A stretch of DNA of 41,753 nt from Rhodospirillales bacterium 69-11 (GTDB taxonomy: Bacteria; Pseudomonadota; Alphaproteobacteria; Acetobacterales; Acetobacteraceae), in NCBI GenBank assembly GCA_001898425.1, contig MKTV01000056.1, positions 1-41,753 of the forward strand, in the 5' to 3' direction. The notes beneath the pieces are model-generated. The model saw nothing but the letters and a program-made list of their open reading frames with translations, did not search any database and had not been told where the DNA came from. This document shows, one piece after another, positions 1-41,753 of the stretch. Position 1 is the first letter of the stretch; each line of letters begins with the position of its first letter. Position numbers and translations under genes: made by a program.

Positions 1-347
1 ATCATCACTCCATGGATATTCGGAAGGAGCCTCTCGTGTGGTTCGAGTAAGTTCATTGATCGGGCGAAGCCCTCGTTCATACGCGACGTGGCGCAGTTCT
101 CGCCGACATCAATCCCGTTCCGCGTACAAAGACTCGCAAGCTCCACGACGGTCGGGAGTATCTGAGCGAACTTCGATGCTTCTTGTTTGTCAGGGAAGCC
201 TTGCGCTTCGAACACCAGCCAGACTGTCTTGGACAGGGGTTGACTCTTCAATTCCGAGCTCACCCTAACTTCGCGACCGAAAATGTTCACGATACGCACC
301 AAGTCAGCAGTATTTAGAGGCTTGGCGATCCTAACCCGAAATCTCAC
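1..347 (-). CDS. Hypothetical protein, partial (C-terminus off the left edge)
   Basis: An uninterrupted frame of 115 codons runs off the left edge, so only the N-terminal part is visible. The likely start is GTG at 347-345, giving an N-terminus MRFRVRIAKPLNTADLVRIV; an in-frame TAG lies further upstream at 383-381. The composition is protein-like (hydrophobic strands around residues 16-24 and 42-48, acidic and aromatic residues well mixed) and not like the antisense frames of the region. The start overlaps the reconstructed end of the upstream small gene by 17 bases, as in a translationally coupled operon. Base composition is lower in GC than the chromosome core to the right, which fits acquired DNA. 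I do not recognise the family and assign no function. The start codon is a guess between two nearby GTGs. Confidence 0.5.
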   Translation of the reverse strand, partial: MRFRVRIAKPLNTADLVRIVNIFGREVRVSSELKSQPLSKTVWLVFEAQGFPDKQEASKFAQILPTVVELASLCTRNGIDVGENCATSRMNEGFARSMNLLEPHERLLPNIHGVM

Positions 348-566
348 TCGGCAAGGTTGGTTCACAGCTGCTCCGAATCTCTATGGACGGCACCAAAATC
401 GAAGACAACAAGAAGCCGCGGCCATCAATCGTGCTGGTGTTGCTCGAGCTGACGCCGTGAAGGTGACCCGGTCTCCGAGCCGGAGCTCCACCGAGGCCTT
501 CATCTCCTCGGGGTGCGGCGCCGCGGGGATGGACGTCGCCCGCTGCTCACCCTGCTCCTCGCTCAC
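331..566 (-). pseudogene. Small hypothetical gene, apparently frameshifted
   Basis: A GTG at 566-564 overlaps the TGA of the upstream XRE gene by four bases (GTGA), which suggests coupling. The first 37 or so codons look like real protein and end in a motif reading GDRVTFT. After that the same frame becomes cysteine/arginine rich and stops at TAG 383-381. A different frame, beginning at about 455, continues naturally as GVSSSNTSTIDGRGF and ends at TAG 333-331, just inside the start of the next gene. One extra base near 452-458 would join the two halves into a protein of about 79 residues. I therefore read this as one gene with a one-base deletion, real or a consensus error. The family is unknown. 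Confidence 0.4.
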
Positions 567-802
567 TTCTCATGCCTTCGTCCAAGCCTCACGCCTGGGC
601 CGCCACCGTTTTCCGCAATGAACTCGACGCCGGCGGCTTCGAGGGCGGTGCGGATGGCTGAAGCGGTTGCCGGGATCGGAACTGCTCGGCCCTGTTCCAG
701 CCGACGGATCGTGGCCTCTCCGACGTTCGCCTCGCCAGCGAGACGTTGAACGGGCCAATTGAGAGCCGCGCGAGCCATGCGGCACTGCTCAGGGGTGATC
801 AT
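563..802 (-). CDS. XRE-family helix-turn-helix regulator (79 aa)
   Basis: This is a compact Cro/C1-type DNA-binding protein that is almost only the HTH domain. It opens MITPEQCRMARAALNW, followed by LAGEANVGEATIRRLEQGRA, the classical helix-turn-helix with recognition helix, at residues 21-40. The remainder (AIRTALEAAGVEFIAENGGG) is the family's usual C-terminal piece. Length is normal for single-domain members found in prophages and genomic islands. The gene diverges from the chain starting at 944, and an inverted repeat with CGGTCA half-sites lies between them, so control of itself and of the divergent genes is likely. A reasonable promoter ends just before the ATG, implying a leaderless or nearly leaderless transcript. 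The GTGA overlap with the next gene suggests an operon. Confidence 0.85.
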   Translation of the reverse strand: MITPEQCRMARAALNWPVQRLAGEANVGEATIRRLEQGRAVPIPATASAIRTALEAAGVEFIAENGGGPGVRLGRRHEK

Positions 803-808
803 CTGATA

Positions 809-837
809 AGGATACGGTCACTTTCGACTTGACGCAA
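809..837 (-). promoter_or_regulatory. Predicted promoter of the XRE gene, near-leaderless
   Basis: Read on the minus strand there is a -35-like TTGCGT (837-832), a spacer of exactly 17 bases, and a -10-like TATCCT (814-809). Only six bases separate the -10 element from the ATG at 802, so transcription would begin at or next to the start codon. A CGGTCA half-site (815-820 on the plus strand) lies in the spacer directly against the -10 element, where a bound repressor would block RNA polymerase. This is inferred from sequence only. Confidence 0.4.
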
Positions 838-865
838 TGAGAGTTGGCCGCATACCTTGATCATG

Positions 866-882
866 TGACCGAAAAACGGTCA
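866..882. promoter_or_regulatory. Operator-like inverted repeat TGACCG-AAAAA-CGGTCA
   Basis: A perfect 6-bp inverted repeat with a five-A spacer sits between the divergent XRE gene (start 802) and the gene chain starting at 944. The same half-site, CGGTCA, recurs at 815-820 in the XRE promoter. The arrangement is typical of a phage-type repressor controlling itself and a divergent operon. The link to the XRE protein is inference from position and symmetry. Confidence 0.5.
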
Positions 883-943
883 TTCGGCGGGAGGAGGAGC
901 TGCAAACTCCCTCTCCCGCCTGACCCAGGCAAGGAGAGTACCC

Positions 944-1428
944 ATGCTCCAGGCTACCGACGAACATACCACATCCACCCGCCGCGCCGCCCTACGCGGA
1001 ACCGCGAACGCGCTGCTGGCCGGCCTGCTCGCGCCGCGGCTCGCGAGTGCGGCGCCGGCTGACAATCCCGATGCCGCATCGCTCGGTGTGGGTGGCGTGC
1101 CCATGGCGGCGCGCTCCACGAAACTCACCACCCCGCCTCATCCTGACGCCGAGCTCCTTGCGCTGGCAGAGTTCTACTTTGCCGGGCAGCCTGTCATCGA
1201 TGCCTGGAACCGCGGCGAGATCGCCGAGGAGGAGGCTGAGCCAATCGATGCTCGCCTGATCGAGGCGGTGCGGCGGATGGCAGAGATCCCGGCGGCTACG
1301 ATGGGGGCATTCATACCAAGGCGAGAGTCGCCCTCCACTCCATGGCCGGTGCCGGACAGCATTGGGACTTCGACGCGCGGCTGGCCCAGGCAGCTCTTCG
1401 GGACATGGTCCGGGAGGTGCTGGCATGA
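944..1428 (+). pseudogene. Island gene, first of three paralogues, frameshifted at a G run
   Basis: The ATG at 944 follows a good ribosome binding site (AAGGAG at 931-936). The N-terminus has a twin-arginine-like stretch (TSTRRAALRG) and a hydrophobic, alanine-rich segment, then a domain beginning DAELLALAEFYFAG. The frame is natural up to PAATMG, then turns into an arginine/proline-rich tail. The alternative frame continues as GGIHTKARVALHSM and ends at TGA 1426-1428, exactly overlapping the ATG of the next gene. Adding one G to the run at 1303-1307 restores a protein of about 161 residues. The body matches the next two genes (D-ELL at the start, a conserved T-GG--K motif, then AL), so it belongs to a tandem family. 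The function is not recognised. Confidence 0.5.
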
Positions 1429-1817
1429 TCGCGCGCCCGGCTGCCCGTCGACGGGTGAAGGCACCGATTCCTGCCACGCACGCCGATGGCTCGCTGCCCC
1501 AAGCGGCCCCGGCACCAGCAGGTGACGACACCGAGTTGCTCCAGGCTTGCCGCGAGTTCTTCGCGGCCGAGTGCCTCGTCCGGCTGTGGAATGCCGATCG
1601 CCTTTCGGAAACAGCGGGCGAGACCGCCAATGCCGAATGGCGTGCTCTGCTGAGCCGGATCACGGCCGAGCGTGCGCACACACCGGACGGCGTCAGGGGC
1701 AAGGTTCAGGCCGCCCTGATTGCAATGCAGTCCGCGGGCGTGGGCGAGAGCGGAGACCCCGTCGCGGCCGCCGCCATGGCAGCCCTCGGTGACGTGCTGG
1801 GGAGGGCCGCGGCATGA
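1425..1817 (+). CDS. Island hypothetical protein, second of three paralogues (130 aa)
   Basis: The ATG at 1425 overlaps the TGA that ends the preceding gene in its corrected frame (ATGA), which fixes the start better than the longer upstream frame. After a basic, proline/alanine-rich leader of about 30 residues the domain starts DDTELLQACREFFAAE. It continues with an acidic/tryptophan-containing middle (VRLWNADRLSE) and a conserved TPDGVRGK-VQAAL block, then an alanine-rich end. The same order of motifs occurs in the flanking genes, so these are probably tandem duplicates. No enzymatic motif, membrane segment or DNA-binding helix is evident. Its stop overlaps the next start, again as ATGA. 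Confidence 0.65.
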   Translation: MIARPAARRRVKAPIPATHADGSLPQAAPAPAGDDTELLQACREFFAAECLVRLWNADRLSETAGETANAEWRALLSRITAERAHTPDGVRGKVQAALIAMQSAGVGESGDPVAAAAMAALGDVLGRAAA

Positions 1818-2188
1818 GCGCAGCACCCATTGCGACCTGCAGCCGCGCGGCGATGGACGCCGACCTGATTGCCGTTTGTGAGCGCCTGCTGGCCGCAAAC
1901 CGGGACGTCATGACGCTCTACAAGCGCCGATCAACGATGTCGTTCGAGGACGAGGCGGCGACCGACCCGGAAATGGACGCGCTCGCAAAACGGGAGAATG
2001 CCGTCCTGGAGGAGCTTGATCAGGTGGGCACCAGTCCCAAGACCATGGCCGGGGCGGTCGCCCTGGCTCGAGCGGCGTTGTCACAGGCTCCACTCGCAGT
2101 CGATGGAACGATCGAATACGCAGACGACGCTGAGTGGCTCGCGTGGAGCGTCGTGCGGTTCCTCGCTGCCGTGGAGGTGGCACCATGA
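1814..2188 (+). CDS. Island hypothetical protein, third of three paralogues (124 aa)
   Basis: The start overlaps the previous stop (ATGA). The domain begins DADLIAVCERLLAANRDVM, followed by a charged middle rich in D and E, and then TSPKTMAGAVALARAAL, which aligns with the TPDGVRGK and TMGGIHTK blocks of the two upstream genes. The protein ends with a short tail containing DDAEWLAWSVVRFLAAV. It has no signal peptide or recognisable catalytic motif. The shared pattern supports one small, probably helical family present three times in a row. The function is unknown. Translational coupling suggests that the products are made in fixed ratios. Confidence 0.65.
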   Translation: MSAAPIATCSRAAMDADLIAVCERLLAANRDVMTLYKRRSTMSFEDEAATDPEMDALAKRENAVLEELDQVGTSPKTMAGAVALARAALSQAPLAVDGTIEYADDAEWLAWSVVRFLAAVEVAP

Positions 2189-2631
2189 GCACCACCCATG
2201 CCACGCCGATTGAGATTGCGCGCCAGTTCTACGAGGCGACCGTTCGATTCGACAAAACCGACTACACGCTCGTGCGCCAAACCGACGACGGATCCAAGCG
2301 GGCTGAGCTCAACGCCGAGTACAGCAATGCCGGCCGCATGGTCCGGGAGCTGGCGGAGCTCGGTCTGGAGGCCAACCCAACAAGCGCTGCGGACGCCACC
2401 GCACTGCTCACCTTCGTCTTCGATGCGCTGGAGATCATCCACGGTTCCGATCTGGGCCACATGACCCAGACCGGCTTCCTGGAGCAGAAAATCACCCAGA
2501 TCACGCGGGCCGTTGCGCGATCAATTCTGACCGTAGGCGGCGCTGAAAGGATGGATTTCTCGAACCTAGGCGATCTGGACCTTCAATGGCGCTTGCGCTG
2601 TTGGGTGCCCTCAGAGGAGCCGCAGCCATGA
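2185..2631 (+). CDS. Island hypothetical protein (148 aa)
   Basis: The ATG at 2185 overlaps the TGA of the preceding gene, so this start is preferred over the in-frame one at 2134. The protein begins MSTTHATPIEIARQFYEATV and is helical-looking, with an acidic central region and a conserved-looking segment LLTFVFDALEIIHGSDLGHM. It may be a distant relative of the three upstream genes (initial I-E-IARQFYEA pattern, later A-ATALL block), but the resemblance is weak. No function can be given. It belongs to the same coupled chain, and its stop overlaps the next small frame as ATGA. Confidence 0.6.
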   Translation: MSTTHATPIEIARQFYEATVRFDKTDYTLVRQTDDGSKRAELNAEYSNAGRMVRELAELGLEANPTSAADATALLTFVFDALEIIHGSDLGHMTQTGFLEQKITQITRAVARSILTVGGAERMDFSNLGDLDLQWRLRCWVPSEEPQP

Positions 2632-2735
2632 GCGCACGCCCGTTCCGCTGGCCGGCGCCCCTGTTCCCGCGTGACGGCAGCGCTCCTGCGCCACGGCCGC
2701 GCCCCAAGCCGAAGCGAACGTGCCGTGCTCGATAG
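2628..2735 (+). CDS. Very small proline/arginine-rich ORF at the end of the island operon (35 aa)
   Basis: An ATG overlaps the preceding stop (ATGA), so this frame is positioned as the last member of the coupled chain. The product is only 35 residues, rich in proline and arginine, with no domain. A second short frame (2725-2829, GTG start) overlaps its end and reads as more ordinary protein (SYRDACHVEQRGMAALLPWL), so the two may be halves of one frameshifted gene of about 70 residues. Support is mostly positional. Confidence 0.3.
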   Translation: MSARPFRWPAPLFPRDGSAPAPRPRPKPKRTCRAR

Positions 2736-2886
2736 CCACTCCTATCGGGATGCCTGCCATGTGGAGCAGCGTGGGATGGCCGCGCTGCTCCCGTGGCTCG
2801 AGTCCTGGGCCTACCGCTTGTTACCCTGAATGTTACCCCGAACTGAGGTCCCACTCTGGGAGTGTAGGCTAATGCATTGAATTTGT
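2736..2886. other. Boundary between island and tRNA-Arg; possible attachment region
   Basis: This stretch separates the island genes from the 3' end of tRNA-Arg. It contains the end of a short frame (to 2829) and two close direct copies of GTTACCC near 2819-2838. A related ATGTTACC occurs on the other side of the tRNA near 2973. tRNA 3' ends are the usual integration sites of tyrosine-recombinase elements, but no integrase is visible and the partner attachment site would be outside the window. Confidence 0.3.
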
Positions 2887-2963
2887 TGGTGTCCCCGGCG
2901 AGATTCGAACTCACGGCCCCAGGATTAGGAATCCTGTGCTCTATCCTGCTGAGCTACGGGGAC
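2887..2963 (-). tRNA. tRNA-Arg (anticodon CCT)
   Basis: On the minus strand the sequence folds as a standard 77-nt tRNA. The acceptor stem GTCCCCG pairs with CGGGGAC, the D arm contains AGCTC...GAGC, the anticodon stem CAGGA pairs with TCCTG around the loop TTCCTAA (anticodon CCT, reading AGG), and the T arm has GTTCGAATC. The CCA end is encoded at 2889-2887. There is no intron. It ends the chromosome-core segment. The DNA beyond its 3' end (lower coordinates) is island-like, consistent with use of this gene as an integration site. Confidence 0.95.
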
Positions 2964-3007
2964 CCGGCGACGATGTTACCTCAGACCGACCGCCGGCTCC
3001 AACCCCG

Positions 3008-4033
3008 TCACATCGACCAGACCGGACGGCCCTCCACGGGGTATTGCGGATCGGTGTAGCCGGGCGTCGAGGGATGACCGGGCGACACCAGCCGATCAAC
3101 CAGCCGCTCGTCATCGGGTCCCAGCCGGCAGTCGAGCGCGCCGACGTAATCCTGCCACTGCGCCTCGGTGCGCGGCCCCGCAATCGTCGCCGTGACCAGG
3201 GCGTTGTGCAGCACCCAGGCGGTGGCGAACTGGCCGGGTGTGACGCCGCGATGCAGCGCGTGCGCGGCGATGGTCTGGGCGATCTCCAGGCTCTCCCGCC
3301 GGAATTCGGATTCCAGCATCCGCCGGTCCTGCCGGCCGGCGCGGCTGTCGGGCGCCGGGGCCGCGTCCGTCGCGTATTTCGCCGTCAGTACCCCGCGCGC
3401 GAGCGGGCTGTAGGGCACCACGCCCAGGCCGTAGAAGCCGCAGGCGGGCAGGTGCTCGACCTCCACCTCCCGGTTCAGCGCATTGTAGAGCGGCTGGCTC
3501 GCCGCCGGCCGGTCGATGCCGGCCTGGTCGCACAGGCGGCAGATCTCCGCGATCCGCCAGGCCTTGTAGTTGGACACGCCGAAATGCCGGATCTTGCCCG
3601 CTCGGATCAGGTCGGCCAGCGCGTGCACCGTCTCCGACAGCGGCGTCGCGTGGTCCTCCTTGTGCAGATAGAGGAGGTCGATGTGGTCGGTGCCCAGCCG
3701 CTGCAGGCTGGCGTCCACCGCGGCGATCACGTGACGGCGTGACGTCCCGCGCCCGTTCGGGCCGGGGCTCGTCGGGTTGGCGCATTTCGTCGCCAGCACC
3801 CACCAGTCACGATGGGCGCGGATGGCGCGACCGACCACGGCCTCGGACTCGCCGGCGTTGTAGGCGTCGGCGGTATCGATGAAGTTGATGCCCCGCTCGT
3901 GCGCGTCGTCGATGATGCGGCGCGCGGTGCCCTCGTCGGTGGGGCCGCCGAACATCATCGTGCCGAGACAGAGCGGCGAGACCTTGAGCCCGCTGCGCCC
4001 CAGGGAGCGATAGGTCATGCCGGCACCGGTCAT
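3008..4033 (-). CDS. Aldo/keto reductase (341 aa)
   Basis: This is an NADPH-dependent oxidoreductase of the AKR superfamily, single TIM-barrel domain, cytoplasmic. The catalytic tetrad is visible: D53 and Y58 (FIDTADAY), K83 (LATK) and H124 (LLYLH). The pattern LGRSGLKVSPLCLGTMMFGG at the N-terminus and the late SxIxGxR-like ATIAGPRTEAQW, where the cofactor phosphate binds, are typical of the YajO/YghZ-type branch. The ATG at 4033 has AGGAGG five bases upstream; a second ATG at 4018 is less well placed. Substrate cannot be deduced. It lies next to an enolase-superfamily sugar-acid dehydratase, which might hint at sugar metabolism, but they are on opposite strands. Confidence 0.92.
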   Translation of the reverse strand: MTGAGMTYRSLGRSGLKVSPLCLGTMMFGGPTDEGTARRIIDDAHERGINFIDTADAYNAGESEAVVGRAIRAHRDWWVLATKCANPTSPGPNGRGTSRRHVIAAVDASLQRLGTDHIDLLYLHKEDHATPLSETVHALADLIRAGKIRHFGVSNYKAWRIAEICRLCDQAGIDRPAASQPLYNALNREVEVEHLPACGFYGLGVVPYSPLARGVLTAKYATDAAPAPDSRAGRQDRRMLESEFRRESLEIAQTIAAHALHRGVTPGQFATAWVLHNALVTATIAGPRTEAQWQDYVGALDCRLGPDDERLVDRLVSPGHPSTPGYTDPQYPVEGRPVWSM

Positions 4034-4101
4034 CGCAGCCTCCTGCAGTTGGGATGCCGCGACCCTGACGCCCGGCGCGAGCAGCCGCAAGCCGCCCCCG
4101 G

Positions 4102-4527
4102 TCAGAAGTCGCCGCACACCGGGGCGATGGTGAGGCCCACCGACTGCTGGTGGAAATCCTGGCGGTAGGCGGCCCGCACGCGTTCCAGCGCGGCGCGGCG
4201 GTCGGGGCGATCCTCGATCGCCACCACCAGCACCGAACTGCGCTCCCGTCCCGTCATGCCGGTCTGTGGGTTCAACCAGGCGCCGTCGCCGTCCAGCACG
4301 GTGAACCCGTCCGGCAAGGCCGGCGCCACGATGCGGTCGACGAAGCGCGCCCAGTCCGCGTCGCTCGCCGCCCCGCGGCCGAAATACAGCTGGGCCAGCA
4401 GCATCGGCCGACCCGCGCCGGCCGGGCAGGCCAGTTGCGGCGGGGCGCAGGCCGCCGGCAGCGCCAGCATTGCGACCAGGACCGCCGCACGGCTTACATG
4501 CCGCAAACGCGTGCGAGGAAACGCCAT
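4102..4527 (-). CDS. DUF3574 family exported protein (141 aa)
   Basis: A short basic N-terminus is followed by a hydrophobic stretch (AAVLVAMLALPAA) and a cysteine, so the protein is probably secreted and perhaps a lipoprotein, though the lipobox has proline at -3. The rest matches the DUF3574 pattern as I know it: QLYFGRG, a central WARFVDRIVAPALPDGFTV, then LNPQTG and a late VRAAYRQDFHQQSV block. The function of the family is unknown. The start codon (4527-4525) overlaps the start codon of the divergent enolase gene, leaving no intergenic space, so its ribosome binding site would lie inside the other gene. A downstream TTG near 4506 is a possible alternative start. Confidence 0.75.
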   Translation of the reverse strand: MAFPRTRLRHVSRAAVLVAMLALPAACAPPQLACPAGAGRPMLLAQLYFGRGAASDADWARFVDRIVAPALPDGFTVLDGDGAWLNPQTGMTGRERSSVLVVAIEDRPDRRAALERVRAAYRQDFHQQSVGLTIAPVCGDF

Positions 4528-5719
4528 GAAGATCACCGCCGTCCGCCTGCTTCGCCTGCGTGGCACGATGCCGACCGAAGGGCCGTTCTGGGAAGAGCGC
4601 CTGGTGCGGCCGATCGACATCTACCCCGATTACCGCGCCCGCGACGATTTCGAAGGCGGTATCCAGCGCGATCCCTCGCAGTTCACGCTCGAGCAGCATT
4701 TCCTGCGCATCGAGACGGACGAGGGGCCGATCGGCATCGCCGGTCCGCTGCCCGACATGGTGGCGCTTTACGTCGCGCGCCGGCTCCGCCCGCTGCTGCT
4801 GGGCCGCGATCCGATCGCGCACGAGGCGCTGTGGGACCAGATGCACCGGTTCATGGTGCATGGCCGGCAGGGTGACGCGATGCTGGCGATCTCGGCCGTC
4901 GATTGCGCGCTCTGGGACCTCAAGGGGCGATGGTTGAACGTCCCCGTCTACCGCCTGCTGGGCGGGCCGACCCGCGACGCGGTGCCTTGCTACGCCTCCA
5001 TGCTGGGGTTCGCGGTGCGCGACCTGGGCCGCGTGCGGGCGCGGGCGCAGGAATACAAGGCGCGCGGCTACACGGCACAAAAATGGTTCTTCCGGTTCGG
5101 CCCCGGCAGCGGTGCCGAAGGATTGGCGCAGAACGTCGCCCTGGTCCGCACCCTGCGGGAGGCGCTGGGCGACGAGTACGACATCATGCTCGATTGCTGG
5201 CAGGCCTTCGACCCGCTCTACGCCACGGAGCTCGCCGAACGGATCGAGGAATACCGGCCGCGCTGGCTGGAGGAATGCGTGATGCCCGACCGCATCGACT
5301 CCCATGCGCGGGTGAAGGCGGCGACCCGGATTCCGCTCTCGGGCGCGGAGCACGAGTATACCCGCTGGGGGTTCAAGCGGTTCGTGGAGGCCGAGGCGCT
5401 GGATGTGCTGCAGCCGGACATCTACTGGGCGGGCGGGTTGTCGGAGACGCTGAAGATCGCGGCCTATGCCTCGGTGCACGACCTGGTGGTGATCCCGCAC
5501 GGGCACTCGACGCCGGCGGGGCTGCATTTCTCACTGGCGCAATCCCCGTCGCTGACGCCCTACCAGGAGTTCCTGGTGAAGTGGAACGCCATCAACCAGC
5601 ACTTCCTGGCGCATCCGCTGGTGCCGACGGACGGGGCTCTGGGCCTTCCCGTGGAGCCGGGTCTCGGGATGGATCTCGATCCGGCGAAGATCGAGGATCA
5701 GGTCGAGATCGAGAGCTGA
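4526..5719 (+). CDS. Enolase-superfamily sugar-acid dehydratase, L-rhamnonate dehydratase-like (397 aa)
   Basis: This is a mandelate racemase/muconate lactonizing-type enzyme with an N-terminal capping domain and a TIM barrel. The expected Mg2+ ligands are present: D223 (MLDCW), E249 (WLEE) and E275 (LSGAEH). H325 (VIPHGHS) serves as general base/acid, and K186 lies in a QKWFFRFGP segment very like that of rhamnonate dehydratase. Length and motif spacing fit RhmD, which dehydrates L-rhamnonate to 2-keto-3-deoxy-L-rhamnonate; related acids cannot be excluded. The ATG has GAGGAAA upstream. No other rhamnose genes are nearby. The 3' end overlaps the convergent hpnG gene by 22 bases. Confidence 0.85.
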   Translation: MKITAVRLLRLRGTMPTEGPFWEERLVRPIDIYPDYRARDDFEGGIQRDPSQFTLEQHFLRIETDEGPIGIAGPLPDMVALYVARRLRPLLLGRDPIAHEALWDQMHRFMVHGRQGDAMLAISAVDCALWDLKGRWLNVPVYRLLGGPTRDAVPCYASMLGFAVRDLGRVRARAQEYKARGYTAQKWFFRFGPGSGAEGLAQNVALVRTLREALGDEYDIMLDCWQAFDPLYATELAERIEEYRPRWLEECVMPDRIDSHARVKAATRIPLSGAEHEYTRWGFKRFVEAEALDVLQPDIYWAGGLSETLKIAAYASVHDLVVIPHGHSTPAGLHFSLAQSPSLTPYQEFLVKWNAINQHFLAHPLVPTDGALGLPVEPGLGMDLDPAKIEDQVEIES

Positions 5720-6663
5720 CCGACCTGCCCCACCTGCGCCAGCAGGGCGCGCCGCGCGGCGGCGGCATCGCGGGCGAGGGTGAGCAGGGCGGGGAGCTGT
5801 CCGGGCCGGGTGAGCACCGACCCGATCACGCGCGCGAGCCCGATCGCGCCGCTCCGGTCGAGCGCGGCGAGGGCGGCCGGGGGGAGGTCACGTTCGGCCG
5901 GATCGCAGACGGCGCGCAGGATGGCGAAGGGCAGGCCGGCAGCGGTCGCGGCCTGCGCGACGGCGCCGGATTCGAGGTCCACCACATGCGCTCCGGTCGC
6001 AGCATGCAGCGCCCGCTTGTCCGCGGCAGTCGCCACGATGGCGGCGGGGGCGAGAAGCAGGTGCGGCGTGGGCCCGCCGAGTGCGCGGGAGAGAGCCGGG
6101 GAGGTGGTGAGGGACGGGGAGGGGGTGAGGGACGGGGACGGGGTGAGACACGCGGAGGGGGAGGAGGCCGCCCCCAGTGTCATGGCCGGCGAAGGCCGGC
6201 CATCCACGACTTTCGCCTGTGGAGTCGTGGATGGCCGGGTCAAGCCCGGCCATGACGGAGGGGGAGGGGGCGAGCCCGGCCATGACGGAGAGGGAGGGGG
6301 CGAGCCCGGCCATGACGGAGGGGGAAGGGTCGGGCCCGGCCGTGACACGGCGGGCGTTGCGTCCGGCCATGACGGAGGAGGAAGGGTCGGGCCCGGCCGT
6401 GGCCCGGGGGGCATCGCGCCCGGCCATGACACGGGGGGAAGCACCACGCCCTCCGGCACCACGATCATCCCCGGCCGCAGCGACGGATCCAGGCCGCCGG
6501 CCAGTCCGAAACTCACCACGCCGGTGGCGCCGCGGGCGATCAGCCGCGCGACCGCGGCCTCCGCGCCGGCAGGGGTGCCGCCCCCCACCTCCACCGGACA
6601 GCTCAACCCCGCCGCGAGACGCGCCTCCGCCGTCAGGCCGACGACGATCCCGATCAGGGTCAG
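5698..6663 (-). CDS. hpnG: Hopanoid-associated phosphorylase HpnG with an in-frame repeat insertion
   Basis: HpnG is a nucleosidase-fold phosphorylase that releases adenine from adenosylhopane, giving phosphoribohopane. Visible family parts are GLTAEARLAAGL near the N-terminus, GVVSFGLAGGLDPSLRPG, and, after an insertion, TGAHVVDLESGAVA and GLPFAILRAVCDPAERDLPPAAL (in pieces). About 110 residues of Pro/Ser/Trp-rich repeat (roughly residues 78-190, units like SWPGSPPP) interrupt the domain; they are encoded by a palindromic repeat and its partial tandem copies, yet the frame stays open. Without it the length (about 210) is normal. There is no ATG/GTG/TTG in frame near the start: a CTG at 6663 overlaps the TGA of shc (CTGA) and is the best candidate. 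It ends the hpnE-shc-hpnG operon. Confidence 0.75.
   Translation of the reverse strand: MTLIGIVVGLTAEARLAAGLSCPVEVGGGTPAGAEAAVARLIARGATGVVSFGLAGGLDPSLRPGMIVVPEGVVLPPVSWPGAMPPGPRPGPTLPPPSWPDATPAVSRPGPTLPPPSWPGSPPPSPSWPGSPPPPPSWPGLTRPSTTPQAKVVDGRPSPAMTLGAASSPSACLTPSPSLTPSPSLTTSPALSRALGGPTPHLLLAPAAIVATAADKRALHAATGAHVVDLESGAVAQAATAAGLPFAILRAVCDPAERDLPPAALAALDRSGAIGLARVIGSVLTRPGQLPALLTLARDAAAARRALLAQVGQVGQLSIST
6179..6256. repeat. Palindromic repeat (GTCATGGCCGG family) inside hpnG
   Basis: This is a 78-bp long hairpin. GTCATGGCCGGCG at the left pairs with the CCGGCCATGAC end at the right, and an inner arm GGCCATCCACGACT pairs with AGTCGTGGATGGCC. Being 26 codons long it keeps the hpnG frame. The same palindrome occurs at 35811-35901 and, degenerate, at 38561-38655, both between suf genes. 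Confidence 0.9.
6257..6430. repeat. Tandem partial copies of one palindrome arm inside hpnG
   Basis: Six units of 27 or 30 bp each end in CCCGGCCATGAC or a close variant, starting at 6257, 6287, 6317, 6347, 6374 and 6404. They directly continue from the right arm of the 78-bp hairpin. Each unit length is a multiple of three, so the frame of hpnG is maintained, and the encoded peptide repeats the motif SWPG-PPP. A less regular purine-rich repeat (GGTGAGGGACGGGG twice) lies on the other side near 6105-6150. Confidence 0.85.
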
Positions 6664-8597
6664 AACCCGAAGGCGACGCGGCGCGTGTTGCCGCGGCGCA
6701 GGTTGCGGTAGCGGGCGAGCGCCAGCAGCGGGAAATACAGCCGATACCCGTGGTAGCGCAGGTAGAACACGCGCGGGAAACCCACGGCCGTATACGGCAG
6801 TTCGTTCCATTCCCCGTCGGTGCGTTGGGTCGCGGACAGATGGGCGATACCGCGCGCGACGGCCGGGTTCTCCGCCTCGCCCGCCGCCATCAGGCCGAGC
6901 AGCGCCCAGGCGGTCTGGGACGGTGTGCTCTCCTTGTAGCGGCCGTGCGCAGCGTTCGCGTAGCTCTCCTCGTCCTCGCCCCAGCCGCCATCCTCGCGCT
7001 GTACCGACAGCAGCCAGGCGACGGCGCGGCGCATCGCGGGATCCTCGGGCGGCACGCCGGCGGCGTTCAGCGCACAGAGCACCGACCACGTGCCGTAGAT
7101 GTAGTTGGTGCCCCAGCGGCCGAACCAGCTCCCGTCGGCCTCCTGCTCGCGTCGCAGATAGGCCAGCGCGCGGGCCATCACCGGATCGTCCGCCGCCATG
7201 CCGGTCTGCGCCAGGAATGACACGCAGCGCGCGGTCACGTCGGCCGTGGGCGGGTCGAGCAGCGCCCCATGGTCGGCGAACGGGATGTGGTTGAGGTGGT
7301 GGTGGGTGTTCTCGGGCTCGAACGCGCCCCAGCCGCCGTCCGACGACTGCATCCCGACGATCCACTCGCGCGCCCGGGCGATCGACTCGTCATGCGCCGG
7401 ATCGCCGTTGCGGTGCAGCAGCATGCCGACGACGGCCGTGTCGTCCACGTCCGGGTAATGCGCGTTCTCGTATTGGAAGGCCCAGCCCCCGGGACGCAGG
7501 CCCGGACGGCGCACCGCCCAATCGCCCACCGTCTCGGTGATCTGCTTGCCACGCAGCCAGTCGCAGGCGGGGCCGGTCGCGGCGCCCGCCTCCGCCATCG
7601 CGTGGCCGGCGAGGCCCGTGTCCCAAATCGGCGAGAGGCAGGGCTGGCAGTAGGCGCGGTCGTCCTGAACCACCAGCAGCTTACGCACGGCTTGCCAGGC
7701 GATCGCGGCATGCGGATGGTCCGGCGCGTAGCCCAGCGTGTCGAACATCATCACCGTGTTCGCCATCGCCGGATAGATCGCGCCCAGCCCGTCTTCCCCG
7801 TTCAACCGTTCGGTCACGAAGGCGACGGCCTTGGCGATCGCGCTCTCGCGTGGGCGGCGGGGGAACCAGGGATGGGCGGCGCGCAGCACCGTGTCGAGCT
7901 GCTTGAAGAACCGTCCCCAGGCGGACCGATAGGGACCACGGATCCAGTCCTTCACCTCAGCGGCCGGGGTGCGGAACAGTTCGGGCACGTGCACGTTGCG
8001 CGGATTGCGCGCGCGCGGCCGGAGCGCCATCAGCACCAGCAGCGGGACGATCACCGTGCGGGACCAGTACGACACCTTGGACAGGTGGAACGGAAACCAC
8101 AGCGGCAGGTGCATGATCTCGAGCGGCATGACCGGCACCGCCCGCCACGGCACCTCCCCATACAAGGCGAGCTGCGCGCGGGTGAACACGTTGGTCCGCT
8201 CCGCCCCGCCGGCCGCGAGGATCGCCTCCCGCGCGCGGCGCATGTGCGGTGCGTCCGGGTCGTCGCCGATCGCCTTCAGCGCGAAGTAGGCCTTCACGCT
8301 CGCCGAGATGTCGAACGCACCGTCATGGAATAGCGGCCAGCCGCCGTGCTCGCCCTGGATGGAGCGCAGGTAGACGCCGATCTTGGCTTCCAACGGTTCG
8401 TCGATCCGGTCGAGAAAATGCTCCAGCAGCACGTATTCCGCCGGGATCGTCGCATCCGCCTCGAGCTCGAAGACCCAGTGCCCGTCGGGGTTCTGCCGCT
8501 TCTCCAGCGCCGACTGCGCGCGCGTGATGGTCTCGACCAGCGTGTCGTCCGAGAGCGGCGGTTCGGATGCGGGGGCGAACGTCGTGTCCTTGGGCAT
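6660..8597 (-). CDS. shc: Squalene-hopene cyclase (645 aa)
   Basis: The enzyme cyclises squalene to hopene and hopanol, the committed step of hopanoid synthesis; it is a monotopic inner-membrane protein. The catalytic DVDD motif is at residues 383-386 (YPDVDDTAVV), and several QW repeats are visible (QNPDGHWVFE, QGEHGGWPLF, QSSDGGWGAFE, QEADGSWFGRWG, QREDGGWGED). Two alpha-barrel domains of normal length are present with no gap. The ATG at 8597 follows the stop of hpnE by about 20 bases, and the stop overlaps the proposed start of hpnG. Nothing suggests loss of function. Confidence 0.97.
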   Translation of the reverse strand: MPKDTTFAPASEPPLSDDTLVETITRAQSALEKRQNPDGHWVFELEADATIPAEYVLLEHFLDRIDEPLEAKIGVYLRSIQGEHGGWPLFHDGAFDISASVKAYFALKAIGDDPDAPHMRRAREAILAAGGAERTNVFTRAQLALYGEVPWRAVPVMPLEIMHLPLWFPFHLSKVSYWSRTVIVPLLVLMALRPRARNPRNVHVPELFRTPAAEVKDWIRGPYRSAWGRFFKQLDTVLRAAHPWFPRRPRESAIAKAVAFVTERLNGEDGLGAIYPAMANTVMMFDTLGYAPDHPHAAIAWQAVRKLLVVQDDRAYCQPCLSPIWDTGLAGHAMAEAGAATGPACDWLRGKQITETVGDWAVRRPGLRPGGWAFQYENAHYPDVDDTAVVGMLLHRNGDPAHDESIARAREWIVGMQSSDGGWGAFEPENTHHHLNHIPFADHGALLDPPTADVTARCVSFLAQTGMAADDPVMARALAYLRREQEADGSWFGRWGTNYIYGTWSVLCALNAAGVPPEDPAMRRAVAWLLSVQREDGGWGEDEESYANAAHGRYKESTPSQTAWALLGLMAAGEAENPAVARGIAHLSATQRTDGEWNELPYTAVGFPRVFYLRYHGYRLYFPLLALARYRNLRRGNTRRVAFGF

Positions 8598-8617
8598 CGG
8601 AAGGTCCGGGGCGGCTG

Positions 8618-9883
8618 TCAGCCGGCGCGCAGGAGGTCCGCGGCCGTTCGGCCGGACCTGATGGCACCTTCGATCGTGGCCGGCAACCCGGTTGCCGTCC
8701 AGTCGCCGGCCAGCACGAGGTTCGCGAGGTCGGTGCGGGCACCCGGCCGGCGCGCCTCCTGCGCGGCGGTGGCCGCGAAGGTCGCGCGCTTCTCCTTGAG
8801 CACGCGATAGGCGGGCAGCGGCGCCTTCGTTCCGAGCGCGGCGGCGATATCGGCCCAGACTTTCTCGGCGAGCTGTTCGGCGGGCATGTCGAGCATCAGG
8901 TTGGCCGCGCTGATGGTTACGGACACGTGGTCGGCCTTGCGGAAGATCCATTCCGCCGTGCCCGACAGCACCCCGACCAGACCCGCTTCCTGCAGCGCCC
9001 CGGCCGGATCGCCCGCGGCATCGGCCACGTGGCGGAAATGCAGGTTGATGATCGCTTCGAACGCGTTGGGCGCGACGAGGCCGGGCAGCAGGTCCGCGGC
9101 GACCCAGGGGGGCACCGCCAGCACGACCGCATCGTCCGGCTGCAAGGCGATCGGCCCCTCGGGGCCGCGCAGCGCGGCCACCCGTCCGCCGGCAATCTCG
9201 AGCGCTGCGATGCGGTGGCCGAAGCGGATGTCCGCGCCCCGGCGGCGCAGCAGGTCGAGCGCCGGATCGACCAGTGCTTCCGACAGCCCGCCGATCGGGT
9301 AGCGCGGCAGGCAGGCGGCCCCGCCGCGCATCATCGTCTCCCGGATCACCGCCCCCAGCAGCCGCGCGAGCCCCACCTGCGGGCGGGTGTTGAGCGCCGC
9401 GATCGCGAGTGGCTCTACGAGCCGCCAGTAGAGACGCCCGCGCCGCATCGCCTCGGCGACCGGCGTGTCGTCGTCGATCCGGGGAAAGGCGAGCAGGGCG
9501 GCATAGTCCGTGAGTCGGGTGTCCGGCACCCGGCGGCGGGGGGAGAGGATCCACCACGGCACGCGCCCGCGGTTCATGCGCAGCGACCAGCGCTCCCCGG
9601 TCTTGCGGTCGAAGAACGGGAAGATCGGGGCGTTCGGCCCATGCAGCCGGTCGCTCGCTCCGATCGTCGCGAGATAGCTGGCCGCGGCGTGGTTGCCCGA
9701 CAGCAGCAGATGGTTGCCGTTGTCGATGCGCAGGTCGAGCGCGCGGTCGTGATAGGACCTGCACCGCCCACCCGCCGCAGGTCCGGCCTCGTACACCGTG
9801 ACCGCGCGCCCGTCGCGTTCGGTCAGCGCGAGCGCGGCGGACAGGCCGGCGAGCCCGCCACCGACCACATGCACGTGACTCAT
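8618..9883 (-). CDS. hpnE: Hydroxysqualene dehydroxylase HpnE (421 aa)
   Basis: This FAD-dependent amine-oxidase-fold enzyme reduces hydroxysqualene to squalene, the last step of the HpnC/HpnD/HpnE route. The N-terminal dinucleotide-binding motif VVGGGLAGLSAALAL and the following acidic end of strand two (VYEAGPAAGGRCRSY) are clear. Family-typical segments include DNGNHLLLSGN and the C-terminal NLVLAGDWTATGLPATIEGA. Length is normal. It is the first gene of hpnE-shc-hpnG, transcribed from the 9884-10225 gap. hpnC and hpnD, usually just upstream, are not in this window, so the precursor steps must be encoded elsewhere. Confidence 0.93.
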   Translation of the reverse strand: MSHVHVVGGGLAGLSAALALTERDGRAVTVYEAGPAAGGRCRSYHDRALDLRIDNGNHLLLSGNHAAASYLATIGASDRLHGPNAPIFPFFDRKTGERWSLRMNRGRVPWWILSPRRRVPDTRLTDYAALLAFPRIDDDTPVAEAMRRGRLYWRLVEPLAIAALNTRPQVGLARLLGAVIRETMMRGGAACLPRYPIGGLSEALVDPALDLLRRRGADIRFGHRIAALEIAGGRVAALRGPEGPIALQPDDAVVLAVPPWVAADLLPGLVAPNAFEAIINLHFRHVADAAGDPAGALQEAGLVGVLSGTAEWIFRKADHVSVTISAANLMLDMPAEQLAEKVWADIAAALGTKAPLPAYRVLKEKRATFAATAAQEARRPGARTDLANLVLAGDWTATGLPATIEGAIRSGRTAADLLRAG

Positions 9884-10225
9884 CGGGCCTGGCTCATGCG
9901 GGACGGGGTCATGTACGGCGGCTTGTGCACGGAAGGCCGCCGCACGGCAACCGCGGAGACCGCCGTCAGGGGCGGCGCGAAAAAAGAGGAGCGCACCCCT
10001 TTCCGGAAGGATGCGCCCCTTTGCGAAGTTTGTAACAGTCGCTTGGATGGTAGCATGCGTCCAGAAGCATCGGAAGCCTGAATTGACTCTTGTCAATGTC
10101 GGGCCGCTGGCGCTCGGCTTCGCGCATGCGCCGCGCGCACGGTCGCCGTCCCGCCGACCCTCCGCGTGAGACCTTGCCGCCAGGCAGCACGCGCGACGGC
10201 CTGCCCGCACGCCGTTCGGCCACGG
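9884..10225. promoter_or_regulatory. Gap upstream of hpnE containing repeats and a palindrome
   Basis: There is no gene in these 342 bases. Two similar direct motifs, GCGCACCCCTTT and TGCGCCCCTTT, lie about 25 bases apart near 9993-10014. A perfect inverted repeat, ATTGAC-TCTT-GTCAAT, is at 10082-10097; read on the minus strand it contains a consensus-like -35 (TTGACA) directed toward hpnE, but no convincing -10 follows at the right distance. This is a plausible control region for the hopanoid operon, without firm promoter assignment. Confidence 0.35.
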
Positions 10226-10648
10226 TCAGAGCAGGCACAGGCTCCGCAACGCGCTGCGCAGGGCGGGCGGCAGGTCGCCTTCGCCGATCGCGGGCGGCAG
10301 TTCGTCGAGATCCACTGGCGCATCGTCCGCGGCCAGATAGCGCCAGCCCTGGAAGGGCTTGGTGGGGCGTGCTGCCACCTGCACGAGCGCGGGGTCCAGG
10401 ATCAGGGCGGTGCAGGCGGACCCATCGCTCCACTGGTCCTCGACGATGTCGAGCAGTCGCTGCCGCACCAGCGTCGCGCCCGCGATCACCCAATAGAGCG
10501 AGCCGCCCTGCAGGATCTCCTCCCGCCGACGCGGAAAGGCGCGCGTGCGGTGGCGAAGGGGCGGGTCGCTGCGCAGCCGCTCCGCCTGCATCTGGCGGAG
10601 ATGCTCGATGTCGCGGATTCCCACCGCCAGTTTGGTCAGGTGCACCAT
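10226..10648 (-). CDS. DUF1489 family protein (140 aa)
   Basis: The protein begins MVHLTKLAVGIRDIEHLRQM and continues with RTRAFPRRREEILQGGSLYW, VRQRLLDI and LILDPALVQVAARPTKPFQGWRYL; this order is the DUF1489 pattern known from alphaproteobacteria. It is cytoplasmic with no signal or membrane segment. The function of the family is unknown. The ATG at 10648 is chosen because the conserved block begins there; a much longer frame upstream has no family character. Its neighbours are the hopanoid operon downstream and a divergent esterase upstream. Confidence 0.85.
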   Translation of the reverse strand: MVHLTKLAVGIRDIEHLRQMQAERLRSDPPLRHRTRAFPRRREEILQGGSLYWVIAGATLVRQRLLDIVEDQWSDGSACTALILDPALVQVAARPTKPFQGWRYLAADDAPVDLDELPPAIGEGDLPPALRSALRSLCLL

Positions 10649-10802
10649 GCCGACTCGGTCCCGAACGCGATCGTAACCCGCATCATGCCCCGCCGGCGGT
10701 CGCGGCGCGAGGCCGACCCGAGAGCATCCCGCGCCTCTCGGTTGAAGCTCATGCTGCACCGCAGCATATGGAGGTCGTGACAACGCAGAGAGGCGGCCCG
10801 GC

Positions 10803-11786
10803 ATGAAGTGGTCGCGCAACTTGAATACCCTCCGCCGGGGCGTCCGGCTCGCCACGCGCATCGCGCGCGCTGAACTCGGGCTCAGCCCGCCGCCGCCCGC
10901 CCAGCCACGGCGCGCGGGCACGTCGGTCCAGGAGATCGCCGCGTTCGGCCGCAATCCGGGGCGGCTGCGGATGCTCGTGCACCTGCCGAAGGCGGGTGTG
11001 TCGCCGGGACAGCCGCTGATCGTGGTCCTGCATGGCTGCGGACAGGAGGCCCTCGGCTTCGCCGCCGCCGCGGGATGGACCGCGCTGTCCGACCGGCTGG
11101 GCGTCCCGCTCGTGCTGCCGGTGCAGAGCGACTTCAACCATCAGCATCGCTGCTTCCGCTGGTTCCAGCCGGCGCATACGGCGCGGGGGCAGGGGGAGGC
11201 GGAGTCGATCGCGGAGATGGTGACCACGGCCCTCGCGCGCTTCGGCGGGGATCCACGCCGGGTGTTCGTGGTGGGGCTGTCGGCCGGGGGCGCTATGGCG
11301 GCCGCGCTGCTCGCCGCCTATCCGGATCTGTTCGCGGCCGGCGCCGCGGTCGCCGGATTGCCGGTCGGCGCCGCGCACTCGCCGATGCAGGCCTTGGCGC
11401 GGATGGCCCATGCCGGGCCGGACCAGGCACCCGCCGCCTGGGCCGAGGCGGTACGGGCCGTCGCCCCACCGACCCATGCGGGTCCGTGGCCGCGCCTGTC
11501 CATCTGGCAGGGCGGCGCGGATACCGTGGTGGATCCCGCGAATGCGGATCTGCTCGCGCTGCAATGGCGGGCGCTGTTCGGCCTGCCCGACACACCGACC
11601 ACGGATGTGAGCCGCGGCCCGATCCGTTGCCGCCGCTGGGGCCCGGCGGCAACGCCCTCGGTCGAGCTCTGGACGATCCCCAGCCTCGCGCACGGGTACC
11701 CGATCGCCCAGGGCCGGGGCGCGCCCTTCGTGCCGCTGGCGGGGGTGGCCGCCACGACGGAGATCGCCGCGTTCTGGGGGCTGTGA
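10803..11786 (+). CDS. PHB depolymerase-family esterase (327 aa)
   Basis: This is an alpha/beta hydrolase of the poly(3-hydroxybutyrate) depolymerase / feruloyl esterase type. The oxyanion-hole motif VVLHGCGQ is at about residues 75-81, the nucleophile S160 lies in GLSAGG, a likely acid D in WQGGADTVV, and the His in SLAHGYPI. An aromatic segment NHQHRCFRWF, typical of the family, precedes the nucleophile. The N-terminus is basic and lacks a clear signal peptide, so cytoplasmic action on short-chain or intracellular polyester is possible. The substrate is unproven. Confidence 0.85.
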   Translation: MKWSRNLNTLRRGVRLATRIARAELGLSPPPPAQPRRAGTSVQEIAAFGRNPGRLRMLVHLPKAGVSPGQPLIVVLHGCGQEALGFAAAAGWTALSDRLGVPLVLPVQSDFNHQHRCFRWFQPAHTARGQGEAESIAEMVTTALARFGGDPRRVFVVGLSAGGAMAAALLAAYPDLFAAGAAVAGLPVGAAHSPMQALARMAHAGPDQAPAAWAEAVRAVAPPTHAGPWPRLSIWQGGADTVVDPANADLLALQWRALFGLPDTPTTDVSRGPIRCRRWGPAATPSVELWTIPSLAHGYPIAQGRGAPFVPLAGVAATTEIAAFWGL

Positions 11787-11868
11787 CCGCTCGACCGGCT
11801 TGAAAGCGCGGCCGTCACCGTCGCCGGCCGGCTGGCAGGGTGCCGGAGCGCGGGGCCGCGAGGCGGGC

Positions 11869-12210
11869 CTAGGGGACCAGCTTGGCCTCGAAGGGCGGGA
11901 GCAGGTCGCGGGACTCGAATTCCAGCACCCACAGGTCCGGGTCGAACCGGACCTGCCGCGCGACATAGGCGTCGGCGGCCTCCTGGTCCACGGGACCGGG
12001 GCCGGTTCCACGCATCCAGGCGAGTTCGCCCTCGGCGGAGCGCATCTGCGACAGCACGCTGACACCCTCCCGCCCGCGCAGCACCACCAGCACGCCGCCC
12101 GCATCCGGGTCGCCCTTGCGCAGCACCATGCCCGGCCTTCCGTCCTGGTCGCCGAGACGCAGGGCCATGCTGACCCACAGTCCGGCCTTCACGCGTGGGG
12201 TTCCGCTCAT
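11869..12210 (-). CDS. DUF1491 family protein (113 aa)
   Basis: The sequence follows the DUF1491 pattern: VKAGLWVSMALRL, MVLRKGDPDAGGVLVVLRG, SVLSQMRSAEGELAWMRGTG and DAYVARQVRFDPDLWVLEFE. It is a small, soluble protein of unknown function found mainly in alphaproteobacteria. It lies 25 bases downstream of an SDR gene on the same strand and may be the last gene of that operon. No unusual feature. Confidence 0.88.
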   Translation of the reverse strand: MSGTPRVKAGLWVSMALRLGDQDGRPGMVLRKGDPDAGGVLVVLRGREGVSVLSQMRSAEGELAWMRGTGPGPVDQEAADAYVARQVRFDPDLWVLEFESRDLLPPFEAKLVP

Positions 12211-12235
12211 GCCGGTGTCCTCTTCCTCAGGCCTG

Positions 12236-13039
12236 TCATGGCAGCGCCAGCCCGCCGCCGTCGAGCGGCAGCGCGTGGCCGGTCAGGCTCCGCGTGTCCG
12301 GCCGCAGCAACCAGGCGACGGTATCCGCCACCTCCTCGGGCGCGATGATCCGGCCGGTTGGCAGGCCGGCACCGGCCTGTTCGGGGGTGATGCCGAGTTC
12401 CCGGAAGCGCTGTCGGGCCATGTCCGTGTCCACCCAGCCGGGGCAGATCGCGTTCACCGTGATGCCGCGCGGCGCCAGCGCCAAGGCGAGCGCGCGGGTG
12501 AAGCCGACCACGCCATGCTTGGCGGCGCAGTAGGCCGTCTGGTCCGGCACGCCGCGCAGCCCCAGGATCGAGGCGATGGTGACGATCCGCCCGGTCCGGT
12601 CGGGCAGCAGCGGCAGGGCCGCCTTGCAGCAATGATAGGTGCCATGGAGGTTGCTGCCGACGATCGCATGCCAGAGCGTGTCGTCCCCGGTCAGGTCGTT
12701 GGCCCCGGCGATCCCCGCGCAGGTCACCAGGGCATCCAGCCGCCCGAACCGGTCGCGGATGGTCGCGAACAGGGCGGCCACCGAGGCCGCCTCGGCGACG
12801 TCGCACGCGAGGAACACGGGCCCCGACTCCCCCCCTCCCCTTGCGGGAGGGGGCTGGGGGGAGGGGGCGGTCGGGGCTGAGCCGCGAACCTCCGCCGGCA
12901 CCCTCCCCCCAGCCCCCTCCCGCAAGGGGAGGGGGGGTGTTCGAGCGCAGGTCACCACCTGCCAGCCGTCAGCGGACAACCGGTCGGCGACGGCAGCGCC
13001 GATCCCGCGCGTACCGCCCGTAACCAGGGCCACTCTCAT
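12236..13039 (-). CDS. Short-chain dehydrogenase/reductase with an in-frame repeat insertion (267 aa)
   Basis: This is a Rossmann-fold oxidoreductase of the FabG-like type. The cofactor motif TGGTRGIG is at residues 8-15, the active-site Ser in ASILG, and the Tyr/Lys pair in YCAAK; the usual NNAG is replaced by TCAG. Between strand two (VVTCAR) and strand three (FLACDVAEA) there are about 39 extra residues rich in Pro, Gly and Arg, encoded by a perfect 37-bp inverted repeat with a 35-bp loop. Removing them gives a normal length of about 228. The frame is intact, and the insertion falls in a loop, so activity may survive. The start at 13039 is 10 bases after the preceding SDR, so the two are co-transcribed. 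Substrate is unknown. Confidence 0.88.
   Translation of the reverse strand: MRVALVTGGTRGIGAAVADRLSADGWQVVTCARTPPLPLREGAGGRVPAEVRGSAPTAPSPQPPPARGGGESGPVFLACDVAEAASVAALFATIRDRFGRLDALVTCAGIAGANDLTGDDTLWHAIVGSNLHGTYHCCKAALPLLPDRTGRIVTIASILGLRGVPDQTAYCAAKHGVVGFTRALALALAPRGITVNAICPGWVDTDMARQRFRELGITPEQAGAGLPTGRIIAPEEVADTVAWLLRPDTRSLTGHALPLDGGGLALP
12829..12937. repeat. Perfect inverted repeat inside an SDR gene
   Basis: A 37-bp arm at 12829-12865 (C-rich start, then TTGCGGGAGGGGGCTGGG) is exactly complementary to 12901-12937, around a 35-bp loop. It belongs to the CCCTCTCCCGCGAGG-like palindrome group common between genes, but here lies in frame within coding sequence, adding a segment reading LPLREGAGG and then PSPQPPPARGG to the protein. 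Confidence 0.92.
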
Positions 13040-13049
13040 GCCGTGACCC

Positions 13050-13790
13050 TCACTGGGCCGTGCCGCCGCCATCCACCGGCAGCACCACCCCGGTGATGAA
13101 CGACGCCGCGTCGGAGGCCAGGAAGGCCACCACCGCCGCGATTTCCTCGGGCCGCGCGAAGCGGCCCAGCGGCACGCCGGCGCGGTAGAACTCGGCGGAG
13201 GAGGTGGGGAAGCGCTCCGGATAACGGTCCGCGAGCCCGCGGATCACGTCTCCCAGCATCGCCGTGTCGGTGCTGCCGGGCGCGATGCAGTTCACGCGGA
13301 TGCCGCTCTCCGCCCAGTCCAGCGCCGCGCTCCGGGACAGCTGCGCGATCGCCGCCTTGCTCGCGCCATAGGCGGCGCTGACCCGCTTGCCGATCAGCGC
13401 CTGGTCGGAGGCGATGTTGACCACCGCGCCGCGCCCGCGCGCCGCCATTCCAGGCAGGACCGCCCGCATCGTGGCGTAGGCGGCGAGGAAGTTGACGCGC
13501 ATCACCCGTTCGACCTCGGCGAGGGAGGTCTCGGTGATGCTGCCCAGCACCGTCACGCCGGCATTGTTCACCAGGATGTCGAACGGCCCGCGCGCCTCGA
13601 CCAGGCCCTGCAGCCGCTGCTCCAGCGTAGTGGTGTCCGACAGGTCGAAATCGGGCAGGTCGAGGCCGATCACCTCCACCCCATCGGTCGCCAGCACGCC
13701 GGCGATGGCGGCGCCGATCCCGCCGCGATGGCCCGTGACCAGGGCGCGCCGCCCGCTCAGCCCGTATCGAATCCCACCGCTCGCCTGCAT
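13050..13790 (-). CDS. Short-chain dehydrogenase/reductase (246 aa)
   Basis: This is a classical SDR with TGHRGGIG for NAD(P) binding, NNAG, active-site Ser in NIASDQ, and YGASK. The family-typical end LPVDGGGTAQ is present. An aspartate follows strand two (GLDLPDFDLSD), favouring NAD(H). The ATG at 13790 has GGAGG upstream at normal spacing; a longer frame beyond it is not supported. It is first in an operon with the repeat-containing SDR and DUF1491. It diverges from an ABC importer gene 74 bases away. The substrate is not apparent. Confidence 0.92.
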   Translation of the reverse strand: MQASGGIRYGLSGRRALVTGHRGGIGAAIAGVLATDGVEVIGLDLPDFDLSDTTTLEQRLQGLVEARGPFDILVNNAGVTVLGSITETSLAEVERVMRVNFLAAYATMRAVLPGMAARGRGAVVNIASDQALIGKRVSAAYGASKAAIAQLSRSAALDWAESGIRVNCIAPGSTDTAMLGDVIRGLADRYPERFPTSSAEFYRAGVPLGRFARPEEIAAVVAFLASDAASFITGVVLPVDGGGTAQ

Positions 13791-13864
13791 CTTGCCTCCG
13801 TACCGTTCGATGCCATTCTGCAGGCCTCGGCCGACCAGCATTCCAGACGGATGGGGAGACGTCC

Positions 13865-14842
13865 ATGCACCGCTTCGCCGCCTTCCTCGCCTTATGGCTG
13901 TGCGCAGTAACGGCACAGGCCGCCGATCGGATCAGTTTCGGGCTCGATTGGAAGGCCGAGGCGGAATACGGCGGCTACTACCAGGCGCTAGCGACCGGGA
14001 TCTATGCGAAACACGGGCTGGACGTGACGATCCGGCAGGGTGGTCCGCAGGTGAACCACACCCAGCTCCTGCTCGCGGGGCGGCTCGACTTCAACATCTG
14101 CTCGAATTCCTTCCTCGCCCTGAACTTCGTCAAGGAGAAGATCCCGTTCCGTACCGTCGCGTCGATGTTCCAGAAGGATCCGTCGGTGCTGATCGCGCAT
14201 CCCGGCCAGGGCAACGACAGCTTCGAAGCGCTGAAGGGCAAGCCGATCATGATCAGCGGCGATACGCGCGTCGGCTGGTGGAACTTCCTGCGCGCCAAGT
14301 TCGGCTACAGCGACAGCCAGATCCGGCCCTACACGTTCAACCTGGCGCCGTTCCTCGCCGACAAGAAGGCGATCCAGCAGGGATTCCTCGGGTCGGAGCC
14401 GTTCTCCATCAAGCAGGCGGCGGGGTTCGACCCGGTGGTGATGCTGGTCGCCGATGCCGGGTTCAAGGGATATGCGAGCCTGATCGCGACCTCGGACAAG
14501 ATGATCGCGCAGCAGCCCGACCTGGTGCAGCGCTTCGTGAATGCTTCGATCGAGGGGTGGTACTCCTACCTGGAGGGTGACCCGGCGCCGGCCAACGCCC
14601 TCATCAAGAAGGAGAACCCGGAGATGACGGATGCGGTGATCGCCTACGGGCGGGACGCGCTGAAGAAGAACGGCATCCTGACCTCGGGCGATGCGGCGAA
14701 GGAGGGGATCGGCGCCATGACCGCCGCGCGCTGGCAGGCGTTCTACGACGCGACGAAGTCCGAGGGCCTGTATCCGCCCGGTCTCGACGTCGGTCAGGCC
14801 TATACGCTGCAGTTCGTGAACAAGCGCGTCGGCCTGCATTGA
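13865..14842 (+). CDS. ABC transporter substrate-binding protein, NMT1/THI5-like (325 aa)
   Basis: A Sec signal peptide (MHRFAAFLALWLCAVTAQA, cut near residue 20) precedes a periplasmic binding protein of the NMT1/SsuA/ThiY group. The early ISFGLDWKAEAEYGGYYQAL matches the pattern of pyrimidine-precursor binding proteins (LDW-P---H-G-Y-A), followed by GLDVTIRQGGPQVNHTQLLLAGRLDF. It delivers ligand to the permease at 16112. The ligand may be a thiamine-pyrimidine-like or other small heteroaromatic compound, but this is inference. No riboswitch is visible upstream in the short 74-base gap. A repeat array separates it from the ATPase gene. Confidence 0.88.
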   Translation: MHRFAAFLALWLCAVTAQAADRISFGLDWKAEAEYGGYYQALATGIYAKHGLDVTIRQGGPQVNHTQLLLAGRLDFNICSNSFLALNFVKEKIPFRTVASMFQKDPSVLIAHPGQGNDSFEALKGKPIMISGDTRVGWWNFLRAKFGYSDSQIRPYTFNLAPFLADKKAIQQGFLGSEPFSIKQAAGFDPVVMLVADAGFKGYASLIATSDKMIAQQPDLVQRFVNASIEGWYSYLEGDPAPANALIKKENPEMTDAVIAYGRDALKKNGILTSGDAAKEGIGAMTAARWQAFYDATKSEGLYPPGLDVGQAYTLQFVNKRVGLH

Positions 14843-14892
14843 CCTGCGTGCTCGCCCTTCCTCCCCTCGCGGGAGGGGGCCAGTTGGAGGGG

Positions 14893-15282
14893 GCGTTCCT
14901 GGGTTCCCTCCGTCGTGCCATTACCCCGATCGCCCCCTCACCCCAGCCCTCTCCCGCGAGGGGAGAGGGGGCGTTCGTGGGTTCCGCCCGTCGTGCCATC
15001 ACCCCGATCGCCCCCTCACCCCAGCCCTCTCCCGCGAGGGGAGAGGGGGCGTTCGTGGGTTCCGCCCGTCGTGTCATCGCCCCGGTCGCCCCCTCACCCC
15101 CACCCTCTCCCGCGAGGGGAGAGGGGGCGTTCCTGGGTTCCGCCCGTCGTGCCATCGCCCCGGTCGCCCCCTCACCCCCACCCTCTCCCGCGAGGGGAGA
15201 GGGGGTGTTCTTGGGATTCCCCCAACGTGCCATCGCCGCGATCGCCTCCTGGTTCCAGCCCTTTCCCGTGGGGGGAGAGGGG
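14893..15282. repeat. Five tandem 78-bp palindromic repeat units
   Basis: Units start at 14893, 14971, 15049, 15127 and 15205 with an exact 78-bp period; the last is degenerate and a partial unit precedes at about 14865. Each carries a hairpin with CCCTCTCCC paired to GGGAGAGGG around a short GCGAG loop, plus a GTTCCGCCCGTCGTGCCATC-like linker. Because 78 is divisible by three the plus strand stays open and gives a spurious repeated peptide (PSPQPSPARGEG). The array fills the 448-base gap between binding protein and ATPase of the same operon. Confidence 0.93.
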
Positions 15283-15290
15283 GGCGCGGC

Positions 15291-16115
15291 ATGCTGAGCA
15301 TTGAACGGGTCGGGCGGCGCTTTCCTGGCGGGACGGAGGCGCTGCGCGACGTCTCGCTGAACCTCTCATCCGGCGATTTCGTCGCGCTGCTCGGCCCGAG
15401 CGGGTGCGGCAAGTCGACGCTGCTGCGCCTGATCGCCGGCCTCGACCAACCCGATTCAGGCCGGCTGGTGTGGGATGAGGGCCACGAGCCCACGCCCGGC
15501 GAGATCGGCTTCGTCTTCCAGGATGCGACGCTGCTTCCCTGGGCGACGGCGGAGGAGAACGTCTACCTGCCGCTCCGCCTGCGCGGCGTCTCCCGCGCGG
15601 AGGCGGCGCCACGGCTCCGGGACGCGCTCGCCCGCGTCGGCCTGGAGCAGTTCGCCAAAGCGCGCCCGCGCCAGCTTTCAGGCGGCATGCGCATGCGCGT
15701 TTCCATCGCGCGCGCCCTGGTGACCCGGCCGCGGATCCTGCTGATGGACGAGCCGTTCGCGGCGCTCGACGAGTTCACGCGTCACAAGCTCCAGGCGGAC
15801 CTGCTGGCGCTGTGGGAGGCGATCGGCTGCACCGTCGTCTTCGTGACGCACTCGATCTACGAGGCGGCGTATCTCGCCCGCCGGATCGTGCTGATGACGC
15901 CGCGTCCCGGCCGGATCGCGTCGGAACGCGTCTCCCCGCTGCCGCACGGCCATTCCCGGCTCGACCCCGCCTACGCCACCCTCGTCGCCGAGATCACCGC
16001 CGCGATGGAGCAGGCACTCGGCCCGGCCGACGAGCCGCGCGGACCCCAGGACCAAGCGGGCGCCGCCGGCCACGTCCGGGACGTCCGATCATGCGGCGGG
16101 GAGGGGCCGGCATGA
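15291..16115 (+). CDS. ABC transporter ATP-binding protein (274 aa)
   Basis: This is the nucleotide-binding subunit of a nitrate/sulfonate/taurine-type importer. It has Walker A GPSGCGKST at residues 35-43, a Q-loop in FVFQDATLLPW, the signature LSGGMRMRVSIARAL, Walker B ILLMDEPFAALDE, and the switch His in VTHSIYEA. Length is normal, with a short unstructured tail after about residue 240. Its stop overlaps the start of the permease gene (ATGA), so the two are coupled. With the upstream binding protein and downstream permease it forms a complete importer. Confidence 0.94.
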   Translation: MLSIERVGRRFPGGTEALRDVSLNLSSGDFVALLGPSGCGKSTLLRLIAGLDQPDSGRLVWDEGHEPTPGEIGFVFQDATLLPWATAEENVYLPLRLRGVSRAEAAPRLRDALARVGLEQFAKARPRQLSGGMRMRVSIARALVTRPRILLMDEPFAALDEFTRHKLQADLLALWEAIGCTVVFVTHSIYEAAYLARRIVLMTPRPGRIASERVSPLPHGHSRLDPAYATLVAEITAAMEQALGPADEPRGPQDQAGAAGHVRDVRSCGGEGPA

Positions 16116-16888
16116 GGCGCGAACCGCTGGCGCTGCGCGCCGCTCCGCTGCTGTTCGGCCTCCTGGCGCTCGTGCTCTGGGAGGGCGCGGTCCGCATCTT
16201 CGACGTGCCCGTCTACCTCGTGCCCGGCCCGATCGCGATCGTCGGCGCCTTCCTCGCCGATCCCGGCGGGCTGCTGCTCTCGCTCGCCTCCACCTTGCTG
16301 GTCACCTTCGTCGCCCTGGCGGTCGCGGCCGTGCTGGGGGCGGCGCTCGCCATCGCAATGGCGACGAGCCGGCTCGCCCAGGCGGCGATCCAGCCCTGGG
16401 CGGTCGTGCTGCAGGTCACGCCGATCGTCGCGATCGCGCCGCTGATCATCGTCTGGGTGGGCGACCCGTTCACCTCTCTCGTGGTGTGCGCCACGATCGT
16501 CGCGTTCTTCCCGGTCTTCGCCAACACCGCGAGCGGCCTGGCCGCCGCGGCGCCGGAACTCGCGGATCTGTTCCGTCTGTACGGCGCCGGGCGCTGGCGC
16601 ACCATGACCTTGCTGCGCCTGCCTGCGGCGCTGCCCCATTTCCTCACCGGGCTGCGCATCTCCGGCGGGCTCGCGCTGGTGGGGGCGGTGGTGGCCGAGT
16701 TCGTGGCGGGCTCCGGCGGGTTCGCGTCCGGCCTCGCCTACCGCATTCTCGAGGCGGGATACCGGCTGGAGATCGCGCGGATGTTCGCCGCGCTCGTGCT
16801 GCTTTCACTTGCGGGGATCGCGATCAATGCGGGGCTGGGATGGATCGGCCGGCTCCTGCTGCGCCGCCGGGGCGACAGCGCCGCGTAG
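16112..16888 (+). CDS. ABC transporter permease (258 aa)
   Basis: This is an inner-membrane subunit of the same importer, BPD_transp_1 type. About six hydrophobic segments are visible, the first near residues 10-28. The coupling loop resembling the EAA motif is ELADLFRLYGAGRWRTMTLL, followed by LPAALPHFLTGLRIS. The N-terminus MRREPLALR is basic, as expected on the cytoplasmic side. The start is fixed by the ATGA overlap with the ATPase gene. It is the last gene of the operon. Confidence 0.93.
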   Translation: MRREPLALRAAPLLFGLLALVLWEGAVRIFDVPVYLVPGPIAIVGAFLADPGGLLLSLASTLLVTFVALAVAAVLGAALAIAMATSRLAQAAIQPWAVVLQVTPIVAIAPLIIVWVGDPFTSLVVCATIVAFFPVFANTASGLAAAAPELADLFRLYGAGRWRTMTLLRLPAALPHFLTGLRISGGLALVGAVVAEFVAGSGGFASGLAYRILEAGYRLEIARMFAALVLLSLAGIAINAGLGWIGRLLLRRRGDSAA

Positions 16889-16960
16889 ACGGCGTCCGAA
16901 GAGGTTGCGGGCGGGGAGCGGGGCGTGGCGGCCGGCCCTTGCGCGGCCTATCTTGCGGCG

Positions 16961-17677
16961 ATGCGGCCGCTTCCGCCCATCCTGTTCCAGGACCAACGCT
17001 TCGTCGTGCTCGACAAGCCGGCCGGACTGCCGGTGCATGCCGGCCCGCGCGGCGGCGCCTCCGTCGAGGACTGGTTCCCGCTGCTGTCGCGGCGCAAGGA
17101 TGGGCCCTGGCTCGCGCACCGGCTGGATGCGGATACGGCCGGGTGCCTCGTGGTCGCGCTCCGCCGCGCCGCCCTGATCGCGGCACAGCAGGAATTCGCG
17201 GCGGGACGTGCGGGCAAGACGTATTGGGCCGTCGTCCGCGGCATCCCATCCGACGCGACCGGCCGCATCGCCGCCCCGCTGCGCCGCGTCACGACGCAAG
17301 CGGGCTGGCACATGGAGGTGCATCCCGCCGGGCAACCCGCCGTTACGGACTGGCAGGTGCGCGGGATGGGGGACGGGATGGCTTGGCTGGAATTGCATCC
17401 GCAAAGCGGGCGGACGCATCAGATCCGCGTCCATTGCGCGGCCCTCGGCTGGCCGATCGTCGGAGATCCGATCTATGGCGGTGGTCCCGGCAGGCTCCAC
17501 CTGCTCGCGCGGGCCATCCGGTTGCGCCTCGACCCGCCGGTTGCCGCCATCGCGCCGCCGCCCGCCCACATGCAGGCGGCGCTGCGTCGGTGCGGGTGGC
17601 GGGATGCGCTCGTGCAGGACGAGGCCGCAGCGGTATCCCATCCGGCCGGTCCCGGCATCGCGCAGGATGACCGATGA
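16961..17677 (+). CDS. RluA-family RNA pseudouridine synthase (238 aa)
   Basis: The enzyme converts uridine to pseudouridine in rRNA or tRNA. The catalytic motif HRLDADTAG is at residues 53-61, with D56 as the nucleophile. VVLDKPAGLPVHAG near the N-terminus and LHPQSGRTHQIRVHCAALG near the middle are family hallmarks. There is no S4 domain. The ATG at 16961 is chosen because the conserved part begins there; a GTG at 16925 is possible. The target site cannot be told from sequence. Its stop overlaps the next start (ATGA). Confidence 0.88.
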   Translation: MRPLPPILFQDQRFVVLDKPAGLPVHAGPRGGASVEDWFPLLSRRKDGPWLAHRLDADTAGCLVVALRRAALIAAQQEFAAGRAGKTYWAVVRGIPSDATGRIAAPLRRVTTQAGWHMEVHPAGQPAVTDWQVRGMGDGMAWLELHPQSGRTHQIRVHCAALGWPIVGDPIYGGGPGRLHLLARAIRLRLDPPVAAIAPPPAHMQAALRRCGWRDALVQDEAAAVSHPAGPGIAQDDR

Positions 17678-19098
17678 CGGCCCGAGGCTCCATCGAGCAC
17701 GTCGTCGTCCTGATGCTCGAGAACCGCTCCTTCGATTCCATGCTGGGCATGCTCCGTCCGAAGAGCGACGCCTATCGCGGGCTCGACGGCAGCGAGAGCA
17801 ATGTCTGGCATCGAGCGGATGGCAGCACCGAACGGATCGCGGTCTGGACATCTCCCGACCTGACGCGGGACGCGGCGCGCGTTCCCGACCCCGATCCCGG
17901 CGAGCAGTTCCACGACATCGAGATGCAGATCCGCGGGCTCGCGGAAGATGGCTCCCTGGGTCCGCTGCCGGGAACGATGGGCGGGTTCGTCGACGACTAC
18001 ATGCGCCAGAAGGCGGACGCGCCGCGGGATCCGGCGGCGGTGATGCACGCCTTCACCCCGGACCAGGTGCCGGTGATCAGCACGCTCGCACGCGCCTTCG
18101 GGGCCTCCGACGCATGGCATGCCGCGGCCCCGACGCAGACCTGGCCCAACCGGTTCTTCACTCATGCGGGCACGGCGGACGGCTGGGTGAACAACAACCC
18201 GACGCATTTTCCCTACGAGATGCCCACCGTGTTCTCCCGCCTGGAGACGGTGGGTCGGAGCTGGCGTGTCTACTTCCACGACGTTCCGCAGGCGATCGCG
18301 CTGTCGGACCTGTGGAGTGACGCATTCCGAGCGTTTCGGCCCATCGAGGCGTTCTTCGAGGATGCGCGGAAGGGGGCGCTTCCGAACTACAGTTTCCTGG
18401 AGCCGCGGTATTTCGTGGACCCGTTCGGGGGCGTGCCGCCGAACGACCAGCACCCGCCGCACGACGTGCGCCACGGGGAGATGCTGATCGCGCAGGTCTA
18501 CAACGCGCTTCGGGCCGGGCCGGGATGGCGCAACACGCTGTTCGTCCTGACATATGACGAGCATGGCGGCTGCTACGACCACGTCGTCCCGCCCGCGGCC
18601 ACGCCGCCGGACGACCGCAGGCCGGACGGGTTCGCCTTCGACCGGTTCGGGGTCCGCGTGCCCACGGTGATCGTCTCGCCCCGGATCCCGGCCGGCAGCA
18701 TCCTGCGTGCGCCGGGCGCAATGCCGTTCGATCATACCTCCATCATCGCCACCCTGCGCGCCCTGTGGGGGTTCGCACCGCTCACCGCGCGCGATGCCGC
18801 CGCGCCGCACCTCTTGGACCTGCTGACGGGCGACGGGTCGAATGACGGGCCCGATCGGATCGAGCCTCCGCCGCTTCCGTCGTTCGGCCCCGAGGTGGCC
18901 CATGCCGCGGCGCAGATGCCCAACGACATGCAGGCGGCCCTCGCCACGGCGGCGCTGAACCTGCCGACGATCGGTGCCGATCTCGCGGCGCATGCGGTCA
19001 AGCTCGCCTCGGCCGTGGACGTTCCGGCGGTGCTGGGGACGGTGGGCGATGCGGTGAAGGAGGCGACGGCGCGTCTCAGCGGCTTTCTGGGGCATTGA
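17674..19098 (+). CDS. Phospholipase C / acid phosphatase-type phosphoesterase (474 aa)
   Basis: The protein belongs to the bacterial phosphoesterase (PLC/AcpA) family of the alkaline phosphatase superfamily. Family motifs are VVLMLENRSFDSMLG at residues 11-25, an N-H-rich centre (NNNPTHFPY), TYDEHGGCYDHVVPP and FDHTSIIATLRALWG. Most relatives are exported, but there is no signal peptide here, so it may act in the cytoplasm or the real start may differ; the ATGA overlap with the pseudouridine synthase gene supports this start. The last 90 or so residues are alanine-rich and less conserved. The substrate (phospholipid or phosphomonoester) is not determinable. Confidence 0.88.
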   Translation: MTARGSIEHVVVLMLENRSFDSMLGMLRPKSDAYRGLDGSESNVWHRADGSTERIAVWTSPDLTRDAARVPDPDPGEQFHDIEMQIRGLAEDGSLGPLPGTMGGFVDDYMRQKADAPRDPAAVMHAFTPDQVPVISTLARAFGASDAWHAAAPTQTWPNRFFTHAGTADGWVNNNPTHFPYEMPTVFSRLETVGRSWRVYFHDVPQAIALSDLWSDAFRAFRPIEAFFEDARKGALPNYSFLEPRYFVDPFGGVPPNDQHPPHDVRHGEMLIAQVYNALRAGPGWRNTLFVLTYDEHGGCYDHVVPPAATPPDDRRPDGFAFDRFGVRVPTVIVSPRIPAGSILRAPGAMPFDHTSIIATLRALWGFAPLTARDAAAPHLLDLLTGDGSNDGPDRIEPPPLPSFGPEVAHAAAQMPNDMQAALATAALNLPTIGADLAAHAVKLASAVDVPAVLGTVGDAVKEATARLSGFLGH

Positions 19099-19276
19099 GC
19101 GCGGCGGCGCGTGATGTGGCCGCTGCACGATCGAAAAATTTCATCAACCCCCGAACTTCAATTCACTTGATGATTGGCCTAACGTGCCACGGTTGGGGAA
19201 ACCTGGGTCTGGACGCGCCAGACCGCGCGGTCGGCCCACCGGTCAACCATCGTCAGAGAAGCTGAAAGGATTAGCC

Positions 19277-19696
19277 ATGGCGGCGCTCAAAGGAAGCAAG
19301 ACCGAGGACAACCTGAAGGCCGCATTCGCCGGCGAGTCGCAGGCGAACCGGCGCTACCTGTATTTCGCCCAGAAGGCGGACGTCGAGGGCTACAACGACG
19401 TGGCTGCCGTGTTCCGCTCCACCGCGGAAGGCGAGACCGGCCACGCGCACGGCCATCTCGAGTTCCTGGAAGCGGTGGGTGATCCGGCCACCGGCCTGCC
19501 GATCGGCAGCACCAACAACAACCTGGCCGCGGCCGTTGCCGGTGAGACGCACGAATACACCGATATGTATCCGGGCATGGCGCGCACGGCGCGCGAAGAA
19601 GGCTTCGAGGAAATCGCCGACTGGTTCGAGACGCTGGCGAAAGCCGAACGCTCGCATGCCGGCCGGTTCCAGAAGGCCCTGAACGAGCTCGCCTGA
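19277..19696 (+). CDS. Rubrerythrin-family diiron protein lacking rubredoxin domain (139 aa)
   Basis: This ferritin-like four-helix protein probably reduces peroxide. Diiron ligands are evident: E20 ([10 protein letters not shown]), E53/H56 (EGETGH), E90 (AGETHEY) and E124/H127 (AERSH). The C-terminal rubredoxin domain of full rubrerythrins is absent, so electrons must come from a partner. The start is chosen at 19277 because AAGGAT precedes it and the conserved domain begins there. The upstream gap 19099-19276 is unusually AT-rich for this DNA around 19133-19175, which suits a promoter. The next two genes (Fe-S protein, DUF3501) commonly accompany it. Confidence 0.93.
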
Positions 19697-19705
19697 TCTT
19701 TCGGC

Positions 19706-19731
19706 GTCCCCTCTCCGCCCGGGGAGGGGAC
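19706..19731 (+). terminator. Hairpin between rubrerythrin and Fe-S protein genes
   Basis: A perfect 8-bp stem, GTCCCCTC paired with GAGGGGAC around a 10-base loop, follows the rubrerythrin stop by nine bases. There is no T tract, so it is not a clear intrinsic terminator; it could protect the 3' end or attenuate read-through into the next gene. Confidence 0.45.
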
Positions 19732-19757
19732 GATCATTCCTGGAGCAGCAGATCCTC

Positions 19758-21095
19758 ATGAGAGAAGGCAGCCTGGAGGCGCCGACACGGCATCCGATCG
19801 CGTGGCAGGACCCGTCCTTCGTCGATCCGACCGAGATCGAGCGGGAGCTGCGCCGGGTGTTCGACATCTGTCACGGCTGCCGGCGCTGCTTCAACCTGTG
19901 CGACAGCTTCCCGCGCCTGTTCGACCTGGTCGACGAATCGCCGACCCAGGAACTCGACGGCGTGGACAGCAAGGACTTCAAGTCCGTCGTGGATGCCTGC
20001 ACGCTCTGCGACATGTGCTTCATGACGAAGTGCCCGTATGTCCCGCCGCACGAATTCGACCTCGACTTCCCGCATCTGATGCTGCGCTACCGCGCGATGG
20101 AGGCGGCGCAGGACAAGCTCGCCTTCGCGGACAAGCAACTCGCGGCGACCGACCGCAACGGCAAGCTCGCGACGATGGTGGCCCCGCTCGCCAACTGGGC
20201 GACGCGGCGCGACAACACGACGGTGGGGCCGGTGCTGCGCCGGCAGGCGGCACTGCATCCCGAGGCGGAGCTGCCCACCTACGCGAGCCAGACGCTGGTC
20301 AACCGCGCGGCCGAGACGCCGGTGCTGAACCGGGAGGCTCCGGGCTTCGGGCGCAAGGCGGTGATCTACGCGACGTGTTTCGGCAACTTCAACCAGCCGG
20401 AGGTCGGGCTCGCGACGCGCGCGGTGCTGGCGCGGAACGGGGTGGAGACCGAGGTCGCGTACCCCGGCTGTTGCGGCATGCCGCTGCTGGAGCAGGGGCG
20501 GCTCGCGGACGTGGCCGGCCAGGCACGCACCGTCGCGCAGGGCCTGAAGGACTGGATCGCCAAGGGCTACGACGTGATCGCGCTCGTGCCGTCCTGCGCG
20601 CTGATGCTGAAATTCGAGTGGCCGCTGATCCTTCCTGACGATCCTGACGTCGCCGCGCTGTCCAAGGCGACCTACGACGTGAGCGAGTACGTGGTGGACA
20701 TCGCCCGCAAGGAGGGGCTGGCCCCCGGCCTGTCCGTGGCCGAGGGGCCGATGACGGTCCACATGGCCTGCCATGCGCGGGCGCAGAACATGGGGCAGAA
20801 AGCCGCCGAGATGCTGCGCCTGCTGCCCGAGGCGCAGGTGAAGGTGATCGAGCGCTGCTCCGGCCATGGCGGCTCCTGGGGCTTCAAGCAGGAGCATTTT
20901 CCGACGGCGCTGAAGGTGGGCCGGCCGGTGGCACGCCAGGCGCGCGACGCCGGGGCCGGGTTCGTCACCTCCGAATGCCCGTTGGCCGGCGTGCATATCG
21001 CGCAAGGCATCGAAAAGCTGGGCAGCGACGCGCCCGTCCCCACCTTGGTCACGCACCCCATCCAGTTGTTCGCGCGGGCCTACGGGCTCGCCTGA
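19758..21095 (+). CDS. Heterodisulfide reductase-like Fe-S oxidoreductase, GlpC-type (445 aa)
   Basis: Two 4Fe-4S ferredoxin motifs lie near the N-terminus: C38, C41, C44, C48 and C81, C84, C87, C92. The C-terminal half holds cysteine-rich repeats of the HdrB/GlpC type: ATCFGNFN with YPGCCGMPLLEQG, then ALVPSCALM, HMACHARAQ and RCSGHGGSWG; the second CCG is replaced by CSGHGG. It probably passes electrons to the rubrerythrin encoded just upstream, but no partner is proven. It is followed after 14 bases by DUF3501; the three genes form a recurrent cluster in alphaproteobacteria. There is no membrane segment. Confidence 0.9.
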   Translation: MREGSLEAPTRHPIAWQDPSFVDPTEIERELRRVFDICHGCRRCFNLCDSFPRLFDLVDESPTQELDGVDSKDFKSVVDACTLCDMCFMTKCPYVPPHEFDLDFPHLMLRYRAMEAAQDKLAFADKQLAATDRNGKLATMVAPLANWATRRDNTTVGPVLRRQAALHPEAELPTYASQTLVNRAAETPVLNREAPGFGRKAVIYATCFGNFNQPEVGLATRAVLARNGVETEVAYPGCCGMPLLEQGRLADVAGQARTVAQGLKDWIAKGYDVIALVPSCALMLKFEWPLILPDDPDVAALSKATYDVSEYVVDIARKEGLAPGLSVAEGPMTVHMACHARAQNMGQKAAEMLRLLPEAQVKVIERCSGHGGSWGFKQEHFPTALKVGRPVARQARDAGAGFVTSECPLAGVHIAQGIEKLGSDAPVPTLVTHPIQLFARAYGLA

Positions 21096-21109
21096 ACGGA
21101 GGCAATCCC

Positions 21110-21700
21110 ATGCCGAACAAGCACGCCCTTGCGCCGTCCGACATCCTGCCGATGGCGGAGTATACCAAGGTCCGCGCCGACTCCCGCCGCCGCATCGCCG
21201 CCCGCAAGCGCAACCGGCGGGTGGAGGTGGGGCCGCACATCACCTTCTACTTCGAGAATTGGGAGACGATGTGGCTCCAGGTTCAGGAGATGATCCACAT
21301 CGAGAAGGGCGGTGCGGAGCAGATGGAGGGCGAGCTCGAGGCCTATAATCCGCTGATCCCGAACGGGGAGGAGCTGGTCGCGACCTTCATGATCGAGATC
21401 GACGACCCGATCCGCCGCAAGCGCGTCCTGGGCAGCCTGGGCGCGATCGAGGAGCACGTCTTCCTCCGCGTCGGTGGCGAGACGATCCGCGGCGTGCCGG
21501 AGGCCGACCAGGACCGCACGACGGCCGAGGGCAAGGCGTCCTCGGTGCAGTTCGTGCATCTGCCCTTCACCATGGCGCAGATTGCCGCCTTCTCCCATCC
21601 CGGCACTGAGGTCGTGCTGGGCTTCGACCACCCCGCCTACGGCCACATGGCGAGCGTACAGATGGCCGTCCGCGAGGAGCTCGCGAAGGACTTCGGCTGA
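21110..21700 (+). CDS. DUF3501 family protein (196 aa)
   Basis: The sequence shows the DUF3501 pattern: LAPSDILPMAEYTKVRAD at the start, VGPHITFYFENWETMWLQVQEM, then LEAYNPLIPNGEELVATFMIEIDD and EHVFLRVGG. It is soluble and has no cysteine cluster. GGAGG precedes the ATG by a normal distance. The function is unknown, but constant association with rubrerythrin and the Fe-S oxidoreductase suggests a role in peroxide handling or in assembling that electron-transfer module. No anomaly. Confidence 0.92.
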   Translation: MPNKHALAPSDILPMAEYTKVRADSRRRIAARKRNRRVEVGPHITFYFENWETMWLQVQEMIHIEKGGAEQMEGELEAYNPLIPNGEELVATFMIEIDDPIRRKRVLGSLGAIEEHVFLRVGGETIRGVPEADQDRTTAEGKASSVQFVHLPFTMAQIAAFSHPGTEVVLGFDHPAYGHMASVQMAVREELAKDFG

Positions 21701-21861
21701 CGGAGTTGCCGCACGCTCCCGGTTCAGGCCCGGCGCAGGACCTCGGCTGAGGCCCGGCGCAGGATCTCGGCTAATGACGGGCGCAGGACCTCGGCCTCCG
21801 CCGCCGCAGGCGGCCTGAAATCGGTTCCCCGCCGCCCCCGTCCATTCACGGCACGGTCCGT

Positions 21862-21969
21862 CTCCCGTGGCCCTCGTTCTTCCTCCGTGGTTTCAAGATC
21901 CCGTCGCGATCACCGCGGAGACGTCGAGGTCACCACGGAGGACCTGGGGGCCACGGAGGGCCACGGGAG
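21862..21969. repeat. Palindromic repeat with nested arms (CCACGGAGG family)
   Basis: The outer 14-bp arms CTCCCGTGGCCCTC (21862-21875) and GAGGGCCACGGGAG (21956-21969) are perfectly complementary. The inner 10-bp arms TCCTCCGTGG (21881-21890) and CCACGGAGGA (21933-21942) are also perfect. This is a third palindrome type in the window, different from the GTCATGGCCGG and CCCTCTCCC types. Confidence 0.85.
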
Positions 21970-22021
21970 GGTTTCGGTTCGCTTCCCCGCAGCTATCCCC
22001 GTCGCGAGGTGACTTGCGGGA

Positions 22022-22039
22022 ATCAGACCGACCGGTCAT
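22022..22039. promoter_or_regulatory. Predicted TetR operator 1, ATCAGACCGACCGGTCAT
   Basis: This 18-bp site with dyad symmetry (GACC-N4-GGTC) lies just upstream of the tetR start at 22049. The identical sequence recurs in inverse orientation at 22699-22716, inside the start of the MATE gene. The GACC-N4-GGTC shape resembles operators known for NemR-type TetR proteins. Exact duplication around a regulator/pump pair strongly suggests that this is the regulator's own site. Confidence 0.75.
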
Positions 22040-22048
22040 ATTGGACAG

Positions 22049-22648
22049 ATGCGAAGGCAGGACATGCGCCAGCATCTGATCGCCACCGGCCTGCGGGTGC
22101 TGCACGGCCAAGGGTTCAACGGCTGCGGCGTGCAGGAGATCACGGACGCCGCGCAGGTCCCCAAGGGCTCGTTCTACAATCATTTCGACAGCAAGGAGCA
22201 GTTCGGCGCCGAGGTGCTGGGCCGCTACTGGGAAGAGCGGCTTACCCGCGCCCAAGGCGTGCTGAGCGACGAGACGCGGCCACCGCTCGAGCGGCTCAGG
22301 GCCTATTTCGACGCGAAGACCGGGATCGAGGCGCCGCGTGCGGCAGCTCCCTCGAAGTCCTTCGCGCGGGGCTGCATGATCGGCAACTTCGCCGCCGAAC
22401 TCGCCGGCCAGTCGCGGCTGGTGCGCGATCGGCTCGATCTCGTCTATGCCGGCTGGACGCGGCTGCTCGCCGCCTGCATCCGTGACGCCCAGCGGGACGG
22501 CTCGCTCCAGGGTGACGACGACCCCGAGACCCTGGCCGCCTTCCTGATCGACGCGTTCGAGGGCGCCGTCCTCCGCAGCAAGGTCGACCAGGACGCGACC
22601 GCGCTGCATCGCTTCCACCGCATCGTCTTCACCCGGCTGCTGGTCTGA
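22049..22648 (+). CDS. TetR/AcrR-family repressor (199 aa)
   Basis: The N-terminal HTH spans about residues 5-50: MRQHLIATGLRVLHGQGFNG, then VQEITDAAQVPKGSFYNHFDSKEQ, the classic TetR recognition helix. The C-terminal ligand-binding domain contains SFARGCMIGNFAAELAGQS, a segment with Cys found in the NemR/YxaF-like group, so sensing of electrophiles by cysteine is possible but unproven. It precedes a MATE pump gene by 14 bases, and matching operators lie on both sides. The likely role is repression of itself and the pump until an inducer binds. Confidence 0.92.
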   Translation: MRRQDMRQHLIATGLRVLHGQGFNGCGVQEITDAAQVPKGSFYNHFDSKEQFGAEVLGRYWEERLTRAQGVLSDETRPPLERLRAYFDAKTGIEAPRAAAPSKSFARGCMIGNFAAELAGQSRLVRDRLDLVYAGWTRLLAACIRDAQRDGSLQGDDDPETLAAFLIDAFEGAVLRSKVDQDATALHRFHRIVFTRLLV

Positions 22649-22662
22649 AGGAGCCCTCGCCG

Positions 22663-24129
22663 ATGGCCTCGCCCGCGCCTGCCATGCCCGCGCCTGAGAT
22701 GACCGGTCGGTCTGATCCGCATGAAGGCGTGCGGGACCCGCGGCGCGAGATGGATGCACGCACCCGCGCCCTGCTGGAAGCGCCGCTCGCCCCCCTGCTG
22801 CTGCGTCTCGCCGCCCCCAACGTGATCCTCATGCTGGCGCAATCGGCCACCGGGCTGATCGAGACCTATTTCATCGGGCATCTCGGCACCGATGCGCTGG
22901 CCGGGGTCGCCGTCGTGTTCCCCGGCGTGATGCTGACCCAGATGATCTCCGGCGGCGCCATGGGGGGCGGCATCTCCTCCTCCATCGCCCGCGCCCTGGG
23001 GGGCGGACGGCGCGACGACGCCACCGCCCTCGTCACCCATGCCATCGTCATCAACGGTCTGCTCGGCCTGATCTGCTCCGTGGCGGTGCTGGGGTTCGGA
23101 CCCGCGCTCTACCGCAGCCTGGGTGCCCACGGCGCCGCGCTGGATGCGGCGCTCGCCTACTCCAACGTGGTCTTCGCGGGATCCGTGCTGCTCTGGGTGA
23201 TGAACGCGCTGGCCAGCGCGTTGCGGGGCACCGGCAACATGATGGTGCCTGCCTGGGTGATCTGTGGCGGAGCGCTCGCACTCATCCCGCTCTCACCCTG
23301 CCTGATCTTCGGCCTGGGTCCGTTTCCGGGCCTCGGGGTCGCCGGCGGCGCGACCGCACTCGTCACCTACTACGTGGTCGGCACGGCCATCCTCGCCTGG
23401 TATCTCTGGTCCGGGCGCAGCGTGGTGCGGCCGCGCCTGTTCGGCGTCCGGCTCGAGCGGCGGCTGTTCGCGGCGATCGTCAGGGTGGGGGGGATCGCCT
23501 CGCTCAGCTCGCTGCAGACCAACCTGACGATCATGCTGACCACCGGCATGGTCGGCACGTTCGGATCGGCCGCGCTGGCCGGGTTCGGCACGGGCTCCCG
23601 GCTCGAATACCTGCTGGTGCCGCTGTCGTTCGGCATCGGCGCGCCGCTGGTCGCGGTCGTGGGCACCAATGTCGGCGCCGGCCAGCCGGAGCGCGCGTTG
23701 CGGGCGGCCTGGATCGGAGCCGGGTTCGGCTTCGCGGTGACGGAGACGATCGGCCTGCTCGCGGCGCTGCATCCGGTGGCGTGGCTCGCGCTGTTCGACA
23801 CCGATCCGGCGATGCTTGCCACCGGCAGCCTCTACCTGCGCCTGGTCGGGCCGTTCTACGGGTTCTTCGGCCTGGGGCTCGTGCTGTATTTCGCCTCCCA
23901 GGGTGCTGGGCGGATGCTGTGGCCGGTGCTGGGGCAGTTCGTCCGCCTGGCCGTGGCGGTGGTCGGGGCCGCGGTCGCGCTGCGGCTTGGGTTCGGGCTC
24001 TGGGCGGTGTTCGCATCGATCGCGGTGGCGCTGGTCGCCTACGGGCTGACCGTCGCGGTGTCGATCGCCGGCGGCGCCTGGACAGGGCGTCCGGCGCCCC
24101 GCGCCGTCGCGGTGCCGCGCCCCACCTGA
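22663..24129 (+). CDS. MATE-family multidrug efflux transporter (488 aa)
   Basis: This inner-membrane antiporter has about twelve hydrophobic segments in two similar halves. The family start PLLLRLAAPNVILMLAQSATG, then FIGHLGTDALAGVAVVFP and MGGGISSSIARALGGG (residues about 100-115) are characteristic. The first 29 residues are hydrophilic and proline-rich and not part of the family. AAGGAG precedes the ATG at 22663, but an ATG at 22750 would begin right at the conserved part. The operator copy at 22699-22716 lies between these two, so a shorter product from an internal promoter is possible. It is controlled by the upstream TetR protein; the drug or metabolite exported is unknown. Confidence 0.92.
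   Translation: MASPAPAMPAPEMTGRSDPHEGVRDPRREMDARTRALLEAPLAPLLLRLAAPNVILMLAQSATGLIETYFIGHLGTDALAGVAVVFPGVMLTQMISGGAMGGGISSSIARALGGGRRDDATALVTHAIVINGLLGLICSVAVLGFGPALYRSLGAHGAALDAALAYSNVVFAGSVLLWVMNALASALRGTGNMMVPAWVICGGALALIPLSPCLIFGLGPFPGLGVAGGATALVTYYVVGTAILAWYLWSGRSVVRPRLFGVRLERRLFAAIVRVGGIASLSSLQTNLTIMLTTGMVGTFGSAALAGFGTGSRLEYLLVPLSFGIGAPLVAVVGTNVGAGQPERALRAAWIGAGFGFAVTETIGLLAALHPVAWLALFDTDPAMLATGSLYLRLVGPFYGFFGLGLVLYFASQGAGRMLWPVLGQFVRLAVAVVGAAVALRLGFGLWAVFASIAVALVAYGLTVAVSIAGGAWTGRPAPRAVAVPRPT
22699..22716. promoter_or_regulatory. Predicted TetR operator 2, inside the start of the MATE gene
   Basis: This is the exact reverse complement of the 18-bp site at 22022-22039. It lies 36 bases inside the frame opened by the ATG at 22663 and 34 bases before the ATG at 22750. 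It might act as a roadblock within the gene, take part in looping with operator 1, or control a separate promoter for the pump. Confidence 0.7.
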
Positions 24130-24169
24130 GCGAAGCCGACCGGCGAGCGGCCGCGCCCGTCGCAGCCGG

Positions 24170-24264
24170 GCCGGTCGGGCGAAGCCGGGCCAGTCGGGCG
24201 AAGCCGGGCCAGTCGGACGGAGTCGGGCCAGTCGGAAGGACCCGCGCCAGTCGGAAGGACCCGC
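24170..24264. repeat. Five tandem 19-bp repeats
   Basis: Units of 19 bp start at 24170, 24189, 24208, 24227 and 24246 (consensus GCCAGTCGGGCGAAGCCGG, drifting to GCCAGTCGGAAGGACCCGC in the last two), with a truncated sixth. They lie between the MATE stop and the convergent DUF1501 gene. There is no obvious function; a slippage-type minisatellite is likely. Confidence 0.9.
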
Positions 24265-24286
24265 GCCAGCCGCGCCCGTGCAGCGC

Positions 24287-25456
24287 TCAGGTCCGCAGCA
24301 ATCCGCCCATCGGCTCGACGCTGGCGCTGTCGGGAAACACCTGCGTCAGTGCCGGCGCACCCAGGCCGAATTGTCCGGCCAGCAGGCCCTTCGCCACGGC
24401 GCGGAGGTCGCTCGTGGGCGCCAGGTCCCGGTTCTCGAACAACTGGGTGGGGTTCAGCCCTGGCCAGGTCCCCAGGATGCGGCCGCCGGCAACCGCGCCG
24501 CCCAGCACGAAGGCGACCCCGGCGGTGCCGTGATCGGTGCCGCCCGTGCCGTTGATCCGAGCGGTGCGGCCGAACTCGGTCATGACCAGCACGGCGGTCT
24601 GCGCCCAGGCCGGTCCCAGGTTCTCGGCCAGGGCCGCGAGCCCGGCGTCGAGTTGGCGCAGCGGGTTCGGCAGCCGCGTCGCCTGGGCGGCATGGGTGTC
24701 CCAGCCATCGAGTTCGAGGGCCGCGATGCGTGGCCCGCGCGGGGCGGCGAGCAGCTTGCCGGCAGCGGCCGCAAGGGCGGGGAAGCCGGCACGGTTGCTC
24801 GCCTGCGGCAGGTTGTACAGCGTCGCGTCGCTGAAGCCGCGGGCGCGCAGCCCTTCCCCGATCGCGGGGCCGGTGACGGGATCCGGCGCGTTCAGCTCGG
24901 TGATGCGGGCATACATGTCGACGGATGGCGTCGCGTTGCCGTGGGGCGCCCAGGTGCCGACCTCGGCTCCGCCGCGCAGCAGCAGAGGGACGGTGACGCC
25001 GACCGCCAGCGCCTCGGAGTCCGGCGTCCGCGGCAGGGCGGCGACCGCACGGTTCAGCCAGCCGCTCGTCATGCGGTGATCGGCGCCGCTCTCGAGACAG
25101 TCCTGCGCCTCGAAATGGCTGCGCATGCGGTAGGGGCCGGCGACGGCATGGATCGGCGCGAACGTGCCGGCCGCGTACATCGCATGCAGGTTGACGAGCG
25201 CCGGGTGCAGGCCGAACCGGCCGCCGAGGTCGTGCAGGCCGTCTGGCCGGCCGGGATCCGGCGGGACCAGCGCGCCGCGCAGGTCGGTGAGCTCCGGGTC
25301 GCCATAGGGAACCACCGCGCCCAGGCCGTCCATCGCCCCGCGCAGGATCACGACCACGAAGCGGCGGTCGGTCGCAGCCTGGGCGAGTGCGAGGCGGGAG
25401 CGGCCGAGGGCGACGGCGGTGCCGAGGCCGAGGAGGGCGGAGCGTCGGGTGAGCAT
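24287..25456 (-). CDS. DUF1501 family Tat-exported protein (389 aa)
   Basis: A twin-arginine signal (LTRRSALLGLGTAVALG) opens the protein, so export of a folded protein is expected. The body is of the DUF1501 (sulfatase-like fold) type: FVVVILRGAMDGLGAVVPYGD, LHPALVNLHAMY, LELDGWDTHAAQ and VLVMTEFGRTARINGTGGTDHGTAG (in pieces), the last two holding likely metal-binding D, H and E residues. Members of this family occur paired with DUF1800 proteins. The function is unproven. The start is one base after the DUF1800 stop, so both are one transcript. Confidence 0.9.
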   Translation of the reverse strand: MLTRRSALLGLGTAVALGRSRLALAQAATDRRFVVVILRGAMDGLGAVVPYGDPELTDLRGALVPPDPGRPDGLHDLGGRFGLHPALVNLHAMYAAGTFAPIHAVAGPYRMRSHFEAQDCLESGADHRMTSGWLNRAVAALPRTPDSEALAVGVTVPLLLRGGAEVGTWAPHGNATPSVDMYARITELNAPDPVTGPAIGEGLRARGFSDATLYNLPQASNRAGFPALAAAAGKLLAAPRGPRIAALELDGWDTHAAQATRLPNPLRQLDAGLAALAENLGPAWAQTAVLVMTEFGRTARINGTGGTDHGTAGVAFVLGGAVAGGRILGTWPGLNPTQLFENRDLAPTSDLRAVAKGLLAGQFGLGAPALTQVFPDSASVEPMGGLLRT

Positions 25457-25457
25457 G

Positions 25458-26738
25458 TCAGCGCCTCTGGAACGCGGGGGCGGTGAGAAAGAGCGTGAGT
25501 GCCTCGCGACGGGAGGCGGCACGTTGCATGGCGCGCCGGGTCGCGGGATCGAGCAGCGGGCCTTGCACCGTCTCGGCAAGAGCCACCGGGTCGGCGGCGT
25601 CGCTGCGGCCGGCGAGCGCCCAGGCGAAGTCGATGCGGCGGACCATGGCTTCTGGCGCGGCCCAGTCGGCGGCGGTGTCGGGCCATCCGTTCGGGGCGGG
25701 CGCGCGCCAGAATGGCTGGCCGAGCGCGGCGAGGGCGGCCAAGGCGTCGGGGCGGCGTTCCTCGGGCAGGTCGAGTGCCCGCAGGCTCGCGACCACCAGC
25801 TCCTGCGGCGTGCGCAGCTTGGCCGCCGGTGGCGCCGGCACCCCGACCAGCGCGGCCGCGGCGGCGCCCAGGTCGCCATCGGTCTTGCGCAGTACCGCCT
25901 CGATCGCGGCGATGGCGGCGGGCGGTGGGTCGTCGGCGACGAAATGCCGCGTGAGCCGCGTCGCCAGGTGGCGGTGCGTGGCCGGATGGGACGCGAGGAA
26001 GGCGAGGGCGGCGATGCCTCCCGCTTCACCCGCCGGGAAGGTCCGGCCCAGCACGGTCTGAGGGCCGGGCTGGTGGGCTGCGGGGCGGAAGCGGAAGCCG
26101 GGGGGATCGGCTTGCAGGTCGATCGACCAGCCGGTGAGCACGGCGGCGAAGGCGGTCACGTCCTGCTGGGTGTAGCCCGCCGCGGGAGAGACGGTGTGCA
26201 GCTCCAGGCATTCGCGGGCGAGGTTCTCGTTCAGGCCGCGCCGGCTGCGCTGCCCCGCCGCGCTGTCGGGGCCGATGGAGGTCGTGTTGTCGAGATAGAT
26301 CAGCATGGCCGGATGGCGCATGACCGCACCCAGCATGTCGGCGAAGCGGCCGGTGACGTGCGGCCGGATCGCCTCGGCGACGAAGGCGGGCAGCACGGCG
26401 GCGCATTGGCCGCGGCGGGTCGAGACCGTGAAATGGTTGGTCCAGAACCAGACGAGGCGCTCCCGGAACGGCAGGTCAGTCTCGACCGCGTGGGCGAGCT
26501 GGCTGCGGGCGCCGGCGCGGAACAGGGCGGCCGACCGGGACTGCAGCGGCGGGGGCTTGTCCCTGCGATCGGCGCGCAGGGCCGCGAGGCCCTCGGCGGT
26601 GGTTGGGCCTGCGCCGATCAGAGGATCGGGGGGGGCGAGTTGGGCGTGCAGCCAGGCTACGGGATCGGTTGGCACCGGGTCGGAGGGCCGGTGCCCCAGG
26701 CCGAAGCGCACGAGCGCGTGAGCGGTCTCGGTGTCCAT
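25458..26738 (-). CDS. DUF1800 family protein (426 aa)
   Basis: Family landmarks of DUF1800 are visible: ALVRFGLGHRPSD at the start, FRERLVWFWTNHFTVS, MLIYLDNTTSIG, LNENLARECLELHTV, YTQQDVTAFAAVLTGWS and LATRLTRHFVAD. The ATG at 26738 fits the usual start of the family (M-x-ALVRFG); no signal peptide is visible, which differs from some relatives. It forms a two-gene operon with the DUF1501 gene, a widespread pairing whose biochemical role is not established. The upstream gap 26739-27035 also serves the divergent fusA. Confidence 0.9.
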   Translation of the reverse strand: MDTETAHALVRFGLGHRPSDPVPTDPVAWLHAQLAPPDPLIGAGPTTAEGLAALRADRRDKPPPLQSRSAALFRAGARSQLAHAVETDLPFRERLVWFWTNHFTVSTRRGQCAAVLPAFVAEAIRPHVTGRFADMLGAVMRHPAMLIYLDNTTSIGPDSAAGQRSRRGLNENLARECLELHTVSPAAGYTQQDVTAFAAVLTGWSIDLQADPPGFRFRPAAHQPGPQTVLGRTFPAGEAGGIAALAFLASHPATHRHLATRLTRHFVADDPPPAAIAAIEAVLRKTDGDLGAAAAALVGVPAPPAAKLRTPQELVVASLRALDLPEERRPDALAALAALGQPFWRAPAPNGWPDTAADWAAPEAMVRRIDFAWALAGRSDAADPVALAETVQGPLLDPATRRAMQRAASRREALTLFLTAPAFQRR

Positions 26739-27035
26739 GGTGCGCAGCCTATTGCGCGCCCATGTATCGTTCTGTGATAAACCGTCATGGCGGGTTGCGT
26801 TGCGGTGCCGCACCGGGACGCGGCCCCGCCATGGCTTGCGGGCGCGCCGTGCGGAATTCGCACTTGCAAAACCCGGCCCTCTGTCGCATCTGACCGGCAT
26901 TCGTGACCGGCTGCTCGTCAGCCGGCATTGCTGTATCGGGCGCGCGGGGGAAGGGTCCCTGGGATCCGGATCGGATCACGCGCCCGCTTCGCTATGAAAG
27001 TTCGGTCTGCCCCTCTCCGGGGCGTGGAGGTTACT

Positions 27036-29123
27036 GTGTCAGGCTCGCCGCTCGAGAAGATTCGCAACATCGGCATCACCGCCCACATCGACGCGGGCAA
27101 GACCACCACGACCGAGCGGATTCTGTATTACACGGGCGTGTCGCACAAGATCGGCGAGGTGCACGAGGGCAACACCACGACCGACTACATGGAGCAGGAG
27201 CGTGAGCGTGGCATCACGATCACCTCGGCGGCCGTGACCTGCGAGTGGAAAGACCACCGCATCAACATCATCGACACGCCCGGCCACATCGACTTCAACA
27301 TCGAGGTGAACCGCAGCCTCCGCGTGCTGGACGGCGCGATCTTCATCATCGAGGGCGTGGCCGGCGTGCAGCCGCAGTCCGAGACCAACTGGCGTCTCGC
27401 CGACCGCTACAACGTCCCGCGCATCATCTTCATCAACAAGCTCGATCGCACCGGCGCCGACTTCTACCGCGCGTTCGACACGTTGAAGGAGAAGCTCGAT
27501 ATCGTCGCGCTGCCGCTGCAGCTGCCGATCGGCATCGAGGACCAGTTCCTGGGCGTCGTCGACCTGGTCGAGATGAAGGCGATCATCTGGGAAGGCGGCG
27601 AGCTGGGCGCCAAGTACCACGATGAGGCGATCCCGGCCGATCTGGCCGAGAAGGCGGCCGAATACCGGCAGAACCTGCTGGATACCGCGCTCTCGGTCGA
27701 CGAGGCCGCGATGGAGGAATACTTCGACAAGGGCGACGTCTCCGTCGAGACGCTGAAGCGCTGCATCAAGGCGGGCGCCATCTCCGGCGCGTTCCGCCCG
27801 GTGCTGTGCGGCACGGCGTTCAAGAACAAGGGCGTGCAGCCGCTGCTCGACGCGGTGATCGACTACCTGCCGTCCCCGCTGGACGTGCCCGGCATCGCGG
27901 TCGCGCTGGAGGAAGGTGAGGACGAGGCCGATCATCCGGACCGCCGCCGCATGAAGGCCGATCCGAAGGCCTCCTTCTCGGGCCTCGCCTTCAAGATCAT
28001 CAACGACAAGTACGGCACGCTGACCTTCGTGCGCGTCTACTCCGGCACGCTGAAGTCGGGCGACATGGTGCTGAACACCACGAAGGGCCACCGCGAGCGC
28101 ATCGGGCGGATGTTCCAGATGCACGCCGACAAGCGCCAGGAGATCAAGGAAGTCGAGGCCGGCGACATCGCCGCCTTCGTCGGCCTGAAGGACACCGGCA
28201 CGGGCGACACCCTGGCCTCCCAGGATGATCCGGTGGTGCTGGAGCGCATGGCGTTCCCGGTGCCCGTGATCGACATCTCGGTCGAGCCGCGCACCAAGGA
28301 AGCGGTCGAGAAGATGACGATCGGCCTGCAGAAGCTGGCGGCGGAAGACCCGTCGCTGCGGCTGAAGACCGATCAGGAGACCGGCCAGACCATCCTGTCC
28401 GGGATGGGCGAGCTGCATCTGGAGATCATCATCGACCGCCTGCGCCGCGAATACGGCGTGGACGCGAACATCGGCGCGCCGCAGGTGGCGTATCGAGAGA
28501 CCATCTCCAAGACGCACACCGAGACCTACACCCACAAGAAGCAGACCGGTGGGTCGGGTCAGTTCGCCGAGGTGAAGATCGTCTTCGAGCCGACCGAACG
28601 GAACGAAGGGATCGTGTTCGAGAACGAGGTGGTCGGCGGCTCCGTCCCCCGGGAATACATCCCGGCGGTCGAGAAGGGCATCCGCAACCAGGCCGACAGC
28701 GGCGTGCTGGCCGGCTTCCCCACGGTGGACTTCAAGTTCTCCCTGGTGGACGGCAAGTACCACGACGTCGACTCCTCGGCGCTGGCCTTCGAAATCGCCG
28801 CCAAGGCTTGCTTCCGGGAGGGCATGAAGAAGGCCGGCCCGATCATCCTCGAGCCGATCATGGACGTGGAAGTGACCACGCCGCAGGATCACGTGGGTGA
28901 CGTGGTGGGCGACCTGAACCGCCGCCGCGGGCAGATCCAGAACCAGGAGAGCTCCGGCTCGACCGTGATCGTGCGGGCGCTGGTCCCGCTGAAGGAGATG
29001 TTCGGCTACATCTCCCACCTGCGGAGCATGACCAAGGGGCGCGCGTCCTTCACCATGCAGTTCCACCACTACGATCCGGTGCCGCGGAACATCGCGGACG
29101 AGATCATGGCCAAGAGCGCCTGA
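27036..29123 (+). CDS. fusA: Elongation factor G (695 aa)
   Basis: This is the translocation GTPase of translation. The G1 motif AHIDAGKT is at residues 16-23, switch II contains DTPGHIDF, G4 is NKLD, and domains II-V follow (domain IV with the [11 protein letters not shown] loop, domain V ending [12 protein letters not shown]). The GTG at 27036 is preferred: GGAGG sits five bases upstream and the encoded start ([13 protein letters not shown]) fits the family; an ATG at 26994 would add 14 odd residues. It is not beside rpsL/rpsG/tuf, and G-domain segments such as [17 protein letters not shown] differ from the commonest alphaproteobacterial form, so it could be a second copy or a lineage-specific version. 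Confidence 0.95.
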
Positions 29124-29152
29124 TGGCTGTTGCCTTCGCGGGCGGCGGCTAG

Positions 29153-29476
29153 ATGAGCGGTTCCCGCCTCCATTGGACGCGGGGACGCCATGAAGAGGGT
29201 GTCGGGGTGACCCCCCGAACCCTCGAGTGGATCGGGTTCAACGACGCGGGCGAGGCCATCGCCCGCGTCGTTCGCGTTCAGGGGCCGCTCTCGACCGGCT
29301 GGCGCTCCTTCCCGGCAGTGGCGCGCGATGCGCAAGCCCGGGTCGTGGAGCTGCGGCCCGGAGAGCCGCCGGACGGCGCGTGGCTTGCCTGTGTCGGCGG
29401 GCGCGTCGTGGGCCGCGCGGCCGTGCCGCTGCAGGCGGTGCGCACGGCAGAGGCAGCGCTCGACGACGGCGCGTAA
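29153..29476 (+). CDS. Hypothetical protein (up to 107 aa)
   Basis: The frame reads as ordinary protein from about residue 19 on: TLEWIGFNDAGEAIARVVRVQGPLSTGWRSFP in pieces, then AWLACVGGRVVGRAAVPLQ. It is a small beta-rich, soluble protein. The start is uncertain: ATG at 29153, or GTG at 29207, which would give an 89-residue product beginning just before the well-formed part. It follows fusA by 29 bases on the same strand. I recognise no family. Confidence 0.5.
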   Translation: MSGSRLHWTRGRHEEGVGVTPRTLEWIGFNDAGEAIARVVRVQGPLSTGWRSFPAVARDAQARVVELRPGEPPDGAWLACVGGRVVGRAAVPLQAVRTAEAALDDGA

Positions 29477-29845
29477 CCGACCCCCGCCCAAGCGCCACGG
29501 GCGCGATCACCCGCTTGGCGGCCGTCGCGCTGGCGAAGCCGCATCCATGCACGGCTTTCCCGACGGCGATGCGCGGCTCCCGCGATCGTCATGGATGCTG
29601 TTCGCGTTGTCATGGGATGCGTCTTCGCCGCGTCCCGCGCCCCGATCCGCACGGCGTTGGGAAAAGCTGCGTCTGCCGTTGCTTCTCCGCCTGCGGGACA
29701 CACGAGCGGGCCACGTGACGCTGCCATCCGGCGTCCGCGATCACGCGATCGCACCAGACGCCCCCGCGCCCTGCCGCCGCACGCGGCAAACCATCCCGCA
29801 GCTCCCGCGCTCCCGATTCGCCGATACGCGCGGGAGATCCAGCAC
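29477..29845. other. Gap upstream of the manganese catalase gene
   Basis: These 369 bases hold frames on both strands but none with convincing protein character; the frame leading into the catalase is arginine/proline-rich. Expected promoter region of the catalase, though I can mark no clear -35/-10 pair. Confidence 0.6.
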
Positions 29846-30667
29846 ATGTTCATCCATCATCCCATCCTCGTCACCGACGTGCACGTCACCAACCCGGACC
29901 CTGCCTTCGCCGAGAAGCTGCTGGAGCAGTACGGCGGCGCGACCGGCGAGCTGACCGCTGCGCTGACCTACTGGACGCAATCCTTCCACACGGATCACCG
30001 CGGCATTCGCGACATGCTGCAGGACATCGGTACGGAAGAGTTCAGCCATCTCGAGATCATTGCGATGCTGATCGAGCAGCACACGCAGCGAGCCTCGGTC
30101 AACGCGCAGGATGCCGCCTACCGCAGCACGCTGTTCTCGCTGCGCGGTGCCGGGCCGCATCTCGTCGACTCGAAGGGGTCGTTCTGGGACGCACGCTATG
30201 TCAACGAAGGCGGGCACGTGGTGCGCGACCTGCGCGCCAACGTCGCGGCGGAGGCCGGTGCGCTCGCCACCTACGAGGAACTGCTGCGCTACGCGCCCGA
30301 CGACGGGACCCGCGATGCATTGCGGCACTTGGCCACGCGCGAGGTCTCCCATACGCAGATGTTCATGGAGGCGCTGAAGAGCCAGGACGCGCTGGACAAG
30401 CCGCTGTTCGGCAATCTCCAGCCCGACGACTCGGTGAACCTCTATTTCAACATGTCGAACGGACCGGATGCCGACCAGCGCGGCCCGTGGAACAGCGAGC
30501 CGGCGTTCCAGTACGTCGCCGACCCGCTGAAGCATGAGCAGCAGCAACACGGCAAGAACCCGCAATACTCCAACGAGATGACCATGACGCCGGACCCGGG
30601 CAAGGCGCCGCGGGAGCCGCTGAAGCCGGCGCGCAGCCCGTCCGCCCCGAAGCAGCAGGGAGGTTGA
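29846..30667 (+). CDS. Manganese catalase (273 aa)
   Basis: This dimanganese catalase destroys hydrogen peroxide without haem. Ferritin-like ligands are visible: E35 (GATGELTAAL), E65/H68 (TEEFSHLE), a second glutamate in NVAAEAGALATYEEL and an ExxH in TREVSHTQMF. The region around NMSNGPDADQRGPWN is typical of the family. The C-terminal 40 residues are hydrophilic and lysine/proline-rich. The ATG at 29846 has GGAG upstream. Together with rubrerythrin it gives the organism haem-free peroxide defence. The next gene starts two bases after its stop. Confidence 0.93.
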   Translation: MFIHHPILVTDVHVTNPDPAFAEKLLEQYGGATGELTAALTYWTQSFHTDHRGIRDMLQDIGTEEFSHLEIIAMLIEQHTQRASVNAQDAAYRSTLFSLRGAGPHLVDSKGSFWDARYVNEGGHVVRDLRANVAAEAGALATYEELLRYAPDDGTRDALRHLATREVSHTQMFMEALKSQDALDKPLFGNLQPDDSVNLYFNMSNGPDADQRGPWNSEPAFQYVADPLKHEQQQHGKNPQYSNEMTMTPDPGKAPREPLKPARSPSAPKQQGG

Positions 30668-30668
30668 G

Positions 30669-31112
30669 GTGACCGCGCCGCTCGCACGACGCGCGCTGCT
30701 GCAGACCGGAGCGGTGACCGCGGGCCTCGCCCTCACCGCGATACGGGCGCAGCCGGCGGCCGCGGCCGCCCCGAGCGTGGCACCGATCACCGGGGCGATC
30801 GCCGGGCATATGCGTCTCGACCCGATGCGGGGGGCGACGATCCGCCTTACCGAACTCGGACCCGACGGCGGCCCCGTCCGGACCCTGGCGTTCGTGGAGG
30901 TGCCGCTCGGCGCGCTCTATGCGGATGGCGTGCCGCGGGCGGGCAGCGCGCCGCTCCGTGCCCTGTCCCGTCGGGCTGGGGACCTGGCGGTGCGCGTCGC
31001 CGCGGCAAGCTGGGGTGTCGCGCCCGACGCGTGCCGCCTGTCCGGCCGCCGGATCACGCATGAGGCGTCGGGGCGGATGCTGCCCTTCGGCGCCTGGGTC
31101 GACTTCGCGTAA
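30669..31112 (+). CDS. Small exported protein resembling part of an IorB-type molybdenum hydroxylase subunit (147 aa)
   Basis: A GTG at 30669, with GGAGG just upstream and one base after the catalase stop, opens a protein with a Tat-like signal (ARRALLQTGAVTAGLALTA). The mature part carries RAGDLAVRVAAASWGVAPDAC and RRITHEASGRMLPFGAW. That pairing (an AA--WGV helix followed by G-ITH-ASGR---YG) is what I know from the large subunit of isoquinoline 1-oxidoreductase-like enzymes, but here it stands alone in about 110 residues, without molybdenum-cofactor binding regions. It may be a degenerate fragment or a small accessory protein. Its role beside manganese catalase is unknown. Confidence 0.65.
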   Translation: MTAPLARRALLQTGAVTAGLALTAIRAQPAAAAAPSVAPITGAIAGHMRLDPMRGATIRLTELGPDGGPVRTLAFVEVPLGALYADGVPRAGSAPLRALSRRAGDLAVRVAAASWGVAPDACRLSGRRITHEASGRMLPFGAWVDFA

Positions 31113-31281
31113 GCGGTGCGGCGCCGGGGGCGGCTCGCCAGGCTCGCATCTGAAATCGCGGCCATCTTATGGCAGTCGTCGCTGCGCCACCCTACGTTTC
31201 ATCTCGCGCTTCCAATCGGCCAAGACGCCGCCGCGCCGACCGACCGAGCGCTCGTGCGGCGGCGGGAGAGGAGAGCGAGAG

Positions 31282-31716
31282 ATGACGATCGCGGACGTGC
31301 TGCAGGAGAAGGGCCACCGGGTGGTCCGGGTGCGGGAGAGCGACAGCGTGCGAAGCGCCGTCGGCAAACTCGCGGAGCACCGGATCGGCGCGGTGGTCGT
31401 GGAGGATGCCTGGATGAAGCCTGTCGGCATCTTCTCCGAACGTGACTTCCTCAATGCCGTGGCGAGCCGAGGAGCGGCGGTGCTCGACCTGTCGGTCGGT
31501 GCGCTGATGAGCCACAGCCTGATCCATTGCCGCTCCACGGACCGGGTGGACGATGCGATGGCGGCGATGACCCAGGCGCGCATCCGGCACCTGCCGGTGA
31601 TCGATGGCGGTGACCTGGTTGGCATCGTCAGCATCGGCGACCTGGTGAAGCACCGGCTGGACGAGAAGGCGCTAGAGGCGAACGTTCTTCTGGACCTCTC
31701 GCGCATGCGGGCCTGA
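31282..31716 (+). CDS. CBS-domain pair protein (144 aa)
   Basis: Two CBS domains make up the whole protein: the first at about residues 8-65 (ESDSVRSAVGKLAEHRIGAVVVED, GIFSERDFLNAV), the second at about 75-135 (SHSLIHCRSTDRVDDAMAAM, IRHLPVIDGGDLVGIVSIGDLVKHRL). Such stand-alone pairs bind adenosine nucleotides and act as energy or redox sensors. There is no fused effector domain. The ATG at 31282 is preceded by GAGAG. The partner is unknown. Confidence 0.92.
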   Translation: MTIADVLQEKGHRVVRVRESDSVRSAVGKLAEHRIGAVVVEDAWMKPVGIFSERDFLNAVASRGAAVLDLSVGALMSHSLIHCRSTDRVDDAMAAMTQARIRHLPVIDGGDLVGIVSIGDLVKHRLDEKALEANVLLDLSRMRA

Positions 31717-31815
31717 GGCGGCGACCAGGGGGACTGGGAGCGGGACGGGGGGCGTGACGCCGCCCGCCTCGCACCGCCCCGCTCAGGTCCGATGCGCTCA
31801 GGCGTCCCGGTGCGC

Positions 31816-32787
31816 TCAGGCGTCCGGATATACCAGCCGCGTGAAGAACGCGCCGTCTATCACGAACTGCCCCCATTTCGCGTCGTAGGCCGCGGTGGGG
31901 CGGGCGGCGACCGTCTCTGCGAGTGAGCGTCCCTGGCGCTTCAGGGTCGCCACTTGCTGCCGCACGCCGACCAGCATGTCGCGGAATGCCTGCAGTTCGG
32001 CCTTGTTGCTGACCGGCGCGCCGTGACCGGGCACGATCACGGTCTGTGACGACGCGACCCGCAGCACCCTGTCGCAGGCCGCTATCATGCCGCCGATGCT
32101 CCCGCCCGTGGAGCGGTCGATGAACGGGTAAATCCCGTTCCAGTAAGTGTCGCCCGCATGCAGCACGTCGGCTTCGGCGAACAGCACCGAGATGTCGCTG
32201 TCGGTGTGCGCAGGGCCCAGATACGTCATGTCGAGCGTCGTGCCGTTCAGCTTGAGTCGATGATCCCGGGAGAACACCGCGCTGGGCAGCGCACCGTCGG
32301 GCGAAGGCAGGAAGTTGTAGTCCCAGTCTTCGACGCGTTGGATGTGCGCCAGGTGCTTGCGGGTGTTCTCCTGCGCGATGATGCGCGCGCCTGCGGCGTG
32401 CAGCCACGCATTGCCGTCGGTGTGGTCGAAGTGCCAATGGGTGTTGATCAGGTGCGTGATCGGATCCGCCCCAAGCGCCGCGAGCGCCCTGGTGAGCTGC
32501 GGACGGGAAACGGCGATGCCCCCGTCGACGAGCGCCTTGCCATCCGGCCCCGTCAGCACCGCGATGTTTCCGCCGGATCCTTCGAGCAGGCACAGATCGT
32601 CGCGCACGCGATGCGTGGTGATCGGCGTGGTTGCCGCAGCATCCTTGATCAGCGTCACGAGCCCGCGCGCCTCCGCGAAGGCCTGTCGCGGCGTGAGCCA
32701 TCCGCCCGTCGCGGCGAGCCCGGCTGCACCCACGCAGCACAGGCAGAACCCGCGCCGTGACAGCGCAGGATGGGGAGAGCGTGCCAT
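31816..32787 (-). CDS. Metallo-beta-lactamase-fold hydrolase, Tat-exported (323 aa)
   Basis: A twin-arginine signal (SRRGFCLCCVGAAGLAATGG) is followed by an MBL domain. Zinc ligands are H117, H119, D121 and H122 (THWHFDH), a His in LGPAHTDSD, Asp in LHAGDTYWNG and a final His in IVPGHGAP. The AHTDSD and GDTYWNGIYPFID blocks resemble SoxH/quinoprotein-relay-type exported MBL proteins, not classical antibiotic-degrading lactamases. Length is normal. It diverges from an SDR gene across a 298-base gap. The substrate is unknown. Confidence 0.88.
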   Translation of the reverse strand: MARSPHPALSRRGFCLCCVGAAGLAATGGWLTPRQAFAEARGLVTLIKDAAATTPITTHRVRDDLCLLEGSGGNIAVLTGPDGKALVDGGIAVSRPQLTRALAALGADPITHLINTHWHFDHTDGNAWLHAAGARIIAQENTRKHLAHIQRVEDWDYNFLPSPDGALPSAVFSRDHRLKLNGTTLDMTYLGPAHTDSDISVLFAEADVLHAGDTYWNGIYPFIDRSTGGSIGGMIAACDRVLRVASSQTVIVPGHGAPVSNKAELQAFRDMLVGVRQQVATLKRQGRSLAETVAARPTAAYDAKWGQFVIDGAFFTRLVYPDA

Positions 32788-33085
32788 CTCAGCGGTCCGC
32801 CGGTGGGGTGGGCGCATGCGGGCGCCGCCGCGGAATGGTTCCATTCGCAACCATAAGGAACTCCTGACGGTGATGCGGCTCGGAGCGCGGCGTAAGGCCT
32901 GCGTGGCCGATGCGCTCGATGCGGCAGAGTAGGCACACGCCGCCCGCGACGTCATCGCGTTTCCGCCATTCCCGTGCCGATTGTGCGCGGAACGTCCCAA
33001 AACGCGGCGAACCGTCCAACGTCCGTGCGGCCACCTCTGCATCGCGGCGAAGCTGCGCTACGCTCGATCCATCAAGGAGGAACTC
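32788..33085. promoter_or_regulatory. Divergent promoter region between the MBL-fold and SDR genes
   Basis: These 298 bases separate two divergent starts. I see only the ribosome binding site of the SDR gene (AAGGAGG at 33074-33080) and no clear operator or gene. Confidence 0.4.
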
Positions 33086-33907
33086 ATGACACAATCCGCT
33101 TCCGCCGACCCCGCCTGGCTCGGACTGCACGGCCGCGTCGCTGTCGTGACCGGTGCCGGGGGCGGCATCGGCTCCGCGATCGCCCATGGCCTCGCGCGGG
33201 CGGGCGCGTCGCTCGTGCTGCTGGATGCACGCCGGGAGGGCGCGGAGACGGTGGCGCATGAACTCACCCACGCCGGCACGCGCGCGATTGCGCTGCAATG
33301 CGACATCGCCGATCCGGACAGCGTCGCCGCGGCCGAACGCGCCGCCCGCGAGATCGGTCCGTGCGACGTGCTGATCAACAACGCCGGGGTGCTGCGCGCG
33401 GCGCCGCTCGCCACCGTCTCGCCGGCGGACTGGAACCAGCTCCTGGCGGTGAACCTGACCGGCTACCTCTACTGCGCCCAGGCCTTCGGCCGCGCCATGA
33501 TCGAGCGTGGGCGCGGCGCGATCGTGCACACCGCCTCGATCGCCGGTAGCCACGCACAAGCCTTCTCGGGCGCGTACAGCGTCAGCAAGGCAGGCGTGCT
33601 GATGCTGTCGCGGCAACTCGCGGTGGAGTGGGGGCCACATGGCGTGCGCAGCAACGTGGTCAGCCCCGGTCTCGTGCGGACGCCGATGAGCGAGCAATTC
33701 TACCAGGCGCCCGGTGTCGCGGAACGCCGCGCCGCCGCGATCCCCCTTGGACGCATCGCCACGCCCGAGGACATGGCGGAGGTCGCGCTCTACCTCTCCA
33801 GCGACCGCGCCGGGTTCGTCACGGGGCAGGAGGTGGTCGTCGACGGCGGCTTCGGCCACATGCTGATGAGCCTCGTCCCGCGGCCCGGATTCGAACGCGG
33901 CAACTGA
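33086..33907 (+). CDS. Short-chain dehydrogenase/reductase (273 aa)
   Basis: This is a classical SDR: TGAGGGIG, LLDARR after strand two (Asp favouring NAD), NNAG, Ser in TASIAGS, YSVSK, then VVSPGLVRTPM and the ending GQEVVVDGGFG. AAGGAGG lies at ideal spacing before the ATG at 33086. No insertion is present, unlike the SDR at 12236. The substrate is unknown; the general type matches 3-oxoacyl-ACP reductase or sugar/alcohol dehydrogenases. It stands alone between a divergent MBL gene and two small hypotheticals. Confidence 0.93.
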   Translation: MTQSASADPAWLGLHGRVAVVTGAGGGIGSAIAHGLARAGASLVLLDARREGAETVAHELTHAGTRAIALQCDIADPDSVAAAERAAREIGPCDVLINNAGVLRAAPLATVSPADWNQLLAVNLTGYLYCAQAFGRAMIERGRGAIVHTASIAGSHAQAFSGAYSVSKAGVLMLSRQLAVEWGPHGVRSNVVSPGLVRTPMSEQFYQAPGVAERRAAAIPLGRIATPEDMAEVALYLSSDRAGFVTGQEVVVDGGFGHMLMSLVPRPGFERGN

Positions 33908-34052
33908 CAGCGCGGCTTCGGACGCGGTTCCGAGGCAGCGGCCTGGCCGGCCGAGTCACCGTGACGGCGCAGCGGGGCGGCGTTCCGCCGCGCCGCTCGT
34001 GCGATCCGGATCGTGACTGGCGCCGAACGTCCGGAAGGGGCATGTTGCTGGA

Positions 34053-34229
34053 ATGAGCAAATACACGATCGTCCCGCGCGTCCGTCAGCCTGGCTTCAAG
34101 GTTGAGATCGAGGGCACAGACGGCAGCCGCAACACGATGCTCGGCTTCGAAACCGAGGAGCAGGCGGCCGACTGGGTGGCGGCGAGTCGCCGGCAGGAGG
34201 GACTATCCGAGCCGGGCGGCGGAGACTGA
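34053..34229 (+). CDS. Small hypothetical protein (58 aa)
   Basis: An ATG at 34053 opens 58 codons with a clear protein character: SKYTIVPRVRQPGFKVEIEG, then a short loop, TMLGFETEEQAADWVAASRR and an acidic end. The strand-loop-strand-helix layout suggests a small alpha/beta protein. The pattern E--A--W--- near the end recalls families of tiny conserved proteins in Acetobacteraceae and rhizobia. It is followed after 14 bases by another small gene, probably in the same transcript. No function is known. Confidence 0.65.
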   Translation: MSKYTIVPRVRQPGFKVEIEGTDGSRNTMLGFETEEQAADWVAASRRQEGLSEPGGGD

Positions 34230-34243
34230 GATTGCAGGACGCG

Positions 34244-34486
34244 ATGGAATTGCAGGTGCTGATGACGCGGCTGTTCGTCGCATCCTGCGAGACGATCTTT
34301 CACCGCAGCTGCATGATGCTCGCCGGCCGCTGCTCGGTCGCCGAGTATCAGTTGATGGTGACCGAGAAGGTGGCGGCGATGCAGCAGGCGGCGATCGCCA
34401 CAGCGACCGGGCAGGGGCCCGATGCGGCGCTACGCCCGTTCCTCAAGGCCGCATCGCGCAACGCACGGCGTCTGCGCAGCAAGTAA
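34244..34486 (+). CDS. Small helical hypothetical protein (80 aa)
   Basis: The ATG at 34244 has AGGA upstream; a TTG at 34232 in the same frame is possible. The sequence (MELQVLMTRLFVASCETIFH, SVAEYQLMVTEKVAAMQQAA, then a basic tail LKAASRNARRLRSK) is almost entirely helical and amphipathic, faintly like phasins, but without a diagnostic motif. The basic C-terminus could bind nucleic acid or another acidic surface. I assign no function. Confidence 0.65.
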   Translation: MELQVLMTRLFVASCETIFHRSCMMLAGRCSVAEYQLMVTEKVAAMQQAAIATATGQGPDAALRPFLKAASRNARRLRSK

Positions 34487-34527
34487 CCTCCCCGGAACGC
34501 ACGGGCGCAGCCGCCGCCGGTTCTCCG

Positions 34528-34896
34528 TCAGACGTGGAAGCTCTCGCCGCAGCCGCAGCGGCCCTTCTCGTTCGGATTAACGAAGGTGAAGCCGCTGGCG
34601 AGGGATTTCGTCTCGTAATCCATCACCGTGCCGATCAGGAACAGGCTCGCCTTGCGGTCCACCAGCACGGTGAGGTCCTTGTCGCGCACGATCTCGTCCG
34701 TCGGCGCGGGGGCATCCGTCCAGCTCATGTCGTAGGACAGGCCAGAGCATCCCTTCGTGGAGACGCCGATGCGCAGCAGCTTGCCCTGCTCGCCGGCGTC
34801 GTAGAGTTGGCGCAGCCGCTTGGCGGCGGCGTCCGTCAGCGTCATCAGCGGCGGAAGCTCGCGGGTCTTGCGGGGGGCGGTGGTGGTCGTGCTCAT
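34528..34896 (-). CDS. sufA: A-type Fe-S assembly carrier, HesB/IscA/SufA family (122 aa)
   Basis: It receives Fe-S clusters from the SufBCD scaffold and passes them to client proteins. The three conserved cysteines are C50 (STKGCSGLSY), C114 and C116 (GRCGCGESF). An N-terminal threonine/lysine-rich tail of about 18 residues is extra. The start at 34896 is chosen because the upstream in-frame part overlaps sufT. It is the last gene of the SUF operon, about 20 bases after sufT. The name sufA is used from its position; ErpA-like function is possible. Confidence 0.88.
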   Translation of the reverse strand: MSTTTTAPRKTRELPPLMTLTDAAAKRLRQLYDAGEQGKLLRIGVSTKGCSGLSYDMSWTDAPAPTDEIVRDKDLTVLVDRKASLFLIGTVMDYETKSLASGFTFVNPNEKGRCGCGESFHV

Positions 34897-34916
34897 GGCT
34901 TTGATCTCGTCATCGC

Positions 34917-35276
34917 TCAGAACATGTTCAACTGCAGGCGGGCTTCCTCGCTCATGCGCGAGGGGTCCCACGGCGGATCCCAGACCGTCTCGACGTCGCA
35001 GGCGGTGACGCCGGCGACGGCCATGACGGCGTTGTGCACCTGTTCCGGGAGTTCCTGGGCCGAGGGGCAGGCGGGCGCGGTCAGCGTCATCTCGACCTTC
35101 ACCGATCCGTCGTCACGCAGGTCGACGGCGTAGATCAGGCCGAGTTCGTAGATGTTGACCGGGATCTCCGGGTCGTAGACCGAGGCGATCGCCTCGACCA
35201 CGGCCTCTTCGCTCACCTTGGGCGGGGCTTCGCCGTCGGGCGTCCAGGCGGCGTGCGGTTGGCTCACGTCATTCAC
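34917..35276 (-). CDS. sufT: SUF-associated DUF59/MIP18 protein (119 aa)
   Basis: This is a small Fe-S maturation factor of the MIP18 type. The DPE motif lies in IASVYDPEIPVNIYELGLIY, and the reactive-type cysteine in LTAPACPSAQELP. The C-terminus (VWDPPWDPSRMSEEAR) is characteristic. It starts with GTG at 35276, overlapping the end of sufU by eight bases, with AAGGAGG just inside sufU, which indicates coupled translation. It probably assists cluster transfer. Confidence 0.9.
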   Translation of the reverse strand: MNDVSQPHAAWTPDGEAPPKVSEEAVVEAIASVYDPEIPVNIYELGLIYAVDLRDDGSVKVEMTLTAPACPSAQELPEQVHNAVMAVAGVTACDVETVWDPPWDPSRMSEEARLQLNMF

Positions 35277-35745
35277 TGCTCGCCTCCTTCTCGGTTCCGT
35301 CCAGTGCGGCGATCAGCGCGTGCCACGGCAGGGTCGCGCATTTCACGCGGGACGGGTATTCGTGCACGCCCGACAGCGGCGCGAGCCGGTCGAGCGGTTC
35401 GGACAGGGCTGCCTCGCAGGCGGGGCATTGGCCGGTGCGGGCCATCTCGCGAAACGCGGCGAACAGCGCGCGCGCGTCGGTCTTGCTGCGGCCTGCCACG
35501 GTCTCCGCCATCAGGTCGGCCGAGGCGATGGAGATCGCGCAGCCCCGCGCCTCGAACCCGGCCGCGTCGATCGTGTCACCGGGCCCGTAGGCCAGCCACA
35601 CCTGAACGCGGTCGCCGCACATCGGGTTGTCCCCCTTCGCGGTCGCATCGAAGGTGGCGAGGCGCTTGCCATGACGCGGATGGCGCCCGTGGTCGAGGAT
35701 GACCTCCTGGTAGAGGTCCCGCAGGTCGTCGAAGGAGTCACTCAT
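35269..35745 (-). CDS. sufU: SufU-type sulfur-transfer / scaffold protein (158 aa)
   Basis: This is the NifU-N-like fold protein that takes sulfur from SufS. Metal-binding residues are in place: C43 and D45 (NPMCGD), C69 (ARGCAIS) and C136 (RVKCATLPW). Two additional cysteines, C107 and C110 (CPAC), lie in the loop that is longer in SufU than in IscU. It is separated from sufS by a 226-base gap that contains a palindromic repeat. Co-occurrence with sufS, sufD, sufC and sufB supports the role. Confidence 0.93.
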   Translation of the reverse strand: MSDSFDDLRDLYQEVILDHGRHPRHGKRLATFDATAKGDNPMCGDRVQVWLAYGPGDTIDAAGFEARGCAISIASADLMAETVAGRSKTDARALFAAFREMARTGQCPACEAALSEPLDRLAPLSGVHEYPSRVKCATLPWHALIAALDGTEKEASSE

Positions 35746-35810
35746 GCGCGGGCTCCGATGCCTGCGAGGGCGCTGTCCACTCGTATCGTGGCCAACGCAC
35801 GGCCGCACCG

Positions 35811-35901
35811 TGTCATGGCCGGCGAAGGCCGGCCATCCACGACTTGCCGAGTCGTGTGCAGCACAGCCGTGGATGGCCGGGACAGGCCCGGCCATGACAC
35901 G
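35811..35901. repeat. Palindromic repeat (GTCATGGCCGG family) between sufS and sufU
   Basis: Perfect 14-bp outer arms CGTGTCATGGCCGG (35811-35824) and CCGGCCATGACACG (35888-35901) enclose a second arm pair built on GGCCATCCACGAC and GTGGATGGCC. It is closely similar to the copy inside hpnG at 6179-6256. It lies within the suf operon and would fold in the mRNA. Confidence 0.93.
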
Positions 35902-35971
35902 TGGGAGGAGCCTCTGCCGCCCACAACTCCAAGAACGGGCCGCATGATCGCAAACGACACGCCGCGGTCCC

Positions 35972-37213
35972 TCACTTGAAGAACGTCCGCACGCGCTCGA
36001 GCCCCTCGGCCAGGGCGTCGATCTCGCCCAGCGTCGTATAGACGCCGAAGCTCGCGCGAGCGGTGCTGTCGAGGTTGAAGCGGCCCATCAGCGGCTCCGC
36101 GCAGTGGTGGCCGGCGCGCACCGCGATGCCCTGCCGGTCCAGCAGGGTCGCCACGTCGTGCGCATGCGCGCGGTCCAGCGCGAAGGACACGACGCCGCCG
36201 CGATCCTGGGCGCGGCCGACGATATGCACGCCCTCGATCGCCGAGAGCCGCGCCAGCGCATGGTCCACCAGGGAGCGCTCATGCGCGGCGATCGCGTCGT
36301 AGCCGATGGCCTGCACCCAATCGATCGCCGCCTTCAGGCCGATGCCTTCCAGGATCGGCGGCGTGCCTGCCTCGAACTTGTGCGGCACGGCGGCCCAGGT
36401 GGAGCGCTCGTAGCTGACGGAGGAGATCATGTCGCCGCCACCCAAGAATGGGGGCATCTGCTCCAGCAACGCGCGCTTGCCATAGAGCACACCGATGCCG
36501 GTCGGGCCGTACAGCTTGTGGCCGGTCCAGGCGTAGAAGTCGCAATCCAGCGCCTGCACGTCGATCGCCCGATGCACCACCGCCTGTGCGCCGTCGAGCA
36601 GCACCTTCGCGCCATGCGCGTGCGCCATCTGCACGATACGTTCGGCAGGAGTCACGGTGCCCAGCACGTTGGACATGTGCGTCATCGACACCAGGCCGAC
36701 CTTGCCGTCGGCCAGCAGCGTCTCGAACGCGTCCATGTCGAGCTCGCCCGCATCGGTGATCGGGCAGACGCGCAGCTCGATCCCGGCGCGGTCGCGCAGC
36801 ATCTGCCAGGGCACGATGTTGGAGTGGTGCTCCATGCCCGAGATCAGCACCGCCTGGCCCGGCTTCAGCAGGCTGCCGAAGCTGTGCGCCATCAGGTTGA
36901 GCGATTCGGTCACGTTGCGCGTCAGCACGATCTCGCTGCGGTCCGCGGCGTTCATCAGCGCGGCGGCGGCATCGCGTGCGGCTTCATAGGCCTCGGTGGT
37001 GCGCTCGCTCATCCAGTGCAGGCCGCGATGCACGTTCGCGTACTGCGTCTCCATGGCGATGCGCATCGCGTCGATCACCGCGCGCGGCTTCTGCGCGGAA
37101 GCGGCGCTGTCGAGAAACACCAGCGGCTTGCCGCGCACGGTCTGCGACAGGATCGGGAACTCCGCGCGGATCGCGTCGACGTCGAGCGCGGCGGGCTTGG
37201 TGATCACGTTCAT
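35972..37213 (-). CDS. sufS: Cysteine desulfurase SufS (413 aa)
   Basis: This PLP enzyme takes sulfur from cysteine and carries it as a persulfide. The PLP lysine is K233 (AWTGHKLYGPTG), the substrate-side histidine pair is in GMEHHSN, and the persulfide cysteine is C371 (RAGHHCAEPLM). Length and order are those of group II desulfurases. Its start overlaps the stop of sufD (ATGA). A repeat-containing gap follows before sufU. Confidence 0.95.
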   Translation of the reverse strand: MNVITKPAALDVDAIRAEFPILSQTVRGKPLVFLDSAASAQKPRAVIDAMRIAMETQYANVHRGLHWMSERTTEAYEAARDAAAALMNAADRSEIVLTRNVTESLNLMAHSFGSLLKPGQAVLISGMEHHSNIVPWQMLRDRAGIELRVCPITDAGELDMDAFETLLADGKVGLVSMTHMSNVLGTVTPAERIVQMAHAHGAKVLLDGAQAVVHRAIDVQALDCDFYAWTGHKLYGPTGIGVLYGKRALLEQMPPFLGGGDMISSVSYERSTWAAVPHKFEAGTPPILEGIGLKAAIDWVQAIGYDAIAAHERSLVDHALARLSAIEGVHIVGRAQDRGGVVSFALDRAHAHDVATLLDRQGIAVRAGHHCAEPLMGRFNLDSTARASFGVYTTLGEIDALAEGLERVRTFFK

Positions 37214-38487
37214 GCGGCTTGTCTTTCCCACCAGCGTTCGACGCTCTGCTCCAGCGCCGCGCGCACGGTCTCCTGCGACACGGCGTCCAGCGCCTCGGCC
37301 AGGAAGGCGCGCACCAGGATCGCGCGCGCCTCGGCGTCGGGGATGCCGCGGCTCTTGAGGTAGAAGAGCTGCTCGATATCGAGCTCGCCCACGGTCGCGC
37401 CGTGGCTGCACTTCACGTCGTCGGCGAAGATCTCGAGTTCGGGCTTGCTGTCGATCTCGGCGTCGGGCGAGAGCAGCAGCGCCTGGTTCATCTGGTAGCC
37501 GTCGGTCTTCTGCGCGACGCGGGCAACCTCGATGCGGCCCTGGAACACGCCCCGCGCGCGGCCGTTCAGCACGTTCTTCACCGTCTGGCGGGAGGTGCAG
37601 GACGGCGCGTCGTGTCGCACCACCGAAGTGAAATCGGCATGCTGCGTTCCGGTCAGGAGCTGTGCCGCGTTCAGATGCGCGGTCGCGCGTGGCGCCGCGA
37701 GCAGCGCATGCATTTCGTTGCGTCCGACACGACCACCCAGGGTGAGGGTGAAGCTGTCATAGGTGGCGTCCCCCGCCACACCGGCATAGGTCGTGGCGAG
37801 ATGGTAGGCGCGGTCCGACTCGTCCTGCAACCGCGCATGGGTCAAGGTGGCGCCGGCGGCGACGTGCACCTCGGTGACCGGATTGTGGAGGTAGCTGCCG
37901 TCACCGATCGCAACGTCCAGCAGCGTCAGTCGCGCATTGGTCCCGAGGCGGATGCAATGGCGCGGATGCGCGGCGGTCCCGTCGGTGGAGAGATGCACGA
38001 GTTCCACCACGCCCGCATCGGTGTCGTCGAGCACGTCCAGCAGCGCGCCGTCGGCGGCGAGCATCGTGTTCAGCGCAACCAGAGGCTCCCGGTCCGGCCA
38101 GGTGAGCGTGCCGAAATCCGGCTGGTCGGCGAAGCGGGCGAAGAGGGCCGGCGGTGTCGAGAGATCGGCGCGGTAGGCGCCATTGACGAACACGAGGCGG
38201 GGCGCGTCGAGCGTCGGGGCGCGGGCGAGCAGGGCCGTCATCGCGGCCGGAGGGACGCCGCCGTTCGTGTCCTCGGCCGTGGACTGGAAGCGCGCGTCGG
38301 CGAGCGGACGGAGCGTGGTGTATTTCCACGCCTCGGGTCGCCGGCCCTGGGTCGCACCCGGCAGGCCGGCCGTCCGGAACGCCTCGGCCGCAGCGTCGCG
38401 CAATGCAGGGTCGCCCGGCAGCAGGTCACGCAAAGCGGCGTAGCGCGCGAGGAACCCGGCCGCGCCGGAGGGCAGGGCGGCGGTCAT
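37210..38487 (-). CDS. sufD: Fe-S assembly protein SufD (425 aa)
   Basis: This is a component of the SufBC2D scaffold. The beta-helix core is typical, with the conserved segments FTSVVRHDAPSCTSRQTVKN, GVFQGRIEVARVAQKTDGYQ, and FADDVKCSHGATVGELDIEQ, the last holding the conserved Cys-Ser-His group at the SufB interface. The C-terminal helices (GIPDAEARAILVRAFLAEAL) bind SufC. Its stop overlaps sufS. It is separated from sufC by a 211-base gap filled with repeat copies, unusual for genes whose products are needed together. Confidence 0.95.
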   Translation of the reverse strand: MTAALPSGAAGFLARYAALRDLLPGDPALRDAAAEAFRTAGLPGATQGRRPEAWKYTTLRPLADARFQSTAEDTNGGVPPAAMTALLARAPTLDAPRLVFVNGAYRADLSTPPALFARFADQPDFGTLTWPDREPLVALNTMLAADGALLDVLDDTDAGVVELVHLSTDGTAAHPRHCIRLGTNARLTLLDVAIGDGSYLHNPVTEVHVAAGATLTHARLQDESDRAYHLATTYAGVAGDATYDSFTLTLGGRVGRNEMHALLAAPRATAHLNAAQLLTGTQHADFTSVVRHDAPSCTSRQTVKNVLNGRARGVFQGRIEVARVAQKTDGYQMNQALLLSPDAEIDSKPELEIFADDVKCSHGATVGELDIEQLFYLKSRGIPDAEARAILVRAFLAEALDAVSQETVRAALEQSVERWWERQAA

Positions 38488-38500
38488 GGGCGTGCGCTCC

Positions 38501-38655
38501 CGGTGTCATGGCGCGCCTTGTGCCAGCCACCCGCGACATGGCGGGCCTTGTGCCAACCCCCGGTGTCATGCCCGGCCTTGTGCCGGCCATCTACGACTTC
38601 GCCGCGTGCACCCAGGAAAGTCGTAAATGGCCGCCCCTCGGCGGCGATGACACGG
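38501..38655. repeat. Degenerate palindrome with two partial tandem arms between sufC and sufD
   Basis: A degenerate copy of the GTCATGGCCGG-type hairpin spans about 38561-38655 (start CGGTGTCATGCCCGG, inner CTACGACTT/AAGTCGTA, end GCGATGACACGG). Before it lie two further partial arms of about 30 bp at 38501 and 38532 (each with GGC-TTGTGCCA). The layout, partial arms next to a full hairpin, repeats that inside hpnG. Confidence 0.8.
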
Positions 38656-38698
38656 GGCGCGCGCGTCGGCCGCGACGCGGAGTGTCGGAAATCCATCA

Positions 38699-39448
<750 letters not shown>

Positions 39449-39454
39449 CTGATC

Positions 39455-40948
39455 TTACCCCACGGAGCCTTCGAGACTCACCGCCAGCAGCTTCTGCGCT
39501 TCTACGGCGAATTCCATCGGCAGTTCCTTCAGCACGTCCTTGCAGAACCCGTTCACGATCAGCCCGACCGCGTCCTCTTCCGACAGGCCGCGCTGGCGGC
39601 AGTAGAAGAGCTGGTCCTCGGCGATCTTCGAGGTCGTGGCCTCGTGTTCCACCTTCGCGGTGCGGTTGCGGCTTTCGATGTACGGCACGGTGTGCGCGCC
39701 GCACTGGTCGCCGATCAGCAGGCTGTCGCATTGCGTGAAGTTGCGCGCACCCGCCGCCTGCGGCGCGATCCGCACCAGGCCGCGATAGGTGTTGTTCGAG
39801 TGTCCGGCGCTGATCCCCTTCGACACGATGGTCGAGCGCGAGCCGCGGCCGAGATGGATCATCTTCGTCCCGGTATCGGCCTGCTGGTGATTGTTGGTCA
39901 CCGCGACCGAGTAGAACTCGCCCACGCTGTCCTCACCCTGCAGCACGCAGGACGGATACTTCCAGGTGATCGCCGATCCGGTCTCCACCTGGGTCCAGGA
40001 GATCTTGCTCCGCGCCCCGCGGCAGGCGCCGCGCTTGGTGACGAAGTTGTAGATCCCGCCGCGGCCTTCTGCGTCCCCGGGGTACCAGTTCTGCACCGTC
40101 GAGTACTTGATCTGCGCGTCGTCCAGCGCGACCAGCTCGACCACCGCGGCATGGAGCTGGTTCTCGTCGCGCATCGGCGCCGTGCAGCCCTCGAGGTAGG
40201 AAACGTAGCTGCCTTCCTCGGCGACGATCAGCGTGCGCTCGAACTGGCCGGTGCTGCGCGCATTGATGCGGAAATACGTCGACAGCTCCATCGGGCAGCG
40301 CACCCCTTTGGGGATGAACACGAAGCTCCCGTCGGTGAACACCGCCGAGTTAAGCGCCGCATAGAAATTGTCGGCCACCGGCACGACGGAGCCGAGATAC
40401 TGCTGCACTAGGTCGGGGTAGTCGCGCACCGCCTCGCTGATCGGGCAGAAGATCACGCCCGCCTTGCTGAGCGTCTCGCGGAAGGTGGTTGCAACGGAAA
40501 CGCTGTCGAACACCGCATCCACCGCGACCGGCGTGCGGGCGGCCTCCTCGGCGTCGCCGGGATCGACGCCGGCCAGGATCGCGCGCTCCTTCAGCGGGAT
40601 GCCCAGCTTCTCATAGGTGCGCAGCAGTTCGGGATCGACCTCGTCCAGGCTCTTAGGGCCCTGCTTCTTCTTCGGCGCGGCGTAGTAGTGCAGGTCCTGA
40701 TAGTCGATCTTCGGATGGTCGACGCGCGCCCAGTGCGGCTCCTCCATCTTCAGCCACGCGGCATACGCCTTCAGCCGCCAGTCGAGCAGCCAGGCCGGCT
40801 CCTGCTTGCGGTCGCTGATCAGGCGGATGATGTCCTCGTTCAGCCCCTTGGGCGCGAGGTCCATCTCGATGTGGGTCTCGAAGCCCCACTTGTAGCCGGA
40901 CTGCGTGACGGACTGGACGGTATCGAGCGTTTCGGTGACGACGGGCAT
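39455..40948 (-). CDS. sufB: Fe-S assembly scaffold SufB (497 aa)
   Basis: This is the main cluster-building subunit. Conserved parts include [18 protein letters not shown] at the N-terminus, [20 protein letters not shown], the core [25 protein letters not shown]-like [20 protein letters not shown], and the C-terminal [21 protein letters not shown]. Length is normal for the family. It is the first structural gene after the regulator, nine bases away, and shares its transcript. Confidence 0.96.
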
Positions 40949-40957
40949 TGGGGCGTC

Positions 40958-41467
40958 CTATTCGGCGGCCGGCAGGCGGTCAGACGGCACGCGGGCGGGC
41001 GGCGCGGCGGGCGGAAGCTGCGGGCCCGCCAGTCCCTGGCTGGGCGTGCGGAACGCCACCGGGATCGACGCGACCTGCATGTCGGCCAGGGTGATGCGGT
41101 GCAACGCATGGCGGATCGCGTCGTTCACCGGGTCCCAGCGGCCGCGCATGGGGCAGAGGCCCTGGGCCTCGCACTCGCTGGTCGACCCGTCGACGCAGGC
41201 CGTCAGCGCGATCGGCCCATCGATCGCCGCGATCACGTCGGCGACCGGGATCTCCTCCAGTCCGCGCTGCAGCCGGTAGCCGCCGCGCGCACCGCGCTGC
41301 GAGCTGACCAGCCCGCCCGAGGTGAGTGACTTCAGGACCTTCGCGACCGTCGGTTCCGGAATGCCGGTGGAAGCGGCGATGCCGGGCGAGGTCTGCACAC
41401 CTTGCGCTCCGGCGAGGCGGACCAGCACGACGACCGCATAGTCCGTCAGTTTCGACAGCCTCAACAT
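40958..41467 (-). CDS. Rrf2-family SUF regulator (169 aa)
   Basis: This winged-helix repressor probably senses Fe-S status and controls the suf genes that follow. The start LRLSKLTDYAVVVLVRLAG is the signature of SUF-linked Rrf2 proteins. Recognition helix region: IPEPTVAKVLKSLTSGGLV. Three cysteines, C91, C99 and C105, have the spacing expected for cluster binding as in IscR. The C-terminal 35 residues are proline/alanine-rich and variable. The ATG at 41467 is chosen for family fit; a GTG at 41479 is also possible, and the AGGAGG at about 41481-41486 is ideally spaced for neither. The upstream gap 41468-41663 is presumed to hold the operon promoter. Confidence 0.92.
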   Translation of the reverse strand: MLRLSKLTDYAVVVLVRLAGAQGVQTSPGIAASTGIPEPTVAKVLKSLTSGGLVSSQRGARGGYRLQRGLEEIPVADVIAAIDGPIALTACVDGSTSECEAQGLCPMRGRWDPVNDAIRHALHRITLADMQVASIPVAFRTPSQGLAGPQLPPAAPPARVPSDRLPAAE

Positions 41468-41663
41468 GCGGGCGAACACCCCTCCTGGCTTGGTCGCCGG
41501 GCATGGATCCCGGCTGCACGCGCCACTCCGCCCAGCCCCGACCTGGGCCGTAATCCAGGGTCTGGCACTAACTGGACCGAAGCAGTCCTGATTGCCGGGA
41601 AATGGCCCATGGCGGTTGCCTCGTCAAGGGCTTGCCCCGCGAAAACCCACCGCCCAGGCGGGG

Positions 41664-41753
41664 TCAGACGACGGCCGCGAGGGGTGCCGGCGGATCGGCG
41701 GCAGCGGTCGCGGCGACCGCGCGCAGGGCCTCCCGCAACGCCGTCCGGCCATC
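41664..41753 (-). CDS. C-terminal end of an unidentified gene (partial)
   Basis: A minus-strand frame enters at the right edge and ends at TGA 41666-41664, giving 29 alanine-rich residues (LREALRAVAATAAADPP and a short end). The composition suits the end of a GC-rich gene. Too little is visible to name it, and it might be a chance frame. It would lie upstream of the suf regulator on the same strand, 196 bases away. Confidence 0.4.
   Translation of the reverse strand, partial: DGRTALREALRAVAATAAADPPAPLAAVV

Follow-up and report, generated by a model that had tools for sequence, protein, structure and literature searches.

The window, that is, the whole stretch of DNA analyzed, covers 41.75 kb of a genome of 6.48 Mb in 124 contigs, labelled G000 here; G030 and G023 are relatives of the same genus. 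On its minus strand, a single open frame at 5698..6663 (321 residues from the first CTG) is hpnG, the gene for a hopanoid-associated phosphorylase/nucleosidase. HpnG is described, in the accessible text of one source, as a putative phosphorylase that converts adenosylhopane to ribosylhopane by stripping off its adenine (PMC12583986). The gene is placed in the hopanoid cluster, directly after the squalene-hopene cyclase gene shc, which adjoins it upstream and scored 774.1 bits against TIGR01507 in a profile search (cut-off 431.1). HpnG matches TIGR03468 in two stretches split by an insert (E 2e-50). As a whole protein it reaches 171.3 bits, below the curated cut-off of 187.1, yet both flanks align to the family, which agrees with an earlier interpretation made from the letters of the window (the sequence-only reading) that the frame is open and resumes family sequence after the insert. 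PF01048 also matches the frame, and the family motifs GLTAEAR, DLESGAV and CDPAE are intact.

No ATG, GTG or TTG was found in frame near the hpnG start. Instead, there are CTG codons at 6661-6663 and 6655-6657, the presumed start overlapping the TGA stop of shc (6660..6662, minus strand) and the other codon following it. Judged from this arrangement, a putative CTG start of hpnG coupled to the shc stop is possible. In five relatives of the same genus or family (L014, L016, L018, L025 and L027), CTG is the sole codon resembling a start that was listed in frame close to the first strand.

The added segment of HpnG is encoded at 6109..6441 (minus strand, approximately residues 75-185) and lies between predicted strands 72-74 and 184-186, as delimited by alignment, loop lengths and a structural model; the limits first proposed, 6100-6435, were close to these. 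VPEGVV (residues 69-74) and LSRALGG (residue 191 onwards) are separated by 116 residues, and about 105 residues, rich in proline, are extra. At the core of the segment is an 80-bp heterodimer of CGTC-type REPs (6178..6257), with tags outward and tails inward. Monomer 1 (6178..6206, plus strand) has a TGTC tag (6178-6181), a 9-bp stem ATGGCCGGC/GCCGGCCAT, the loop GAAG and a CCA tail, and monomer 2 (6228..6257, minus strand) has a CGTC tag (minus strand, 6254-6257), a 9-bp stem ATGGCCGGG/CCCGGCCAT, the loop CTTGA and a CCA tail. Six tandem truncated REP units of 30, 30, 30, 27, 30 and 27 bp (6258..6431, minus strand) stand on the hpnG-upstream side of the pair, each made up of a tag, the first stem arm and a spacer; their tags end at 6287, 6317, 6347, 6374, 6404 and 6431, as found by repeat search and direct reading. 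The same two approaches bore out the initial description of a palindrome with six partial arm copies of 27/30 bp in frame in hpnG, the palindrome measuring 80 bp by the present bounds and 78 bp in that description. An 18-bp tandem repeat of 3.6 copies (6097..6161) marks the far end of the added segment and lies partly inside it.

The minus-strand frame is open across the whole insert, with HpnG sequence on either side. We rejected this openness as strong evidence because shuffling the bases of the insert leaves the frame open in 38% of versions. A protein search with HpnG residues 112-176 alone returned nothing useful (one match at E 6.4).

Both monomers are built like CGTC-tagged REPs, whose layout in the accessible text of Di Nocera et al. 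(2013; PMC3733652) consists of a CGTC or TGTC tag, a stem of 8-9 bp that begins with AT, a loop of 4-5 nt and a CCA tail. In each, an unpaired tag (CGTC, or TGTC/CCTC) is present at one end, the stem is within 8-9 bp and starts with AT, and the short loop and the CCA tail are in place. Copy number and pairing fit as well, as G000 contains 52 + 38 pattern matches (0 for the reversed-pattern control), with 44 REP pairs across the 37 G000 stretches examined. A profile search for PF01797, the only transposase class searched, found none in G000 (the control was positive in 5 of 14 genomes). With at most two mismatches, the repeat pattern was present in 37 of 145 genomes searched, the window's own genome included, and the reversed control again gave 0; the 145 included 88 genomes of the same family, 32 of them with the pattern. 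The family is taken to be Acetobacteraceae because the HpnG of G023 (L004) reads as the protein P0012, which bears the name 'Acetobacteraceae bacterium'. For Lichenicola cladoniae, another member of the family, the accessible text of a 2025 survey gives 1,369 REPs by that survey's own definition (PMC12306157).

The HpnG hairpin loop has 121 residues in G000, versus a usual 16 (46 of the 63 relative loci measured). Its length is 12-21 residues in 62 of the 63 loci, and the exception, G023 with 63 residues, carries a different high-copy palindrome in the same loop. This palindrome has 84 matches on the two strands of G023 together (40 of 178 candidates scored), 84 in G000 and 44 in G030. A copy of the G023-type palindrome is also found in the window at 12823-12935, 80% identical to the repeat inside G023 hpnG. 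The sequence-only reading had named the same proline-rich segment in relatives without the palindrome as the observation that would speak against it, and the relative loci gave no such case, the one long loop holding another palindrome. The alignment of relatives for which it had called is less uniform at the protein level, where a few metagenome entries, compared as protein, have long loops without REP translation, among them P0003 (53 residues, proline-rich, sequence unlike REP translation) and P0124 (no obvious repeat translation).

Among 165 HpnG-like proteins, a set that is biased because it was gathered by similarity to two insert-bearing queries, internal insertions of at least 8 residues were located at the hairpin tip in 16 proteins; two more proteins had one in a single nearby loop, and all others were close to the termini. 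By a separate measure, a long loop segment was present in 15 of 144 measurable HpnG-like proteins (of 166). P0119 was considered as a third repeat in the hairpin and set aside, as its insertion maps to the neighbouring loop. In an AlphaFold2 model (77 sequences), pLDDT was mostly above 90 in the HpnG core, and the blocks that make up residues 81-180 had values of 39-60. The added segment is thus predicted to be disordered at the tip of a beta-hairpin, which matches the earlier expectation that it loops out.

The same insert was found in G030 (JAFKLG010000067.1, a Rhodospirillales MAG), whose HpnG is 72% identical to that of G000 over residues 3-321. The REP pair, its site, its orientation and the order of its monomers are the same in both genes; G030 hpnG has two truncated units on the opposite side of the pair from the G000 array, and tandem host-like codons (VPEGG) stand where G000 has its array. 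A metagenome protein, P0002, contains a translated REP pair at the same point, without expansion. We judged a single insertion inherited by G000 and G030 to be more likely than two independent ones, since the two genes agree in site, orientation and monomer order. With P0002 as query, 334 of 397 family genomes matched, with G000 and G030 the best two among the matches listed in a search that splits matches, so that other carriers are possible. Between G000 and G030, dN/dS was 0.134 for the N-terminal flank (72 codons) and 0.238 for the other (131 codons), with dS 0.52; by these ratios, the hpnG flanks evolve under purifying selection. The simplest reading of the sequence comparison would be one old insertion into a gene kept under purifying selection, followed by lineage-specific array growth.

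The repeat is not confined to hpnG. The initial claim of one palindrome in a hopanoid enzyme that has expanded stands as regards presence and growth, but hpnG is only one of several host genes in G000 and G030. We examined 36 stretches around other high-scoring copies in G000 (40 of 369 candidates scored) and 36 further stretches in G030 (40 of 255 scored), using a codon-usage screen and Pfam. In G000, REP copies lie inside megasynthase frames of the ketosynthase type and with adenylation domains. In G030, they lie in a polyketide synthase (PKS) frame, in an adenylation domain (borderline score), in a molybdopterin oxidoreductase and in a condensation-like frame without Pfam match. An empty site for the oxidoreductase insert was searched for in G000, and the insert was found there instead: the G000 molybdopterin oxidoreductase also carries the REP, with two plus four truncated units, whereas the script found none in the G030 counterpart. 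In-gene copies are therefore undercounted, because the G000 oxidoreductase copy had been missed by the sample. When translations are compared by eye, the sites in the PKS, adenylation and condensation-like frames of one genome have counterparts in the other, and the arrays differ. The coding-screen frames L040:3550-5022 and L099 (both condensation-like by eye) and L107 had no Pfam match and were left out of the identified genes.

Further repeats were noted along the way. REP dimers recur at the same point of the adenylation domain, just before the EFLGREDFQVKVQG motif, in the three frames L034, L065 and L100, two of which belong to G000 and one to G030. The window contains another REP dimer at 35801-35898, where no spanning frame looks coding on either side of it at once, and a 30-bp tandem repeat of 2.8 copies at 38507-38589, within a region (38505-38669) that is matched by the repeat of the G030 oxidoreductase in translation. 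Two more tandem arrays are present at 14887-15283 (approximately five 78-bp units, 90% matches, containing CCCTCTCCCGCGAGGGGA) and at 24163-24269 (19 bp, approximately 5 copies).

Inside genes, the arrays change in steps of three bases. A score rule applied to G000 and G030 gave 11 in-gene dimers and 69 other dimers. Array steps, which are non-independent within one array and for which 'other' copies may hide genes and megasynthase modules may share duplicated insertions, were divisible by three in 27 of 27 in-gene cases (including the 4 of 6 hpnG spacings within the script's mismatch limit) versus 62 of 143 others (p 3e-9). Divisibility by three, first remarked for the six units in hpnG, thus holds for in-gene arrays elsewhere. 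Counted per locus, all steps were divisible by three at 8/8 in-gene loci versus 12/52 others (p 5e-5). Adding two Pfam-verified borderline loci gave 29/29 versus 60/141 steps, an earlier hand-picked set had given 29/29 versus 26/68, and G030 by itself is a weak replicate (4/4 versus 31/67, p 0.054). Because in-gene status itself demands a net frame, we also calculated the chance that all in-gene steps divide by three given only net frame zero per locus; at 6e-7, it meets only partly the circularity of an in-gene status that rests partly on frame.

The reading frame of the dimers is also restricted. Among 89-bp dimers, stops occur in the RPST inner frame on 2 of 31 strands and in the remaining two frames on 20 and 17 of 31. 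RPST, or its variant RPPT, is the frame read in each of the 13 in-gene dimers that were examined (L118 among them) and in the later-found G000 oxidoreductase copy, and the 80-bp dimer of hpnG is read in the same inner frame that 89-bp dimers usually keep stop-free. A lone REP, not a dimer, in the L034 megasynthase is read in another frame, as SWMAGPSPAMT. A rule that in-gene dimers are 2 mod 3 long (11/11 versus 19/69) was weakened by the 88-bp in-gene dimer of the G000 oxidoreductase, an array whose steps are multiples of three despite that dimer length.

Truncated units have on average 3.97 mismatches of 17 to the adjacent full REP, versus 6.02 to REPs at other loci (92 units), and local duplication therefore fits. 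Truncated-unit arrays are also common at extragenic copies, and growth is therefore a property of the repeat itself.

Taken together, these results make it quite probable that a selfish REP was tolerated at a permissive, predicted-disordered hairpin tip, where it grew by local duplication and was filtered by translation. Retention for a function appears unlikely. A disordered proline-rich segment could change how HpnG oligomerises, touches the membrane or admits the hopane tail, and the insert has been kept in three lineages. PDB relatives of HpnG, the MTA/SAH nucleosidases, have a longer loop at the insert point in a sequence-profile alignment, and in those enzymes the loop contributes to the substrate pocket of the neighbouring subunit. 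However, the length and composition of the expansion vary between lineages, an unrelated repeat occupies the same loop of G023, and the same elements are found inside unrelated proteins. A role at the RNA or DNA level, for example through a hairpin that dampens or stabilises the transcript of shc and hpnG, with translation incidental, would agree with the discussion of REPs as transcript-level elements (in the accessible text of PMC3733652) and with hairpins that the pair, judged by its sequence, could form. We regard it as quite improbable, because the arrays are frame-locked, which argues that the protein constrains the repeat, and 62 of the 63 relative loci do without a long loop.

It is very improbable that hpnG is decaying into a pseudogene in these lineages and that its frame is open by accident. 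The lack of a nearby ATG, GTG or TTG start and the 38% of shuffled inserts that stay open speak for this, but several relatives with an ordinary hpnG also have CTG as the sole start-like codon, dN/dS is 0.13-0.24 in both flanks, the three motifs are intact and every hpnG array step is a multiple of three. We give almost no credence to the idea that HpnG is produced as two polypeptides, the second of them initiated within the repeat array. A public G030-like HpnG, P0123, does begin at an ATG within the array, but the absent canonical start suffices to explain that gene call, and the N-terminal flank is in the same frame and has the lower dN/dS of the two.

A tolerated repeat, not an innovation of the enzyme, is thus the most likely account. 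In this account, a CGTC-type REP heterodimer would have been inserted into the HpnG beta-hairpin tip in a common ancestor of G000, G030 and the source of P0002; it is read in the usually stop-free inner frame. Truncated units would then have been duplicated in tandem, separately in each lineage, as the arrays differ, most likely via replication slippage at the hairpin. Array changes not divisible by three would have been lost because the gene was still needed; the pattern is seen in the arrays, and the selection behind it is what we infer. The approximately 105 added residues would be tolerated rather than useful.

In bacterial coding minisatellites, copy number within genes shifts in units divisible by three. 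The in-gene arrays resemble them in this respect and differ in that the unit is a fragment of an interspersed palindrome, with extragenic growth free of the three-base rule. With the CGTC-tagged REPs, as far as the accessible text describes them (PMC3733652), they share the tag, AT stem, short loop, CCA tail and paired units, and also a mainly alphaproteobacterial distribution and some intragenic copies. That text describes the family as having no dedicated transposase; of such enzymes, PF01797 was looked for in G000 and not found. That text has the family missing in Acetobacteraceae and its clusters rare, whereas many genomes of this genus have it in abundance, with tandem truncated units that are frame-locked in genes. 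Rickettsia had been put forward as the known case, and its palindromic elements (RPEs; Ogata et al., 2000, 2002, via PMC10969869 and PMC3733652) are indeed in-frame palindromes in unrelated genes, apparently tolerated. In-gene palindromes are, however, known well beyond Rickettsia, and the accessible text equates RPE-6 and RPE-4 with CGTC-1 and CGTC-4 (PMC3733652). By description, RPEs are approximately 150 bp long (PMC10969869), whereas the REP pair seen here is shorter and has one arm expanded in tandem. In-gene REPs and RPEs are thus already published (PMC3733652, PMC10969869); what appears to be new here is the frame-locked tandem growth of truncated REPs and the repeated colonisation of one loop. 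A literature search poor in subscription titles brought up no description of truncated-REP arrays within genes and none of repeats in hpnG, and absence from print is not established by it.

Gene callers can shorten repeat-bearing proteins of this sort, which calls for caution. Two unrelated high-copy palindromes at one enzyme loop are a marker of a permissive site. A bolder reading, which we consider unlikely, is that the REP family supplies enzymes throughout the genome with disordered linkers that grow while locked in frame. The pairs would sit at the tips of loops and where domains join and would be kept across species, with units that expand and shrink as coding minisatellites and tune length in HpnG, PKS/NRPS modules and molybdopterin oxidoreductase. 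The findings show in-frame palindromes in a further group, a genus of the Acetobacteraceae, which are reported, in the accessible text, to be without CGTC REPs (PMC3733652). They also provide a natural comparison of one repeat inside and outside genes, with the three-base rule confined to places where translation would act as a filter.
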